Source of the DNA: Opitutus sp. ER46
GTDB taxonomy: Bacteria > Verrucomicrobiota > Verrucomicrobiia > Opitutales > Opitutaceae
Assembly: GCF_003054705.1 (NCBI RefSeq)
Contig: NZ_QAYX01000020.1
Coordinates: 186,001-250,000 of the forward strand
Reading direction: 5' to 3'
Length of the DNA: 64,000 nucleotides
Positions 1 through 64,000 of the stretch are shown here, piece by piece. Positions within the stretch are counted from its first letter, which is position 1. Each line of letters opens with the position of its first letter. The notes beneath the pieces were generated by a model. That model did no database searches, was not told where the DNA came from, and saw nothing but the letters and a program-made list of their open reading frames with translations. Both the position numbers and the translations under genes were made by a program.

Positions 1-226
1 AACGGTTTGCATGGCATCGTGGCCGCCACCCTCCGGGGACGAGGGGCCGACGGAACACGACAGGGGGTTGTAGCTTCGTTCCCTAATGCGCCAAAGGTCG
101 CGCAAAGCCGACATGGCTTCGCGCCGCCCGCCTCAACCGGCCGCCGCGGCGGCGCCGCCCACCTCCTTCCCGCCGGCCCGCCGCGCCGCGCGGGCGCAAC
201 CGTCTCCTGCCCCGCACCTCACCAGC
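1..226. other. left edge, no gene supported
   Basis: This stretch lies downstream of the leftward AsmA-like gene. Two of the three rightward frames stop within the first 110 bases. The third stays open only as an Arg/Pro/Ala-rich shadow of the opposite gene. I see no terminator hairpin, repeat or RNA gene here. Confidence 0.5.
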
Positions 227-3200
227 TCAGGGTTGCTTTTTCGCGCCAGGCTTCGCCGCGTCCGCCGCGTTCTCCGCCGGCATCGGCTTCGGCGTCGCCG
301 CCTGCGCCAGCATCCGCTGCCAGTGTCCCACATCCATCTGCTCCAACGTGCCGCCAAAATGCACCGGGACCGCGAGCCACGTGTAACCCATTCCGTCCGC
401 CGCGTTCACCGGCAGTCCCGTCTTCGTCATCAGCTCCGCCAGCTTCCCATTCGTCCCCAGCTTCAAATCGAGGCTCAGCGGCCAGCGCCGCATCGACTCC
501 CCGCGCCGCTCCTCCAGTCGCCCCACTCCCGTCAGCCGCACTTTGCCGGCGTTCAACGCCAGGTCCGTCACCCGCACCACACCGTCCCGCCCCCACGTCG
601 CCGCCAGCGAGAGGTCGCTGTAGCCGAGCTCCGCGAGCGGGTACGTGAAATCCAGCACCGCCTGCGTCTGCGCGTCGGGTTTCGTCAGCGCCAGGTTCGT
701 CCGCGTCCGGCGATCAACGCCAAAGAGCCAGCCCACCGCCGACCCCACCGAGCCCATCGCGTCGGCCACCGGCGTCGCTTTCTCCGGCTCCATCTCCAGC
801 GTCCCCGCCCGCAGAAACCGCACGATGCCGCTCTTGCTCGTCAGCCGGATGTCCTGCCGCGCCTGCGCGACAAGCTCCGCCAGGCTCGCCCCCGTCGAGA
901 CCAGCGTCCGCTCCAGCTTGAACTTGCCTTCAAATGCCGGCCGCCGGCGCTCGTCCTCCGTCCCGAATACCGTCGCCGCGTCCACCTCGTCCGGCCCGAG
1001 CGTGAACGCCATCCGGTACGTCGGCGTCGCCGCCGGGTCGAAGGTCACTTCGCCGGTCACGCGCCCTTCCACGTCCTTGCCCAGGACATGCCGGCCATAC
1101 GTCACCTTGATCGTGCGCTCCTCGACGTACGCCGTGGCCTCCACGCCGCGAAATTCGTCCGCTCCCACCCGCAACCGCTCCAGCGCCAGCGCCACGCTGC
1201 CATACGCATCGCCCCAGAAGGGTCGCACCAGCGCCGCCCTGCCGCCATCTCCGCCGTTGGCTCGGCCTGCGTTGGCATTCGCCGCCGCAACCGCCGCCCC
1301 ACCCCGCGGCTGCACCAGCGCTGCCATGGGACGCAGCAGCGCCAGGTCGAGCTCCTTGCCGTGCAGCTTCAGCACCGTGGTCGCGCCATAGCTCGACGGC
1401 GCCCACGTGCCTTCCGCCGTGAAATCCGAGGTGCGTCCGCTCCAGTTCGCCACCACTGGCACTTCGAAGCTCAGGCGCTGGTCAGTCGCTCCGCTCACCT
1501 TGACCGTCGCCTTCACGCGGTCCTGCTCCCGCGCCCCGCCCAGCGTCAGCGTCGCCTCGGTCGTCAGCGTCGGCCCCACGCTCAGCGTAAACGTCCCTTC
1601 GAGCTTGCGCGCCGTCGTCTTCGCCGCGGCCCCGCCCCAGCGCTCGAGCCGTCCCGCCCAAGCGTCGAGCTGCGCCTTCAGCGTGCCCGTCCAGACCGCC
1701 GGCCGCCCCGGTCCGGCGCCGCCGCTTCCCGTTCCCTCCAAAACCAGCAACTCCCGCCCGCCGCTCGCGACCACCAGTGGCGCGTACCGACACGTCCAAC
1801 CCGCCGGCGAGTGACTCGCCTCCAGCCCGAGGCTCACATCCAGCCCGTCCGCCACCACCCGGCCGCCCTGCGCCACCGCCACGCCACGCGCCGTCAACCG
1901 GCCCACCGGCCGCAACGCAAACCCACCGTCCGGCGTTGGCGCCACCCCCACCTCGCCCGCCAGCTCCCCCGCCGTGAACTGCCATCCTGCCGTCGGATCC
2001 GGCAGCCAGGCGAGCGGCAGCGCCTCCAGTTTCACCTTCAGCCACTCCTTCGCCGGCTCGGCCACCGTCAGCTTCCTGTCGCCCGCCTCGTATGTGAAAC
2101 GCTGTCGCAGCTCCACCGTCGCGATCGGCCGGGCGCCCGCGACCGTCAGTTCCAGCCGCTCCACGTCCCACCGCGTGCCCCGCCGCCGCGCAGCCACCTG
2201 TGCCACCAGCGGTCCTTCCGGCGCCATCCGCGCCAGCAACGGACTCAACCCAGCCAGCCGGCCGGTCCGGCCCACCAGCCGTCCCTCCACGCTAAGGTCG
2301 CCGTTGCCCGCATCGATCTCGAGCCGCCCTTGCCCATTCAACGCCGTTACGGGCCAGGTTTCCGCCTGCGCCAGCAGCGCAAAATCCTCCGCCGTCAACG
2401 CGAGCGTTGCCTCGGCCGCGAACCCGCGCGTCGCCACCGTATAGCCGCCGTGCACCGTCGCCAGCGTCCGCCCGTCCCGCGCCAGCGTCACCGCGTACGT
2501 CTCACGCCCGCCTTCGCCCCGCGCCGCCGCCGCCTCCACCGCCAGCTCCGGCGCCGTCTGCAGCGGACCGCCTTTCGGCACCACCGTGCCCGTCCACGCG
2601 AGCCGGCTCACCGTCCGCGGCGTATCCATCCGCACCGCCAGCGTGCCACGCAGGGTCACCTCCACCGGCCGGTTCTCCGCATCGACCCGCATCGTCTCCG
2701 CCGCCACCGCCAGCGCGCTGTCGCGCCCGGCCGCCAGCGGACCACCCTGAAGTGACACCTCCATCCGCCGTGTGGTCGTGCCCGTCGCATCCCGCCGCAC
2801 CACGGTCCCGGCGAGTTCCACGCGCTCGGTCGCGAAGTCCACCGGCAGCCGCGTATCCACAAAGCCACGATGCAACGCCTCCGCCACCCAGCGCAGGCTC
2901 CCGGGCACCGCGTGCTCCGGCCCCGCCGCGGTCCCACTCGTCGCCGGCACCGTCGCCAACGGCGCGGCCACCGCTGGCCCACCGCCCGCCGGCGTCCCTC
3001 CGTTCGCGCCTCCGGAGGCCGCCAACTCCAGCGTCCAGCCCTTCGCCGTCAGGCGCTGCAGCCGCAGCTCCCGCCGCCACACGCTCTGTAACACCGGCAG
3101 CTCCGCGCTCACTTTCGGCGCCGTCAGCACGTGCCCGCCACGTTCCACGCGCACGCGCTCGATCTCCATGCGCCCAAACCGCGCCCAGCAGGAATCAAAC

Positions 3201-3355
3201 GACACCCGCACGGCCGGGAGCTTCGCCAGCTCCCGCCGCAGCAGCCATCCTTGCACCGGCGGGGCCAGCAGCACGGCCGACGCCACCGCGCCAAGCGCCG
3301 CGGCCAGCAGGGTGAGCGTGATCAGGGAGCGAACGAGGAAGCGGAGGATGTTCAC
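227..3355 (-). CDS. AsmA/DUF748-like envelope protein
   Basis: This encodes about 1042 residues. An N-terminal signal-anchor (about residues 5-30) is followed by a very long, low-complexity beta-rich periplasmic region, without Cys clusters or catalytic motifs. That architecture matches AsmA/TamB/YdbH-type proteins, which bridge the envelope and are linked to phospholipid transport and outer-membrane homeostasis. The family assignment rests on architecture and the C-terminal style of the repeats, not on a signature motif. I chose a GTG start at 3355, directly before the hydrophobic segment NILRFLVRSLITLTLLAA. The frame stays open 76 codons upstream, but that part is Arg-rich and not protein-like. 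It is divergent from the efflux operon, with about 280 bases between them. Confidence 0.7.
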   Translation of the reverse strand: MNILRFLVRSLITLTLLAAALGAVASAVLLAPPVQGWLLRRELAKLPAVRVSFDSCWARFGRMEIERVRVERGGHVLTAPKVSAELPVLQSVWRRELRLQRLTAKGWTLELAASGGANGGTPAGGGPAVAAPLATVPATSGTAAGPEHAVPGSLRWVAEALHRGFVDTRLPVDFATERVELAGTVVRRDATGTTTRRMEVSLQGGPLAAGRDSALAVAAETMRVDAENRPVEVTLRGTLAVRMDTPRTVSRLAWTGTVVPKGGPLQTAPELAVEAAAARGEGGRETYAVTLARDGRTLATVHGGYTVATRGFAAEATLALTAEDFALLAQAETWPVTALNGQGRLEIDAGNGDLSVEGRLVGRTGRLAGLSPLLARMAPEGPLVAQVAARRRGTRWDVERLELTVAGARPIATVELRQRFTYEAGDRKLTVAEPAKEWLKVKLEALPLAWLPDPTAGWQFTAGELAGEVGVAPTPDGGFALRPVGRLTARGVAVAQGGRVVADGLDVSLGLEASHSPAGWTCRYAPLVVASGGRELLVLEGTGSGGAGPGRPAVWTGTLKAQLDAWAGRLERWGGAAAKTTARKLEGTFTLSVGPTLTTEATLTLGGAREQDRVKATVKVSGATDQRLSFEVPVVANWSGRTSDFTAEGTWAPSSYGATTVLKLHGKELDLALLRPMAALVQPRGGAAVAAANANAGRANGGDGGRAALVRPFWGDAYGSVALALERLRVGADEFRGVEATAYVEERTIKVTYGRHVLGKDVEGRVTGEVTFDPAATPTYRMAFTLGPDEVDAATVFGTEDERRRPAFEGKFKLERTLVSTGASLAELVAQARQDIRLTSKSGIVRFLRAGTLEMEPEKATPVADAMGSVGSAVGWLFGVDRRTRTNLALTKPDAQTQAVLDFTYPLAELGYSDLSLAATWGRDGVVRVTDLALNAGKVRLTGVGRLEERRGESMRRWPLSLDLKLGTNGKLAELMTKTGLPVNAADGMGYTWLAVPVHFGGTLEQMDVGHWQRMLAQAATPKPMPAENAADAAKPGAKKQP

Positions 3356-3635
3356 GTGGCAGCCGGAAGCACGACGCCTTTCTGCCCGCGAAGTTCCCCG
3401 CTGCCAACCCATTGCCTCGCCCCCGATCATCTTTCCACCGAAAATTCCGAAAACCTGCGCGCAAGCCCCCCCAGTCCCGGGCTCCTGTTTACTGTGCGGT
3501 TTCCGCGAGTCGCGACCTGGCCGCAAGATGCGCAACTCCGGGACGTTACCCGCGGCGCGACGGCGCCGCCATCCCGGCTTCATCTTCCCTAAAGGTTCGA
3601 CCTGCTACCGTCACGTCGCGCTAACCCGCAACGTG

Positions 3636-5096
3636 ATGCTCTCCGCCCTCCCATATCGTCCCTTCCGCTTCGCCTCGCTCCTCGTGCCGCTCGCCGTCGC
3701 CGGCTGCGCCACGGCCACCATCCGCGGCGTCAGCGACGCCACCACCGCCGCGCCCACCCAGTGGCAGCAGGCATCCTCGGCCAACGCCACCCCCGGCGCG
3801 CTCGACACCGCGAGCCTCACCACGTGGTGGACCCGCCTCAACGATCCCGTTCTCAACCAGCTGATCAGCGACGCCCTCGCCGGGAGCCCCGACATCCGCA
3901 CCGCCGTCTCCCGCATCGAGCAGGCCCGCGCCGCCCGCGGCATCGACCGCGCCGCCCTCCTGCCATCCGTCTCCGCCGGCGTCTCCGGCCAGGGCTCCCG
4001 CACCCGCAATCGCGACGCCAACACCACTGCGCGCTCTGAGTCCTACAGCGGCTCCCTCGACGCCGCCTGGGAGATCGACCTCTTCGGCCGCAACTACCAG
4101 ACGCTCGTGGCCGCCAACGCTGACCTCGCGCAAGCCGCCGAAAATCTCCACGCCGCCCAGGTCTCCCTCGCCGCCGAGGTCGCCACCACCTACGTCAGCC
4201 TCCGCTCCGCGGAGCTCCAGCTCGCCATCGTCGAGCAGAGTCTCACCACCCGCGCCGAAACCACCCAGCTCACCCAGTGGCGCGAACAGGCAGGCACCGG
4301 CGACGCCCTCGCCACCCAACAGGCCCTCGCCACCCTCGAGGAAACCCGTGCCTCCATCCCCACGCTCCGCACGTCCGTCACCGCTGCGCGCAACCAGCTT
4401 GCCGTCCTCGCCGGCCGCACCCCCGGCGCCTACGACGCCCTCCTCGCCTCCGCCCGCCCTCTTCCCACCGTCCCCACTAACCTCGCCGTCGGCATCCCCG
4501 CCGAAACCCTCCGCCAGCGGCCCGACATCCGCGCCGCCCAGCATGCCGTCGAAGCCGCCGTCGCTCGCCGGAAGAGCGCCGAACGCAACCGCCTGCCTTC
4601 CCTCAGCCTCTCCGGCTCCATCGGCGTCGAGGCCCTCCGCGCCGGCGACCTGTTCTCCCCGCAGGCGTCCCTCGCCAATCTCGTCGGCAACCTGACCGCC
4701 CCGATCTTCGACGCCGGCCGCCGCCGCGACACCGTCGTCGTCCAGGACCAACTCGCCCGCCAAGCGCTCATCGCCTACGAGTCCGCCGTCCTCTCCGCGC
4801 TGAGCGAGGTCGAGAACGCCCTCGTCGCCGTCCAGCATACGAGCGAGCGGCTCGAGAACCTCAACCGTGCCACCACCGCTGCCCAGCAGGCCGCCGACCT
4901 CGCCCGCCTGCAGTTCGAAGCCGGCACCGTCGACATCCTCACCGTCCTCGACACGCAGCGCACGCTCCTGTCGCTCCAGCGCGAGCAGGTCAGCACCGCC
5001 GCCGACCAGGCCACCGCCCACATCACGCTCTACAAGGCCCTCGGCGGCGGCTGGTCCGCCTCCGCCTCCTTCGCCGTCTCCACTTCCACCCGCTGA
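3636..5096 (+). CDS. outer membrane efflux lipoprotein, NodT/TolC family
   Basis: This is the outer-membrane channel of a tripartite exporter, 486 residues, normal for the NodT subfamily. The N-terminus has a signal peptide ending in the lipobox VAGC, with Cys24 as the predicted lipidated residue. Two OEP repeats follow, rich in Ala and coiled-coil heptads; WEIDLFGR and the later FDAGRRR are typical family motifs. The ATG at 3636 is the first start that gives a sensible signal peptide; the frame stays open far upstream without one. It is first in an operon with the adaptor (13-base gap), ATPase and permease. The combination predicts a MacAB-like exporter of a peptide, lipid or antibiotic; the substrate is not visible. 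Confidence 0.9.
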   Translation: MLSALPYRPFRFASLLVPLAVAGCATATIRGVSDATTAAPTQWQQASSANATPGALDTASLTTWWTRLNDPVLNQLISDALAGSPDIRTAVSRIEQARAARGIDRAALLPSVSAGVSGQGSRTRNRDANTTARSESYSGSLDAAWEIDLFGRNYQTLVAANADLAQAAENLHAAQVSLAAEVATTYVSLRSAELQLAIVEQSLTTRAETTQLTQWREQAGTGDALATQQALATLEETRASIPTLRTSVTAARNQLAVLAGRTPGAYDALLASARPLPTVPTNLAVGIPAETLRQRPDIRAAQHAVEAAVARRKSAERNRLPSLSLSGSIGVEALRAGDLFSPQASLANLVGNLTAPIFDAGRRRDTVVVQDQLARQALIAYESAVLSALSEVENALVAVQHTSERLENLNRATTAAQQAADLARLQFEAGTVDILTVLDTQRTLLSLQREQVSTAADQATAHITLYKALGGGWSASASFAVSTSTR

Positions 5097-5109
5097 TCCC
5101 TTTTCCGCC

Positions 5110-6402
5110 ATGCCTAATCCGTCCAAACCCGATCTGGCCGCCATCCTCCAGTCCGCCGCACCCAACAAGGGCCGCAGGCTCCGCTACGCGCTCGCCGCCG
5201 GCCTCGTCCTCATCGGCCTCGTCGTCTGGTCCGCCCTCGCCCAGAAGGCCCGGGCCCAAAACCAGCCCGCCCCGTTCGCCACGGAACCACTCGCCCGTGA
5301 TAGCATCGCCCTGACCATCACCGCCACCGGCAACCTCGAGCCCACCAACGAGGTCACCGTCGGCTCCGAACTCTCCGGCACCACCCTCGAGGTGTACGTC
5401 GACACCAACGACCACGTCACCAAGGGCCAGCCGCTCGCCCGCCTCGATACCAGCAAGCTCACGCAGCAGACCGAGGTCAGCCGCGCCACCCTCCGCTCCG
5501 CCGAGGCCAGCGTCGCCCAGGCCAAGGCCACGCTCCAGGAAACCCAGGCCACCCTCGCCCGCGCCAAGGAGCTGCGCCGCCTCAGCAACGGCAAACTTCC
5601 CTCGCAGGCCGACTACGACGCCGCCATTGCCGCCGCCGACCGCGCCCAGGCCGCCCTCCTCACCGCCGAGGCCGCCGTCGCCCAGGCACAGGCCCAGGTT
5701 CGCGCCAACGAGACCGATCTCGGCAAGGCCATCATCAAGTCCCCCATCGACGGCATCGTCCTCACCCGCGCCATCGAACCCGGCCAGACCGTCGCCGCCT
5801 CCTTCACCGCCCCCGAGCTCTTCGTCATCGCCGAACAACTCGAGCACATGAAGCTCAAGGTCTCCGTCGCCGAGGCCGACATCGGCCGCCTCAAGGCCGG
5901 CCAGAAGGCCACATTCACCGTGGATGCCTGGCCCGACCGTTCCTACACCGCCACCGTCCTCAAGGTCGCCTACGGCTCCTCCGTCACCAACAACGTCGTC
6001 ACCTACGAAACCGAGCTCGAGGTCGACAACGCCGACCTCAGCCTCCGCCCCGGCATGACCGCCACCGCCGACATCCGCGTCGCCGAGTCCACCAATGTCT
6101 TCGTGGTTCCGCCCGCCGCCCTGCGTTTCGACCCCGCCACCGCCACGGCCACCCTGCAGGCCACCGCGCCCAAGAAGTCCTTTGTCCAGAGCCTCATCCC
6201 GACTCCCCCGCGGCCCGCCGCCAAGGTCGACCGCAAGGGTGAAACCGCCAAGAGCGGCGCCGGCAATGCCCGGGTCTGGGTTCTCCGCGACGGCCAGGCC
6301 CAGCCCGTTCCCGTCCGGCTCGGCCTCACCGACGGCCGCAAGACCGAGATCTCCGGCGCCCAGCTCGAACCCGGCCTGCCCATCATCGTCCGCGCCCAAT
6401 AA
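5110..6402 (+). CDS. periplasmic adaptor (HlyD/MacA-like membrane fusion protein)
   Basis: This 430-residue adaptor links the inner-membrane transporter to the outer-membrane channel. One N-terminal transmembrane helix lies at about residues 26-45. Next come the first lipoyl half (PTNEVTVGSELSGT), a long Ala/Gln coiled-coil hairpin (about 110-205), the second lipoyl half (IKSPIDGIVLTRAIEPGQ) and beta-barrel/membrane-proximal domains. The pairing with a MacB-type ATPase and FtsX-type permease downstream says it is a MacA-type rather than an RND adaptor, although the upstream channel is of the NodT type often seen with RND pumps. It starts 13 bases after the channel gene stops and ends 3 bases before the ATPase gene. 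Confidence 0.9.
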   Translation: MPNPSKPDLAAILQSAAPNKGRRLRYALAAGLVLIGLVVWSALAQKARAQNQPAPFATEPLARDSIALTITATGNLEPTNEVTVGSELSGTTLEVYVDTNDHVTKGQPLARLDTSKLTQQTEVSRATLRSAEASVAQAKATLQETQATLARAKELRRLSNGKLPSQADYDAAIAAADRAQAALLTAEAAVAQAQAQVRANETDLGKAIIKSPIDGIVLTRAIEPGQTVAASFTAPELFVIAEQLEHMKLKVSVAEADIGRLKAGQKATFTVDAWPDRSYTATVLKVAYGSSVTNNVVTYETELEVDNADLSLRPGMTATADIRVAESTNVFVVPPAALRFDPATATATLQATAPKKSFVQSLIPTPPRPAAKVDRKGETAKSGAGNARVWVLRDGQAQPVPVRLGLTDGRKTEISGAQLEPGLPIIVRAQ

Positions 6403-6405
6403 GCC

Positions 6406-7116
6406 ATGGCCGTCAAACCTCTCATCGAGCTGCGCGCGCTGACCAAGACCTACGGTCAGGGCGACGCCGCCTTCGAAGCCCTCCGCGGCGTCGACCTGAG
6501 CATCCATCCGGGCGAGTTCGTCGCGGTCATGGGCCCCAGCGGCGCCGGCAAATCGACGCTCATGAACATCCTGGGCTGCCTGGATACTCCCACCCGCGGG
6601 CAGTATCTCTACGAGGGCATCGGCGTCGAGACGCTCACCGCCGACCAGCGCTCCCTCCTGCGCCGCCACGCCCTCGGTTTCATCTTCCAGGGGTTCAACC
6701 TGCTCGCCCGCACCAGCGCCCTCGAAAACGTCGAGCTCCCGCTCCTCTACCGCGGCCTCAAGCGCAAGGAGCGCCACGACCTCGCCCTCGCCGCCCTCAC
6801 CTCGGTCGGCCTCCCGACCAAGCTCCGCAATACGCCCGCCGAGCTCTCCGGCGGCCAACAGCAGCGCGTCGCCATCGCCCGCGCCATCGTCACCAACCCG
6901 CTCACGCTCTTCGCCGACGAGCCAACCGGAAATCTGGATACGACCACCACGCGCGAAATCATGGAGCTCCTCGTCCAGCTCAACGAGCAGCGCGGCATCA
7001 CCGTCATCATGGTCACCCATGAGGAGGACGTCGCCGCCTACGCCAAACGCCACATTCACGTCCGCGACGGGCTCATCGCGTCGGACGCCGCCAACTCCCA
7101 CCTGCGCCGGTCATGA
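6406..7116 (+). CDS. ABC transporter ATP-binding protein, MacB/LolD type
   Basis: This is a 236-residue ATPase. Walker A is GPSGAGKS at 43-50, the Q-loop lies in FIFQGFNLL, the signature is LSGGQQQR, and Walker B is [12 protein letters not shown]. The Asp-loop and H-loop (VMVTHEED) are also present. All catalytic residues are intact. In MacB-type exporters this subunit powers a mechanotransmission permease that drives substrate through the adaptor and outer-membrane channel. Its stop codon overlaps the permease start (ATGA), a sign of translational coupling. Confidence 0.93.
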
Positions 7117-8327
7117 TCCTCAACGCCTTCAACATCGCCCTCCGCGAGATCCGCCGGAACCTCACCCGCGCTTTCCTTACCGTCCTCGGCATCATCATCG
7201 GCGTCGCCGCCGTGATCACGATGGTCACGCTCGGCCAGGGCGCCACCGAGTCGGTCAAGCAGCAGATCTCCAACCTCGGCAGCAACCTGGTCATGCTCCG
7301 CCCGGGCATGGGCTTCGGCCCGCGCTCCGCCTCCGCCGGCGTCCCCAATTTCACCGAGGCCGACGTCACCGCCCTCCGCGAGCAGATCCACGGCATCGCC
7401 GCCCTTGCCCCCATCCGCAGCACCTCGCTGAGCACGGTCTACCGCCAGGAGGCCCGCAGCACCTCCGTCACCGGCTCCACCGTCGACTACTTCACCATCA
7501 ACAAGTGGACCCTCGCGGACGGCCGCTGCTTCAACGACACCGAGGCCCGCACCGGCGCCGCCGTCGGCGTCATCGGCAACACCGTCCGCCGCGAACTCTT
7601 CGGCACCGAGAACCCGATCGGCGCCAAGATCCGCGTCGGCAACTCGAGCATCGAGATCATCGGTGTCCTCGCCGCCAAGGGCCAGATGGGCATGGGCGAC
7701 CAGGATGACACCATCATCGTGCCACTCGCCACCATCCAGCGTCGGCTCATCGGCCGCACTTCGTCGCACGACATCAGCATGATCAGCATCTCCGCCGCGG
7801 ATGGTGTAAACAGCACCGCGCTGATCGCCGACATCACCTCGCTCATGCGGCAGCGGCGCAACCTGCAGCCCAATCAGGACGACAACTTCAACGTCTTCGA
7901 CACGCGCCAGATCGCCGACACCCTCAGCTCCTCCACCAAGATGATGACCACGCTCCTCGCCGCCGTCGCCGGCGTCAGCCTCATGGTCGGCGGCATCGGC
8001 ATCATGAACATCATGCTGGTGTCCGTCACCGAGCGCACCCGCGAGATCGGCATCCGGCTCTCGATCGGCGCCACCGCCCACGAGGTTCTGCTTCAGTTTC
8101 TCATCGAGGCGGTCACGCTCTCCTGCATCGGCGGCCTCATTGGCATCCTCCTCGGTTTCCTGCTCTGCTTCGGTCTCGCCCAGGTGATCCACGTGCCGTT
8201 CGCCTTCAACTCGCAGATCAACCTCATCGCCTTCCTCTTCTCCGGCGGCATCGGCGTCCTCTTCGGCTTCACCCCCGCCCGCCGCGCCGCCCGCCTCGAC
8301 CCGATCGACGCCCTCCGTCACGAGTAA
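7113..8327 (+). CDS. ABC transporter permease, MacB type
   Basis: This 404-residue permease has the MacB layout: one N-terminal transmembrane helix (about 20-42), a large periplasmic MacB_PCD domain (about 45-260), and a C-terminal FtsX domain with three helices ending in [19 protein letters not shown]. That last motif is the hallmark of MacB/LolC-type permeases. Here the ATPase is a separate protein, unlike E. coli MacB. It is the last gene of the efflux operon and is followed by the first hexamer inverted repeat. Confidence 0.93.
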
Positions 8328-8329
8328 GG

Positions 8330-8450
8330 TCTTTCTCTTGCTCTTCCTCTTTCTCTTACTCCCCTGCTCGGGCGGCCGGAGGGCCAGCCGTCCGAGCAGC
8401 AGGGGAAAAAAACGAGGAGAGTAAGAGGAAGAGAAAGAGTAAGAGTAAGA
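8330..8450. repeat. TCTTNC hexamer inverted repeat
   Basis: The pyrimidine arm (8330-8360) is a run of TCTTNC hexamers in which N is G, C, T and A in turn. The purine arm (8414-8450) is the complementary GAAGAN-type run. Between them a GC-rich stem (CCCCTGCTCGG at 8361-8371 against CCGAGCAGCAGGGG at 8392-8405) closes the loop. It follows the efflux operon stop and may act as its 3' structure, but there is no U tract on the RNA, so a standard intrinsic terminator is not supported. Confidence 0.8.
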
Positions 8451-8461
8451 TCCCAAAAAAC

Positions 8462-8609
8462 CGTTCTCGTTCTCATTCTCTTTTTCGTTCTCCCCCATCC
8501 GTCGTCCTGCGTCAGCCTCTCTCAATCTTCCGTCCTCCCGCCCGTCGTCCGTCCCCCAATCGCCCCCCAATCCCCCAAGAGAACGAGAACGAGAAAGAGA
8601 ACGAGAACG
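8462..8609. repeat. NTTCTC hexamer inverted repeat
   Basis: The pyrimidine arm (8462-8492) is made of NTTCTC hexamers (mostly GTTCTC, one ATTCTC, one TTTTTC). It is matched by a purine arm at 8579-8609 built of GAGAAC/GAGAAA. The roughly 86-base loop is C-rich and contains CAATCCCCC-like strings related to the octamer array near 49.0 kb. It lies between the efflux operon and its two-component system. Confidence 0.8.
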
Positions 8610-8623
8610 ATTTCGCCTCCGGC

Positions 8624-8653
8624 CACTTTCACTTTCACTCTCACTTTCACTCC
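8624..8653 (+). repeat. TCACTY hexamer tract before response regulator
   Basis: This is five near-identical hexamers of the form TCACTT/TCACTC, preceded by CTCCGGC. It ends 40 bases before the response regulator ATG. The same tract recurs at 24.6, 47.7, 49.2 and 50.1 kb. Confidence 0.8.
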
Positions 8654-8693
8654 GACGGCCACGCCGGCCCCTCACTCCCCCACTCCCTCCCCG

Positions 8694-9344
8694 ATGCGCC
8701 TCCTCGTCATCGAAGACGACCCCGCCCTGCAGGCCACCGTCGCGAGCATTCTGCGCGAGGAGGACTACGCCGTCGACGTCGCCAGCGACGGCGAGGAGGG
8801 GCTCTTCAAGGCGCAGGCCACCGCGTACGACGCCATTATCCTCGATGTCCTGATGCCCAAGCTCGACGGCTGGGGCGTCCTCCAGCAGTTGCGCCAGACC
8901 TCCAGGGTCCCCGTGCTCATGCTCACCGCGCTCGATGACACCCGCAACCGGGTGAAGGGACTCGACCGCGGGGCCGACGATTACCTGCCCAAGCCGTTTG
9001 ATCTCGAGGAGCTGCTCGCCCGCATCCGCGCGCTCATCCGCCGTTCCGCCGGCCAGCCAAGCCCGGTGCTGCGGCTCGGCGAACTCACCCTCGACACCGC
9101 CGCGCGGCGCGTGGAACTCGCCGGCACCGAGGTCCCGCTCACCGCCCGCGAGTACTCGCTGCTCGAGTACCTCGCGCTCCACCGCGGCCAGGTCGTCAGC
9201 CGCACCGAGCTCTACGAACACCTCTTCGACGAGGACGACGACAGCCTTTCCAACCTCCTCGACGTGCACGTCTCCAACCTGCGCAAGAAGCTCGGCCGCG
9301 ACCTCATCGAGACGCGCCGCGGCCTCGGCTACTGCCTCCCTTGA
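8694..9344 (+). CDS. OmpR/PhoB-family response regulator
   Basis: This is a 216-residue DNA-binding regulator. The receiver domain (1-120) has the acidic pocket EDD at 7-9, phospho-acceptor Asp51 in IILDVLMPK, and Lys in LPKPF. The C-terminal winged-helix Trans_reg_C domain (about 125-216) carries the typical ending LDVHVSNLRKKL...GLGYCLP. Its length and layout are those of CopR/CusR-type regulators. It overlaps the kinase gene by 4 bases, so the pair is one two-component system. Its place just after the efflux operon suggests it controls that exporter; this is inferred from position only. Confidence 0.93.
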   Translation: MRLLVIEDDPALQATVASILREEDYAVDVASDGEEGLFKAQATAYDAIILDVLMPKLDGWGVLQQLRQTSRVPVLMLTALDDTRNRVKGLDRGADDYLPKPFDLEELLARIRALIRRSAGQPSPVLRLGELTLDTAARRVELAGTEVPLTAREYSLLEYLALHRGQVVSRTELYEHLFDEDDDSLSNLLDVHVSNLRKKLGRDLIETRRGLGYCLP

Positions 9345-10750
9345 ACACGCCCTTCCACTCCATCCGCTGGCGCATCCAGGCGTGGTACAGTCTCATCCTC
9401 CTCGCGGTCATCCTCGCCTTCTGCGCCACCGCGCACCAGCTCGCCCGCGACAACCTCGAGCGCCGCGTCGACCGCGACATCTTCCGCGCCGAGCGCGCCG
9501 TCTTTCACACGCTGATGGCGGCCTTCGAGGCGCAAAGCGGCGGCACGCGCCCGTCCTCGCCCCGCGAGGTCATGCAATTCCTGAGCTCCGGCGCCCAGCC
9601 GCCCGCCATCCCCTTCGGCGCGCAGTTCCAAAGCACCGACGCCGGCTTCGTCTACTTCGCCATCGCCGAGACCGATGGCCGCGTGATTCTCCGCTCCCCC
9701 AACGCCCCGGCCGACCTTGCCTTCCCGCCGCGACCACCCAGCGAGGGCATGGACGAAATGCGCCGCGTCGGCACCCGCCGCGAACAGGTGAAGGGCACGC
9801 CCGAGGGCATCCGCGTCCTGATCGGCCGCGATGCCACGCCGGAGGACGAGGACATGCACCGGCTCACCCTTTCCCTCGTCGGCCTCGGCCTCGGCGTCTG
9901 GGTGGTCGGCCTGCTCGGCGGCTGGTGGCTCGCCGGTCGCGCCATCAAGCCGATCGCCGCGATCAGTCGCGCCGCCTCCCGCGTCGCCGAGGGCAAGCTC
10001 GACGAACGGATCCGGTCGTCCGGCACCGCCAGCGAGCTCGACCAGCTCGCCCGCCTGCTCGACGAAACGTTCGCCAAGCTGCACGCCACGTTCGAACGTC
10101 AGCGCCGATTCACCGCCGACGCCTCGCACGAGTTGCGCACGCCGCTGACGATCCTGCTCTCCGAAACACAGCGGATTCTGAAGCGCGAGCGCACCGGCGA
10201 GGAGTACCGGCAGTCGCTCCAGACTTGCCACGACGTGGCGGCCCGCATGCGCCACCTGGTCGAGTCGCTTCTCCTGCTCGCCCGCCAGGATAATGGCGAA
10301 GCGCCACCCGCCCCGTGTGACCTTGCCGCCATCGTCGGCGAAACGCTCGACCAGCTCAGCCCGCTCGCCGCCGAGCGCGAGATCCGCATCGTGCGCGACC
10401 TCCGCGCCGCCCCGCTCTCCGGCAACGCCGCCGCCCTCGCGATCCTCGCCAGCAACCTCATCGTGAACGCAATCCAGCACAACCGCCGCGGCGGCGAGGT
10501 TCAGGTCAGTACTGCGCAGGAGGACGACCACGTCGTCCTGCGCGTCCGCGACGACGGGCCGGGCATCGCGCCCGAGGATCTCCCCCACGTCTTCGAACGT
10601 TTCTACCGCGCCGACAAAGCCCGCACCGGCACCTTCGGCCACGCCGGGCTCGGCCTTGCGATCGCCCACGCCGTCGTCACCAACCACCGCGGAACCCTCA
10701 CCGCCGAGAGCAAAGACGGAGCGATCTTCACCTGCCGCCTGCCAAGGTAG
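9341..10750 (+). CDS. sensor histidine kinase, HAMP type
   Basis: This 469-residue membrane kinase starts at a TTG that overlaps the regulator stop codon. Transmembrane helix 1 lies at about 14-33 and a periplasmic sensor of about 140 residues follows. Helix 2 is at about 177-199, HAMP at about 200-255, HisKA with His263 in ASHELRTPL, and the HATPase domain carries the N box (NLIVNAIQH), DDGPGIAPED and the G boxes. The sensor has no recognisable ligand motif. It phosphorylates the regulator encoded just upstream. The layout matches CusS/QseC-type kinases that respond to envelope or metal stress. Confidence 0.92.
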   Translation: MNTPFHSIRWRIQAWYSLILLAVILAFCATAHQLARDNLERRVDRDIFRAERAVFHTLMAAFEAQSGGTRPSSPREVMQFLSSGAQPPAIPFGAQFQSTDAGFVYFAIAETDGRVILRSPNAPADLAFPPRPPSEGMDEMRRVGTRREQVKGTPEGIRVLIGRDATPEDEDMHRLTLSLVGLGLGVWVVGLLGGWWLAGRAIKPIAAISRAASRVAEGKLDERIRSSGTASELDQLARLLDETFAKLHATFERQRRFTADASHELRTPLTILLSETQRILKRERTGEEYRQSLQTCHDVAARMRHLVESLLLLARQDNGEAPPAPCDLAAIVGETLDQLSPLAAEREIRIVRDLRAAPLSGNAAALAILASNLIVNAIQHNRRGGEVQVSTAQEDDHVVLRVRDDGPGIAPEDLPHVFERFYRADKARTGTFGHAGLGLAIAHAVVTNHRGTLTAESKDGAIFTCRLPR

Positions 10751-11012
10751 GGCGCGCCCCCCTCTCTTTCTCTTACTCTTCCTCTTTCTCTTGCTCTTCA
10801 GGGCACTGTGACGCGGCCCGCCCCCGCGTCGCCCCGGGGAGGGTCGGAGAGTAAGAGAAAGAGGAAGAGCAAGAGAAAGACCGCAGTCCTCCGGCCGAAG
10901 AATCCGGAACCTGCAACCTTCAAACCTGCAACCTGCCAACGCGGCGCCGCTGCGCCGCCTAAACTCCGCGGCGCTTCAGCTCCGCGGATCGCGGCTCGGA
11001 TCCGCTTACCCG
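10751..11012. repeat. intergenic hexamer inverted repeat and 12-bp direct repeat
   Basis: This lies between convergent genes. A TCTTNC pyrimidine arm (10761-10799) faces a purine arm (10846-10880) across a GC-rich loop. Downstream the string AACCTGCAACCT occurs twice (10908-10919 and 10923-10934), with a 15-base period. The structure could separate the two converging transcripts. No poly-T terminator is visible. Confidence 0.7.
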
Positions 11013-13193
11013 TTAAACCTTACCCCTTAAACTCCGCGCTTCAGCGCCTCGGATCGCCGCGGAAATCCGCTCCCGCGTCATCGGGAGCCGGTCGATCTCC
11101 ACCCCGGTCGCATCGTGCACGGCGTTCGCCAGCGCTCCGCCCATCACGATGATCGCAGGTTCGCCGCCGCCTTGGGCCGGGATGTCGTCCGCGGGCACGA
11201 TCAGGGTCTCGATCTTCGGCATCCAACTGAAGCGCGGGATCGTGTAACCGTCGAAGTTCGTGTCCTGCACCGCCCCCGCGTCGAACCGCACCTCCTCGGT
11301 CAGCGCGTACCCCAGTCCCATCATGATGCAGCCTTCCATCTGGATCGTCGCGCCCTGCGGGTTCACCACGACGCCCATTTCCTGCGCGCACACCACACGC
11401 TTCACCTGCACCGCCCCCGTCGCACGATCCACCGCCACTTCGGCGATCGTCGCCACGTAGGAGCCCGAATCGATCCCCAGCGCCACGCCGAAGCCGCGTC
11501 CACTCGGTCCTTTCGCCGGCTGCCAGTTGGCCTTCTCCGCCGCCGCCTTGAGCACGCGGATCATCCGCGGATCGGTGAGATGCCGGAACCGGAACTCGAC
11601 TTGGTCCACCCCCGCCAGCGCGGCGAGGCGGTTCAGGTGCAGCTCCCGCGCAAACGAGTTCGTGTTGCAGCCGGGTGCGCGCCACGCGCCGACGCGGAAC
11701 GGATGCACCCCCGCCGGCCCGCTGAAGTTGCCCACCGAGGTCGTGCGATGGTTCGCGAACGAGTAGAAATGCGCCGCCCCGCGGTCGCCCGCGAACCGCA
11801 CTTCGTAGTCCCAGAACGCCACGTTGCCCGCGGCATCCAGTCCCGAGTCGATCCGCACCACCGCCGCCGGACGGAACGTATCCAGGAAAAACTCCTCCTC
11901 GCGCGTCCACATCACCTGCACGGGCCGGCCCGTCGCCTTCGCCAGCCGCGCCGCCTCCACCGCCTGCTGGTTCGCCGACTTGCCACCAAACCCGCCGCCG
12001 ACGAAGGGGGTGATCACGCGGACTCTCTCCACCGGGAAACCGACTGCATCGGCAATCTCCTCGCGCGCGCCGAACGGATTCTGCGTCGAGGCCCACACCG
12101 TCGCCTTGTCGCCTTCGATCCGTGCCAGCGCCGTGTGCGTCTCCATCGCCGCGTGCGCCACATAGGCGTTGAGATACCGTCCGGAAAGCGTGCGCGCCGC
12201 CCGCTTCCGCCCCGCATCGAGGCTGCCGCCCGAGGCCGCGACCCGCGCCGGCACAGCCGCCTTCTCCAGATGCTCGAAGATCGTGCGGTCGTTCAGCGTC
12301 GAGGGTGACGGCGTCCACTCCGCCTTCACCTTCCCCAGCGCATCCTCCGCCACGTCCGGCAACGCGTGCAACACCGCCACCAGGTCGCGCTCCTGCACCA
12401 CCTGCACGCCCGCGATGGCGCGGGCATCGGCGAAATCGACGCTCTTCAGCGTCGCGCCATGCGCCGGCGCCCGGAGCGGCCGCGCGTAAAGCATGCCGGG
12501 CAGGCGCAGGTCGCCCGTGTACTGCGTCTTGCCCGTCACCTTGTCGCGGGCATCGCGCCGGAGCAGCGGCCGGCCCATAATCTTGAACTCCGCCGGCGTC
12601 TTCAGCACCGGCTTCACGTCCAGACGCCGCTCGATTCGCTGGCCCTTGGTCAGTTGCCCGTAGCTGACGTGCCGCGCGCGGTCGGCCCGCACGTAGACCA
12701 CGCCTTGCTCCACGACGAGCTCCGCCACCGGCACCGCCAGCGCGACCGCCGCCAGCTCCAGTAGCACGCCCCGCGCCTCCGTCGCCGCCGCCCGCCAGAG
12801 CGGCCCAAAACTGCGTGTCGTCAATGAACCCCACGTGCCGGCATCGAACGGACACAGGTCCGTGTCGCCCATGACGATGTCGACGGCGTCAACCGGCACG
12901 TCCAGGTCCTCTGCTAGCATCTGCGGCAGCGAGGTGACCGGCCCCTGGCCCATCTCGATCTTGCCGGTGAAACAGGTCACGCGGCCGTCCTCGCCGATGC
13001 GCAGGAAGGCATTGAAGTCCGTCGGGATCTTCGGCCGCGCGCGCATCGGCCGCGCCGCTTCGGACTCCGCCGCGAACGCCAGTTCGTTCGCGACGATCCA
13101 GATCATGAGCCCGCCGCCGAGCTGCTTCAGGAAGTCGCGGCGGGAAGGACGGCTGCTGAAATCAGTCACCGGCTGCGAAGCGGGAGTGTTCAT
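11013..13193 (-). CDS. molybdenum hydroxylase large subunit, isoquinoline 1-oxidoreductase beta-like
   Basis: This 726-residue protein is of the xanthine dehydrogenase/aldehyde oxidase superfamily that carries molybdopterin. The N-terminus has a twin-arginine signal (SRRDFLKQLGGG), so the enzyme is exported folded. Moco-binding motifs include the glycine-rich GGGFGGKSANQQ. The catalytic Glu is expected in GGGEPAIIVMGGALANAVHDATG-like sequence near the C-terminus. Length and Tat signal match the isoquinoline 1-oxidoreductase (IorB)/PaoC-like branch rather than cytosolic xanthine dehydrogenase. The substrate is probably an aldehyde or N-heterocycle. The ATG at 13193 overlaps the stop of the 2Fe-2S subunit (ATGA). 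No FAD subunit is present, as expected for Ior-type enzymes. Confidence 0.9.
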   Translation of the reverse strand: MNTPASQPVTDFSSRPSRRDFLKQLGGGLMIWIVANELAFAAESEAARPMRARPKIPTDFNAFLRIGEDGRVTCFTGKIEMGQGPVTSLPQMLAEDLDVPVDAVDIVMGDTDLCPFDAGTWGSLTTRSFGPLWRAAATEARGVLLELAAVALAVPVAELVVEQGVVYVRADRARHVSYGQLTKGQRIERRLDVKPVLKTPAEFKIMGRPLLRRDARDKVTGKTQYTGDLRLPGMLYARPLRAPAHGATLKSVDFADARAIAGVQVVQERDLVAVLHALPDVAEDALGKVKAEWTPSPSTLNDRTIFEHLEKAAVPARVAASGGSLDAGRKRAARTLSGRYLNAYVAHAAMETHTALARIEGDKATVWASTQNPFGAREEIADAVGFPVERVRVITPFVGGGFGGKSANQQAVEAARLAKATGRPVQVMWTREEEFFLDTFRPAAVVRIDSGLDAAGNVAFWDYEVRFAGDRGAAHFYSFANHRTTSVGNFSGPAGVHPFRVGAWRAPGCNTNSFARELHLNRLAALAGVDQVEFRFRHLTDPRMIRVLKAAAEKANWQPAKGPSGRGFGVALGIDSGSYVATIAEVAVDRATGAVQVKRVVCAQEMGVVVNPQGATIQMEGCIMMGLGYALTEEVRFDAGAVQDTNFDGYTIPRFSWMPKIETLIVPADDIPAQGGGEPAIIVMGGALANAVHDATGVEIDRLPMTRERISAAIRGAEARSLRGKV

Positions 13194-13669
13194 GCGCGGG
13201 CTCCTTTCATGGCTGCAGCGGCGGCCGCGATCGCATCCACGATGCGCGGGTGCGCCCCGCAGCGGCAGAGGTTCTGATCCATGCCTTTCACGATGTCCTC
13301 GCGCGTCGGCGCCGGATGCTGCCGCAGGAAACTGTACGCCGTCAGGATCATACCCGGCGTGCAGAAGCCGCACTGCAGCGCGTCGTGCGCCACAAACGCC
13401 TCCTGCAACGGATGCAGCCGGCCTTCGCGGGCCAGGCCTTCGATGGTGGTGACGCGTTTGCCGGCGACCGACTTGACCGCCACCGCGCAACTGCGCACGG
13501 CCTCGTCGTTCACGAGGACCGTGCACGCCCCGCACTGGGCGATGCCGCAGGAGTACTTGGTGCCGGTGAGGGCAAGATCGGTGCGCAGGACCCAGAGCAG
13601 CGTGCGCTCCGGGTCGACGTTCACGGTCACAGGCTGGTCATTGAGCTGAAACGCGAGGGTCGCAGTCAT
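13190..13669 (-). CDS. 2Fe-2S subunit of molybdenum hydroxylase (IorA-like)
   Basis: This 159-residue electron-transfer subunit carries two 2Fe-2S clusters. The plant-type ferredoxin cluster is bound by Cys in KYSCGIAQCGACTVLV plus a later Cys. The second cluster is bound by QCGFCTPGM and LCRCGAHPRI. Order and spacing are standard for IorA/CoxS/XdhC-type small subunits. It is translated first and overlaps the large subunit by 4 bases. I chose the ATG at 13669 because the protein begins there in the usual way (MTATLAFQLNDQPVTV); the frame stays open further upstream without family sequence. Confidence 0.94.
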   Translation of the reverse strand: MTATLAFQLNDQPVTVNVDPERTLLWVLRTDLALTGTKYSCGIAQCGACTVLVNDEAVRSCAVAVKSVAGKRVTTIEGLAREGRLHPLQEAFVAHDALQCGFCTPGMILTAYSFLRQHPAPTREDIVKGMDQNLCRCGAHPRIVDAIAAAAAAMKGARA

Positions 13670-13859
13670 GCAGGGGCGGATATGAGGGTGACGAAGGCAG
13701 CGATCCGGGGACCCGGAGAGTGACGCAGCCGACCGGGGCAAGGATGCGCCGACGCGAACGTGATCCGGCGCTCCGGCGCTGAAAAACCGAAATTCCGCCG
13801 CCCCGGCACCACCCGGGATCGACTTGCCGTACGGTCCCGGCGTCTCCGGTATTCGGGCC

Positions 13860-14375
13860 GTGTCCTCCACCCCGTCCGCCCCCGAATCCTCGCCACCCGC
13901 CGCCCTCGCGGCCGGTCCGCGCTGCCTGGTCCTCACCGGCACCGCCCGATCGGGGAAAGCGCGCTGGCTGGTGGACGAGATCCGGCGCGTGCAGGCCGAG
14001 CGCCCCGGCACGCGTTGCGCCGTCCTGAGCGCCGAACTCAGCCCCGCCGACCTGAAGCAGATCGCGCAGGCGCTGCCGGAGGTCGCGCTGCACCGCCTTT
14101 TCCTGCCGTGCCTGTGCTGCCCCGGCGCCGCGAACCTCCCCGGCGAGGCAGTTAAGCTGATCGAGTCGGCGCGCGCCGACTGGCTCGTCGTGGAACTGCC
14201 CGTCGTCGCCGCGACCGGTCTCCTCGCCGAGCTCACCGCCGCGCTCCATTGGCCGCGCGAGTTCGTCGTGTGCCTTGACCCCGCCTGGGCCGCGGCCCGC
14301 GCCGCCGACACCCTCCCGCCCTTCCACGCCCTGCTCCTCCAGAGCGCCGATCGCGTCGTCTCCGTCCCGCGCTGA
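13860..14375 (+). CDS. small degenerate CobW/G3E-like P-loop protein
   Basis: This is about 171 residues from a GTG start; a TTG 12 codons upstream is an alternative. A Walker A-like loop reads GTARSGKA, where the expected Ser/Thr after Lys is Ala. A CLCC motif follows, like the metal-binding CxCC of COG0523/CobW GTPases, and then a hydrophobic strand LVVELPVVAATG in the Walker B position. The protein is far shorter than CobW (about 320 residues) and lacks the C-terminal domain and the NKxD guanine motif. It is divergent from the molybdenum hydroxylase, so a role in cofactor or metal handling for that enzyme is possible but unproven. It could also be a decayed G3E protein. Confidence 0.6.
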   Translation: MSSTPSAPESSPPAALAAGPRCLVLTGTARSGKARWLVDEIRRVQAERPGTRCAVLSAELSPADLKQIAQALPEVALHRLFLPCLCCPGAANLPGEAVKLIESARADWLVVELPVVAATGLLAELTAALHWPREFVVCLDPAWAAARAADTLPPFHALLLQSADRVVSVPR

Positions 14376-14385
14376 TCCCCGCCAC

Positions 14386-14622
14386 TGTCACGCAATACGT
14401 GACACCTTCGGGCCGGCAGCGGGCCGGAAACTGTCACGTAATACGTGACACTTTGCGCCGACTGTCCGGCGCATCCGCGCCCCGCGCCGCCCCACGTTTT
14501 ACGAGGAGAAATGACCCGGTCCGCGCGCCGGAACGGCGTCGGAACGCCCGGACCGAGTGTCACGCAATACGTGACACTTTCCCGGGTCGCCGGACCGCCC
14601 GAGTGTCACGTATTGCGTGACA
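14386..14622. promoter_or_regulatory. four copies of a 19-bp palindrome
   Basis: The near-perfect palindrome TGTCACGCAATACGTGACA or its variants occurs at 14386-14404, 14432-14450, 14558-14576 and 14604-14622. Copies 1 and 3 are identical, copy 4 is their reverse complement, and copy 2 is TGTCACGTAATACGTGACA. Start-to-start spacing is exactly 46 bases within each pair and 126 between copies 2 and 3. The array fills the gap between the CobW-like gene and the following kinase, ending 37 bases before the kinase ATG. It reads as a multi-site operator, or less likely as a REP-like element. Confidence 0.75.
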
Positions 14623-14659
14623 CTTCGGGGCGCGCGCGGATACGCTGCGGAGTCCTGCC

Positions 14660-16465
14660 ATGCCCCCCTCACCGTCGTCCCCCTCAGCGTCGCGCGGCGC
14701 CCTGCTTTCGCTGCTGATTTTCGCGGGCAGTGTCGGGGTCATGGGTTGGCTGCGGCTCGTCGTCTTTCGCCACACGCACGTCACGCTCACGTACGGCCTG
14801 CCGCTCCTGCTCTGCCTGTGGCACCCGAGCCGGCGGCTGCTGTGGACCATGACCAGCGCCTTCGTCGCGTTGTCGGCCTACAAGGCGTTCGCGATCCTAA
14901 CCTTCGAAGCAGGCTACACCATCGCGGCGACCACAGCGCAGTGGGTCATGCAGCTCGTGAACATCATCGCCGTGGCCGCCGCCGTGCACGTGGTCCTGCG
15001 ACATCGCGAGCAACTCGCCGAACGCCACCGGCAACTTGAATCGACCAACCACCAGCTGCTCGAGCGCGAGGCCGAGATCGCCCGGCAGAACGAAGAGCTC
15101 CAGGCCCAAAGCGAGGAACTGCAGGCGCAGGGAGAGGAGCTCACGACGCAGAACGAGGAGCTGATCCGCCGCGCGACCGAGGAGCAGGCCCAGACCGACA
15201 AGCTGCACGCCCAGGCGGCTGCGCTGCAGACGCTCAATGCCCGGCTGGTGCAGCGCGAGGCGATGGTCACCACGCTCCTCCAGGCCTCGCAGGCGCCCGG
15301 TGGCGGCGTACCCGACACCATCGCCGGCCCGTTGCTCGCGCTGTTCCAGGGCAACGCCGACGCGGTGGCGATCGTCGAGGCCGTCGGGGAACAGCTCCGG
15401 GTCATCGCGTTCGCCGGCCCCACCGACTTTGTCCCCCGCGGCGGCCCGCTCGCCGGATCCTTTGCCGCCGCGGTCATCGCACAGCGCCGCACCGCCTTCG
15501 TGGCCGACCTCGTGGCTCGCCCCGAACTCTCCGTGCAGGCCGGCCCCCGGGTCCCATTCCGCTCGGTCCTCGGCACGCCGCTGCGCCTCGGCGACGGCGT
15601 CGCCGGCGCGATCGAGGTGTATGCGTCAACACCGCGACCATGGACCGACGAAGACTTCCACGTCGTCGAATGGGCGAGCTCGCAGTGCTCGCTGTTCGTG
15701 CAGGTGCGGCGGCTCAACGCCGAGCTGCGCGCCATCAACTCCCAGCTCGACGGCCTGGTCGTCGCCCGCACGGCCGAACTCCGCCGTGTCGTCGCCGAGC
15801 TCGAGCACTTTTCCTACACCATCACGCATGACATGCGCGCGCCGCTGCGCGCCCTGCAGGGTTACAGCACGCTCGTGCTTGAGCAGAATGGCGACCGGCT
15901 CGACGCCGAGTGCCGCGCCTATCTCGACCGCATCAACGCCGCGGCCAGCCGCATGGACCGGCTGATCACCGACGCGCTCAGCTTCACCCACGCGGCGAAA
16001 CAGGACCTCCCGCTCACGCCCACACCGCCGGCGCCGCTGCTCTGGGAGATGATCGCCTCCTATCCCAATCTTGGCCCCGCCGCGGCGACCATCGAGATCG
16101 TCGGCGACCTTCCCGCCGTCATGGCCAACGAGGCCGGGTTGACCCAATGTTTCTCCAACCTGCTCGGCAACGCGGTGAAGTTCGTCCCGCCCGGCCGCCG
16201 CCCCGAGGTGCGCATCCGGGCCGAGCGCCGCGGCGGCAACGTGCGCCTCTGGGTCGAGGACAACGGCATCGGGATTCCGGCAGAGTCGCAGCCACGCCTC
16301 TTCGCCATGTTCCAACGGCTCCACCGCGAGTACGAGGGCACCGGCATCGGACTCGCCCTGGTGAAGACCGTAGTCGCCCGCATGGGCGGCACCGTCGGCG
16401 TGGAATCGTCCGCTGGACAAGGCAGCCGGTTCTGGTTGGAACTGCCGGCCGCTCCCGCCTCCTGA
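14660..16465 (+). CDS. GAF sensor histidine kinase with membrane domain and coiled coil
   Basis: This is a 601-residue kinase. Three or four transmembrane helices occupy about 12-113. A long heptad coiled coil (about 115-205) with EELQAQSEELQAQGEEL repeats leads into a GAF domain (about 218-348). HisKA has His390 in YTITHDMRAPLRAL, the form seen in bacteriophytochrome-type kinases, and the HATPase domain (about 480-598) has DNGIGIPAE and GTGIGLALVK. No chromophore Cys is evident. It is followed 10 bases later by a single-domain regulator, its likely phosphorylation partner. The 19-bp palindromes lie just upstream and probably control its transcription. Confidence 0.9.
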   Translation: MPPSPSSPSASRGALLSLLIFAGSVGVMGWLRLVVFRHTHVTLTYGLPLLLCLWHPSRRLLWTMTSAFVALSAYKAFAILTFEAGYTIAATTAQWVMQLVNIIAVAAAVHVVLRHREQLAERHRQLESTNHQLLEREAEIARQNEELQAQSEELQAQGEELTTQNEELIRRATEEQAQTDKLHAQAAALQTLNARLVQREAMVTTLLQASQAPGGGVPDTIAGPLLALFQGNADAVAIVEAVGEQLRVIAFAGPTDFVPRGGPLAGSFAAAVIAQRRTAFVADLVARPELSVQAGPRVPFRSVLGTPLRLGDGVAGAIEVYASTPRPWTDEDFHVVEWASSQCSLFVQVRRLNAELRAINSQLDGLVVARTAELRRVVAELEHFSYTITHDMRAPLRALQGYSTLVLEQNGDRLDAECRAYLDRINAAASRMDRLITDALSFTHAAKQDLPLTPTPPAPLLWEMIASYPNLGPAAATIEIVGDLPAVMANEAGLTQCFSNLLGNAVKFVPPGRRPEVRIRAERRGGNVRLWVEDNGIGIPAESQPRLFAMFQRLHREYEGTGIGLALVKTVVARMGGTVGVESSAGQGSRFWLELPAAPAS

Positions 16466-16475
16466 ACCTGCTCCC

Positions 16476-16877
16476 GTGATCCTCTACGTCGAAGACGAGC
16501 CGGATGATGCCTTCTTCATGGCCCGCGCCTTCAAGCAGGTCGCGGGGGCGCCGCCGTTGCGCGTCCTGGTCGATGGCGAGCTCGCCGTGGGCTATCTTGA
16601 AGGCCGCCCGCCGTACTCCGACCGCGCCGAGCATCCGCTTCCGCGGGTGCTGCTTCTCGACCTAAACCTGCCCCGTCGCAGCGGCTTCGAGGTGCTTGAA
16701 TGGATTCGCCGGCAGCCGCATCTGCAACAATTGCCCGTGGTCGTGTTTTCCTCGTCGGGGCGCACCGACGATCGCGATCGCGCCACCGCCCTCGGCGTCC
16801 GGCGCTACATCCAGAAACCGACCTCCGGGCTCGGTTTCGTGCAGGTCGCCCGCGAACTCTGCGGCCTCGTCGCGTAG
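16476..16877 (+). CDS. single-domain response regulator, Rcp1-like
   Basis: This 133-residue receiver domain has no output domain. The acidic pocket is EDEPDD near the N-terminus, phospho-acceptor Asp62 lies in LLLDLNLPRRSG, and Lys is in IQKPTSG. The extended loop before Asp62 and the FSSSGRTDDRDRA segment are typical of Rcp1-like regulators paired with phytochrome-type kinases. The GTG start lies 11 bases after the kinase stop. The partner is almost certainly the upstream GAF kinase; the downstream target is unknown. Confidence 0.9.
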   Translation: MILYVEDEPDDAFFMARAFKQVAGAPPLRVLVDGELAVGYLEGRPPYSDRAEHPLPRVLLLDLNLPRRSGFEVLEWIRRQPHLQQLPVVVFSSSGRTDDRDRATALGVRRYIQKPTSGLGFVQVARELCGLVA

Positions 16878-16902
16878 GCGCCGCACCGCACTCGGTCGGC
16901 CG

Positions 16903-20388
<3,486 letters not shown>

Positions 20389-20789
20389 GGTCGCATTTCC
20401 GTCGCCGTCGACGCCGCGCGGCGGCCTCGATTCGCGCGCAGCGTGACCGCCACCTGCGGTCGGCGAAGACGGAGAGGGAGAATCAGGGCAGGCCAATTCA
20501 CGCGGCGAGAACACCCTTACGTCTCAGCGAACCTCCCGCTTGAATCGACGGCGGATGTTACCGTCATCACGCCGGTCGCTACGTACTCCGATCGCGATCG
20601 CCGGTGGTTGGGCATAGGTACCCATACCATGGATTTGTATTAAGGGCCGTGCCGCCGTGACCGATTTTCTAGGATCATTGGGGACAGTGTCTTCCAGCGC
20701 CGTGCACGCGCCGCTCTGCCGGACCTGACCTGCTTCGCTCTACCCCGGCGAGGCCAAGACGCCAATCAGGGGCCAGCTTCGTCGCTCAC
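20389..20789. other. divergent intergenic region
   Basis: These 401 bases separate the hybrid kinase from the first chemoreceptor. They hold the promoters for both directions by position. I see no clear -35/-10 pair, terminator or repeat. The part around 20610-20645 is lower in GC than its surroundings. Confidence 0.4.
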
Positions 20790-22394
20790 ATGAACACGCT
20801 CACCATCGGTAAACGCATCGCGCTCATCCTCGCCGCGCTCAGCCTCGCCCTGCTCGTCGTGGGCAGCTACGGCATCTACCGCGTCGTGAAGCTGCGGACG
20901 CTCACGCGCGAGATCGTCGAGGACGCCATGCCGGGCGTGGTCGTTCTCGGCCGCATCAACACGCGAGCGACCGAAAACCAGGGGTACGCGGCACGCATGC
21001 TGAGCCTGAAGGATCCAGCAGACCGCGAAAAACTGCTCGCCACGCTGCGCGAGTCCGCGGCCCAGAACACGAAAGACTACGACGCCTACGCAAAATCGAT
21101 TACCACGCCGGAAGAACAGCGGCTCTACGAGAAACTGCTGGCCACCCGTGCCGCCAATCGCGAGCAACGGGACAAGTTCTTCAAACTGGTTGAGACGGAC
21201 GCCGCCGCCGCCGAGCAGGTCTTCAACACAGGCCTCACCACGACTTACAACGCGTACTCCGACGCCACCGACGCCTCGCTGAAGTACAACGTGGACCGCG
21301 CGAATACGTTTGGGGCCGAGATCACCACCGATGTCGACAACACGATCACCTTCATCCTCATCGTCACCGTTCTGTCGCTCGCCGCCGGTGGTACCCTCGC
21401 GTTCTTCAGCATGCGGGCCATCCTCAAGGTCCTCGGCGAGGTGTCCGACTCCCTCAATGCCGGCGCCGCGCAGACGACGTCCGCCGCCGGCGAGGTTGCG
21501 ACCGCCAGCCAGTCGCTGGCCACCGGCTCCACCCAGCAGGCCGCCTCGCTCGAGGAGACCAGCGCCTCGCTCGAGGAGATCTCCAGCATGACCAAGCGGA
21601 ACGCCGAGAACGCCCAGAAGGCCAAGGACCTCGCCGGCACGGCCCGCCAGGCCGCCGACACCGGCGTCGCCGACATGTCCGCGATGAAGACCGCGATGGA
21701 CGGCATCAAGTCCTCCAGCGACGAGATCGCGAAGATCATCAAGACCATCGACGAAATCGCCTTCCAGACCAACATCCTCGCCCTCAACGCCGCCGTCGAA
21801 GCCGCCCGCGCTGGTGAGGCCGGCGCCGGCTTCGCCGTCGTCGCTGAAGAGGTCCGCAACCTCGCCCAGCGCTCCGCTCAAGCCGCCCGCGAAACCGCCC
21901 AGAAGATCGAGGGCGCCATCCACCGCACCACCCAGGGCGTCGAGATCAGCAACAAGGTCGCCGTCAGCCTCGAAGAGATCGCCACTCGTTCCCGCCAGGT
22001 CGACGAACTCGTCGTCGAGATCGCCACCGCCTCCCTCGAACAGAACCAGGGCATCACCCAAGTGACCAGCGCCGTCGCCCAGATGGACCACGTCACCCAG
22101 TCCAACGCCGCCAGCGCCGAGGAAAGCGCCAGCGCCGCCGAGGAACTCAGCGCCCAGGCCAAGGCCATGGAGGACAACGTCCGCCAGCTCCTCGCCCTCG
22201 CCGGCCGCGCCACTGCCGCTGAAATCACCTCGGAGTCCACGCCGCCGCCCGCCCGGAAGTCCGCGCCCAAGGTTCCCGCGCGCGCCGCCGCCCCGAAACC
22301 GCATGGCCCGGCCATCGTGATGACGCCACCCGCCGCGCGCCGCAACGGAACCACCGTCCCGCCCGCCGACAGCTTCAGCGACATCACGCACTAG
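20790..22394 (+). CDS. methyl-accepting chemotaxis protein 1
   Basis: This is a 534-residue chemoreceptor. Transmembrane helix 1 is at about 8-30, with a four-helix-bundle type periplasmic sensor (about 31-183) and helix 2 at about 185-207. The MCP signalling hairpin follows, with the conserved tip at about 322-356. Family core motifs [20 protein letters not shown] and [17 protein letters not shown] are intact, so it should couple to CheW/CheA. I see no HAMP domain: the coiled coil starts almost directly after helix 2. The C-terminus is a Pro/Ala-rich tail ending in [11 protein letters not shown], not a CheR-binding NWETF-type pentapeptide. The next receptor is its paralogue. No che kinase genes are nearby. 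Confidence 0.93.
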
Positions 22395-22427
22395 GCCGGC
22401 CGAGTTCTCACCTCCTTTTGCCCGTTG

Positions 22428-22454
22428 GGCCGTGCCTCACCGCACGGCCTTTTT
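22428..22454 (+). terminator. intrinsic terminator after chemoreceptor 1
   Basis: A perfect 8-bp stem (GGCCGTGC at 22428-22435 with GCACGGCC at 22442-22449), a 6-base loop and five T residues make a standard rho-independent terminator 33 bases after the stop codon. The two paralogous receptors are therefore probably separate transcripts. Confidence 0.9.
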
Positions 22455-22747
22455 CGTCGGCGTGCCCGCCGCGAAACACCTCACGGCGCTCCAACGCTAC
22501 GGTATGGGAAAAGCGAGCCGCTAAAACCCTCACGACGTTTTGTTACACCCTTTAATGGTCGGCATTCGCGTCCCCTGATTCATCGCCCGCCGGCTTAGGC
22601 ATGCCGACTTCCTGCCGATGCAACCGGTGGCAGGAGGCATTGCTCCACAATGCGTTGCGCAATTGCATTTGCATCTGCGAAGCACGCGCCCTCGCCACAC
22701 TATAATCCGGAGCCGCCGCCACTTGGCGGCAACTTCGCGTCTGCTCA
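22455..22747 (+). promoter_or_regulatory. leader region of chemoreceptor 2
   Basis: This is markedly more AT-rich than its surroundings. It contains a perfect -10 hexamer TATAAT at 22701-22706, although no good -35 box lies 16-18 bases upstream. A small hairpin (GCCGCC at 22715-22720, loop ACTT, GGCGGC at 22725-22730) lies between it and the ATG at 22748. A promoter here is likely; the role of the hairpin is unknown. Confidence 0.5.
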
Positions 22748-24352
22748 ATGAAGACCATCACTATCGGTAAACGAATCGGCATCATCCTCGCCTCCCTGAG
22801 CCTCGCATTGCTCATCGTTGGCGGCTTTGGCATCTCCCGGGTTCTGCAACTCAGGAGCATTGCCGAAACGATCGTGGACGAAGCGCTTCCCGGAGTTGTG
22901 CTCCTGGGCCGGATTGAAGCCCGCGCCAATGAGATTCAAGGCCACAATGGTCGCCTGCTGAGCCTCAAGGACGCACCAAGCCGACAGCAGCTGATCGCCG
23001 CCATCAAACAATCGGTCGCAGACAACAACAAGGACTCCGAAGCGTACGCGAAGAACATGTCGACAGAGGAGGACAAGCGGCTCTTCGCCAATTTCATGGC
23101 GGCGCGCACAACCAACCGGCAGTCGCGCGATAAGTACTTCGCCTTGATCGAGACGGATCCCGCCGCCGCCGAGGAGGTGTTCAACACGAGCCTCACCGCC
23201 TCCTACACCACTTATGCGAAGGCCGTGGACGCACTGCTCGACTACAACACAACGCGCGCCAATCAATTCGGCGTCCAGATTACCCGGGACGTCGACAAAA
23301 CGATCACGTTCATCCTGATCGTCACCGTCATTTCGCTCGCAGCCGGCATTGCCCTGTCGGTGATCACCATGCGGGCCATCCTCAAGGTGCTCGGCGAAGT
23401 GTCCGACTCACTCCACGCCGGCGCCGCGCAGACCACCTCCGCCGCCGGCGAGGTTGCGACCGCCAGCCAGTCGCTGGCCACCGGATCCACCCAGCAGGCC
23501 GCCTCGCTCGAGGAGACCAGCGCCTCGCTCGAAGAGATCTCCAGCATGACCAAGCGGAACGCCGAGAACGCCCAGAAGGCCAAGGACCTCGCCGGCACCG
23601 CCCGCCAGGCCGCCGACACCGGCGTTGCCGACATGTCCGCGATGAAGACCGCGATGGACGGCATCAAGTCCTCCAGCGACGAGATCGCGAAGATCATCAA
23701 GACCATCGACGAAATTGCCTTCCAGACGAACATCCTCGCGCTCAACGCCGCCGTCGAAGCCGCCCGCGCCGGTGAGGCCGGCGCCGGCTTCGCCGTCGTC
23801 GCCGAAGAGGTCCGCAACCTCGCCCAGCGCTCCGCCCACGCCGCCCGCGAAACCGCCCAGAAGATCGAGGGCGCCATTCACCGCACCACCCAGGGCGTCG
23901 AGATCAGCAACAAGGTCGCCGTCAGCCTCGAAGAGATCGCCACCCGCTCCCGCCAAGTCGACGAACTCGTCGTCGAAATCGCCACCGCGTCCCTCGAGCA
24001 GGACCAAGGCATCACCCAAGTCACCGGCGCCGTCGCCCAGATGGACCACGTCACCCAGTCCAACGCCGCCAGCGCCGAGGAAAGCGCCAGCGCCGCCGAA
24101 GAACTCAGCGCCCAGGCCAAGGCCATGGAGGACAATGTCCGCCAACTCCTCGCCCTCGCCGGCCGCGTCACGACCAAGACGACTGCGGCGGACGCCCCCG
24201 TTCCCGTCGCCAAGAAGGCCGCACCCAGGTCACCGGCCGGTGCGAACGGCGCCAAGCCACACGCGCCGGCCATTATGATGGCGCCGCCGACGTCGCGTCG
24301 CAACGGAAGCACCGTCCCGCCTGCCGACGGCTTCCGCGACATCACGCGTTAG
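22748..24352 (+). CDS. methyl-accepting chemotaxis protein 2 (paralogue)
   Basis: This 534-residue protein has the same length and layout as the receptor upstream: helix 1, 4HB-type sensor, helix 2, HAMP-less signalling hairpin, and a Pro/Ala tail ending in [11 protein letters not shown]. The signalling half (from about residue 208 to 470) is almost identical in protein and close to identical in DNA to the first receptor, while the periplasmic sensor is clearly diverged. This indicates a tandem duplication with the signalling half kept alike, by selection or gene conversion. The two probably feed different ligands into one array. Confidence 0.93.
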
Positions 24353-24400
24353 CCTGCCGCCGCCGCGCGTTTCGCCCCCTCGCGTCGCGCCTCACCTCAG

Positions 24401-24463
24401 GAGATAACACGCCAGATTTGGCGTGTTATCTCACGTAACCCGCCAAATCTGGCTAGTTATCTC
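24401..24463. promoter_or_regulatory. nested inverted repeats, operator or RNA switch candidate
   Basis: A perfect 14-bp inverted repeat with a 4-base loop lies at 24401-24432 (arms GAGATAACACGCCA and TGGCGTGTTATCTC). The next 31 bases allow a competing structure. GCCAGATTTGGCG (24411-24423) pairs perfectly with CGCCAAATCTGGC (24441-24453), and GAGATAAC (24401-24408) with GTTATCTC (24456-24463). The two folds exclude each other. Alternatively these are two head-to-head copies of one protein-binding site. It lies between the second chemoreceptor and the next gene. Confidence 0.65.
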
Positions 24464-24633
24464 GGTCGGACGCCATTTGTCTTGTCCCGGCTGCCCACCC
24501 CCAACAGCAGGATTCACCTCGCCCCCTTCCCCCGCCACGCTCCCCGCCCCAGGGGCCGTCACCGCCCGCTCCGTCCCTTCTCCCCTCCCGCCCGCCTACA
24601 CGCCACTTCCGTCCTTTCCGCTCTCCCTCCGTC

Positions 24634-24665
24634 CACTCTCACTTTCACTTTCACTCTCACTTTCA
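24634..24665 (+). repeat. TCACTY hexamer tract touching a start codon
   Basis: Five to six hexamers of TCACTC/TCACTT end only two bases before the ATG at 24668, so they form the immediate 5' leader of that gene and replace any recognisable Shine-Dalgarno sequence. The rest of 24464-24633 is C-rich with no gene or hairpin that I can support. Confidence 0.75.
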
Positions 24666-24667
24666 AG

Positions 24668-25207
24668 ATGTCTCCCCGCCCCGTCTTTCTCGGCCTTCTC
24701 CTTCTCGCGCTGCCGGTGCTGCGCGCGGCGGAGGACCGCATCCCCACTCCGGAGCCCATCGGCCATTCCAGCGACGGCCATCTCATCGTCCGGCTCGGCG
24801 AAAAGGTTCAGGTGTATGAACTCGAAGCCGGCGAGAAATCCTACCGCCAGACCGCGTCCTTCTGGCCGGCGTCCGACGCTCCGCTGCGCGCGATGGTGAC
24901 GGACGACGGGAAGTTCATCGTGACCCTCGACACGACCCTCGGCATGGGCCGGGGCGATGTGGTCGTCGTGTACGACCGGACGGGCCGCAAGGTGAAGAGC
25001 TGGAAGCTCGATGACATTCTGCAGCCGGAGGACCGCGCCGTCGTCATCTCCACGGCGCGCGGAGAATGGTGGCGGCAGGACGCCGTGCTCTACACCGATC
25101 CGGCGATGCTGGTGGTCGCCGGCCCGAGCGAGCGCTTCGGCGCCCCCAAGCGCCGCTACTGGTACGCCCTCGATCTCACGACGCTCGCCTGGGCAAAGAA
25201 ACGCTAA
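24668..25207 (+). CDS. exported protein of unknown function
   Basis: I do not recognise a family for this 179-residue protein. It starts with a clear signal peptide (MSPRPVFLGLLLLALPVLRA, cleavage likely after ALPVLRA). The mature part is beta-rich and reads like a few blades of a propeller (IVRLGEKVQVYELEAG, FIVTLDTTLGMGRGDVVVVY, RYWYALDLTTLAWAKK), with no Cys and no obvious catalytic residues. It is probably periplasmic or secreted. The ATG directly follows the hexamer tract. It stands alone between two chemoreceptor genes, all in the same direction. Confidence 0.75.
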   Translation: MSPRPVFLGLLLLALPVLRAAEDRIPTPEPIGHSSDGHLIVRLGEKVQVYELEAGEKSYRQTASFWPASDAPLRAMVTDDGKFIVTLDTTLGMGRGDVVVVYDRTGRKVKSWKLDDILQPEDRAVVISTARGEWWRQDAVLYTDPAMLVVAGPSERFGAPKRRYWYALDLTTLAWAKKR

Positions 25208-25454
25208 CAGGCCGCGCGAGACCGGCCGCGCATTCCCAAAGCTAATACATCGTTCGTCGGTCGTCAGCGCAGCCTGCAAAGCGCCTTCCCGCCGTTTTTG
25301 CGTCTGCGGTTCTCCAAGTCCCTTAAGTCCAAGCGCCCGGGCAACTTTGCTCCGCCTCGGGTCCAGCACGACGGAGCCACGCGCACGGCAGGAGCGGAGG
25401 GGCGGCGCATAAACCGCACTACATCCCGCGATGCGCCGGCCGATAGCACCGCGA

Positions 25455-27008
25455 ATGAAACAATGGACGATCGGTAAGCGGGTGGTGGTGATGGCAACTT
25501 TTTTGTGCGTCGTGAGCATGCTGGTGACCCTCGGTAGCGTCGTCGGCATGCGCCTGATCGAGAACCGGGGCCGGGCGGTCAGCCAGAAGAGCCTGCCGGG
25601 CGTCATCGAGACCAGCACGATGAACTACCTGCCCATGATCAACATGGTGCGGCTCTATCGGCTGCTGGACTCGACCAATGCCGCGGATCGCGCGGCCATC
25701 GAGGAAGCGACCTTGGAGGACACGAAGAAATTCCGCGCAGCCGACAAGGTTTACGCCGCGACGCTCTCCACGCCCGAAGAGAAAGCCGAATACGACAAGC
25801 TCGGTCGCATCCACGAGCATTACCTCGAGTTGCGTCAGAAATACTTGTCGCTGGTCGAGACCGATCGCGAGCAAGCCAGGCGCGTGCTCACCATCGACAT
25901 GGTCGGCGCCCTGACCGAGTTTTCGAACCAGACGCTCGCGATCGTCGCCCGCAACGCCCGGGAAGGTGAAGCCAACGGCAACGCGCTGGTCACGGCCGTG
26001 CGCCGCACGTCCGTCACGATCATCGTCGTCGGCGTCCTTGGCATCCTCCTCGGAGCCGCGATGGCCGTGTTCACGATCCGCACGACCAACAAGGCGTTGG
26101 GCAACGTTGCCAGCGCCCTGAACGAAGCGGCCAATCAGGTCGGCGGCGCTTCGGACCAGGTTGCCAGCGCCAGCCAGTCCCTCGCCGAGGGCGCCAGCGC
26201 GCAGGCCGCTTCGCTGGAGGAGACGTCGGCGTCGCTCGAGGAGATCGACGGCCAGACCCGTCGTAACGCCGAGAACGCCGGGAACGCCCGCACACTCTCC
26301 GACGACACCCGCCAGTCCACCGAGCAGGGCACCCAGCAGATGCACGAGATGGTCGCCGCCATGGCCGACATCAAGACCTCGTCCGACAACATCGCCAAGA
26401 TCATCAAGACCATCGACGAGATCGCCTTCCAAACCAACATCCTCGCCCTCAATGCGGCCGTGGAAGCCGCCCGCGCGGGCGACGCCGGCGCCGGATTCGC
26501 GGTTGTCGCCGACGAGGTACGTGGCCTGGCCCAGCGCGCCGCCGTCGCCGCCCGCGAGACGGCCGAGAAAATCGACGATTCCATCGCCAAGAGTGCGCGT
26601 GGCTCCGAACTCTCCACCCGGGTCGCCGAACGGCTCACGGAAATCGCCGACAAGGCCTCCAAGATGAACCAGCTCGTGACCGAGATTGCCACGTCCTCCA
26701 ACGAGCAGGCCCAGGGCCTCGCTCAAGTGGGAAAGGCGGTGACGCAGATGGACAAAGTGACCCAGGCCAACGCCGGCAGTGCGGAGGAAACCGCGAGTGC
26801 CGCCGCCGAAATGAAAGCCCAGTCCGCCACCATGCTCGAAAACGTGGACGCGCTGCTACGCCTCGTCGGCGCCAAAAAGAAGGACGGAGCCGCCGCCCTT
26901 TCGGCAACCGACGGGGAGTCCGCGCCTGCGCCCAAGTCCGCCCCTTTGACGTTCTCCCGCAACCGGCGCAGCGCCCGCGCCGCCCGCCCGGCCGAGTTCG
27001 TCAACTGA
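25455..27008 (+). CDS. methyl-accepting chemotaxis protein 3
   Basis: This is a chemoreceptor of about 517 residues. It opens with KQWTIGKR, like the TIGKR start of the two receptors upstream. Transmembrane helix 1 is at about 10-32, then a 4HB-type sensor, helix 2 at about 185-207, and the signalling hairpin with [20 protein letters not shown] and [20 protein letters not shown]. It is more distant from the other two: several insert residues differ and the C-terminal tail has no shared ending. I chose the ATG at 25455, eight codons into the open frame, because the membrane segment starts right after it. Confidence 0.92.
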
Positions 27009-27040
27009 GCAGGCGATTTCCCAGCGCCTTTCGGTTCGAT

Positions 27041-27074
27041 ACAGCCGGAAACGCACTCGTGCGTTTCCGGCTGT
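27041..27074 (+). terminator. strong terminator hairpin after chemoreceptor 3
   Basis: A perfect 16-bp inverted repeat (ACAGCCGGAAACGCAC at 27041-27056 and its complement at 27059-27074) has a minimal loop and is followed by TGTTTAT. It lies 33 bases past the stop and 36 bases before the next ATG. Confidence 0.85.
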
Positions 27075-27109
27075 TGTTTATCCGGCGACTCCACTTAGCG
27101 TTCCGACCC

Positions 27110-28021
27110 ATGTTCACCACCCTGCGCTTTCCAGCCATCCTGGCGCTCGTGCTCCTTCCGGTTACGATCATCGCCCAACCTGGGCGCTCCGGTGCCGGAC
27201 TACCTTCCAGCGTCACCGTCACCGCGGGCGGCGCTTCCGCCGATGACCTCAACGACGATTTCGGCGGCCGCTTCGGCGACACCCAGGTCACCCACGTGGC
27301 GGCCAGCCTCTCCCATCGATTTTCGCTCACCGATCGCAGTTCGCTGACGCTCGAGGGCGGCTATGAGCGATTCGACCTCGACTCCGATCCCGCCGTCGTC
27401 CCGCTGCCCGACCAGCTTCAGACCGTGAGCGTGCAAGGCATGCTCCGCCACCCGCTGGGTCCGCGCTGGAGCCTTCTGGCCAATCTCAAGACCTCGGTCG
27501 CCAACTCGGGCACCGGCATCGAGAGCGATGGCCTCGGCGTGAACGTCGTCCTGCTCGGGCTGTATCGGCAGACCGACACGTTCTCCTGGGCCGCCGGCCT
27601 CATGTACCGGTCGCTGGCGGAGGACGACTACCGCTGGCTCCCCGCGGTCGGCTTCGACTGGCGTCCCAACCAGACGTGGGCCGTCTCCGTCGGCTTCCCG
27701 CGCACGGGCGTGACCTACACCTTGAACGACCGTGTCCGCACCTCCCTCGAGGCGACCTTCCAGGGCGGCACCTTCTACGTGAAGGAGCCCGTCGGCGTCC
27801 GTCTGGCCGGCCCGCGCTTTCCGCTTCGCGACACCCTCCTCGACTACTCGGAAGTCCGGGTCGGCGGCACGGTCGAGTACCAGCCGCACCCCGCCGTCAC
27901 GCTCACGGCGTCCACCGGCGTGGTCGTTGGCCAGAAATTCGATTATTTCGACCGCAACTACGAACTCTCCAGCGACGGCGCCACCCCGTTCGTCCGGCTC
28001 GCCGTGCGGTACTCGTTCTAG
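27110..28021 (+). CDS. outer-membrane beta-barrel protein, DUF6268-like
   Basis: This is a 303-residue exported protein. A signal peptide covers residues 1-22 (FPAILALVLLPVTIIAQ). The mature part consists of alternating amphipathic strands (LTLEGGYERFDL, WAVSVGFPRTGVTYTL, VTLTASTGVVVGQKFDYF) and ends in VRYSF. A C-terminal aromatic residue after alternating hydrophobic positions is the usual BAM signal of outer-membrane barrels. The pattern fits the DUF6268 group of small barrels; no substrate is known. The ATG at 27110 was chosen because the signal peptide starts there. Confidence 0.75.
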   Translation: MFTTLRFPAILALVLLPVTIIAQPGRSGAGLPSSVTVTAGGASADDLNDDFGGRFGDTQVTHVAASLSHRFSLTDRSSLTLEGGYERFDLDSDPAVVPLPDQLQTVSVQGMLRHPLGPRWSLLANLKTSVANSGTGIESDGLGVNVVLLGLYRQTDTFSWAAGLMYRSLAEDDYRWLPAVGFDWRPNQTWAVSVGFPRTGVTYTLNDRVRTSLEATFQGGTFYVKEPVGVRLAGPRFPLRDTLLDYSEVRVGGTVEYQPHPAVTLTASTGVVVGQKFDYFDRNYELSSDGATPFVRLAVRYSF

Positions 28022-28249
28022 CTGCGGCGGGGCGGTTCCAGACCCCGGCGCCCCCCACGGTCGCGTGCCTGAGGCGGGAGCATGCCGGTTAATGAAGTGA
28101 GGCGGCCCGCACGCGCGCGGTTGAATAATAAGAGCTTGCGTTGCGAACTAGTCTCACGTGCAGTCCGCCCATGTCCAACGATGCCCAACTTTTCTCGGCT
28201 TCGCCGCCCGCGGCGGTTGCGGCGGCCGGGAGGTTCTTCGGGGTCTGAC

Positions 28250-29089
28250 ATGCCCGGACAACTCAACGAATATCCCGTTCGGCCCGGCCTGACAATCTGC
28301 TGGGGAACGATCCAAACTCATCCCGATCTGGTCGCCTCGGCGGCCGTCGACAGCGCAACCGCCATCCTGCTGTTCACGTTGCCGGAGTCAGGCGACCGCG
28401 CACAGGAGGTCATGCAGTTGACTTCTCCGCGTCTGCTCCGAACCCAAGCCGCCGGTCCGCTCGCCGCGGGATTATTCGCTGTCGCCCTGGCGCTCGACGA
28501 CAGCGCCTGGCTCGAACTCGTCGGCGACGACCTAACCCCGGGTGTCGCACGCATGCGCGCCTTCGGCGGTGAGGCCAACTCCGATCTGGTCACGGTGGCG
28601 CTCTCGCCGACGGCGCGACTCGCGCTCGAATCCATCCGCCGGTGCCCGTTTGGCGGCACCTGCCGCTCCATGGCACTCTCCGCTCGCGCGCACGATCTGC
28701 TCATCGAGTTCTTGACCCGACTGGCCGACGACCATCCGACCCATCCGGTCGCCGCGACGCAGTTGCTCGAAGACCAGGTGCGCTCTGCCGCCCAACTGCT
28801 CGTCCAACACCTTGAATCGCCTCCTTCCCTCGCCGAGCTCGCCCAGCGGGTCGGCGTGAGCGAAACAACCCTAAAACGAGGGTTCCATCAGGTGTACCGC
28901 ACCACCGTCTTCGGGTATCTGCGCACCCAGCGCATGGAAAAGGCGCACGCCGCACTGCAGAGCGGCACCGCCACGGTTCTCGAGGCCGCTGCCCTCGTCG
29001 GCTACAGCAATCCGTCCAACTTCGCCGCCGCCTTTCGCCGCCAATTTGGAGTGAACCCCAAGACCTTCCAGCTGGCCGTCCGCCGCTGA
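28250..29089 (+). CDS. AraC-family transcriptional regulator (PchR-like)
   Basis: This is a regulator of about 279 residues. The N-terminal part (1-190) is an unrecognised sensor. The C-terminal AraC domain (about 195-279) has two helix-turn-helix motifs (LAELAQRVGVSETTLKRGF and AAALVGYSNPSNFAAAFRR) and the signature FGVNPKTFQ. Layout and the wording of the first helix-turn-helix resemble PchR-type regulators, which govern siderophore-linked TonB genes. Its position just before tonB and a TonB-dependent receptor supports that. Starts at 28181 and 28082 are also open; I chose the ATG at 28250 because the upstream part is Arg-rich and not protein-like. Confidence 0.82.
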   Translation: MPGQLNEYPVRPGLTICWGTIQTHPDLVASAAVDSATAILLFTLPESGDRAQEVMQLTSPRLLRTQAAGPLAAGLFAVALALDDSAWLELVGDDLTPGVARMRAFGGEANSDLVTVALSPTARLALESIRRCPFGGTCRSMALSARAHDLLIEFLTRLADDHPTHPVAATQLLEDQVRSAAQLLVQHLESPPSLAELAQRVGVSETTLKRGFHQVYRTTVFGYLRTQRMEKAHAALQSGTATVLEAAALVGYSNPSNFAAAFRRQFGVNPKTFQLAVRR

Positions 29090-29106
29090 TCGTCGCGCCT
29101 TCCTCA

Positions 29107-29144
29107 GGTGGAAATGGGCCGGGCGCGGGTGGAATTTTCCACCC
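29107..29144 (+). promoter_or_regulatory. candidate AraC-type binding site upstream of tonB
   Basis: GGTGGAA occurs at 29107-29113 and again at 29128-29134, exactly 21 bases apart, on the same face of the helix as expected for AraC-family direct repeats. The second copy also forms an inverted repeat, GGGTGGAA-TT-TTCCACCC (29127-29144). It lies between the AraC gene and tonB, 143 bases before the tonB ATG. Confidence 0.5.
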
Positions 29145-29286
29145 TCGCCGTGCGATGATGGCCGCGTGAAATCGTACAACGCGCATCGTCCACCGCGCCG
29201 GCCCGCCGCCGGACTTCTTCGCGGCTGCCCCACGATCGCGCCGCGCTCCGGGCCACGCCGCCACCGGAGCCTCCGTTGGGTGTGAA

Positions 29287-30030
29287 ATGCCGTTGTACGC
29301 CCGCCCACATCCCTCGCTATCGCGCCGCTTTGTCATTCCAGCCATCCTCGCCGTGCTGGTCCACGTCGCGTTGGCCATCGTTCCGACGCGTCCGGCTGCC
29401 ACGTCCCCGAACGCAACCGTTCGCGGTGCCGCCCCGGCCCTCCGCATTGTCTCACTCTCACTCCGTGACAGCAGCCCCCCCACAGACGCATCTCAGCCTG
29501 AGAATTCGCTCCACGCTGCTGGCCCCTCCGGCCACGCGCCTAATGACACCCCTGCAATCACGCCGACGCTGCCACCCTGCCTCGGCCTCGCCGGCGATGC
29601 CGTAACGCAGTCCGCCGGCGACCGTCCGGGCAACGCGGCAGATTTCCTATCCTCAGAGGCCTTCATCTCCGGCTCCGCCCTGACCGCCTACGCCGCCCAC
29701 GAACTCCGGGGTGCAGGTGGCCGGGCCTCGATCGCATTCCCCGAGCCCACGTTCTCCCCACTGCCGCCCTATCCTGAGCGCGCCCGACTCGAGCGCCGCG
29801 GCGGCACCGTCCAGCTCCAGGTCCACCTCTCTCCTCACGGTCGTCCGACTCGGGTGCAGGTCGCCGTCTCCTCCGGCTATGCCGATCTGGACGCAGCCGC
29901 GCGCGAGGTCGTCCAGCAACGCTGGCGTTTCCCACGCGCCGCGGTCGCCAGCTCCCGGCCACCGCTTCGCGTCACCGTCCACTTCAGCCTCCAAGACCGC
30001 CACGCCCTCGTGGTCCTCGCCGCCCGTTGA
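29287..30030 (+). CDS. TonB family energy-transducing protein
   Basis: This is a 247-residue protein. One N-terminal transmembrane helix lies at about 14-33. A low-complexity periplasmic linker follows, and the C-terminal TonB domain (about 160-240) has the motif LPPYPERARLERRGGTVQLQV and SGYADLDAAAREVVQQRWRF. It passes proton-motive energy from ExbB/ExbD to outer-membrane receptors. ExbB/ExbD are not in this window. The receptor gene begins 18 bases downstream, so this TonB is probably dedicated to it. Confidence 0.9.
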   Translation: MPLYARPHPSLSRRFVIPAILAVLVHVALAIVPTRPAATSPNATVRGAAPALRIVSLSLRDSSPPTDASQPENSLHAAGPSGHAPNDTPAITPTLPPCLGLAGDAVTQSAGDRPGNAADFLSSEAFISGSALTAYAAHELRGAGGRASIAFPEPTFSPLPPYPERARLERRGGTVQLQVHLSPHGRPTRVQVAVSSGYADLDAAAREVVQQRWRFPRAAVASSRPPLRVTVHFSLQDRHALVVLAAR

Positions 30031-30047
30031 CCGACTTCACTCCTTCC

Positions 30048-32585
30048 ATGCTCCCGCGATTCCGCTCCCATTCCGTCCCACCCACCGCGCTCCTGCTGCT
30101 GTTGTTCGCCGCGGCCGCCCGCGCCGCCCAACCCTCCGCGCCGGTCACGCTCCCGCCTCCCGCCGCCAGCACGCCCTCGGCCATCGACGTTACCGTCTCC
30201 GCCAACGCCCCGGATCCCGTCGAAGCCGTGGGCAAGACCGTCTTCGCGGCGCCCGACGTTTCCCGCCAGACCACCGCCCGCCTCGATGTCAACGAGCTCG
30301 CCCGCACGTTGAACAACGTCCAGTTCGACGCCACGCGCGGCGCGCTCTCCGAGGACACCGTCCTCAATCTCCGACCCGCGCTCCTCAGCATCGCCGGCGG
30401 CCGCACCTACGAAAACAACTTCGTGGTCGAGGGTCTCAGCACGACCAGCATCACCGACACCACCAACACCAACGTGCACGCCTACGACAGCGTCGTGGGC
30501 CATCCGCAGACCACGTTTGTGTCTCCCGCCCTCCTCGGCGCGCTCACGGTTTTCGAGAGTGACGTTCCCGCGCGCTACAGCGGATTTACCGGCGGCGTCG
30601 TCAAGGCGGACCTGCGCGATCCGACCGGCGCCTGGGGCGGCGGCGCCGGCTACGCCCGCGCCAGCAGTTCCTGGATACAGTATCTCACCGCCCCGGAACA
30701 CACGGGCGCCACGATGCCCGAGAAGCCCCGCTTCGAGCGCGAGGTTTTGGACCTCTACCTCGATGTCCCGATCTCCACTCGACTCTCGGGGCTGCTCGGC
30801 TGGACGCGCCAGTGGGCCGTCCTCGAGAACACCCAGCGGCTCGCCGCCTACGGTCGATCCACGCGCGCCGAGACCACCACCGACAACATCACCGCCAAGT
30901 TCGTCTATACCTTTGCCCCGGAGACGAAGCTTAGGTTCACGTCGCTCTGGTCGCCGTACCGGCAGGAGAACACCGAGCAGGATCTCAAGCTTCAGCACAA
31001 CGACAGCTGGCTCAACAAGCTCGAGCTCTCGCGTCAGGTGGGCGGCACCGAGTTTCTCGCCTATGCCGCCCTGCAACTCGCCGACAACAGCCGCGAGCAG
31101 GCGCCCAATCTCTACACGTACAAGAATTTCGGCGCCGGTGATCAGGTCGACTGGGTCGCCGACACCGCGGCAACCGGCGCACGCGGCGGCAATGGCGACA
31201 TGACCTCGACGCAGCGCGACCTCCCGATCGGCGCAGAGTACTCCCTCCCGCTCACCGCCACCGGCCGGCTCAGCGTCGGCGCCGACTATACGTTCACCCG
31301 CGCCCGCAAACAGCGCCCCCTCACCAACCACGCCTACCGCCACCAATCCACCTCCAGCGTCGTCAAGGACGCCACCGTCACCTCCGCCCTCGGCCGCGAC
31401 GACCCGACGGTCCTCGAGGGCGAGCAGGCGCTCAATTATCGCCTCACCTACCTCGCTTTCGACGCCAACGTTCAGCTTCAGGCCGCCGACGCCTGGGCCC
31501 AGTGGACCGACCAGGGCCGGGTCTTCGGCCTGCCGTGGAGCTACCGTGCCGGGCTGCGCTACGACACCAACGATTTCCTCCGCAATCACGACGTCGCGCC
31601 GCGCTTCACCGCCCAGATCGAGCCGTTCCGCTGGCTGAAGCTCCACGCCGGCTTCAACCGCTATTACACGCACGCCATGCTGGCGTACCAGCTGCAGGAG
31701 AAATACCCCGACACCTACGCCCACACGCGCACCTACACGCTCGTGAACGGTCGCAAGGTTTACGGCGACGCGTGGACGCTCTCCCTGCACTCGCGCCCCG
31801 CGAACTACGCGCAGGCCGGTCTCAACACGCCCTACAGCGATGAGTTCTCGTACGGCCTCACGTTCGATCTTGCCCGGCTCGGTACCCTGCGCGTGGCGTT
31901 CCTCCGTCGGCAAAACCGCGACGAGTTTGTCCGCGACGAGGGCACTCGGCTGACCTACGTGAACGAGAAGACCGGCGCCACCAGCACCTACACGAAGTAC
32001 ACCGTTTCCAACGCCGGCTTCACCGACTACCGCAGCACCTCGCTCGAGTGGAAAAAGCACTGGCGCCACCACGAGTTTCGCGCGGGCGCCACGTTCTCCG
32101 ACACCGAGACCTCCACGCCGGAGGCCAACTACTTCTCGGAAAACTACGACTCCGAGGCGCTCAACGAGCTCGTCTATTACCGCGGTGCCCTCGTAACCCG
32201 CCGCCAAGCCACCCTCGACCGGGCCAATTTCGCGCGCCCGACCTACGTCAACCTCGCCTGGAGTTCGTCCTGGTTCCAAGACCGCCTCGCCGTCGACGTT
32301 CTCGGCCGTTGGAACACCGCGTACGAGCGCGTCGATGACAGCGGCTCCACCATTGTCGTCGGCGGGCAGCGCTACGACCGGTACGACAATGTCCACGTGC
32401 CCGCCGGCATCATCAACGACCTGAGCCTGCGCTGGCGCGCCGTCGAAACTCACCGCGGCACGCTCACCGTCGAACTCAAGGTCGGCAACCTCCTCAACCG
32501 GCTGCCGTACTCCGAAGGCGCCTCGACCACCACCCCGTACCAGGAGGGCCGCTCCTTTTGGCTGCGCACCAGCTACGCGTTTTAA
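30048..32585 (+). CDS. TonB-dependent outer-membrane receptor
   Basis: This is an 845-residue receptor. It has a signal peptide at about 1-28 (PPTALLLLLFAAAARA). The plug domain spans about 50-170, with a TonB-box-like start (SAIDVTVSANAP) and the loop FVVEGLSTTSITDTTNTN. The 22-strand barrel ends in FWLRTSYAF, with a terminal Phe as usual. It also resembles the outer-membrane receptors often called OmpA-related or CarboxypepD-less. The substrate cannot be read from the sequence; an iron or heme chelate is plausible from the neighbours. A TTG overlapping the tonB stop is an alternative start, but the ATG at 30048 gives the cleaner signal peptide. Confidence 0.88.
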   Translation: MLPRFRSHSVPPTALLLLLFAAAARAAQPSAPVTLPPPAASTPSAIDVTVSANAPDPVEAVGKTVFAAPDVSRQTTARLDVNELARTLNNVQFDATRGALSEDTVLNLRPALLSIAGGRTYENNFVVEGLSTTSITDTTNTNVHAYDSVVGHPQTTFVSPALLGALTVFESDVPARYSGFTGGVVKADLRDPTGAWGGGAGYARASSSWIQYLTAPEHTGATMPEKPRFEREVLDLYLDVPISTRLSGLLGWTRQWAVLENTQRLAAYGRSTRAETTTDNITAKFVYTFAPETKLRFTSLWSPYRQENTEQDLKLQHNDSWLNKLELSRQVGGTEFLAYAALQLADNSREQAPNLYTYKNFGAGDQVDWVADTAATGARGGNGDMTSTQRDLPIGAEYSLPLTATGRLSVGADYTFTRARKQRPLTNHAYRHQSTSSVVKDATVTSALGRDDPTVLEGEQALNYRLTYLAFDANVQLQAADAWAQWTDQGRVFGLPWSYRAGLRYDTNDFLRNHDVAPRFTAQIEPFRWLKLHAGFNRYYTHAMLAYQLQEKYPDTYAHTRTYTLVNGRKVYGDAWTLSLHSRPANYAQAGLNTPYSDEFSYGLTFDLARLGTLRVAFLRRQNRDEFVRDEGTRLTYVNEKTGATSTYTKYTVSNAGFTDYRSTSLEWKKHWRHHEFRAGATFSDTETSTPEANYFSENYDSEALNELVYYRGALVTRRQATLDRANFARPTYVNLAWSSSWFQDRLAVDVLGRWNTAYERVDDSGSTIVVGGQRYDRYDNVHVPAGIINDLSLRWRAVETHRGTLTVELKVGNLLNRLPYSEGASTTTPYQEGRSFWLRTSYAF

Positions 32586-32615
32586 ACCCCGGCCGCATTT
32601 CACTCCCGCTTCCGC

Positions 32616-33176
32616 ATGAAAACCAAACTCACCTCCCTCCTCCGCCTCAGCGCGCTCCTCTTCCTCGCTGGCTCCGTCCGCGCGGCCGATCCCTCGACGG
32701 CGCCCGCCGCCGGCGTCCGCGAAGTCCTCACGCAAGGCGGCGCCCGCGTCGGCCAGGAGATCGTCCTCGAGGGCTTCGTCACCGGCGTCTGCCACAGCGG
32801 CGGCCGCAAGGCCTTCCTGCACGACCTCAATCCCGATTACGCCATCACGCTCCGCGTCGAGCGTACAGGCGAGATGAAGGCCTTCGACCAGGACCTCAAG
32901 GGCCGCACTCTGCGCGTCACCGGCATCGTGCGCGAGCTGCGCATTGACCAGGCGTACCTCGACGCGTGGGAGACGCGCGCCGTCGCCGCCCACGCCGCCA
33001 AGGAGAAGACCAAGACCGAAAACTGCAGCGGCGAGTGCAACGACAGCCTGCCGCTCGCGACCGCCCGCAAGCGCATCACCGCTCTTCGCGCCCAGCTGGC
33101 CAAAGCCGACCGCGGCTATCTTTCCTCCATCTGGGTCGACGGCCTCAGTTGGGAAGTGAAGCCCGACGCCCGATGA
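32616..33176 (+). CDS. exported OB-fold-like protein with Cys motifs
   Basis: This is a 186-residue protein with a signal peptide (1-23, ending VRA). The core (about 35-115) has an OB-fold-like strand order: VGQEIVLEGFVTGVCH, AITLRV and GRTLRVTGIVREL. Cys59-His60 stand before a Ser-Gly-Gly-Arg-Lys turn, and Cys137 and Cys141 form a CSGEC motif. Three Cys plus His in an exported protein suggest metal or heme binding or a redox role; this is inference. It lies 30 bases after the receptor and overlaps the PepSY-type gene (ATGA). I know of no characterised homologue. Confidence 0.75.
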   Translation: MKTKLTSLLRLSALLFLAGSVRAADPSTAPAAGVREVLTQGGARVGQEIVLEGFVTGVCHSGGRKAFLHDLNPDYAITLRVERTGEMKAFDQDLKGRTLRVTGIVRELRIDQAYLDAWETRAVAAHAAKEKTKTENCSGECNDSLPLATARKRITALRAQLAKADRGYLSSIWVDGLSWEVKPDAR

Positions 33177-33733
33177 GGCTGCCGCACTGGCGTCACGTCG
33201 CCCGCGTGCTGCACCGCGACCTGGGCTACTTCTTCTTCGGCGCGACCGTCGTGTACGGCGTCTCCGGCGTGGCGATCAACCACCGCCACGACTGGGATCC
33301 CAGCTACAGCATCGTGCGCGTGGAGCGCACCGTGAACGCCGCCGATCTGCCGGCGACGTTCACGCGGGAGTCGGCCACCGCGCTCCTGCGCACCGCCGGC
33401 CTCCCCCAGACCTACCTCAAGCACTACACACCGACCGCCGACCAGGTACGGATCTTCTACCAAGGCGGCACCGCCACGCTTGACCGGACCTCGGGCAAGC
33501 TCGTCACCGAGACGCTGCAGCGCCGGCCCGTGCTCCACCTGTTCAACAAGCTGCACTACAATCCAGGCCGCTGGTGGACGTGGTACTCCGACGCCTTCTG
33601 CGGCGCGCTGCTCGTCGTCGCGCTTACCGGCCTCGTCCTCCTCCGCGGCCGCCAGGGCATCGGGCGGCGCGGCGGTGTCGTCACCGCCCTCGGCGTCCTC
33701 CTTCCCGGTGTCCTCATCCTCTCCTTCCTATGA
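33173..33733 (+). CDS. PepSY-associated transmembrane protein
   Basis: This is a 186-residue membrane protein. An N-terminal helix (about 14-36, GYFFFGATVVYGVSGVAINH) is followed by a periplasmic part of about 100 residues and two C-terminal helices (about 140-185). The start, with an aromatic-rich helix followed by NHRHDW, is the PepSY_TM pattern seen in proteins next to TonB-dependent receptors; in that family some members reduce ferric siderophores at the inner membrane. Here the protein is short, with a single PepSY-like unit and His residues near the first helix (NHRH) and in LHLFNKLHYNPGRWW. These could bind heme, but that is inference. It overlaps its neighbours on both sides by 4 bases. 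Confidence 0.75.
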   Translation: MRLPHWRHVARVLHRDLGYFFFGATVVYGVSGVAINHRHDWDPSYSIVRVERTVNAADLPATFTRESATALLRTAGLPQTYLKHYTPTADQVRIFYQGGTATLDRTSGKLVTETLQRRPVLHLFNKLHYNPGRWWTWYSDAFCGALLVVALTGLVLLRGRQGIGRRGGVVTALGVLLPGVLILSFL

Positions 33734-34620
33734 CTCCCGCTGTCGAATGCCGTGATCTCGTCCACTACTACGGCGACAAGCCTGCACTGCAGCACGTCTC
33801 GTGGCAGGTCGCGCCCGGCCGCATCTGCGGGCTGCTCGGCCGCAATGGCGCTGGCAAGACGACCACGATCAACATCCTCAACTCGTTCCTCACGCCGCGC
33901 GCCGGTGACTGCCTGCTGCTCGGCGAGGACGCCCAGCAGCTCTCGCCGGCCACCAAGGCGCGCATCGGCTACCTCATCGAGGGCCACGTGCAGTACGGAT
34001 TCTTCAACACCCGGCAGATCGAGGCGTTCTACGCGCGTTTCTACCCGCGCTGGAAACCTGCGATCTACTACCACCTGATGGCCAAGCTCGACATCACACC
34101 GCGCCAGCGGATCGCCACGATGTCCTGCGGCCAGCGCTCCCAAGTCGCGCTCGGGCTCATCCTCGCCCAGCAGCCCGACCTTATCATCTTCGACGACTAC
34201 AGCATGGGGCTCGATCCCGGCTACCGGCGGCTCTTCATCGACGTCATCCGCGACTACGCCGCCGACGGACAACGCAGCATCCTGCTGACGTCGCACATCA
34301 TCCAGGACCTCGAAGGGCTGGTGGACGATATCGTAATCTACCAGCGCGGTCGCGTTCTCCTCGACGCCCCGGCCCGCTGCATCGCCACCGAGTTCCGCGG
34401 CTTCTCCTTCCCGACCACCCCCGCCGTCACGGAGTTCTACGACGAACGCGCTCACCTGCGCCTCGAGCGCGGCGAGAAGCGCTCCACGCTCTTCGGCTTC
34501 CTCGATGAGGCCGCCGCGCGCGCGCAACTCACTCGCCTGGGCATTCCACTCCCCGCCGACCTCCGGCCCGAGCCGCTATCGCTCGAAGACACCTTTGTCG
34601 CCCTCACCGGCAAATACTGA
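33730..34620 (+). CDS. ABC transporter ATP-binding protein with altered motifs
   Basis: This is a 296-residue ATPase. Walker A GRNGAGKT (37-44) is intact. The signature reads MSCGQRSQ (131-138) instead of LSGGQ, and Walker B is LIIFDDYSMGLD (151-162), with Asp156 where the catalytic Glu is normal. The H-loop ILLTSH is present. The C-terminal extension (about 210-296) ends in LEDTFVALTGKY. It is of the CcmA/YtrB/NatA general type for drug or lipid ABC-2 systems. Asp for Glu may slow hydrolysis. It overlaps the PepSY-type gene and is followed 2 bases later by a membrane protein likely to be its permease. Confidence 0.85.
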   Translation: MTPAVECRDLVHYYGDKPALQHVSWQVAPGRICGLLGRNGAGKTTTINILNSFLTPRAGDCLLLGEDAQQLSPATKARIGYLIEGHVQYGFFNTRQIEAFYARFYPRWKPAIYYHLMAKLDITPRQRIATMSCGQRSQVALGLILAQQPDLIIFDDYSMGLDPGYRRLFIDVIRDYAADGQRSILLTSHIIQDLEGLVDDIVIYQRGRVLLDAPARCIATEFRGFSFPTTPAVTEFYDERAHLRLERGEKRSTLFGFLDEAAARAQLTRLGIPLPADLRPEPLSLEDTFVALTGKY

Positions 34621-34622
34621 CC

Positions 34623-35291
34623 ATGTTTCGCGCCCTTTTCTTCAAGGAATGGATCAAGCTCCGCCTCTGGTGGACGCTCCTCGCGGTGGCGAGCCTCGTC
34701 TACGCCGGGTTTCTCGCGCTGCGCTTGCGCCACGTCTTCGCCGTGTACGACGCGCCGATGGTATGGAGCAGCTGGATCTACAAGGCCTACCTGTTCTTCG
34801 GGCCGTTCAAGTACGTTCCGCTCGGCCTCGGCGTGACGCTCGCCGTCCTGCAGTTCCTGCCGGAGGTCCAGCAACACCGAATCCGGCTCGTGCTGCACCT
34901 GCCGCTCGGCGAAATCCGCGCCGTGGCGCTGCACCTCGCCGCCGGCCTGCTCCTGCTCTCGATCCTGGTGCTGCCGGCCGTCGCGGTGCTCGCCGCCGTG
35001 AGCACGCGCTATTTTCCGACCGAAATGCTCACCACGCTCTGGCTCACCGCCCTGCCCTGGGTGCTCGCCGGCTACGCCGGTTACCTCGTCGGCACCGCCG
35101 CGCTGCTCGAGGCCTCGTGGCGCGGGCGCGTCATTCTGCTCCTGCTCGGCGCCGCCGCGCTGCGGCTGTTCTTTGAAGAGACGTTCTACCAGAGCTACCT
35201 GCGCGTGCTCCCGGCGTTCGCTGCCTGGGCCGTCGCTGTCGTCCTGCTCCCGCTGCACGCCAGCGACCGTTTTCGGAAAGGCCTCGTCTGA
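34623..35291 (+). CDS. ABC-2-like membrane subunit
   Basis: This is a 222-residue protein with about six transmembrane helices (around 17-36, 60-78, 98-123, 140-162, 170-188, 196-214). It starts with FFKEWIKLRLWW, the cytoplasmic helix typical of ABC-2 permeases coupled to YtrB/NatA-like ATPases. I do not recognise a named family. It is most likely the permease partner of the ATPase gene upstream. Its stop codon overlaps the start of the next gene by one base. Confidence 0.75.
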   Translation: MFRALFFKEWIKLRLWWTLLAVASLVYAGFLALRLRHVFAVYDAPMVWSSWIYKAYLFFGPFKYVPLGLGVTLAVLQFLPEVQQHRIRLVLHLPLGEIRAVALHLAAGLLLLSILVLPAVAVLAAVSTRYFPTEMLTTLWLTALPWVLAGYAGYLVGTAALLEASWRGRVILLLLGAAALRLFFEETFYQSYLRVLPAFAAWAVAVVLLPLHASDRFRKGLV

Positions 35292-36550
35292 TGAAACTCG
35301 CCGCCCGCGCCCTCCTCCTGCTCACGAGCATCCTGCTCCTGGGCTACTACCTGCCCGCCGGATTCTGGCTTGTCGCCGCCCGTCGCGACCGAGCGCCCGT
35401 CGTCTTCTACAGCTGCGTGGAGAACCGCTTCCTGTTCTCCCGCGCCACGCTCGACGGCGTCCGCTACGCCGACGCCGCCGGCCGCAGCTATGATCGCGAC
35501 GAGTTTGAGCGGCTGCTTCCGCTGACCAACTGGGCCCAGCTCACCAAGGACGGTCGCATGCCCAAGGTGATCCAGGGCACCCCCGTCACGCTCGAGGCCG
35601 TCCGCCGCGCACAGTTCAGCCTCCGACTCACGCCGGACGCGCTCGACACGCCGCAGGTCCGGCTCTTCCCCCTGCTCGAGGCCGAGAGTGGCCGCGCGCG
35701 GCTCGAGCTGCCGTCCGACTTTCTCCGGCTCGGCGCGACCGTCGAGTTCCTCGACCCGAAGACCAACACCGTCCTCACGGACAAGAGCGCCCGGTTCGCC
35801 GCCGCCTTCGCCACCGTGGGCTTTCAGTTCCCCGTGCATTTCGCCGCAAACAATCCGACCAACCGCAAGCCCTACGACGAGGGCGCGTACCTCGTCGACG
35901 CAGCGCAAACGGTGTTCCATCTCCGCCAGGTCCGCGGCAAACCCGAGCTGCACCGTGTCGTCGACCTCGCCGCGCCCGAGCAGCGCGCCCGCTGGACCGA
36001 CCTGCGCATCCGCCACCTGCTCGTCCAGGAGATCGACTCGCGCGAAATTCATTCCCTGATCGTCGAGAGAAACGGCGCGGTGACGCTCGACGTCGGCCCC
36101 GCGCACCGACTCGTCACCCTCCCCCTCCAGCACTACGTGCCGGCCGCTGCCGAGGTCACGATCCGCGGCAACCTCCTCCACCGGCTCGTCGTGGTCCGCT
36201 CCGACGATTGGCTGGAGGCCATCGTGCTCGATCGCAACTACGCGCTGGTCGATCGCCACGAGGAACGGCTCACCCCGCGCGATGCCACGTCCGCCGGCCG
36301 GCTCGCCCGGCTCGTGTTCCCGTTTTCCTGGACGCTCACCGACGCCTCATCCGGTTATCTCGGGTTCCACCTGCACCTCGGTTCCCCCTGGGCGTTCGCG
36401 CTCAACGGCGTCCTCCTCGTCGGGTGGCTCGCGTGGCGCTTCCTCCGCCGAGAACGCTCACCCGGCGCACGTCGCGACTGGCTCGCTGCCGGCGGCGTGG
36501 CGGTCACGGGGGTGTTCGGCGTCCTCGCCGCCATTCTCGTCGACCGCTAG
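35291..36550 (+). CDS. DUF4857-like membrane-anchored protein
   Basis: This is a 419-residue protein. Helix 1 (about 8-28), a long periplasmic domain (about 30-350) and two C-terminal helices (about 355-380 and 395-416) are visible. The periplasmic part opens with RAPVVFYSCVENRFLFSR and carries repeated beta segments. I associate this layout and its place after an ABC ATPase and permease with the DUF4857 group of Bacteroidetes TonB loci; I could not check this by search. It is probably a periplasmic substrate or regulatory component of the ABC unit. It is last in the operon, and no terminator hairpin is visible after it. Confidence 0.6.
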   Translation: MKLAARALLLLTSILLLGYYLPAGFWLVAARRDRAPVVFYSCVENRFLFSRATLDGVRYADAAGRSYDRDEFERLLPLTNWAQLTKDGRMPKVIQGTPVTLEAVRRAQFSLRLTPDALDTPQVRLFPLLEAESGRARLELPSDFLRLGATVEFLDPKTNTVLTDKSARFAAAFATVGFQFPVHFAANNPTNRKPYDEGAYLVDAAQTVFHLRQVRGKPELHRVVDLAAPEQRARWTDLRIRHLLVQEIDSREIHSLIVERNGAVTLDVGPAHRLVTLPLQHYVPAAAEVTIRGNLLHRLVVVRSDDWLEAIVLDRNYALVDRHEERLTPRDATSAGRLARLVFPFSWTLTDASSGYLGFHLHLGSPWAFALNGVLLVGWLAWRFLRRERSPGARRDWLAAGGVAVTGVFGVLAAILVDR

Positions 36551-36619
36551 CGGCAGTGCGGACCGCGGCTGGACGGACGGAAGGCGCGCAGCTAACGTGC
36601 CGCCTTCCCACCCCTGCCC

Positions 36620-37258
36620 ATGCCTGCTCGTACCCTCCTGCTCTTCGGCGCCACCGGCGCCGTCGGAGCCAAGGTCCTCACGCTCGCCCTCACCGACGCT
36701 CGCGTTGCCCGCATCGTCGCACCCACCCGCCGCCCCCTGACGTCCGCGCCGAAGCTGTTCAATCCGATCGTCGACTTCGCCGACCTGCCCACCGCCGAAT
36801 GGTGGCTGGTAGACGCCGGTATCAACTGTCTCGGTACCACCCGGGAGCTCGCCGGCTCCGCCGAGGCGTTCGAACGCATCGATCGCACGTTCGTCGTTGA
36901 TGCCGCGCGCCGTACCCGGGCCGCCGGCACGCCGTGCTTCGTCAACAACTCGTCCTTCGGCGCCAAAGCCTCCGCCCCCACGCTCTACCTGCGCGTCAAG
37001 GGCCGCCTCGAGCAGGACCTCGACGACCTCGGGTTTGCCTCCACCACCCACGTCCGCCCTTCGCTCCTGGCCCACCGTCCCGAGCCGCGCCCGCTCGAGC
37101 GCGTGATGGTCGCACTCAGCACTCCCTTCGCGTTTCTGCTGCCGGCCAACGCCCGGCCAATCGCGGTGGAGGCGGTCGCCCACACCCTGCTCGAAGCCGC
37201 GCTTGCGGCCCGCCCCGGGCGCCACGTGATCGAGTCCGGACAGATTAGCCGGCCCTGA
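36620..37258 (+). CDS. NAD(P)-binding oxidoreductase-like protein, HTATIP2/YbjT type
   Basis: This is a 212-residue Rossmann-fold protein. The N-terminal dinucleotide loop GATGAVGAKV (residues 10-19) follows the first strand TLLLFGATG. Later segments FVNNSSFGAKA and YLRVKGRLEQDL resemble the atypical short-chain reductases of the TIP30/HTATIP2 group, where YxxxK is changed to YLRVK. The fold is certain from the loop; the substrate is unknown. It lies about 70 bases after the DUF4857-like gene in the same direction but is probably an independent housekeeping gene. It converges with the DUF2062 gene. Confidence 0.8.
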   Translation: MPARTLLLFGATGAVGAKVLTLALTDARVARIVAPTRRPLTSAPKLFNPIVDFADLPTAEWWLVDAGINCLGTTRELAGSAEAFERIDRTFVVDAARRTRAAGTPCFVNNSSFGAKASAPTLYLRVKGRLEQDLDDLGFASTTHVRPSLLAHRPEPRPLERVMVALSTPFAFLLPANARPIAVEAVAHTLLEAALAARPGRHVIESGQISRP

Positions 37259-37264
37259 GCGCCG

Positions 37265-37861
37265 TCAGGCCGTCGCCGGCACCAGCCGCCAGCGATGGCG
37301 GCCCCAGAGATAGATCGCGTCGATCACCAGCCCCATGGCCAAGCCGCACACCGTGCCGCCGATGAACAGGGCCAGCAGCACACCCGTGAAACCGGTGCCA
37401 GGCTCGGCCGAAAGCACCGCGTCCACGAGCGCCGAATCCCGCGTTTCGTTGGGCAAGGCCATTTCCGCCGGCACCCGCCCCATCCAGCCGAGGATCTGCT
37501 TTCCGACCAGGTACGTGAAGTAGTACAGCGGCGCCGTGAGCGGGTTCGAAACGAACTGCAGCAGGCCCGCCACCATGAAGTTCGCCCGGAAGACGATTGA
37601 GGCCACCAGCGCCGCGAGCAGCTGCATGCCCAGGATCGGCCACAGCGTGATCACTGAGCCCAGGTAGATCGCCGGCCGCACGTGTCGCGACTTCATCGAC
37701 CAGAGGTAACCCCGCTGCCGCGCGTGACCTGCAAAACGACCCACAAACGGATACCGATGAAAGACCGCCCGCCGGGGCGCGTAGCGCAACAGCTGCTTCA
37801 ACCGGCGGATCCGGAGATGCTTTGCAGCTTGTTTCTTATGATGACTATCAGAGTACGTCAC
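37265..37861 (-). CDS. DUF2062 membrane protein
   Basis: This protein is about 198 residues from a GTG start at 37861. A basic N-terminus (HHKKQAAKHLRIRRLKQLLRY) leads into the DUF2062 region with three transmembrane helices (about 75-105, 108-130, 160-185) and the motif NPLTAPLYYFTYLVGKQILG. DUF2062 proteins are inner-membrane proteins of unknown function, often near glycosyltransferases. The exact start is uncertain, as the frame is open for 54 more codons without family sequence. Confidence 0.78.
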   Translation of the reverse strand: MTYSDSHHKKQAAKHLRIRRLKQLLRYAPRRAVFHRYPFVGRFAGHARQRGYLWSMKSRHVRPAIYLGSVITLWPILGMQLLAALVASIVFRANFMVAGLLQFVSNPLTAPLYYFTYLVGKQILGWMGRVPAEMALPNETRDSALVDAVLSAEPGTGFTGVLLALFIGGTVCGLAMGLVIDAIYLWGRHRWRLVPATA

Positions 37862-38295
37862 AGGGCGGCACAGAAGAGCCGCAACGCTCGCTGAATCTCC
37901 GCCGAGCGCAAGCCGGCGCTTCCCCCCTCCTCCCAACCTACCAGCCACCAAACGATACAACGAACATCCAACCCCTGGTCCGCCCCGGAGGGCAGCATCC
38001 CGACGCCGCCAAAACCAGGACACCGAGCGAACGAGGACTACAATTATATCTCACCATTAACAGGTCACTTACGGGATAATGTCCAGATACTCGCCGCATA
38101 ATGTCCAGATACTCCGGGGGAAAATGTCCAGATACTCGGCCGGCGCTCCGCCCCTGGAGCGGGCCGGAGCCCGCCTCGACCTGCGGCGAACACGTACCCG
38201 GGCTTCGCCTCGCAGGCGTACCTTTCCCCACGCCCAGAGGTAAAATCCGGTCGCCACCCCCGCGCCAAACGCGCCGATCAGCCTTTCAGAGCATC
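37862..38295. other. intergenic region with atypical base composition
   Basis: These 434 bases separate the DUF2062 gene from the PAS kinase gene. The part from about 37940 to 38075 is lower in GC than the neighbourhood and holds no convincing ORF. A three-copy 15-bp direct repeat follows at 38078-38137. Confidence 0.5.
38078..38137 (+). repeat. three direct repeats AATGTCCAGATACTC
   Basis: Perfect 15-bp copies lie at 38078-38092, 38100-38114 and 38123-38137, that is 22 and 23 bases apart, about two helical turns. Multiple short terminal repeats of this kind are known at ends of IS21-type elements, and tandem operators look similar. No transposase gene is nearby, so this may be an element remnant or a binding-site array for the downstream kinase gene. 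Confidence 0.7.
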
Positions 38296-40056
38296 GTGCC
38301 GGATCGTTCCACCCAACCCCCGTTCCCTCCCGGAAGCGCCTTCGAGAGTCTGACGGCGCCCCCACCCCCGTCGGTCCTGGCCGGCATGATGGAGACCTTG
38401 CCCTGCCTCGCCGCCGTTTTTGCCAGCCCCGGCCTGGAGCTGACGTACGCAAACAGCTCGGCCCGCGCCCGCTTTCTCAATTCCGACGTCATCGACCTCG
38501 AGCGGGTGCACCTGTCCGACCTGATCGGGCTGGCCACGCTGCAGCGCCTCGAGTCCGAGATTCTCCCCCAGGCCAAAGTCCTCGGCCACTGGTCGGGCAA
38601 GTGCGAGTTTCGCGATGCCTGGGGCAGCGAGTTCAGCGCGACCGCCCTCTTCGCCAAATACCGCGTCGAAGGCAAAAGCTACGTCTCGCTCCTGGCCCAC
38701 CCTGCGCCCAACGCCGAGGTCACGACGAGCTTCACCGACCGCGAACTCCTCCGCGCGCTGCTCAACAACCTGCCCGATTCGATCTACTTCAAGGACTCCT
38801 CCAGCCGCTTCCTCCGCATCAGCCGCGCCCAAGCCGCCAAGCTGGGCCTCCGCGATCCCAACGCCGCCATCGGCAAAACCGACTTCGATTTCTTCGCAGC
38901 CCCGCACGCCAGCGCCGCGTTCGCCGACGAACACCGCATCCTCCAGACCGGCGAGCCCATTATCGACAAGGAGGAGAAGGAAACCTGGGACGACGGCCGC
39001 GTCGCCTGGGTCGCGACCACCAAGCTGCCGTTGCGCGACCAGGACGACAGGATCATCGGCACCTTCGGCATCTCCCGCGACATCACCGCCCGCAAGGCCG
39101 CCGAGGAGGCGCGCTGGAAGATGGAGGCGCAGCTCCAGCAGGCCTATAAGCTGGAATCGCTCGGGCGACTGGCCGCCGGCATCGCCCACGAGATCAACAC
39201 GCCCACCCAATACGTCGCCGACAACACCCGCTTCGCCATCGATGCATTCGCCAAGCTGCACGAGGTGATCGACGCGTATCGCGCCCTCCGGCAATCCCTC
39301 GCCGCCGCAACCGCGGCGCCAGCTCCGGACGCGAGGTACGCTGAGTCCGTCACGGCAGTCGCTGCCACCGAGGCGCGCGTCGAACTCGATTACCTTCTCG
39401 GCGAAATCCCGCATTGCCTGCAGCAGTCCCTCGATGGCCTCGCCCGCGTTGCCCAGATCGTCCGCTCGCTCAAGGAGTTCGCCCACCCGTACTCGCCCCA
39501 CCTGGAGCCCGCCAATCTCAACCGCACGATCGACACCGCCATCGCCGTCAGTCGGCACGAATGGAAATACGTCGCCGAAGTGGTGACCGAACTCGATCCG
39601 GATCTGCCCCCCGTGCCGTGTGTCGTCGATGAGATCAACCAGACCATGCTCAATCTCCTCGTCAACGCGGCCCACGCCGTCGAGGAGATGGCCAAGACGC
39701 GGCCGCAGTCCAAGGGCCGGATCACGGTGCGCAGCCGCAGGGAGGACGGCGTTGCCGTGATCGAGGTCGAGGACACCGGCACTGGCATCCCGGAATCGAT
39801 CCGCGACCACATTTTCGAGCCTTTCGTCACCACGAAGCCCGCCGGCAAGGGCACCGGTCAGGGCCTCGCAATTGTGCACACGTTTATCGTGAAGCACCAT
39901 CAGGGCACCATCGACGTAAAGACCGAGCTCGGCGTCGGCACGAAGTTCACCCTGCGCATCCCGCTCGTCGCCCCGCCCAGGGCCGACGCCCCACTCGCCA
40001 ACCCCGCGCCCGGCAGCGCCACCGCGCCCGTCACGCCCGTCACCCTCCACGCCTGA
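38296..40056 (+). CDS. PAS sensor histidine kinase
   Basis: This kinase is about 586 residues from a GTG start at 38296; an ATG at 38386 is the alternative. It has no transmembrane helix, so it is cytoplasmic. Two PAS domains (about 30-150 and 155-275; the second has DSIYFKDSSSRFLRIS) precede a HisKA-type helix with ESLGRLAAGIAHEINTPTQY, an insertion of about 60 Ala-rich residues, and a HATPase domain with NLLVNAAHAV, DTGTGIPESI and GTGQGLAIVH. The EINTP form is typical of kinases paired with REC-HD-GYP type regulators. The regulator starts 7 bases after its stop. Confidence 0.88.
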   Translation: MPDRSTQPPFPPGSAFESLTAPPPPSVLAGMMETLPCLAAVFASPGLELTYANSSARARFLNSDVIDLERVHLSDLIGLATLQRLESEILPQAKVLGHWSGKCEFRDAWGSEFSATALFAKYRVEGKSYVSLLAHPAPNAEVTTSFTDRELLRALLNNLPDSIYFKDSSSRFLRISRAQAAKLGLRDPNAAIGKTDFDFFAAPHASAAFADEHRILQTGEPIIDKEEKETWDDGRVAWVATTKLPLRDQDDRIIGTFGISRDITARKAAEEARWKMEAQLQQAYKLESLGRLAAGIAHEINTPTQYVADNTRFAIDAFAKLHEVIDAYRALRQSLAAATAAPAPDARYAESVTAVAATEARVELDYLLGEIPHCLQQSLDGLARVAQIVRSLKEFAHPYSPHLEPANLNRTIDTAIAVSRHEWKYVAEVVTELDPDLPPVPCVVDEINQTMLNLLVNAAHAVEEMAKTRPQSKGRITVRSRREDGVAVIEVEDTGTGIPESIRDHIFEPFVTTKPAGKGTGQGLAIVHTFIVKHHQGTIDVKTELGVGTKFTLRIPLVAPPRADAPLANPAPGSATAPVTPVTLHA

Positions 40057-40063
40057 TTCCGCC

Positions 40064-41257
40064 ATGGCCGCACCCGGCAAAATCCTCTTCGTCGACGACG
40101 ACCCGAATCTTCTCGCCGCGTTTCAGCGCAACCTGAGGAAGCAGTTCACGTTCGATACCGCCACCGGTGCCCTGGAGGCGCTGCAGATGCTCAAGACCCA
40201 GGGGCCCTACGCCCTGCTCGTCGTCGACATGCGCATGCCGGAGATGAATGGCGTCGAGTTCTTCGAGCGGGCCCGCGTCCTCGCCCCCGACGCCGTGCGC
40301 ATCATGCTCACCGGCAACGCCGACCAGCAGACCGTCGTCCACGCCGTGAACCGCGGCCAGGTGTTCCGGTTTCTCAACAAGCCGTGCCCGCCCGAGGTGC
40401 TCGTCCCGACGCTCGAGCACGGGCTCAAGCAATTCGAACTGCTCCGCATCGAGCGCGAACTCCTCGAAGGCACGCTGACCGGGGTCATCAACGTGCTGTC
40501 CGAAGTGCTGGGCATGGCCGCGCCCGAAGCCCTCGGCCGCGGCCAGCGCCTGCGCGACTCGATGCGCCGGTTCGCCGCCGCCGTCGACGCCTCGCCGCTC
40601 TGGGAGTTCGAGGTGGCCGCACTCCTGTCGTCGATCGGCTACGCCGCGTTTCCCAGCCGCCTGCTCCTCGACCTCAGCGCCGGGCAGGAACTCACGTTGC
40701 CCGAGGAGAAACTCCTCCGTTCCGCCCCGAAAATCGGCCACGACCTGCTCAATCGCATCCCGCGCCTCGAAGGCGTCGCCCGCGCCGTCCTTTACCAGCA
40801 CAAGAATTACGACGGCACCGGGTTTCCCCTCGACGACTGCCACGGGGACGAGATTCCCCTCGCCTCCCGGATGCTCCGCATCCTCGCCGATCGCCTCGTG
40901 CTCGAGAACGACGGCGTGGTGAAAGCGCCCGCCTACGAGGCGATGGCCGCCCGTCCCGGCCGTTACGATCCCGCCCTGCTCGACGCCTGCTTCGTCTGCT
41001 TCGACGCCTACCTCATGCAGCCGATCGCGGCAGACCGACCGGTCAAGATGCTGAACATCGACCAACTCATCGCCGGCCAGGTCGTCGTTTCCGACATTAC
41101 CACACATGACGGCATCGCCCTGATCAGCGCCGGCAATCACCTGACCGAGATGATGCTCGCCCGACTGCTGAATCATCGCGAACTCGGCGAAGTCAACGAA
41201 CCGGTCTGCGTGCAGGATCCGGGCCCCAGTTCCACCGCGTCCGCCCCGCCGCGCTGA
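40064..41257 (+). CDS. response regulator with degenerate HD-GYP-like output
   Basis: This is a 397-residue regulator. The receiver domain (1-125) has DDDP at the N-terminus, phospho-acceptor Asp in LVVDMRMPEMNG, and Lys in FLNKPCPP. The output region (about 130-330) aligns in style to HD-GYP phosphodiesterases: YQHKNYDGTGFP is the GYP-type motif. The metal-binding His-Asp pair, however, is replaced by Ser-Ser in ALLSSIGYAAFP. It is therefore probably not an active cyclic-di-GMP phosphodiesterase and may bind the nucleotide or another protein instead. The upstream PAS kinase (7-base gap) is the likely partner. Confidence 0.85.
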   Translation: MAAPGKILFVDDDPNLLAAFQRNLRKQFTFDTATGALEALQMLKTQGPYALLVVDMRMPEMNGVEFFERARVLAPDAVRIMLTGNADQQTVVHAVNRGQVFRFLNKPCPPEVLVPTLEHGLKQFELLRIERELLEGTLTGVINVLSEVLGMAAPEALGRGQRLRDSMRRFAAAVDASPLWEFEVAALLSSIGYAAFPSRLLLDLSAGQELTLPEEKLLRSAPKIGHDLLNRIPRLEGVARAVLYQHKNYDGTGFPLDDCHGDEIPLASRMLRILADRLVLENDGVVKAPAYEAMAARPGRYDPALLDACFVCFDAYLMQPIAADRPVKMLNIDQLIAGQVVVSDITTHDGIALISAGNHLTEMMLARLLNHRELGEVNEPVCVQDPGPSSTASAPPR

Positions 41258-41428
41258 CCGGCTGCGCGACGAGCATACCGCCCGTTTCGTGCGCCGTCCT
41301 CACGCACACTCGGGCACTTTCGCCGCCCATCGGAGCGTCCTTCCGCGGCAAAGCGCGTCGGGGTTCGAATCACGTTCCGCACTCCGGAAGCGCGGGGTCT
41401 CAACCTGCCCACCCCATCACGCCACAGT

Positions 41429-42847
41429 TCACCGCAGCCAGCCTTTCACGATGAAGAAGTATAGCCCGGCGAGCATCCCGAACACCACGACGAAGGAGAC
41501 CTGCGGGAGCGTGAAGTGCCACGGGTTATCCATCAGGTTCATGCCCAGCAGACCGCCGATCACCGCCGGGATCAGCCCCAGCACGCTCACCACCGCCAGC
41601 ACGCGCATCACGCGGTTCATGTCGAACGACACCACGTTCAGATGCAGATCGATGACCGCGAGCAGGTCCTCCCGCGTGTTCACGACCGTTTCGTACAGGT
41701 AGTCCGCCGACGCTGCCAGCCGCGCCAGGGCCGCCCGGACCGCCTCACCCGCGCCCACCAGCGGCGTACGCTCGTCGGCCAGCTGCTGCAGCACGGCCTT
41801 CAGCCGCCAGAGGTCCCATTGCGCCGCCGACAGCTGCTTCTTCAGCCGGAAGGTCTGCTCGAAGAATGCCGGCCGGCTCTCGCGCAACGGAATGTCCTCC
41901 AACGCCCGCAATTGCTGCTCGAAGCCGCCCACGAGGACCTCGTTCTCCTGCACCACGCGTTGCAGCAGCGCCGCCGCCACGCGCAGCGGGAGCGGCTCAC
42001 CTTCCATCCCCGCCTCGCCCGCCGGCGCGCTCATCGTCTCCACCGCGGCCACGGGTGCCCGCGAGAAGGAAAGCACCCGGTTCGCCCAGAGCAGGATCAA
42101 CAGCGGTCGCCGCTCGATCGTGCCTTCACGCTTCTCCGCCTCCGGCACCCACAGGAAGATCGCAGTGCAGTCGCGCGCGCCCGCCACGTGCGGGTGCGTG
42201 GCCCCGGCCAAATGCGTATCCAGGAAACCCGCCGGCAAACCGGCGACCGCACCGATCTCACGCGCGTCGTCCCCACCGGGGTTGCTGACGTGAAACCACC
42301 CTGCGCCGCCCGCGCGCAACCAGTCCAGCAGTCCCTGCCGCGTCGCGGGCACGGCCTCGCCCAGTTCGCCACCGGTGCGGCGCGTGATCCGGGCCGGTCC
42401 CGCCGCCTCCACCGCCTCCGCCCCGCCGCGCTGTTGGCGAACCACGATTCCGCTCGCCCGCACCCCCAGCGTGAAGAGCCTCACCAGCCGCGCCAGGCGC
42501 AACACCGGCGACGACCGCACCAGGTCCGAGACCGAGGGCAGCGCCGAGGCGAGCGGGATTACGATCGTCGCAAGATCGATCCAGCGCCAGGCATCGCACA
42601 AGAAGGCCCGCTTCGACGGCGCACTCGCCAGCGCCACGACGTATTCCACCGCAAACCACGCCACGATCGCCCACTGCGCCAGTTCGATCCCGCGCTCAGC
42701 CGGCGGCGACACGTCAAACAGCATCGGAAAGAGCGTCAGCGCGGCCGACATCAGCGCGAGGAAGCCCAGCAGCGCCTCGCCCAATAGGACGCGCGTCAGC
42801 CGCTGCGTCCAACCTGCGGTGCCAAATCGGAAGTCAGTTCCAATCAT
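41429..42847 (-). CDS. voltage-sensor domain fused to CorA-family channel
   Basis: This is a 472-residue membrane protein. The first 135 residues look like a voltage-sensor domain. S1 is at 20-44 and S2 at 55-75 with Glu68. A conserved turn PSKRAF and S3 with Asp91 in WIDLATIVIP follow. S4 is RSSPVLRLARLVRLFTL with Arg117, Arg120 and Arg123 at three-residue spacing. From about 155 to 400 it has the CorA cytoplasmic funnel, then two C-terminal helices with the CorA/ZntB selectivity motif GMN at 435-437 (GLLGMNLMDNPWHF). CorA moves Mg2+, Co2+ or Zn2+. Normal CorA has no voltage sensor. Start ATG 42847; GTG 42877 is possible. It is divergent from the next kinase gene. Confidence 0.85.
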   Translation of the reverse strand: MIGTDFRFGTAGWTQRLTRVLLGEALLGFLALMSAALTLFPMLFDVSPPAERGIELAQWAIVAWFAVEYVVALASAPSKRAFLCDAWRWIDLATIVIPLASALPSVSDLVRSSPVLRLARLVRLFTLGVRASGIVVRQQRGGAEAVEAAGPARITRRTGGELGEAVPATRQGLLDWLRAGGAGWFHVSNPGGDDAREIGAVAGLPAGFLDTHLAGATHPHVAGARDCTAIFLWVPEAEKREGTIERRPLLILLWANRVLSFSRAPVAAVETMSAPAGEAGMEGEPLPLRVAAALLQRVVQENEVLVGGFEQQLRALEDIPLRESRPAFFEQTFRLKKQLSAAQWDLWRLKAVLQQLADERTPLVGAGEAVRAALARLAASADYLYETVVNTREDLLAVIDLHLNVVSFDMNRVMRVLAVVSVLGLIPAVIGGLLGMNLMDNPWHFTLPQVSFVVVFGMLAGLYFFIVKGWLR

Positions 42848-43193
42848 GGTCAGAAAGAGTTCTGCCCACTCAACACCCACTTGGGAACCGTGTGAAAGGG
42901 AAAGTGAGACGGGGATTGAGCATACGAATCCATATCGCTCCAGACTCCAAGCACTAGCGCGAATCGACCCCGGAATTGTCCGGACACCAACCACGGACTC
43001 GTCCTGGTGTGCATCCGAGACTCCGGGACGCTCCACTCTCGTTCTTCCGAGCCTTCCGCTTCCCCACGCCTGCGGCAGACCGCCCCCGGGCCGTCGGATT
43101 GCGTACGTGTTTTCGCTCCAGCTTTTGTCGCCAGTAATGTTGCGTCGCCTGCGCGCGTTGCCAGCGTGCGATTCCCCCGAACGGCCCCCCCGC
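42848..43193. other. divergent intergenic region
   Basis: These 346 bases separate the CorA-like gene from the DUF4118 kinase and must carry both promoters. I see one isolated copy of the GGGATTGA octamer and no hairpin or clear promoter boxes. Confidence 0.4.
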
Positions 43194-46100
43194 ATGAGCC
43201 GCGCCTTCTCTTCTCACGGACCGCTCGTCCAATCCGTCGCGCTACGTTACGTGTTCGCCTTCGCGGTCACGGCCACGACCGTCGCGGCTCGGTTATCGAT
43301 CATCCCTTGGGTAGGAAACCGGGCGATTCTGATTCTCTTTGTCATCCCAATCACCCTGGCCGCCTGGGTCGGCGGAAGTGGGCCCGGGCTCCTCGCCACA
43401 GTGATGGCCGCGACGGCCGCCAGCTTCTACCTGCTCGAGCCAACCGGCAGCTTTGCCGTCCGCCATCTGGCGGATATCGCGCAACTCGCCACCCTGGCCG
43501 GCGCCGGCGCGATGATCACGTTCCTCATCGCCAACCTCCGCCTCGAACGCCGCCGCACGGCTGAAAGCCTCGCCGCCCTCGAACGCGCCACTGAGCACCG
43601 CGAGCGACTGGCCGCCATCGTTGGCTGTTCGAATGACGCCATCATCGGCAAGGATCTCGATGGCGTGATCACAAGCTGGAATCGCGGGGCCGAGCGGCTG
43701 TTCGGCTACACCGAGGCCGAGGCCGTGGGCCAATCGATCCAGCTCATCATTCCCCTCGAGTCACTCGCCGACGAGGCCAGCATGTTCACGCATATCCGGC
43801 GCGGCGAATCCGCCAGCCGCGTGCGCACCAAGCGCCGCTGCAAGGATGGGCGCACCATCAACGTTTCGGTCACACTCTCTCCGATCCGCAACCGACAGGG
43901 CCAGCTCGTCGGCGCCGCCAACATCACCCACGACATCACCGACCAGATCCGCGCCGAGGAACAGTTGCGGTTTCAGGAATCGATCCTGCGCGAGACCGGC
44001 CACATCGCCAAGGTGGGCGGTTGGCATTTCGACGCCCGCACTGGCGAGGGTTATTGGACCGAGGAAGTTGCCCGCATCCATGACCTGCCACCCGGGGCAC
44101 CGATATCGATGGCTCAGGGGCTCAGCTACTACTCAGGCGAAGACCGCCTGCGTATCGAAGCCGCCATTCGGGCCGCCATCGAGGAAGGAAAGCCCTACGA
44201 TCTCGAACTGCAGATCACCACGGCCGCGAACCGGCAGAAATGGGTCCGGACCATAGGGCACGCCCTGGCCGAAAACGGCCAGGTCGTTTGCGTGCGAGGC
44301 TCGTTCCAGGACATCACCGAGCGGAAGCAGATGGAGCTTGCGTTGCGGGAAAGCGAGCAGCGCTTCGCCACCGCGTTTCGCGCCAGCCCCGCCGCCATCG
44401 CGATCAGTCGGCGGAGTGACCGAACGCTCATGGAGGTCAACGACTCCTTCCTCCGGCTCTTCGGCTGCACCCACGACGAGATCATCGGCCACACGCTCGC
44501 CGAGCTTGGCCTGCTCGACGGCGCCACCATCGACCTCCTGCGCCGCCAACTCGACGCCACCGGCGAAGCTCGCGATGTCGAAGTCACGGTGCGCACCCGC
44601 GCCGGCGCCGCCCGCCACGTGAGCGCGTCGGTCAAGGTCATCACCTTGGGCGGCGAGGCGTGCGCCCTTTCGCTGCTGTTCGACGTCACCGCCCGCCGCG
44701 AGGCCGAGCATTCGCTGCGCGCCAGCGAGGAACGCTTCCGCCAGGTGGTCGAGTCGATCAGCGAGGTGTTTTGGATGACCACGCTCGAGGGGCGGGAAAT
44801 GCTCTACATCAGTCCCGGCTTCGAACGGATCTGGGGCCGCTCGTGCGAGAGCCTCTACGCCCAGCCTGAATCCTGGATCGAGAGCATCCATCCCGCAGAC
44901 CGCCCCCGCGTCGTCGAGGCCGCCGCGACCAAGCAGGCCGCCGGCACCTTCGACGAAACCTACCGCATCCAGCGACCCGATGGCACCGTGCGCTGGATTC
45001 ATGACCGCGCGTTCCCCATCGCCGACGAACACGGCAGGGTCCATCGCATCGTCGGCGTCGCCGAGGACATCACCGATCGCAAGACGCTCGAAAGCCAGTT
45101 CCTGCGGTCGCAGCGCATCGAGGCAATCGGCACGCTCTCCAGCGGTATCGCCCACGATCTGAACAACATCCTCGCGCCGGCCCTGATGCTCGGGCCCGCG
45201 CTCCGCTCCAAGCTCACCAGCCCCGACGACCTCGCGTTGCTCGACATCGTGGAACGCGGTGCCCTGCGCGGCGCCAGCATCATCCGTCAATTGCTCACCT
45301 TCAGTCGAGGCATCGAGGGCCAGCGCGGCCTCGTCAACGCCCGCCATCTCCTCCGCGAGATGGCCGGCATCATGCGCGAGACGTTTCCCCGCGACATCAC
45401 CGTCGCCGAACACGCCCCTGCCGACCTCTGGCCGGTCACGGGCGACGCCACGCAGCTTCACCAGGTCCTGATGAATCTCACCGTGAACGCCCGGGACGCC
45501 ATGCCCAACGGCGGCAAGCTGACGCTCACCGCCGAGAACACCCTGCTGGAGGCCGGCGGGTTCACCGTCCACGTCAAGGGCAAGCCCGGCCCCTACGTTC
45601 TCCTCACCGTCGCCGACACCGGCGCCGGCATTCCCCAGGGCGACCTCGACCGGATTTTTGAGCCCTTCTACACGACCAAGGACGTCGGCAAGGGCACGGG
45701 CCTCGGCCTCTCCACCGTGCTCGGGATCGTCAAGAGCCACGAGGGCTTCGTGACGGTGTACAGCGAGCTTGGCCGCGGCAGCGTCTTCAAGGTCTACCTC
45801 CCGGCCGCGCCCCAGGCCACCGAGACCACGGCGTCCGCGCCAGACTCCATTCCCCGCGGGCGCGGCGAACTCGTCCTCGTGGTCGACGACGAGGCCGCCA
45901 TTCGCCTCACCCTCCAGCGCCTGCTGGAAATGCACGGCTACGAGGTGGCGGTCGCCGCCAACGGCAACGAGGGCGTCGCGACTTTCCTTGCCCAGCGCGA
46001 GCGCGTGCAGGCGCTGATCACCGACATCATGATGCCCGAGATGAACGGCGTCGTCCTCATTCGAGCCCTCCGCGCCCTCGAGCCCAACCTCAAGGTGATC

Positions 46101-46256
46101 GCCATGAGTGGTCTGCAGGACACGGTCCGCCGCGACGAACTCAGCCAGCTCGGCGTGACCGAGATTCTCAGCAAGCCCGCCCTGCCCCGCCACATTCTCG
46201 AGGCCTTGCACCGGCAGCTCGCGCCGCCCGCCGCATCGGTGCCGCCCAGCAGCTGA
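43194..46256 (+). CDS. DUF4118/multi-PAS hybrid histidine kinase with receiver
   Basis: This is a 1020-residue kinase. Four transmembrane helices (about 15-115) with the KdpD-like DUF4118 pattern (WVGNRAILILFVIPITLAAW) precede four PAS domains (about 138-260, 265-385, 390-505 and 510-640). The first PAS has the IVGCSNDAIIGKDLDGVI start. The HisKA helix IEAIGTLSSGIAHDLNNIL (about 645-665) and HATPase (about 750-870) follow. A C-terminal receiver (about 890-1010) has Asp in ITDIMMPEMNG. DUF4118 is a membrane anchor of unknown ligand. Start ATG 43194; an ATG at 43137 is also open. Confidence 0.9.
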   Translation: MSRAFSSHGPLVQSVALRYVFAFAVTATTVAARLSIIPWVGNRAILILFVIPITLAAWVGGSGPGLLATVMAATAASFYLLEPTGSFAVRHLADIAQLATLAGAGAMITFLIANLRLERRRTAESLAALERATEHRERLAAIVGCSNDAIIGKDLDGVITSWNRGAERLFGYTEAEAVGQSIQLIIPLESLADEASMFTHIRRGESASRVRTKRRCKDGRTINVSVTLSPIRNRQGQLVGAANITHDITDQIRAEEQLRFQESILRETGHIAKVGGWHFDARTGEGYWTEEVARIHDLPPGAPISMAQGLSYYSGEDRLRIEAAIRAAIEEGKPYDLELQITTAANRQKWVRTIGHALAENGQVVCVRGSFQDITERKQMELALRESEQRFATAFRASPAAIAISRRSDRTLMEVNDSFLRLFGCTHDEIIGHTLAELGLLDGATIDLLRRQLDATGEARDVEVTVRTRAGAARHVSASVKVITLGGEACALSLLFDVTARREAEHSLRASEERFRQVVESISEVFWMTTLEGREMLYISPGFERIWGRSCESLYAQPESWIESIHPADRPRVVEAAATKQAAGTFDETYRIQRPDGTVRWIHDRAFPIADEHGRVHRIVGVAEDITDRKTLESQFLRSQRIEAIGTLSSGIAHDLNNILAPALMLGPALRSKLTSPDDLALLDIVERGALRGASIIRQLLTFSRGIEGQRGLVNARHLLREMAGIMRETFPRDITVAEHAPADLWPVTGDATQLHQVLMNLTVNARDAMPNGGKLTLTAENTLLEAGGFTVHVKGKPGPYVLLTVADTGAGIPQGDLDRIFEPFYTTKDVGKGTGLGLSTVLGIVKSHEGFVTVYSELGRGSVFKVYLPAAPQATETTASAPDSIPRGRGELVLVVDDEAAIRLTLQRLLEMHGYEVAVAANGNEGVATFLAQRERVQALITDIMMPEMNGVVLIRALRALEPNLKVIAMSGLQDTVRRDELSQLGVTEILSKPALPRHILEALHRQLAPPAASVPPSS

Positions 46257-46352
46257 GCGCTCCGACGCCATCCGCGGTGAACGGGAAAGTAGAAGCGAAA
46301 AGCTAAGGTTTGAATCCGTCTCGGCGCTGGCGATTGATGGAAGCTGATTTCC

Positions 46353-47576
46353 ATGAGCGACACCCATGCTTTCGAGGTTCTTCACGGCGGTGCGGACCAC
46401 CCCACCCAGCTGCTTTATTTCACAACGCCCAGCGTGACGGCCGATGGCCGGACGCTGGTGGTCGTACGCGAGGACGCCGGCAATCCAAACCTCTGGGCCC
46501 TCGACTTGGCATCGCGGCAGATTCGGCCGCTCACAAACAACCGCGATGGCGTGCTGAAGTCGTACGTCTATTTCCGCGGCGCGCCGAACCGCGGCCTCGG
46601 CAAGGCCAGTGTGAGTCTCGATCCCATGCGCGGCCGCGTGTTCTACCTGCAGGGCGACGACCTGATGCGCGTCGACCTCGCCGACGGCAAAGCACGAGCG
46701 ATCGCGCGCGTGCCGGCGGGGCAGGTCACGGCCTTCACCCACCTCAGCGCCGATGGATGCCGGATCTGCCTGCCCACCACGGACGCACGGGCTTTGGAGG
46801 ACGACGTGCCGGCGCCACAGCGCGGCGAGAACTTCGTGGCGGGAAAACGCAACGAGGTGATCACCGACAAGCCCGCGTACGACATCGACGAGCGCGTGCG
46901 GCGCGAAGGGCTGAGCTCGTGGCTACGCGTGTTCGACACCGAAACCGGCGCGCAGCTCGCCTGCGAGCGCGTGCCGCAGGCGTGGATCACCCACGTGCAG
47001 TTCTCGCCGGTGAACCCCGACTGGATTCTCTACAACCACGAGTGGCCGTCGGATTGCGGCATTCGCCGTCTCTGGCTGTGGGATGGCCGCACCCATCGCC
47101 GGCTGCGCGAAGAGGGCGCCGGCCGCAGCCGCGCCGACTGGGCCTGCCATGAGATGTGGGAAGCCGACGGTCGCGGCATCATCTACCACGGCAAGTATGC
47201 CGATGGCCGCGCCTTCATCGGCCGCGTCTCCCCGGCCGGCGGCGACAATGTGGAGATCGCGCTGCCCGCGCGGTATCAGCGTTACGGACACTTCACCGCC
47301 GGCACCCAGCATACCGACTGGCTGGTGTCCGACGGCTACTGGCATCCGGAAGGCGCGCCGGAGAACGGGCTTTGGGGCGGCGAATGGATTACTCGCCTGC
47401 AGGTCGATTGGGCCGCGCGTCACATTACGTGGACCCCGCTAACGCGACACCACTCGGCGTGGGATTGCCAGGACAGCCACCCGCACCCCGTGTACGGCCC
47501 GGGAGATAGAACGGTTTACTTCACGACCAATGTTGGCGGAGGCCGCAGCGTCGCCCGCTGCTCCGTCCCCCAGTAA
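46353..47576 (+). CDS. ogl: oligogalacturonide lyase, PL22 family
   Basis: This is a 407-residue seven-bladed-propeller enzyme that cleaves short pectin oligomers into 5-keto-4-deoxyuronate by beta-elimination. The Mn2+ ligands of the family appear as His in CHEMWEADGRG and the cluster CQDSHPHP with Gln, His and His. The catalytic His is expected in YNHEWPSDCG, and Arg residues follow. Length is close to that of Yersinia and Dickeya Ogl. There is no signal peptide, so it is cytoplasmic, the last step of pectin use. No other pectinolytic gene is in the window, so it is isolated from its pathway here. Confidence 0.9.
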   Translation: MSDTHAFEVLHGGADHPTQLLYFTTPSVTADGRTLVVVREDAGNPNLWALDLASRQIRPLTNNRDGVLKSYVYFRGAPNRGLGKASVSLDPMRGRVFYLQGDDLMRVDLADGKARAIARVPAGQVTAFTHLSADGCRICLPTTDARALEDDVPAPQRGENFVAGKRNEVITDKPAYDIDERVRREGLSSWLRVFDTETGAQLACERVPQAWITHVQFSPVNPDWILYNHEWPSDCGIRRLWLWDGRTHRRLREEGAGRSRADWACHEMWEADGRGIIYHGKYADGRAFIGRVSPAGGDNVEIALPARYQRYGHFTAGTQHTDWLVSDGYWHPEGAPENGLWGGEWITRLQVDWAARHITWTPLTRHHSAWDCQDSHPHPVYGPGDRTVYFTTNVGGGRSVARCSVPQ

Positions 47577-47809
<233 letters not shown>

Positions 47810-48886
47810 ATGCTCTCCCGAATTCTGCCGCTCTTTGCCTTCGGCTTCGTCGCGCTGGCCCAGGCGTCTGAGCCCGCAGCGCCCGATCCCCTGCCCGTCG
47901 AACCGTCCCGCAGCGGCTGGACTTTCTCGCTCCTGCCCAAATCCCTGCAACGGCATCCGTCGCTCGATTTCCACGTCGTCACCGAGCTCACCGCCGAGGG
48001 CCGGAAACGCGCACTCCCGACCGCTGAGCACCAGGTCTACTACATCGCGAGCGCCGGCAAATTCACCCAGCTCGGCAACAATACGCCCGCTGGCGAAACG
48101 CCGCCGGACGTCGGCTATCTCACGCGGGCGATGCACGGCGCACTGGCCGCGAGTCATTACACGCCGGCCAGCCCATCTTCGCCACTCCCAGCCATCGCGA
48201 TCGTCTTCAATTACGGCTCGTTTGCCCGTTTCTCCACTGCCGCGGACGACTTTCAGCAGACTGTCGCCATCGAGCAGATGGCGCAGAGCGCAGCCGACAC
48301 CGCGGCCCGTAACGGCACGGGATCCGGCGAATCTTCGTCCGGTCCGTTCATTCTCGCCGACGACGATTCCCGCGACGCCTCCTCGCTCCTGCGGATCGTA
48401 CTTCGAGACCCGCACGCCCGCACCGATGTCCTGCACCGCGCTTCGCTCGTCGCGGGGGACAAGTTCTCCCAGGAACTCGCCGCCGCGATCAACCGCGAGG
48501 CCATTTCCCGCCAGTCCCGCGCTCCCCTGCTCTCGGGGCAGAACGACCCCGGCAGCCCGTTCCAGCAGTTCATGAACGCAAACCCGGAGATGATGGATCT
48601 CGTAGAGGAATCCTTTAGCAGCTGCTACTTCGTCGTCGCCTCTGCCTTCGACTACGCCGCGATGAAACAAGGCCGTAAAGTTCTCCTCTGGCGCACCAAA
48701 ATGACCGTGAACTCCGCTGGCATCTCCATGAGCGAATCGCTTCCCAGCCTCGTTACCGCGGCAGGCCCCTACCTTGGTCGCGAAATGACCGGCGTCGTCA
48801 CGCTCACCCGCAAGATCTCCCGCAACGGCAAAGTCGAGGTCGGCACTCCCCGCGTAATCGACTACAGCGCCCCCAGGGTCCCGTAG
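47810..48886 (+). CDS. exported protein of unknown function
   Basis: This is a 358-residue protein with a signal peptide at about 1-19 (LPLFAFGFVALAQA). I do not recognise a family. The mature part has no Cys pairs or clear catalytic motif. The segment SFSSCYFVVASAFDYAAMKQGRKVLLWRTKMTVNS-type sequence and the ending VVTLTRKISRNGKVEVG read as a compact periplasmic domain. The TTG directly before the ATG could be used as well; the ATG at 47810 was chosen. It follows the hexamer and octamer repeats. Confidence 0.72.
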   Translation: MLSRILPLFAFGFVALAQASEPAAPDPLPVEPSRSGWTFSLLPKSLQRHPSLDFHVVTELTAEGRKRALPTAEHQVYYIASAGKFTQLGNNTPAGETPPDVGYLTRAMHGALAASHYTPASPSSPLPAIAIVFNYGSFARFSTAADDFQQTVAIEQMAQSAADTAARNGTGSGESSSGPFILADDDSRDASSLLRIVLRDPHARTDVLHRASLVAGDKFSQELAAAINREAISRQSRAPLLSGQNDPGSPFQQFMNANPEMMDLVEESFSSCYFVVASAFDYAAMKQGRKVLLWRTKMTVNSAGISMSESLPSLVTAAGPYLGREMTGVVTLTRKISRNGKVEVGTPRVIDYSAPRVP

Positions 48887-49366
48887 CCCCACCAACTCTT
48901 TCTCTTACTCCTACTCTTCCTCTTTCTCCCAAGGGATTGAGGGATTGAGGGATTGAGGGATTGAGGGATTGAGGGATTGAGGGATTGAGGGATTGAGGGA
49001 TTGAGGCCGCGCCTGCCTTTTCGTAGCCGACGCCCTCGTTCTCGTTCTCGTTCTCCGTGCCCCCTCCTCCGGTCTCCGTGACCTCCGTGTCCGGCCCGGA
49101 TGGATTGAAGGATTTCTTCATCCGTCCGACTCCAGCGCGTGATCGTGAGAGTAAGAGGAAGAGCAAGAGAACGATTCCTGTCGTCCCACCCGTCAGCGGC
49201 TCCCCCCCTTTCACTTTCACTCCCTACGAGGCGCACTCCGACGGACGCCCCCCGCGTCCGTGGAGACTTTTTTCTCCCCACCCCTAAGAAATCTGCCGCT
49301 GGATCGTGATTCCGAGCGGACCGACCGCACGCAGCGGGCCGGCCGCTCAATCACCCTCCCAGCACC
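48887..49366. repeat. complex repeat block with nine GGGATTGA octamers
   Basis: A TCTTNC pyrimidine arm (48896-48929) and its purine partner (49147-49172) enclose three things: nine perfect tandem GGGATTGA octamers (48933-49004), a GTTCTC tract (49035-49055), and unique sequence. A TCACTY tract follows at 49208-49223. The whole 480-base block has no gene. The octamer is not a multiple of three, so copy number could vary freely only outside coding sequence, as here. Confidence 0.85.
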
Positions 49367-50020
49367 ATGCGCCAGGATTTCGTCATCGGCCTCGCCCTCT
49401 CCGCTGTCATCCACGGCACCGTCTTCCTCGAGGGGAAACTCTTCCCCAACCGGCCGCCGGCCCCCGTCGTGCGCGAGCGCCCCACACTCACGGTCATCGA
49501 CATGCCACCGCTCGAGCCGGAGGAGCCCGAGATCGTCGAGACCACGAGCGATGCCGTCGCGCCCGCCGAGTTCGCGCCGCCCATGCAGGTCGACGTCCCG
49601 CAGGTGGTCACTGACACGTCATTCGTCCAGCGCATCCAGCCGCCTCCGCCGGAAAACGTGCAGCCCAACGCGTCACTGGTGAAGATTCCCGAGCACCGCG
49701 ACAACACCGCATGGCACAAACTGCAGATCTTCGATCCCTCCAGCCTCGACCAGCAGCCCGTCCCGCGGGTGCGCACGCCTCCGCAGTATCCGTTTGAACA
49801 GCGCCGCCAGGGCGTCACGGGCGAGGTCCTCGTCGAGTTCATCGTCGACACCCAGGGCAATGTCCTTGGCGCCTTCGCCGTCCGCTCCTCCCAGCGCGAG
49901 TTCGAATCCGCCGCCGTCCAGGCCGTAAGCAAGTGGAAGTTCAAACCCGGCCGCCGCGCCGGCAGTGCCGTCAACACCCGCATGCAGATACCGATCGTGT
50001 TCAACCTCGACGACGCCTGA
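49367..50020 (+). CDS. TonB family energy-transducing protein
   Basis: This is a 217-residue protein. An N-terminal helix (about 4-22), a Pro/Glu-rich periplasmic linker (PPLEPEEPEIVETT) and a C-terminal TonB domain (about 135-213) are present; the domain has TPPQYPFEQRRQGVTGEV and AVQAVSKWKFKPG. No receptor or exb genes adjoin it. It is the second TonB of the window, so several TonB systems operate in this organism. It converges with the next kinase gene. Confidence 0.9.
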   Translation: MRQDFVIGLALSAVIHGTVFLEGKLFPNRPPAPVVRERPTLTVIDMPPLEPEEPEIVETTSDAVAPAEFAPPMQVDVPQVVTDTSFVQRIQPPPPENVQPNASLVKIPEHRDNTAWHKLQIFDPSSLDQQPVPRVRTPPQYPFEQRRQGVTGEVLVEFIVDTQGNVLGAFAVRSSQREFESAAVQAVSKWKFKPGRRAGSAVNTRMQIPIVFNLDDA

Positions 50021-50064
50021 CGCGCCTCGTCCGCCGGCGCCACACAGCGCCGGCCCTCCGGTGC

Positions 50065-50155
50065 CTCCGGCCACTTTCACCCCTCACTCTCACTTTCACT
50101 CCGGCGGCCCAGCCTCCGGCCACTTTCACTCCGGCGGCCCGCCGCCGGCCACTCC
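50065..50155. repeat. CTCCGGCCACTTTCAC repeat modules between convergent genes
   Basis: Three overlapping modules combine TCACTY hexamers with CTCCGGCC/CCGGCGGCC GC-rich strings. The same combination occurs at 8617-8660. They fill the gap between the converging tonB-like and kinase genes. Confidence 0.75.
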
Positions 50156-50162
50156 GGCGCCG

Positions 50163-53141
50163 TTAAGGCGCCGGCAATACCTGCGCCAGCTCGTCCCAGG
50201 CAAAGCGGTCCGCCATCTCCCGGAGCTGCGCGGCCAGCGCCGGCGCCTCCGCGCTCATCTCCGCCACCAAGGCCAGCACCGCATCGAGATCCGCCGCCTC
50301 CACCGCCCGCCGCAGCGGCCCCACAAACGCCGGCGGTACCGGCCCGGCCGGCCTCCGCACCCGCATGTCATCCTTCCTCGCCGCATCGTAGTCGTACCGC
50401 ACGCCAAGCAACTGCCGCAGCCGCTCCAGCAGTTCCTCGTCCCGGAACGGCTTCCCCATGAAGGCATCAAACCCCGGCAGCGGCTCGTCGCCCTCCCGCA
50501 GCACACTCGCAGACAGGCCGATTACCTTCACCTGCCCGGTGGAGTCCAACGCCCGGATGCGCGTCGTCGCCTCCGAGCCTCCCATCACCGGCATCCGCAG
50601 ATCCATGATCACGCCATGACATGGCCGCTGCTCGAATCGCGCCGCCGCCTCAAGTCCGTTGGCCGCCGTCGTCACGTCAAAGCCCACGCCCTGCAGCAAC
50701 TCGACCAGCATCCGCCGGCCGTCTTCCTGGTCATCGACCACCAGCACCCGGCAGGCCGGCTGGTCAACGGCCAGGCGCAGGACCCGCGCGCGCGGCCGCA
50801 GCTCGCTCTCCGTCATCGCCTCCGGCGCCGCGCGCAATTGCAGCGTGACGAGGAACCGGCTGCCGCGCCCCAGTTCGCTCTGCACCGTGATGTCACCGCC
50901 CATCATCCGCGCAAACTCGCGACTGATCGCCAACCCGAGACCGGTGCCCGATCCGACCCGGCGGCCCGCGTCCGCCTGTTCAAATTGGCGAAACAGCCGC
51001 CCGAGTTCCTCCGACGCGATGCCCGGCCCCGTATCCTGGACCTCCGCGCGGACCAGCCAATGCCCATCCTCCTGCCGGCTCGTCTGGATTCGCACCGTGA
51101 TCTTGCCGGCATCCGTAAACTTCACGGCGTTGCCCAGCAGATTGACAAAGATCTGGCGGATCCGCGCTTCGTCCGCGATCACCCGAGACGGCAGGTCTGA
51201 CAAACCCTCGAACCCCAGCGCCACGCCCTTCGCCGTCGTCCGGGCCGCGAACATCGCGTGCAGGTCGCGCAGCAATGCCCTCAGGTCGCACGGACCAACC
51301 TTCAGCGTCGCCCGTTGCGCCTCGATCTTCGAGATCTCGAGCACGTCGTTCAGCAGCGCCAGCAGGTATTCGCCATTGCGATCGATCGTCTTCAGCCGCT
51401 CCCGCTGGTCCGGGGTCACATTCGCGTCGCGCAGCAGCAGCTGGGTGAAGCCGAGGATCGCGTTCATCGGCGTTCGGATTTCGTGCGACATGTTCGCGAG
51501 GAACACGCTCTTCGCGCGGTTCGCGATCTCCGCCTGCGCCTTCGCCGTCTGCAGCTCCGTGAGCCGCTTGCGCTCGGTAATGTCCCGGGAATTCAGCACG
51601 ACGCCGCGGATCCCGGGATCGTGCAGCCAGTTCGTTCCCACCGTCTCCATCGTCACCCAGTGTCCATCCTTGTGCCGCGTGCGGTACTCGTTCCGATACG
51701 CCACCGCCGGGTTGCTGAGCGTCTGCCGCAGCGTGCTTGTCGCGACCTCCATGTCGTCGGGGTGGATGTCGTCAAAGCCGCTCCGGCCCAGCATCTCCGC
51801 CGGCGTGTAGCCCAGCACGGCTTCCACCGGGCCATGTACCGAAAGAAAACGGCCTTGGGCGTCGATCACCATGAAGAGGTCGTTGGAGTTCTGCAGGAGC
51901 CGCTGCAGTCGGCGCTCGCTCTCGCGCAAGGCCTCTTCGACCTGCTTGCGGTGCGTGATGTCCTGGAGCGTGCCCGACAGGCCCGTGATCACGCCGCCCG
52001 CATCACGCGCCGCCAGGATGTGGGCCTCAAGGTGACGCAGCCGGCAGCGATCCGGGTTCGTCCGGTGCTCAAAATTGCCGGGCACGCCCGTCTCGGCGAC
52101 CGCCCGCATCGCCGCCCGCATCGGCGCCACGTCATCGGGGTGAATCATCGCCTCGACCTCGGACAAGGTCGGCGGCTCGCCGGGCTCGAGGTCGAAAAGA
52201 CCGAACATCTGCCGCGACCAAAAGCCCGTGCCGCTCTCCAGATCCAGCGTCCAACTGCCGATCTGCGCCTGGCTCTGCGCCGCCTCCATCCGCGCCTCGC
52301 TCTCCCGCAGCGCCAGCTCGGTCTGTTTGCGCGCGGTGATGTCGTAGACGATCGACAACCGCATCGCCACGCCCGCGACGTCGACCGCGCGAGCGGAGAT
52401 CGAGAGCAGCATCCGCCGACCATCCCGGCGGCGCGCCCAGAGTTCCATGTTCTGCACCTCCCCGCGTGCCCGCATCGCTTCGACCAACCGATCCCGCTCG
52501 GCGTTGTTCCACCAGAGATTCAGCTCGTCCGCCGTGCGCCCGATCACCTCCGCCCGAGAATAGCCGGAGACGCGCTCGAAGCCCTGGTTGACCTCCACCA
52601 ACATGCCGCTGTCCATCCGCGCCAGGCTGATCGACGCCGGGACAAGATGGAAAATGCGGCTGAAGCGCTCCTGGCTCTCGCGCAACGCCTGCTCTGTCCG
52701 CTTCCGTTCCGTGACGTCCTGCCCAAAGCCCACCAGCCGAACGACCTGTTGCTGCTGGGCATCGAGCACGGGGACAATCTTGGTACAGAACTCCCGGACC
52801 CCCACGGGCGTCGGAATCTGTTGCTCAAACTCCACCGGCGCCCGCGCGGCCACGCAGGCGGCATACTGCGCGATCGTCTGCTCCGCCGCGGCCTTCGGCA
52901 GCAACTCCGCCACCGTGTGCGTCCCGTCGCGAAAAGCGGCGGCTGGCAGCCCCAACCGCTCCACGGCCGCGTTGACATCCTCGTACACGAACCGGTTTCC
53001 GGGCTCCACGCGTACCGCGAAGATCACGTCGCTCGTGTGGTCGAGAATCTCGCGCCAACGTGCCGCCGCCGCCGCCCGGCCGGGCATCGGCGTGGGGTCG
53101 GAGCCGGCAGCGCTGCCCGAATCTGGATCAGCGGCCGACAT
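50163..53141 (-). CDS. multi-PAS hybrid histidine kinase with receiver
   Basis: This is a 992-residue cytoplasmic kinase with no transmembrane helix. Four PAS domains cover about 28-525; the first has ILDHTSDVIFAVRVEP. HisKA follows with MSHEIRTPMNAILGFTQLL, then HATPase (about 650-770, VQDTGPGIASEE) and a receiver (about 800-920) with Asp in GVIMDLRMPVMGG and Lys in MGKPFRDEE. After the receiver a helical region (about 930-990) resembles an Hpt bundle in length but shows no convincing phospho-His motif. Start ATG 53141. Confidence 0.9.
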   Translation of the reverse strand: MSAADPDSGSAAGSDPTPMPGRAAAAARWREILDHTSDVIFAVRVEPGNRFVYEDVNAAVERLGLPAAAFRDGTHTVAELLPKAAAEQTIAQYAACVAARAPVEFEQQIPTPVGVREFCTKIVPVLDAQQQQVVRLVGFGQDVTERKRTEQALRESQERFSRIFHLVPASISLARMDSGMLVEVNQGFERVSGYSRAEVIGRTADELNLWWNNAERDRLVEAMRARGEVQNMELWARRRDGRRMLLSISARAVDVAGVAMRLSIVYDITARKQTELALRESEARMEAAQSQAQIGSWTLDLESGTGFWSRQMFGLFDLEPGEPPTLSEVEAMIHPDDVAPMRAAMRAVAETGVPGNFEHRTNPDRCRLRHLEAHILAARDAGGVITGLSGTLQDITHRKQVEEALRESERRLQRLLQNSNDLFMVIDAQGRFLSVHGPVEAVLGYTPAEMLGRSGFDDIHPDDMEVATSTLRQTLSNPAVAYRNEYRTRHKDGHWVTMETVGTNWLHDPGIRGVVLNSRDITERKRLTELQTAKAQAEIANRAKSVFLANMSHEIRTPMNAILGFTQLLLRDANVTPDQRERLKTIDRNGEYLLALLNDVLEISKIEAQRATLKVGPCDLRALLRDLHAMFAARTTAKGVALGFEGLSDLPSRVIADEARIRQIFVNLLGNAVKFTDAGKITVRIQTSRQEDGHWLVRAEVQDTGPGIASEELGRLFRQFEQADAGRRVGSGTGLGLAISREFARMMGGDITVQSELGRGSRFLVTLQLRAAPEAMTESELRPRARVLRLAVDQPACRVLVVDDQEDGRRMLVELLQGVGFDVTTAANGLEAAARFEQRPCHGVIMDLRMPVMGGSEATTRIRALDSTGQVKVIGLSASVLREGDEPLPGFDAFMGKPFRDEELLERLRQLLGVRYDYDAARKDDMRVRRPAGPVPPAFVGPLRRAVEAADLDAVLALVAEMSAEAPALAAQLREMADRFAWDELAQVLPAP

Positions 53142-53535
53142 CAGCAGCGCTCAGTTCGCGCTCCGGCCCGCGTACCCGCGCAGGAGCGAGATTCACCGTA
53201 AAGGTCGTGCGTGACATGGCGTAGGAGGCGACCCGAGGTGCAGCCTACCCCGCCCCGACGGATCGCGCGGACACTAGAAGACTCCGATAGCCGTTGACCA
53301 GCTCCCATTGCCGGAGCGCCGCTACGTTGGCCGCCGCAATGGGTTCAGCCGTTCAGCGAAACTCGGGCCGCGGCGGCGTGAAGACCTGCACTTCGTCCGT
53401 ATCGCAGACCGATCTCTCACGGTTCTACCCCTCCGCTCCCCGCCGCCTGCCGCCGGAACTCGCTGGCGTCACCTGGCCGCCGCCCGACGCCACCGTTGAA
53501 AGCCCGGCGACGGCCTGACCAGGCCCGATATTCAT
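53142..53535. other. intergenic region, nothing recognised
   Basis: These 394 bases lie upstream of the multi-PAS kinase and downstream of the TPR protein, both leftward. No convincing ORF, hairpin, repeat or promoter boxes are visible. Confidence 0.4.
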
Positions 53536-55473
53536 TCAGCGGCCCAGGTCGGGCAGCGTGGCGCCAAGCCGGCGCGCCGTCTGCAAATGCGGCGCCGCTT
53601 CGGCCCCGCGCCCGATGCTTGCGAGCGCTAGCCCGAGGTTGAGGTGCACCTGTGCCAGGTCGGGGTTCAGCCGGAGTGCCTGCTCAAATCGAGCGATCGC
53701 GTCGTGCGGCCGCCCGGCGATCAGCAGCGCGATGCCCAGGTTGTTGTACACTTCGGGCACCTCCGGCTTGAGCCGGATCGCCGCCTCATAGTGCGCAATC
53801 GCCTCCGGCTGCCGGTCAGCCTCCCGCAGGAGATTGCCGAGATTGTTGTGCGCCGCCGCGTAATTTGGATCCTGCCGCAGCGCCTCCTCGTACTGCGCCC
53901 GCGCCTCGTCGTTTCGGCCGAGCGCGCGCAGCGCATCGCCGAGCTTGGTCCGCACTTCCGCGCGTCCGGCCAGTGCCCGCAGCGCCTGCTCATAACGCAC
54001 CATCGCCTCCGCCGGGCGGCCGAGGCTCAGCAGCGCGTTGCCGGCGTTGTGCTGCGCGTCCGCGAACCCCGGCTCGATCCGCAGCGCCGCGTCGTAGCAC
54101 GCCAGCGCCGCCTCGAACCGTCCTTCCCGCGCGAGAATGTTGCCATAGTTGTTCTGCGCGGCGGCGTTGCCCGGACGCTTCGCCACGGCATCGGCCCAGA
54201 TCCGTGCATCACTCTGGTAATCGAGATTTCGCCGCGCCGTCAGCCCGCCGCCGACCGCTGCCACCGCCAGCAGCACCCAACGCGCCCGGCGGCCGAGCAC
54301 CGCCTGCACCGCCAACACGCCCAGCACCACCACCGGCACGAGCGCGAGGTACATGCGATGTTCCGCCAGCGTCTGCCGCATGCCCGGGATGAGCGAGGTC
54401 GGCGCCAGGATCGCAAAGAACCAAAGTCCCAGGAAGCCCACCGCGGGCCGACGCACCAGCGCCCAGCCCGTCGCCGCCACCAGCGCCGTCACCCCCAGCA
54501 CCTGCGGCCACACTTCGCGCCATGCCACCCATTGGACGCCGTAATCGATGATCAATGGGCACGGCCACACCGACAGCGCCAGGTAGCGGCACAATGCCTC
54601 GAACTGCGTCGCTGCATACGCCGCGAAACTCACGCCCACGCCCAACCCCGCCGTGCCGGCCCGGCCCGCGCCGCCCCCCACCAGCACCGCCAGCGGCAAC
54701 CACGTCGCCGCGAGCAGGAGATGCACGCCCCGCCGCTGCCGCCACGCGGCCCGATAACTGCCCGCCACGAACGTGCGGTCGTACAGGAAGACCAGCAGCG
54801 GCGCGGACACCATCACCTCCTTGGTGAACATGCCGAGCAGACAACAACCCACCGCCAACGCGAACCAGCGCTGCGACCCCGCCTCCACGCCACGCACGAA
54901 GCCGTACAGCGTCAGCAGATACAGCAGGCCCATCAACGACTCCGCCCGCTGCACGACGTAGGTCACCGACTCCGTCTGCAACGGATGCACCAGCCAGAGC
55001 AGCGCCACGGCAAACGCGATCCACGTCGCGTCGGCCGCGGGACGCGTCACCGGCGCCGGCATCCCGGCGCGCGCTCGGCTGAGGCCAGCCAGCGTCCGCC
55101 GCACGAGGCCGAAAAGTGTCAGCCCGGCGACGACATGGATCAGCAGGTTGACGGCATGATAGCCCCCGACGACGTCACCGCCCAGGAACCGGTTCACCGC
55201 AAAGGTCAGGTTTAGAAAGGGGCGGCCCGAAACCGTGAGCGCACCGCCCGGAGGCGCCAGCGCGGTCAGCCAGTTTGCCAGGGTCGGATTCTGCGGGATC
55301 GACAGCAGGTCATCGAAAATGAACGGCCCGCCCAAGCTGTTGGCGTACGCCGCCACCGCGGCAAAAACGAGCCCGACGCCGGCCAACCGAACCTGCCAGG
55401 TCTCGCGGGCCCGCGCCGTGGTGGCAATCACACGCGAGGCGGAACGCGGCACGGCGGTGGGGCGTGACGGCAT
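53536..55473 (-). CDS. TMTC-like membrane glycosyltransferase with TPR repeats
   Basis: This is a 645-residue protein. About nine to eleven transmembrane helices fill residues 25-420. The first periplasmic loop has the GT-C acidic motif FIFDDLLSIP, and a later segment WLVHPLQTESVTYVVQRAES is diagnostic of the TMTC/DUF1736 group. The C-terminal third (about 425-640) holds six to seven TPR repeats (AAQNNYGNILAREGRFEAAL and similar). Animal TMTC proteins are O-mannosyltransferases; bacterial homologues of this layout are not well characterised, so an O-glycosyltransferase role is inference. The upstream gene (36-base gap) encodes an exported protein and is probably cotranscribed. Confidence 0.82.
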   Translation of the reverse strand: MPSRPTAVPRSASRVIATTARARETWQVRLAGVGLVFAAVAAYANSLGGPFIFDDLLSIPQNPTLANWLTALAPPGGALTVSGRPFLNLTFAVNRFLGGDVVGGYHAVNLLIHVVAGLTLFGLVRRTLAGLSRARAGMPAPVTRPAADATWIAFAVALLWLVHPLQTESVTYVVQRAESLMGLLYLLTLYGFVRGVEAGSQRWFALAVGCCLLGMFTKEVMVSAPLLVFLYDRTFVAGSYRAAWRQRRGVHLLLAATWLPLAVLVGGGAGRAGTAGLGVGVSFAAYAATQFEALCRYLALSVWPCPLIIDYGVQWVAWREVWPQVLGVTALVAATGWALVRRPAVGFLGLWFFAILAPTSLIPGMRQTLAEHRMYLALVPVVVLGVLAVQAVLGRRARWVLLAVAAVGGGLTARRNLDYQSDARIWADAVAKRPGNAAAQNNYGNILAREGRFEAALACYDAALRIEPGFADAQHNAGNALLSLGRPAEAMVRYEQALRALAGRAEVRTKLGDALRALGRNDEARAQYEEALRQDPNYAAAHNNLGNLLREADRQPEAIAHYEAAIRLKPEVPEVYNNLGIALLIAGRPHDAIARFEQALRLNPDLAQVHLNLGLALASIGRGAEAAPHLQTARRLGATLPDLGR

Positions 55474-55509
55474 GCGATGGACGGCGAGGACCGGGACAAC
55501 GCGCGGCGC

Positions 55510-56100
55510 TTACGGGCGCCCGCGCAGCGCGATGAACAGCACCTGGGCCGGCTGCTTCGTCTGCCAGTCACCCTGCAGGTGCCACTGCGCGACCTTCGCC
55601 CAATCCATCTTGCCATCCTTGCCGGGATCACGCGTCGACACGGCAAAATCGCTCCGCTTGAGCCGCAGCCAGACGGGATAGCCCGGCGCCAGCTGCGCCA
55701 CGCGCACGCGCCCCCAACATTGCGTGCCGTCACCATCACTGAACGTGATCGTGTACTCCGGCACCTGGTTGTCGGGCTGCACCGCGAGCGCCAACTCGAT
55801 GTACGTGCACGCGGCGAGATCGAGCGCCGGCTGGAGGTTCTGACAGAAGCCGCCGTCGCCCTGCGCGCCTTTTGTCGCCAGCACGCGAAAGCCGGCCTTG
55901 GGTGCGACGGCGAACGCGTTCTGCCACGTGCCGTAGCCGTAGACGTTCGGGAGCATCTCGGTGAAGTTCGCGATGACGATCGGCGCAGCGGGTACAGGAG
56001 CCGCCGGGTCGGGGGTCGCGGCAGGAGCTGCTGGCGCAGCGGCGGCGACCGATGCCAGCGCGAGCGAAGCAAGCAGAGTGAGGCGGACGCAGGAGATCAT
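55510..56100 (-). CDS. exported beta-sandwich protein of unknown function
   Basis: This is a 196-residue protein with a signal peptide (about 1-22) and then an Ala/Pro-rich spacer (about 22-42), a likely O-glycosylation target. The mature domain (about 45-196) has two Cys (CQNLQPALDLAAC) and a carbohydrate-binding-like beta-sandwich pattern: ACTYIELALAVQPDN, VWLRLKRSDF and QVLFIALRGR. The family is not certain; it resembles CBM-like or CIA30-like sandwiches. It precedes the TMTC-like gene in the same operon, which fits a glycosylated or carbohydrate-binding partner. Confidence 0.68.
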   Translation of the reverse strand: MISCVRLTLLASLALASVAAAAPAAPAATPDPAAPVPAAPIVIANFTEMLPNVYGYGTWQNAFAVAPKAGFRVLATKGAQGDGGFCQNLQPALDLAACTYIELALAVQPDNQVPEYTITFSDGDGTQCWGRVRVAQLAPGYPVWLRLKRSDFAVSTRDPGKDGKMDWAKVAQWHLQGDWQTKQPAQVLFIALRGRP

Positions 56101-56225
56101 GGGGAGTTGGGGTTGAAGCGCCGCGAATCCTGCGCCTGGCCCCCACCCGAGGCAATCTCCCGAGCCGTCCTAACGTTAGGGCACGGCCGCCGGGCGCGGG
56201 GCCCCACCTTGGCCCCGTGCGCCGC

Positions 56226-57020
56226 TCAGCTGAATCGCGAGCGTTGCGCCGCCAGGTACCCGGCCATCGCCCCCTCGGTATCCGGACGCAGGTTACCCGG
56301 CGGCTGCACCCGCCGGGCCTCGCGGTAAAGCGCGACGGCGGCATCGAGCGCACGCCAGCAGTCCGCCCGATCGTATTGGGCGATCGTCGCCGCCAGGGCC
56401 GGCACCGCCCCCGGCACGTCCAGCTCCACCCGCCGAACCCCGCGCTGTCGCTTCCCCTCATTGCGCGCCACCATCGGGCCCAGCACCTCCGCACGCAGGT
56501 GGGCGAGCATGGCGTGCGCCTCGAAGAGCTCTCCGCGGGCGATCTTCGTGGCGCCATAGTGCACCCAGATCCAAAAACGCTCCTCGAACCATTCGGGGGT
56601 GTGCGCCGGCCAAGCGGCCTCGCCCCGCTCCAGGACCGCCGGCATGTCGCCGACGCGGTCGTACGCCACGAGCGGAGTTTCCACCCGCCGCCCCAGCGCC
56701 TCGCGCGTGACGAACTTCAGGTCCACATGCAGCACGGGCGGCCCGTAGAGGCAGATCAGCAACCGCGGCTCGCCGACATGCTCGCCCGTGAAGGCCGCCA
56801 GCAGCGGTCCGAGCGATGCCGCCAGGGCGCGCCGCTCCGCCATCACCGTGGCGTATCCGTCATCCCGGCACACGACGATGAGATCGACATCCGAGTGCTC
56901 GTCCTCGCTGCCCGTCAGCGACGCGCCCGCGATGAGCACCGCGTCAACGCGCGCGTCGCGCCCGAGGCGGGCGATCGCCTGATCCAAGAATGCCGCCTGC
57001 GGCGAAAGCCTCATCGTCAT
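56226..57020 (-). CDS. nucleotidyltransferase, aminoglycoside adenylyltransferase-like
   Basis: This is a 264-residue protein of the DNA polymerase beta-like nucleotidyltransferase superfamily. The N-terminal catalytic motif GASLTGSEDEHSDVDLIVV gives the GS...DxD signature, and the third Asp is in VLHVDLKFV. A helical C-terminal domain follows. It resembles the ANT(6)-like and kanamycin-type group, but such proteins are often of unknown substrate and not resistance factors, so resistance is not claimed. I chose the ATG at 57020; another ATG lies at 57014. It is divergent from the ABC unit. Confidence 0.8.
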   Translation of the reverse strand: MTMRLSPQAAFLDQAIARLGRDARVDAVLIAGASLTGSEDEHSDVDLIVVCRDDGYATVMAERRALAASLGPLLAAFTGEHVGEPRLLICLYGPPVLHVDLKFVTREALGRRVETPLVAYDRVGDMPAVLERGEAAWPAHTPEWFEERFWIWVHYGATKIARGELFEAHAMLAHLRAEVLGPMVARNEGKRQRGVRRVELDVPGAVPALAATIAQYDRADCWRALDAAVALYREARRVQPPGNLRPDTEGAMAGYLAAQRSRFS

Positions 57021-57184
57021 GCGAGCGACAAAATCCCGACCACCCCTCACGGCAACCCGCGGCACTCGCTCCCAGCAGCACAGTCGCGCATCCCCCTTGG
57101 GGGTACGGTCCTTCTTCCTCGCCCGCCAACGCCGCGATCAGCCGCCCACGCGACACTGCCCTTGCACCCCGGCATTTTCGTCTC

Positions 57185-57224
57185 CCCCTTTCTTGCGCCG
57201 TGGCGCCCGCCACGACGTAAGGGG
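57185..57224 (+). promoter_or_regulatory. leader hairpin before ABC ATPase
   Basis: An outer 6-bp stem (CCCCTT at 57185-57190 with AAGGGG at 57219-57224) encloses an inner perfect 6-bp stem (CGTGGC at 57199-57204, loop GCCC, GCCACG at 57209-57214). It ends 45 bases before the GTG of the ATPase gene. It is followed by AAAA, not T, so it is not a rightward terminator. Confidence 0.45.
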
Positions 57225-57269
57225 AAAAGGATTTGTGTGCCCCGGACACTTCGGCCAATTCCCCTGCGC

Positions 57270-58004
57270 GTGCACCTCCAGCTTCGCGGCGTCACCAAAC
57301 GATATGGCAGGGTCATGGCCCTCGCCGACTTCTCGCTCGAGCTCCCGCCCGGCCGCATCGTCGCCGTCATCGGCCTGAACGGCGCCGGCAAGACTACCCT
57401 GCTCCGCTGCCTTTCCGGCATCGTCGCGCCCACGCGCGGCGAGGTGCGGTTTGACGGGCAGCCGTTCCAGCGGCGGCAGCTGGACCAGCGTCAGCGCCTG
57501 ATGTTCCTGCCCGACTTCCCCGCGCTGTTTGCCGGCATGAACGCGCTCCAGCACATCGCCCTCGTGCTGCGCACCTATGAGCGCGACGACCCCGGCGTCG
57601 ACGACCGAATCCTCGCCGCGTTGCGTGACCTCGACCTGCTCCCGCTCGCCGAGGCGCCGCTCGAAACGCTCAGCCGCGGACAACTCTACAAGGTCGCCTT
57701 TTCCGCCCTGCTCGCCGTCGCACCCGAGCTCTGGCTCCTCGACGAACCGTTCGCCTCGGGACTCGATCCGCAGGGTCTCGCCATCGTGAAACAGCGCGCC
57801 CGCGAATCGGCCGCCGCCGGCGCGACCATCATCTACTCGACGCAGATCCTCGAGATCGCGGAACGCTTCTGCGACCTGCTGTGCGTCATCGATCATGGCC
57901 GGCTCCGCGAAAGCTTCACCCGCGAGCAACTGGCCGCGCTGCCCCCCACCGGGCCCGACAGTCTCGAAGCCCGGCTGCGGCAATTTCGGGAGCCCGCCGC
58001 ATGA
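57270..58004 (+). CDS. ABC transporter ATP-binding protein
   Basis: This 244-residue ATPase starts at a GTG. Walker A GLNGAGKT (35-42), signature LSRGQLYKV, Walker B LWLLDEPFASGLD, and H-loop-like TQILEIAERF (Gln in place of the usual His) are present. It fits the CcmA/NatA group of ABC-2 exporters. Its stop overlaps the start of the next gene (ATGA), so the two form one unit. The substrate is unknown. Confidence 0.88.
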   Translation: MHLQLRGVTKRYGRVMALADFSLELPPGRIVAVIGLNGAGKTTLLRCLSGIVAPTRGEVRFDGQPFQRRQLDQRQRLMFLPDFPALFAGMNALQHIALVLRTYERDDPGVDDRILAALRDLDLLPLAEAPLETLSRGQLYKVAFSALLAVAPELWLLDEPFASGLDPQGLAIVKQRARESAAAGATIIYSTQILEIAERFCDLLCVIDHGRLRESFTREQLAALPPTGPDSLEARLRQFREPAA

Positions 58005-59731
58005 TCACCGGCGATCGTCAAGTGGTCCGGCGGCTGCGCCGGCGGGTGCGCGCCGCCGTCAAGGCCGATCCCGCGCTGCGCCGGGAGCGCCGGCGCGTCG
58101 GGCGCCGCCGGCTCACGCGGCCGCTCTCGATCGCGTTGTTGCGCTGGCTCGTGCCGTTTGTCGTCGCAAGCGCGGCCGTCTCCAGTCCGCAGCCTGCCGC
58201 CGTCCTGCCGTACCTCGTGCTCTGGACGCTCGCGCTCACGCTGCTGCGCGCGGGCCAGTGCGCCGACCTGTTCCATTCCGGCGCGTCGCTCTGGATCTTC
58301 TCCTTCCTGCCGGCCCGCGATGAGGCCGTGTTCCGTCACCAGGTCACCCTGCTCGCGCGCACCGCCGTCTGGCTGGCGGTGGATTGGCTCGCACTCGGCG
58401 TGGTCCTCGCCGCCCGGACCGGCACGCCGGCGGGATGGGTGGCGGCACCCGTCTTCGCCCTGGCGCAATACCTCACCGCGCTCGCCGTCGCCTGGGGTCT
58501 GGCGCGCTGGCGGCCCCAGCTCCCCTTCGGCACGATCGGCGGGCTGTTCGCCGGCGGCACGTGGCTCCTCCTGCAGTTCGGCAATGCCTTCGGCGCGCGC
58601 TTCACCACGCCCCTGCTGGGGACGCTCTCGCTCGCCACGCCCGGCGGCTGGCTGGCCACGGCTCAGGCCGACGCCGTCGCCGGCGGCTGGTGGGGCTGGC
58701 TCCTGGTCCTCACGCTCGGCACCGCCAGCGCCGTGTGCCTCTGGCGCGCGCTCCACGCCGGCGAACGAGATTTCCGCGTCGGCGCCCTGCTGGACGAAAC
58801 CGAGTCGGCGAACGAGCCCAGTTTCGCCGCCGAGGAGGACGCCGCCATCCAGGCCGCCGATGCCGCCGGCAGAGCGCCGTTTTCTCCCGACCTGTTCGCC
58901 GCGCCGGGGAGCAGCGAGACGCCGCACGCTGGGGACGACGGGGCCTGGCGTGAGCGCATCGACGACGCCCTGACGACCGCGCCGGGGCTGGCGCTGTTTC
59001 GACGCGGCTGGCTCGAGGCCGGCGTCACCCGGCTGCTGTCGCCGCGGCAGCGGGTGCTCGTGGACTTTCTCCAGCCGCAAGGAGCCCGGTGGGGACGGAT
59101 CTGGCTGTTCGCCTTCGTTTTCGCGCTCGCCGCGCCCTTGCTGCGCGCCGCCGGCCAAACCGGCGAGTGGCTCGTCTGGTTCCCCGTGGTTGCCCTCATC
59201 GCCGCGTTGCTTCCACCCGCCATGGGCGGCTGGACCGGCCTGCAGGGTGTCATCTCGTCCAATGGCATCGTCGGCATCCACGCGTTCCTGCCCATCGGCT
59301 TCGGCGAACTCTCGGGGACACTTCTGCGGGTGAGCGCGCTGGGTACGATCGCCGCGCTTCCGATTCTCTGGATCGCCATCCAGTTCGGCTTCGCGCCGAC
59401 GCCACTCTCCGCGCTGCAGACGTTCGGGTTGGTGGTGCGCGCGGCGGTGGTCGCGTTCGCGCTCATGCCCGTTTGGACAATCCTCTCGATCTCCAAATCC
59501 ACCAACGACACCTCCGGGCGCTGGTTTTTCACGCTGGCCGTGCTCTTCGTCCTTTCGATCGCCGTCCTGGTCGCAATCACCGTCGGCGTGGCGCTCTTCG
59601 TCGCCGAAGCGGTCTGGGCCGCGCTCGCGCTGTCCGCCATCCTTCTCGGCACGAGCGCCAGCCTGCTGGGACTCTACGGTTGGGCCTGGGGCCGCGGGAA
59701 GTTCGACCTGATCGCGCCGCCGCCACGGTGA
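58001..59731 (+). CDS. large ABC-2-like permease protein
   Basis: This is a 576-residue membrane protein that overlaps the ATPase gene by four bases. About 12 transmembrane helices form two groups (about 45-255 and 370-565), separated by a hydrophilic region of about 110 residues (about 260-370) with Glu/Asp/Ala-rich sequence. A strongly basic N-terminus (RRLRRRVRAAVKADPALRRERRRVGRRR-type) precedes the first helix. Size and split layout suggest two fused permease halves. I do not recognise a named family. It is translationally coupled to the ATPase, so it is its partner. Confidence 0.78.
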   Translation: MITGDRQVVRRLRRRVRAAVKADPALRRERRRVGRRRLTRPLSIALLRWLVPFVVASAAVSSPQPAAVLPYLVLWTLALTLLRAGQCADLFHSGASLWIFSFLPARDEAVFRHQVTLLARTAVWLAVDWLALGVVLAARTGTPAGWVAAPVFALAQYLTALAVAWGLARWRPQLPFGTIGGLFAGGTWLLLQFGNAFGARFTTPLLGTLSLATPGGWLATAQADAVAGGWWGWLLVLTLGTASAVCLWRALHAGERDFRVGALLDETESANEPSFAAEEDAAIQAADAAGRAPFSPDLFAAPGSSETPHAGDDGAWRERIDDALTTAPGLALFRRGWLEAGVTRLLSPRQRVLVDFLQPQGARWGRIWLFAFVFALAAPLLRAAGQTGEWLVWFPVVALIAALLPPAMGGWTGLQGVISSNGIVGIHAFLPIGFGELSGTLLRVSALGTIAALPILWIAIQFGFAPTPLSALQTFGLVVRAAVVAFALMPVWTILSISKSTNDTSGRWFFTLAVLFVLSIAVLVAITVGVALFVAEAVWAALALSAILLGTSASLLGLYGWAWGRGKFDLIAPPPR

Positions 59732-59752
59732 GCCGCGCCCCTCTTCGTCATT

Positions 59753-59785
59753 CTGACGCCCTGACCGCCTGGGTCAGGGCGTCAG
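59753..59785. terminator. bidirectional terminator hairpin overlapping a stop codon
   Basis: A perfect 14-bp inverted repeat (CTGACGCCCTGACC at 59753-59766, complement at 59772-59785) with a 5-base loop lies between converging genes. Its right arm includes the last codons and TGA of the dioxygenase-like gene. There is no long T tract, so efficiency is uncertain. Confidence 0.7.
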
Positions 59786-60724
59786 CACGACGGGCGGCAG
59801 TGCCCGCTCGATTTCGGCCCGCGCGGCTTCGTACTGCGGCGGCAACTTGAGCGCCGTCCCCAGCGCCTCCGGCGCCTCGTCGATCGCGAACCCTGGCACG
59901 TCGGTCGCGATCTCAAACAGGATGCCGCCGGCTTCACGGTAGTACACCGACCGGAAATACGAACGGTCCATGACCGGCGACACCCGGAACCCGGCCTCGC
60001 GCAGACGCTCCTGCATGGCCTGCTCGGCGGCATCGTCGGCCACGCGAAAGGCAATGTGATGGATCGTCCCCGCGCCGCCCATCGCCCGCGCCTCGGCGGT
60101 CTGCCTGATCACATCGACGAACTGGCCGGAACGCGCCTCCGCCACCGCGAAGCGCGCCCGGTCTCCCTCCCGCCGCAGCAGCCGGTAGCCCATCAACGCC
60201 GTCAGCAATTGCTCCGTGGGCGCCGGGTCAGCGACGGTCAGCTCCACCGTGTGCATCCCGCGCACCGCGTGCTCGACCGGCACATTCGTTCCCGCCCAGC
60301 CCAGGCGGGCGTCGTCCGCCAAGGCCACCAACTCCACCGGAATGCCGTCGGGGTCCCGAAAGGCCAACACCTCCTCCCCGAACCGGATCGCTCGTTCCGC
60401 CGTGATGCCGGCGGCGGTGAGCCGCGCCCGCCAGAAATCAAGCGACGCCGGTGGCACCGACAGGCTGATGCGCGTGATCTGCCCGCCGCCGACGCGGCCA
60501 CGCCGCGCCTCCGGCCAGGAGAAGAACGTCAGGATCGAACCCGGCGATCCGGCCGCATCACCGTAATAGAGGTGGTAGGCCGACGGATCGTCGAAATTGA
60601 CCGTTCGCTTCACGAGCCGAAGTCCCAGCACGCCGACATAGAAATCGACGTTGGCCTGCGGATCGGTCGCGATCGCGGTGAGGTGGTGGAGACCGGAGAT
60701 GGAAGTGGGAGCCACAGTTTGCAT
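59774..60724 (-). CDS. VOC-family ring-cleaving dioxygenase-like protein (MhqO type)
   Basis: This is a 316-residue protein of two vicinal-oxygen-chelate halves. The start ISGLHHLTAIATDPQANVDF gives the first metal His, and GTIHHIAFRV begins the second half with another His. Glu in ILFEIATDVPGF near the C-terminus is the likely third ligand. The layout matches MhqO/MhqA-type and other ring-cleaving dioxygenases that are linked to hydroquinone or glyoxalase-like chemistry. Length and motifs are normal. The ATG at 60724 gives the family start; 31 further codons upstream are open but not family-like. It probably helps detoxify quinones. Confidence 0.88.
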   Translation of the reverse strand: MQTVAPTSISGLHHLTAIATDPQANVDFYVGVLGLRLVKRTVNFDDPSAYHLYYGDAAGSPGSILTFFSWPEARRGRVGGGQITRISLSVPPASLDFWRARLTAAGITAERAIRFGEEVLAFRDPDGIPVELVALADDARLGWAGTNVPVEHAVRGMHTVELTVADPAPTEQLLTALMGYRLLRREGDRARFAVAEARSGQFVDVIRQTAEARAMGGAGTIHHIAFRVADDAAEQAMQERLREAGFRVSPVMDRSYFRSVYYREAGGILFEIATDVPGFAIDEAPEALGTALKLPPQYEAARAEIERALPPVVLTP

Positions 60725-60813
60725 GCCCCACTCTACCCGCACGGCCACAGCCTGTGAACTGCCCCTTCCGCCACGCCGCCATGCGCTGCCCGCATAGCCG
60801 CACGGCGGGAGAC

Positions 60814-63228
60814 TCACTCCGCCCGCAGCACGGTGAGCGGATCCAGCCGCGTGGCCCGGCGCGCCGGCAGCAGCGACGCTGCCGCGCAGGCCGCCGCCAG
60901 GAGGGTCGATGCCCCGACGTAGGCCAGGGGATCAAGCGCTGTCACCCCGAACAGCATGTGCCGGAGGGCCATTCCCGCCGCCGCGGCCAGCGCGAGCCCG
61001 CCGACCAGCCCAGGCCACGTCAATCGCCACGCATCCTGCAACACCAGAATCCGAATGCCGCGCGCCGTCGCCCCCAGCATCAGCCTCAGACCGAATTCCG
61101 GTCGCCGGCCGGCGACCGCAAACGCGAGCACCGCGTACACTCCGGCCAGGCAAAGCATCACCGCGAGAGCGGCGAAGATCGCCACCAAGGTGAGCCCAAA
61201 ACGGGTTTGCCACGCGCCGGCCGCGTAGACGCTCGCCGCCGTGCGGTGAAGGTACGGCACCGCATGAAAATCGATTGCCGCCACCGTGCGATGGATCGTC
61301 TCCGGCGCGACCAGCCGCCCCTGCCGTCCCCGCACGAACACGGCGGCATCCGCCGGCGCCGCAAACGCGAGCGGCAGATAGAACGTGTCGATCACCCGGG
61401 GCTGCGCGCCATGGCTCAGCCAGTCGCTCACCACGCCCACGACCTCCCACCACGCGTTCCCGTACGGCTCCAGTTGCACCCGCTTCCCCAGCGGATCGGT
61501 CCCGGGCCAGTACTTCTCCGCCAGGCTGCGGCTTATCACGACCACGCGGCGCGTGTCGGTACGGTCGTCGGCTCCCAGCCACCGGCCCGCCAGTTGTTTC
61601 AGCCCGCTCGCCTGTAGCATCTCGGGCGAGACCGCCCGCGCCAGCGCCCGCTTCGTGGACTGCGCGACCACCGTCGTGTCCCCTTCCACCAGGAAACCCG
61701 CATAGGAGCCAGGCACCACGGGAAATGAGTAGTCGCTGACCGCCGCCGACGCGACCTCCGGCAGGGCCTGCAACGCCGTGACCACCCGCTCGTAGTAGCG
61801 CGTGCGCGCCTCCCGGCTCTCGTAGCCCGTCCCACGCAACCCGATCCGCAATGTCGCCAGCGACGCGGCATCGATGCCACGATCAACCTGCTGCAGCGCC
61901 TGAAAGCTCCGCACGAGCAAACCCGCGGTCACGAGCAGCGCCAGGGCCAGCGCCACCTGCACGCCCACCAGCACGCGCGTCGCCGCGCCGGCGCTGAGCG
62001 AGCCGATCTGCCGGCCGCCATCGCGGAGTGCCGCCTCGAGGTTGAGCCGCCGCACCTGCCAAAGCGGCACCAGACTGAAGGCGGCCGCCACGACGAGGGC
62101 GAGTCCGAGCGCCGACCACACGACCACGGCGCCCACGGAGGGTGGCGGCAGACGGCGGAGCGCACTCTCCACCGGCAGGAGCAGAGAGGTGAGCGGCGCC
62201 ACCCACGCCGCCAGCAACAGGCCCGCGACCGCGCCGGCAAGGGTCACCCAGAGTGACTCCAAAAAACACTGGCGAAACAGTTGCCACGGGCTGACCCCCA
62301 GCGCGAGGCGCACGGCAAACTCGCGCCGACGGCGAATGCCCTGCGTTACCAAGAGGCAGCCCACGTTGACGCATGCCACCACGAGCACCAGCGCCACCGC
62401 CGCCTGCAGGAGCAGGAGGTGCCAGCGAAACCCGCCCACCAGCACTTCTCGCAGGGAGAACGCGAAGAATCCGCGTTCACCGTTCGTAGCGGGAAAATCG
62501 CGCGCCAGCGTGCGCCCGAATGCGACCAGTTCAGCGTTGAGCGCGGAAAGCGATACGCCCGGGGCGAGTTCACCGAAGACGAAATGGCGGGGGACGTTCC
62601 GCTCGGCGCGATTGAAGTCCCGCGGCAGCAGCGCCAGCCACGCCTGTTGCCCATTGCCCACGATCGGTAGCGCCAGCTCGGATGGCGCGACGCCCACCAC
62701 CCGATAGAGCGTCTGGTCCAGGTCGACGTTGCGGCCGACGATCCCGGCGTCACCGCCAAACCGCCGCTGCCACAGCTCGTGGCTCAGCACCAGCGCGCGC
62801 TGGCCATCCTGTTCGGCGTTGCCCGGATGGATCACGTCGCCGCGCGCGGCCCGCACCCCGAGCAGCGGGAAGAAGTCAGGGGTGACGCGCTGGACAAAGA
62901 TCGATTCGAGCGCGTCCCCCGTCCGCAGCGTGACCGACTCGTTGCGCACGGTCGCAACGCGCGAGAGCGTGCGGGTGTGCTCCGTGAGATCGGCGGCATT
63001 GGCGAAGCTCACGCGCGACCCGACGAGCGGTCCGGTCTGGAGCGGATACTCGCCGATCACGACCAGGCGCGAGGCGTCGCCATACGGCAGCGGGCGCAGC
63101 AGATAGCTTTCGATGAGCCCGAGCACGAGGAACGTGGCCGCAAACGCGACCGCCAGGGTGGCAACAATGCCGAGCGTCGGCAGCGGACGCCGCACAAGGA
63201 CGAGGAGGCTGTGGCGTAGGTTCAGCAT
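60814..63228 (-). CDS. ADOP-type ABC permease (duplicated MacB-like)
   Basis: This is an 804-residue protein with two MacB-PCD/FtsX units: helices at about 20-40, 275-420 (three helices), 430-450, and three at the C-terminus (about 685-790). It ends in PARRATRLDPLTVLRAE, the FtsX-permease tail, and the middle has PLWQVRRLNLEAALRDG at the same point of the first unit. This is the layout of acidobacterial duplicated orphan permeases (ADOP). It has no ATPase next to it, as is common for the family. The role is probably export or envelope function, substrate unknown. Confidence 0.9.
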   Translation of the reverse strand: MLNLRHSLLVLVRRPLPTLGIVATLAVAFAATFLVLGLIESYLLRPLPYGDASRLVVIGEYPLQTGPLVGSRVSFANAADLTEHTRTLSRVATVRNESVTLRTGDALESIFVQRVTPDFFPLLGVRAARGDVIHPGNAEQDGQRALVLSHELWQRRFGGDAGIVGRNVDLDQTLYRVVGVAPSELALPIVGNGQQAWLALLPRDFNRAERNVPRHFVFGELAPGVSLSALNAELVAFGRTLARDFPATNGERGFFAFSLREVLVGGFRWHLLLLQAAVALVLVVACVNVGCLLVTQGIRRRREFAVRLALGVSPWQLFRQCFLESLWVTLAGAVAGLLLAAWVAPLTSLLLPVESALRRLPPPSVGAVVVWSALGLALVVAAAFSLVPLWQVRRLNLEAALRDGGRQIGSLSAGAATRVLVGVQVALALALLVTAGLLVRSFQALQQVDRGIDAASLATLRIGLRGTGYESREARTRYYERVVTALQALPEVASAAVSDYSFPVVPGSYAGFLVEGDTTVVAQSTKRALARAVSPEMLQASGLKQLAGRWLGADDRTDTRRVVVISRSLAEKYWPGTDPLGKRVQLEPYGNAWWEVVGVVSDWLSHGAQPRVIDTFYLPLAFAAPADAAVFVRGRQGRLVAPETIHRTVAAIDFHAVPYLHRTAASVYAAGAWQTRFGLTLVAIFAALAVMLCLAGVYAVLAFAVAGRRPEFGLRLMLGATARGIRILVLQDAWRLTWPGLVGGLALAAAAGMALRHMLFGVTALDPLAYVGASTLLAAACAAASLLPARRATRLDPLTVLRAE

Positions 63229-63428
63229 GAACGCGGGGGCTGCCCGCCCTTCGCAGACGTCGTGCCAGCGTCGGACACAAAACGTTAGTGCCCGTGGTCA
63301 AGAAGCTTACGTTCGATCCAGCCAGCCTCGGACGTTGCCACGGCCGCTGAATTCGGGACCATTCCTTCCCGGGAATGGGAAGATTCGACCGTCGTGACCG
63401 CACGTAGGTAGAGCCCCAATACGCCGCG

Positions 63429-64000
63429 TCATCGCTTCTCCAAATCGAGCAGCCAGTCGCCCTTCAGGTCGCGGTACGCCGACAGCCCGCGGTCACCGAG
63501 CTTTGCGCCGAGCCGCGTCGCGGCCTCCTTGGCCAGGCCTGACAATTGTTGCGCGCGCTCGGACGCCGTCAGCTGGGGATTCGCGCGGATGGACTGCGCA
63601 CGCTGCGTGATGTCGTCCCGGATCGAGTTAATGTGGCCGATCGTCGAGAGCGGCAGTTCAAGCCGGCCCATCAGCCGGCTGAGTTTGTCGCCTGCACTCT
63701 GCTGGGCCTGGACATAGTCCGCGTAGCGCTCCGATCCCAGCGCCGCTTCCACTTGGGACGTCAACTGCGTCTCCGCGGCCCGGCGCGCCAACCACGGCGC
63801 CATCCCGCCAGCCGAGAGTTGCCGCTCGATGGGCTCATAAAGATCGAACAGTGCCTGATACTCTGCCTCCGTCGGCTGAAAGAGCGCGAGCCGGGTGCGC
63901 AGCGCCACCGCCGTCGGGCTACTCCGGAGCGCGTACTCGCGGTACTCCTCGGGCGACAGCGCCGCCCGAAGCGCCGCGTCCTGCTCGGCCTTGATCTGCG
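63429..64000 (-). CDS. secreted or envelope protein, N-terminus outside window
   Basis: The reading frame enters from beyond the right edge and ends at 63429, giving about 190 residues. It contains LSPEEYREYALRSSPTAVAL followed by FQPTEAEYQALFDLYEP-like sequence, then a helical region rich in Gln and Arg. The LSPxEYxEYxLR...TEAEYQxLF pattern is one I know from repeated uncharacterised exported proteins of Verrucomicrobia. A GTG at 63908 could be a start, but the protein-like sequence before it shows the gene continues upstream. Confidence 0.7.
   Translation of the reverse strand, partial: QIKAEQDAALRAALSPEEYREYALRSSPTAVALRTRLALFQPTEAEYQALFDLYEPIERQLSAGGMAPWLARRAAETQLTSQVEAALGSERYADYVQAQQSAGDKLSRLMGRLELPLSTIGHINSIRDDITQRAQSIRANPQLTASERAQQLSGLAKEAATRLGAKLGDRGLSAYRDLKGDWLLDLEKR

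Follow-up and report, generated by a model that had tools for sequence, protein, structure and literature searches.

A conserved operon in Opitutus sp. ER46 with an outer-membrane receptor, a probable redox protein of the inner membrane and an unusual ABC unit

PepSY_TM proteins are known as ferrisiderophore reductases, with one subfamily tied to copper (PMC13038864, PMC12914433), and FoxB, a member of this group, is a heme-based periplasmic ferrisiderophore reductase (PMC13038864). For the Xus system, the route that ferrous iron takes across the inner membrane of Bacteroidota once it has been reduced in the periplasm was stated to be unknown (PMC13142918). In Bacteroides thetaiotaomicron, the set BT3625-BT3633, reported to comprise DUF4857, hypothetical, ABC ATPase, PepSY-associated and DUF4876 proteins and a TonB receptor, rises together by 37- to 128-fold in low iron and is also listed with colitis data (PMC10434189), while a P. 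gingivalis DUF4876 protein shows a hemin response of the same sign as HmuY in the same list (PMC10470040).

Here, we analysed a window (the whole stretch of 64,000 nucleotides) of the Opitutus sp. ER46 genome, for which the original prediction had proposed a candidate undescribed module of eight same-strand genes. The eight plus-strand genes were found in the order and with the overlaps claimed, all open reading frames being present and five of them named by Pfam. "Undescribed" stands for the function and fails for the existence, as expression of the Bacteroides counterpart has been published (PMC10434189); the literature located on the combination consists of that entry in an expression table, together with the label "putative fimbrillin", and no functional study was found by name. 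The features are as follows.

28250..29089, +, AraC-type regulator, probably PchR-like by its relatives (HTH_18 1.4e-21)
29107..29136, +, candidate regulator site, direct repeat GGTGGAAAT-N12-GGTGGAATT with a 21-base register
29287..30030, +, dedicated TonB (TonB_C 1.9e-16)
30048..32585, +, TonB-dependent outer-membrane receptor, in a reading frame opening at TTG 30027 (homologues beside the same module)
32616..33176, +, exported OB-fold-like Cys protein, DUF4920-related (family evidence)
33173..33733, +, short PepSY_TM protein, likely a heme-bearing reductase (PF16357 1.1e-12; PF03929 7.8e-7)
33730..34620, +, ABC ATPase with MSCGQ signature and DDYSMGLD (ABC_tran 9.8e-20)
34623..35291, +, six-helix protein, an ABC-2 type membrane domain of NosY/CcmB-like fold (structure model)
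35291..36550, +, DUF4857, periplasmic subunit anchored in the membrane, partner of the ABC unit (PF16149 9.3e-67)

The window is likened to BT3625-BT3633 by the reported gene set, and differs in being without DUF4876 and DUF6850, in having another receptor family, and in carrying its own TonB and AraC regulator. Two loci read directly from sequence (L075 and L096; L numbers denote loci) show the order of that set, L096 running TonB-dependent receptor, DUF4876, DUF6850, OB, PepSY, ATPase, six-helix, DUF4857.

Gene layout, conservation and regulation

The last five genes are tightly joined, with ATGA overlaps between OB and PepSY (33173-33176) and between PepSY and ATPase (33730-33733), a 2-base gap between ATPase and six-helix genes (34620/34623), and a 1-base TGATG overlap before DUF4857 at 35291. 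The receptor, OB-like and six-helix proteins of the window have no Pfam match of their own and are identified through family members or fold. For the receptor, ATG 30048, which gives a clean signal peptide, is a likelier start than TTG 30027, which overlaps tonB.

A 77-residue ATPase fragment used as query returned 80 named loci, 12 of them verrucomicrobial and the remainder mainly from Bacteroidota, with a few from Calditrichia, Chlorobiota and Ignavibacteria. An independent DUF4857 search of 296 genomes yielded 12 further regions with the same picture, and the DUF4857 protein as a single query against genome contigs, viral contigs and plasmids gave no match. DUF4857 is rare, with counts of 1 of 387 genomes in the window's phylum, 1 of 27 in its genus, and 12 of 296 in the phylum of L075. 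The order OB-PepSY-ATPase-six-helix-DUF4857 is kept in all ten verrucomicrobial loci whose contig extends upstream of the ATPase and is also present in Bacteroidales; because it recurs across phyla, the arrangement is more than chance, and the five downstream genes, previously taken for probably one translated unit, are conserved together. Among 63 well-flanked loci (at least 5 kb on either side of the ATPase), DUF4857 is present in 63, the six-helix protein in 62, a TonB receptor in 56, DUF4876 in 49, and DUF6850 in 46. The invariant core is the ATPase, the six-helix protein and DUF4857, and the proposed tie between receptor and ABC unit is borne out by those 56 loci. Homologues of the downstream gene in six congeners stand without the window's other neighbours, which left no empty site to compare in a genomic island test.

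Homologues of the window receptor adjoin the same module in L003 (738 bits), L008 (646) and L013 (528), and the L013 homologue matches the Plug domain (3.4e-6) while the window receptor itself is without a Plug or barrel Pfam match. These three Opitutales loci also carry a homologous TonB-ExbD-ExbB set beside the module and divergent to the five genes; the window-family receptor lies beside that set in L003 and L008, and after DUF4857 in L013. More widely, receptor family and position vary among loci, from upstream to downstream to divergent. At L105:10620-11051 and its neighbours, a locus in which the six-helix protein and DUF4857 are fused has two or three TonB receptors on its flanks, along with a small exported protein. 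In the Limisphaerales-type loci L006, L007, L011 and L012, a secreted repeat protein (cluster c59) lies upstream of OB, with a prepilin-like protein between it and the five-gene unit in L006, L007 and L012.

Relatives of the AraC protein include three on cyanobacterial plasmids, aligned over residues 114-275, that is, beyond the HTH, and each of the three adjoins a TonB-dependent siderophore receptor. Judged from these relatives, the window protein would be a PchR-like regulator of the siderophore-uptake type. The direct repeat between araC and tonB, a possible AraC operator, is the sole copy in the 5.7-Mb genome and occurred in 0 of 100 window shuffles, figures that make it suggestive as a regulator site, given that the pattern was picked after being seen. 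Inspection of the cyanobacterial loci by eye revealed no common regulator repeat.

The ABC unit and its exchangeable redox partners

In the ATPase, Asp replaces the usual catalytic Glu after Walker B; 92 of 92 ATPases have DD[FY]S/T in place of the common DE, and MSCGQ is the signature in 88 of 92. The 12 independently found loci (DD motif 12/12, MSCGQ 10/12) weigh most here, because the search seed contained those motifs. The closest named models are PmtA, GldA and DrrA, and NosF is among the solved relatives (3.2e-18). The structure model of the six-helix protein (pLDDT 89.6) best matched NosY (Z 14.8, 4.3 A over 209 residues) and CcmB (Z 14.3), with matches spanning 202-209 residues; since ABCG domains score nearly as high, this identifies an ABC-2 fold and no specific relative or subfamily. 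The window's DUF4857 protein scores 225.5 bits against a PF16149 cut-off of 25, and its model (pLDDT 93.4) places membrane helices at the N- and C-terminus around a beta-rich domain, which matches propeller chains weakly (best Z 8.5), with neither NosD nor GldG among the matches listed. A single chain joins the six-helix protein to DUF4857 in L105 and L106, which argues for a physical complex. A second six-helix-DUF4857 pair directly follows the first in L078 and L079, suggesting a hetero-oligomeric version.

The window PepSY protein has three hydrophobic segments and passes two cut-offs of the PepSY_TM superfamily (PF16357, 48.9 versus 27; PF03929, 29.6 versus 28.8). His14, His37 and His128 are invariant in 12 aligned sequences, and the three His columns are invariant in 15 of 15 sequences. 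FoxB has four heme-type His in a longer chain, so that with three per chain a dimer would be needed for the two FoxB-type hemes, which lie on both sides of the membrane. A second, full-length PepSY_TM protein is encoded in the source genome outside the window (G000:C23:585274-586578). In the OB family, Cys59 is invariant, most members have a C-terminal CxxxC/CxxC, several have His-rich stretches, and 3 of 12 homologues match DUF4920 (best 4e-7). Searching PDB sequences with six-helix, PepSY and OB profiles gave no usable match.

The redox partner differs among loci, being PepSY in 15, a 4Fe-4S (Fer4_5) membrane protein in 35 and both in none; having been chosen for their similarity, the loci do not form a random sample, and relatedness inflates the counts. 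OB and PepSY occur together in 14 loci, with PepSY and no OB in L105 and the reverse in L099. On a FastTree of ATPase, six-helix protein and DUF4857 (89 tips, 927 columns), the PepSY/4Fe-4S character changed at least three times, L102 (PepSY) and L098 (4Fe-4S) are sisters (support 1.0), and the 13 verrucomicrobial sequences form a single clade (support 1.0). The 4Fe-4S protein occupies the position of PepSY in these other loci and would take over its proposed role as a reductase; if an iron-sulfur reductase does replace a heme reductase while the ABC core stays the same, this would be a clear functional substitution. A heavy-metal-associated-like stretch suspected by eye in the C-terminal part of the 4Fe-4S protein gave no Pfam match and is given no weight here.

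Reductive iron acquisition and competing readings

The operon may serve receptor-coupled, reductive metal acquisition, most likely of iron, a reading to which we give about an even chance. Iron is favoured as the metal because of low-iron induction in B. thetaiotaomicron, the siderophore-linked AraC relatives, and the PepSY_TM reductase precedent. The PchR-like regulator would switch the operon on, and TonB would power uptake of a metal chelate through the receptor into the periplasm, as established for these families. The PepSY_TM protein, with heme on its conserved His, would reduce the bound metal and so free it from the chelate, a step that the 4Fe-4S protein would perform elsewhere, and the OB/DUF4920-like Cys protein might hold or hand over the metal. 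The ATPase, ABC-2 domain and DUF4857 would act as one NosFY-like complex, as fold and fusion suggest, whose slow ATP turnover could shift or remodel a target on the periplasmic side, be it by driving freed metal or stripped chelator onward or by acting on the reductase or metal site. Ferrous iron would then enter via FeoB, which the source genome encodes together with one FecCD permease (on another contig) and five MotA/ExbB-type proteins; within the module there is no periplasmic binding protein and no FecCD permease, the hallmarks of ferric-siderophore ABC importers. A bolder proposal, and a doubtful one, is that TonB-linked reductive metal uptake finds its missing energy-driven step at the inner membrane in a NosY/CcmB-type ABC complex whose ATPase site is weakened, and which would couple ATP use to release or passage of the reduced metal, with electrons from interchangeable PepSY heme or 4Fe-4S reductases. 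The module, which iron starvation turns on in a human gut commensal, is a concrete candidate for the inner-membrane iron step, testable by deletion.

Supporting the iron reading are the conserved unit, receptor linkage, redox swap, invariant His and low-iron induction, and further the hemin-responsive DUF4876, the AraC relatives, the NosY/CcmB fold and the presence of FeoB. Several observations count against it: 24 of the 63 loci have neither PepSY nor 4Fe-4S protein nearby, a search for a Fur-like box found none, and DUF4857 is no obvious metal ligand, its family having no Cys, His or Met that is invariant or nearly so. The four Limisphaerales-type loci have the five-gene unit and no receptor within the available sequence. 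That absence, like the differing receptor families and positions, would suit two separate neighbouring units, a receptor/TonB operon and an independent redox-ABC operon; we consider this unlikely, as the receptor stays linked in 56 of 63 loci despite changes of family and side. ABC-2 folds, moreover, are mostly exporters or assembly machines and not importers, which also counts against iron acquisition. The ABC trio might on that basis export or assemble a surface component (a lipid, a lipoprotein or the fimbrillin proposed in PMC10434189), with the receptor incidental or a sensor, and PmtA, GldA and DrrA as nearest named ATPase models fit such a role, as do large YCF48/BNR proteins adjoining the module in 28 of 63 well-flanked loci (e.g., L042:1692-4082), some of which, that of L042 included, have a type IX sorting tail. 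The recurring partners, however, are TonB receptor, DUF4876, DUF6850 and redox protein, and none of the loci read contained a recognisable fimbrillin-type gene, making envelope biogenesis quite unlikely; against two separate units, too, all genes rise together in Bacteroides (PMC10434189).

The main rival replaces iron with copper and is possible, though clearly short of even: the receptor would import a copper complex, PepSY or 4Fe-4S protein would reduce Cu(II) to Cu(I), with the NosFY-like complex helping to load copper onto a periplasmic or membrane protein. It draws on the copper-tied PepSY_TM subfamily (PMC13038864, PMC12914433), on NosY as best membrane-domain fold, NosDFY serving the copper enzyme nitrous oxide reductase (PMC6530538), and on the Cys motifs and His-rich stretches of OB proteins. 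The sole expression dataset, however, shows induction by iron depletion, the AraC relatives are located at siderophore loci, and the neighbour clusters include no recurrent copper enzyme gene.

Comparison with described systems

We regard the operon as real and conserved; it pairs an outer-membrane receptor with a probable redox protein of the inner membrane and with an unusual ABC motor. New beyond the original prediction are the PepSY versus 4Fe-4S swap, the NosY/CcmB-type fold, the DD[FY]S change, the six-helix-DUF4857 fusion and the siderophore-type regulator. The ABC unit resembles NosDFY in its NosF-related ATPase, NosY-like membrane domain and separate periplasmic subunit, and the 4Fe-4S partner in many module loci parallels NosR. 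The periplasmic subunit of NosDFY, NosD, is a beta-helix. The module differs in that DUF4857 is beta-rich and membrane-anchored with weak propeller-like matches, the module ATPase has Asp for the canonical catalytic Glu unlike NosDFY-type ATPases, and no nos genes were recognised near the module. XusABC likewise combines a TonB receptor with a PepSY inner-membrane reductase and is induced by iron starvation (PMC13142918, PMC10434189), but as described it lacks an ABC unit and includes a surface propeller of the DUF4374 type. The Bordetella CrtA-CrpH copper operon also pairs a TonB receptor with a PepSY_TM protein, with possible redundancy with the 4Fe-4S reductase CcoG; no ABC unit is described for it, and the PepSY_TM proteins of that comparison cross the membrane with at least four segments and bear large periplasmic domains, whereas the window protein has three segments. 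The parts are of known kinds, and it is the assembly, the redox swap and the ATPase change that make the operon new.

Follow-up and report, generated by a model that had tools for sequence, protein, structure and literature searches.

The locus described here raises the question of whether a bacterial CorA channel can carry a voltage sensor of its own and, if so, which signal opens its pore. It lies in a 64,000-nucleotide stretch of DNA from Opitutus sp. ER46 (hereafter the window), in which an initial annotation had proposed, at positions 41429-42847, a voltage-sensor domain (VSD) joined to a full CorA funnel with a GMN selectivity motif. This interval is exactly one open reading frame (ORF) on the minus strand, which had been left unstated, with an ATG start at 42847 and a stop codon ending at 41429; it encodes 472 amino acids, in whose translation the residue numbers given for E68, PSKRAF, D91, R117, R120 and R123 are correct. 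Pfam searches found both of the expected domains in the same protein, each above its cut-off: Ion_trans (PF00520; 33.9 bits against a cut-off of 25, E 2.5e-8) over residues 41-131, and CorA (PF01544; 104.8 bits against 27, E 6.8e-30) over residues 184-468. The CorA match spans profile positions 6-291 of 292, and is therefore to the whole domain, as had been claimed. The NCBIfam equivalog for CorA, TIGR00383, is matched only weakly (70.6 bits, below the cut-off of 200.75), which indicates that the window fusion is not an ordinary CorA. Together with the homologues and the CorA-fold model presented below, these profile searches support the presence of an S1-S4 module and a complete CorA with GMN in one protein. 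The opposite strand carries an antisense ORF of 423 amino acids (41516-42787, plus strand), which appears to be a by-product of high G+C.

With the N-terminal part as query, the phylum yielded two further full-length fusions, L012 from genome G380 (470 amino acids, 36% identity to the window fusion) and L013 from genome G545 (471 amino acids, 26% identity). Pfam detects both domains in L012 (Ion_trans 30.0 bits); in L013 CorA is clear and Ion_trans, at 15.1 bits, falls under the cut-off of 25. Profile searches with the three fusions added no further ones, such proteins occurring in 3 of the 387 phylum genomes sampled and in 2 of 384 genomes of the class; the corresponding figures were 1 of 197 for the class of G380 and 2 of 312 in a draw centred on G545. 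When the window protein was the sole query, 1 of 273 genomes of the order and 1 of 27 of the genus contained a fusion, the other 26 genomes of the genus containing none; these draws overlap. 

Exact 8-residue peptide patterns of the window protein, searched in 84,980 species genomes, retrieved just an ordinary CorA; such patterns reach close relatives only, so fusions may also exist outside the phylum. Among plasmids the window protein had no match and L012 gave CorA-only matches; L012 had no match in phages, the fusion had none in viral contigs, and VSD sequences sought in viral contigs were not found. Six IMG/VR viral contigs (L044, L045, L046, L047, L048 and L050) encode ordinary CorA-like proteins of 306-348 amino acids without a voltage sensor, three of them nearly identical and with a PEL loop. 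In a tree, the CorA domains of the three fusions form one clade with support of 100/100 and long branches, which fits a single origin followed by loss or transfer.

This rare and patchy distribution (3/387 phylum genomes, none of the other 26 of the genus) is what might be expected of a non-functional or chance fusion, or of an error of assembly or annotation. We nevertheless regard such an explanation as hardly credible, as the three deeply diverged genomes share the same fusion junction in reading frames that are open and free of internal stops. An artefact of assembly or annotation in particular can be ruled out, because the same full-length fusion is found in two other, deeply diverged genomes.

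The gene neighbourhoods of the three fusion loci differ and have nothing in common, and neither a Mg2+ riboswitch nor any other Rfam RNA was found near the fusion gene. In the window, 38101-41257 (plus strand) encodes a PAS histidine kinase and, after it, an HD_5-domain response regulator (40064-41257) that is convergent with the fusion gene. The divergent neighbour (ORF 42375-46256, plus strand) encodes a hybrid histidine kinase that combines several PAS domains with a receiver domain and DUF4118, a KdpD-type membrane sensor domain. This ORF overlaps the fusion gene, so its listed start is probably too far upstream and the true start probably lies near 43200. Flanked by a convergent response regulator and a divergent hybrid kinase, the fusion gene probably stands alone. 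The fusion gene of G545 (12416-13831 of L041) adjoins a squalene-hopene cyclase gene.

The N-terminal part resembles the sensor of genuine voltage-gated channels. A profile built from the VSDs of the three fusions matched NavRh (4dxw, E 1.7e-6) and Kv4.2/4.3 (E about 1e-4; Kv4.2 9.5e-5) in the PDB, and hhalign against K+ channels from the same phylum gave a probability of 95% (E 1.8e-8). No other Ion_trans protein was found in the window genome. Four helices can be delimited, all encoded on the minus strand: S1 (residues 22-44, 42716-42784), from a hydropathy peak at 26-44 and a helix at 10-44 in a low-confidence model; S2 (residues 50-75, 42623-42700), which carries F65-x-x-E68, from alignment, hydropathy and the model; S3 (residues 87-104, 42536-42589), with D91, from alignments and hydropathy; and S4 (residues 114-131, 42455-42508), from alignments. 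An S2 aromatic and acid together with an S3 Asp constitute the charge-transfer centre of voltage sensors (PMC13095418), and this centre (F65-x-x-E68 and D91) is kept in all three fusions. When these were aligned with L014 and L016, two genuine K+ channels of the phylum picked by a TVGYGD filter, F65, E68, Y69, D91, I95 and R120 were invariant. The spacing from E68 to D91 is 23 residues, the same as between the equivalent E and D of Shaker-type channels.

The initial annotation had further read R117, R120 and R123, spaced by three, as the charges of S4, and had named their conservation in homologues as a test. This held in part: all three arginines are kept in the 36%-identical L012 and they align with three S4 charges of the K+ channel L014, whilst the 26%-identical L013 has H, R and P at these positions, leaving only R120 invariant among the three fusions. 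With such an S4, and with Ion_trans under the cut-off, voltage sensing may be weak or lost in L013. The channel superfamily includes many voltage-insensitive members with voltage-sensor-like domains, and S1-S4 could likewise be a structural or ligand-binding collar, or a membrane anchor, on CorA. The window fusion has only three S4 charges, which would suit such a role, as would the single Arg and His of L013 and its low Ion_trans score. We consider it unlikely, though deserving of some weight, since F65, E68 and D91 are invariant at an overall identity of 26-36%, R117/R120/R123 are kept in L012, and the window fusion and L012 resemble each other far more in the VSD than in the CorA cytoplasmic domain.

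S4 is followed by a variable linker to the CorA cytoplasmic domain (residues 132-149, 42401-42454, minus strand), delimited by its low identity to the homologues. A lone VSD can conduct protons, as in Hv1 (PMC13095418), and the two modules might therefore work independently, the VSD leaking protons or serving as an Hv1-like path and the CorA pore opening without voltage control. This is quite improbable in our judgement; the stretch between S4 and CorA is short, about 20-30 residues in all three fusions, which is compatible with coupling.

In the CorA part the pore has been retained. A search of PDB profiles matched this part of the fusions to T. maritima CorA (TmCorA) with an E of 4e-22, followed by CmaX (1e-6) and ZntB (1.5e-5). 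The cytoplasmic alpha/beta domain (residues 150-285, 41993-42400, minus strand) was delimited from the PDB profile alignment, a site table and the fold match, and the stalk helices with TM1 (residues 286-435, 41543-41992) from the first two of these. The GMN motif (G435-M436-N437, 41537-41545) was located by alignments, as was TM2 (residues 446-467, 41447-41512), also marked by hydropathy and the model and followed by a C-terminal KGWLR. Hydropathy peaks at 416-434 and 449-467 correspond to the two C-terminal TM helices. GMN is invariant in the three fusions, and all three keep the TmCorA pore residues N288, M291 and L294 (N411, M414 and L417 in the window fusion); mutation of N288 impairs transport in TmCorA (PMC3629940). 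The fusions lack the polar TM1 residues T295 and T299 of TmCorA, so their ion specificity or preference may differ.

The Mg2+-sensing residues, on the other hand, have gone. The site table aligned the fusions to TmCorA via the PDB profile, together with unfused CorAs of the phylum. In TmCorA, D89 and D253 form a cytosolic metal site (PMC3629940). This intersubunit Mg2+ site (M1/M2) is missing from all three fusions: in the order window, L012, L013, the D89 position reads T/T/S (T211 in the window fusion) and the D253 position R/V/L (R376). Likewise D175 is replaced by Q/K/K (Q296) and D179 by Q/R/A (Q300), and the MPEL sequence after GMN is absent, the window fusion reading GMNLMDNPWHF and the E320 column being a gap in all three. 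In a sample of 19 unfused CorAs from the phylum, chosen for their similarity to the fusions and so not a census, E320 of MPEL, D175 and D179 are kept in 19/19 and D89 in all that include the N-terminus, while D253 has a single exception, L032, with N. ZntB and E. coli CorA, considered as outgroups, were left out of the evidence because their N-terminal alignment is unstable, with the D89 column shifting between alignments. TmCorA mutants without the M1 aspartates are still able to close, according to Kowatz and Maguire (2019) as described in PMC8865849. Since TmCorA does not strictly require the M1 site for closing, the loss of the aspartates points to a change of gate without proving one. It was originally supposed that membrane potential would act in addition to Mg2+; regulation by membrane potential is plausible, and with the canonical Mg2+-sensor aspartates gone it would probably be better described as acting instead of cytosolic Mg2+.

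The distribution of conservation along the protein is consistent with such a change. The window fusion and L012 are 68% identical in TM1-TM2 and 46% in the VSD, against 29% in the stalk, 26% in the linker and 21% in the cytoplasmic domain; with L013 the identity is 27% in the VSD, 13% in the linker, 22% in the cytoplasmic domain and 42% in the TM region (linker values computed over residues 132-158). Pairs of unfused CorAs with 60-70% TM identity have cytoplasmic domains that are on average 46.7% identical, with a minimum of 21.8%, and the window/L012 pair, at 20.2% in this comparison, thus lies below the minimum of unfused pairs at comparable TM identity. Sensor and pore would appear to be held whilst the formerly Mg2+-sensing domain drifts, the pattern expected if control passed from Mg2+ to the VSD, as judged from one pair of sequences and less clearly in L013.

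Ordinary CorAs accompany the fusion in two of the genomes, one in the window genome and two in G380, so that the fusion could serve as a regulatory subunit, entering mixed pentamers with ordinary CorA and lending them voltage sensitivity. This is improbable: in G545, which has no ordinary CorA, the fusion is the sole CorA, and the fusions keep a complete pore and a cytoplasmic domain strongly diverged from that of ordinary CorA.

Structure prediction from the single sequence gave a poor model (pLDDT 49). A second model, built with seven CorA rows and none from the fusion homologues, reached a pLDDT of about 70-95 over most of residues 170-430 and matched TmCorA with a Z of about 25 over 326 residues (model residues 138-471), in keeping with the CorA fold first proposed. 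Its N-terminal part contains helices at 10-44, 50-75, 78-101 and 114-131, all at pLDDT under 50, too low a confidence to speak for or against the four-helix packing that the initial annotation had named as a test. Fold searches listed no VSD, but CorA structures filled their lists, so that this has no bearing on the N-terminal part. The topology of the two modules would agree, the VSD ending in the cytoplasm after S4, where the N-terminal domain of CorA must lie.

On balance, we therefore favour, with modest confidence, a CorA-type cation channel in which membrane potential has taken over gating from cytosolic Mg2+. The sequences themselves show the two domains, the charge-transfer centre, the retained pore and the loss of the Mg2+ site; control by voltage is inferred. 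The fusion would be a cation channel of the 2-TM-GxN (CorA) superfamily, presumably pentameric like the rest of the CorA family, with an N-terminal S1-S4 sensor on each subunit that probably derives from a 6-TM voltage-gated channel whose pore CorA replaced. S4 would move with membrane potential, and its cytoplasmic end may pull or push, via the short linker, on the CorA cytoplasmic domain and the stalk/TM1 helix. Intersubunit Mg2+ would thereby give way to voltage as the signal to open and close, with voltage setting the open probability of the pore, through which Mg2+ or another divalent cation would presumably pass. The polarity is a guess: opening may be more likely at negative potential, since divalent influx would depolarise the membrane and so close the channel by negative feedback.

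If true, five sensors would control a non-tetrameric pore in a voltage-gated channel for divalent cations, directly linking bacterial membrane potential with divalent-cation uptake. Voltage sensors are familiar from tetrameric cation channels, stand-alone proton channels, phosphatases and one exchanger (PMC13095418, PMC10620092). The presence of a VSD on a pentameric CorA pore would demonstrate that it can plug onto an unrelated pore of different symmetry, and would offer a natural experiment in the passage of a channel from ligand gating to voltage gating. Whether the fusions represent a new class of channel, with a pentameric CorA pore under the control of a Kv/Nav-type sensor, the ancestral Mg2+ gate dismantled and control shifted from ligand to voltage, is in our view evenly balanced.

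The initial annotation knew of no characterised example, and our literature search, whose scope left aside preprints and most subscription journals, likewise retrieved no described VSD-CorA protein. The voltage-sensor proteins named in a 2024 review are channels, proton channels, phosphatases and SLC9C1, with CorA absent (PMC13095418). Both modules are known; what appears undescribed is their union in one protein together with the missing Mg2+ site, although the architecture may already figure in domain databases, uncommented. Among relatives of the pore, ZntB and CmaX (2-TM-GxN) share the fold (model Z 20.9 and 22.0) but have no VSD, and the fusion is closer to CorA in sequence. Voltage-sensing phosphatases, known to our knowledge from eukaryotes, differ from the fusion in having an enzyme as effector rather than a channel. 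They resemble it in their N-terminal VSD, short linker and cytoplasmic effector domain (PMC13095418). The voltage-gated Na+/H+ exchanger SLC9C1, described as the sole known transporter regulated by VSDs, likewise joins a VSD to an unrelated transport domain (PMC10620092). Unlike the fusion, however, it is a dimeric animal sperm protein with another transport fold and a cyclic-nucleotide domain, and its VSD is placed between these two domains, whereas that of the fusion is N-terminal. With 6-TM voltage-gated cation channels (NavRh, Kv4.2, L014, L016) the fusion shares FxxE in S2, D in S3 and Arg at every third S4 position, with three arginines in the window fusion against about five charges in L014, but it has CorA in place of the S5-S6 tetrameric pore. 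Finally, it shares with T. maritima CorA (PDB 2iub/3jcf) the cytoplasmic alpha/beta domain, the stalk, two TM helices, GMN and N288/M291/L294, and departs from it in the N-terminal VSD and in lacking D89/D253/D175/D179 and the MPEL loop.
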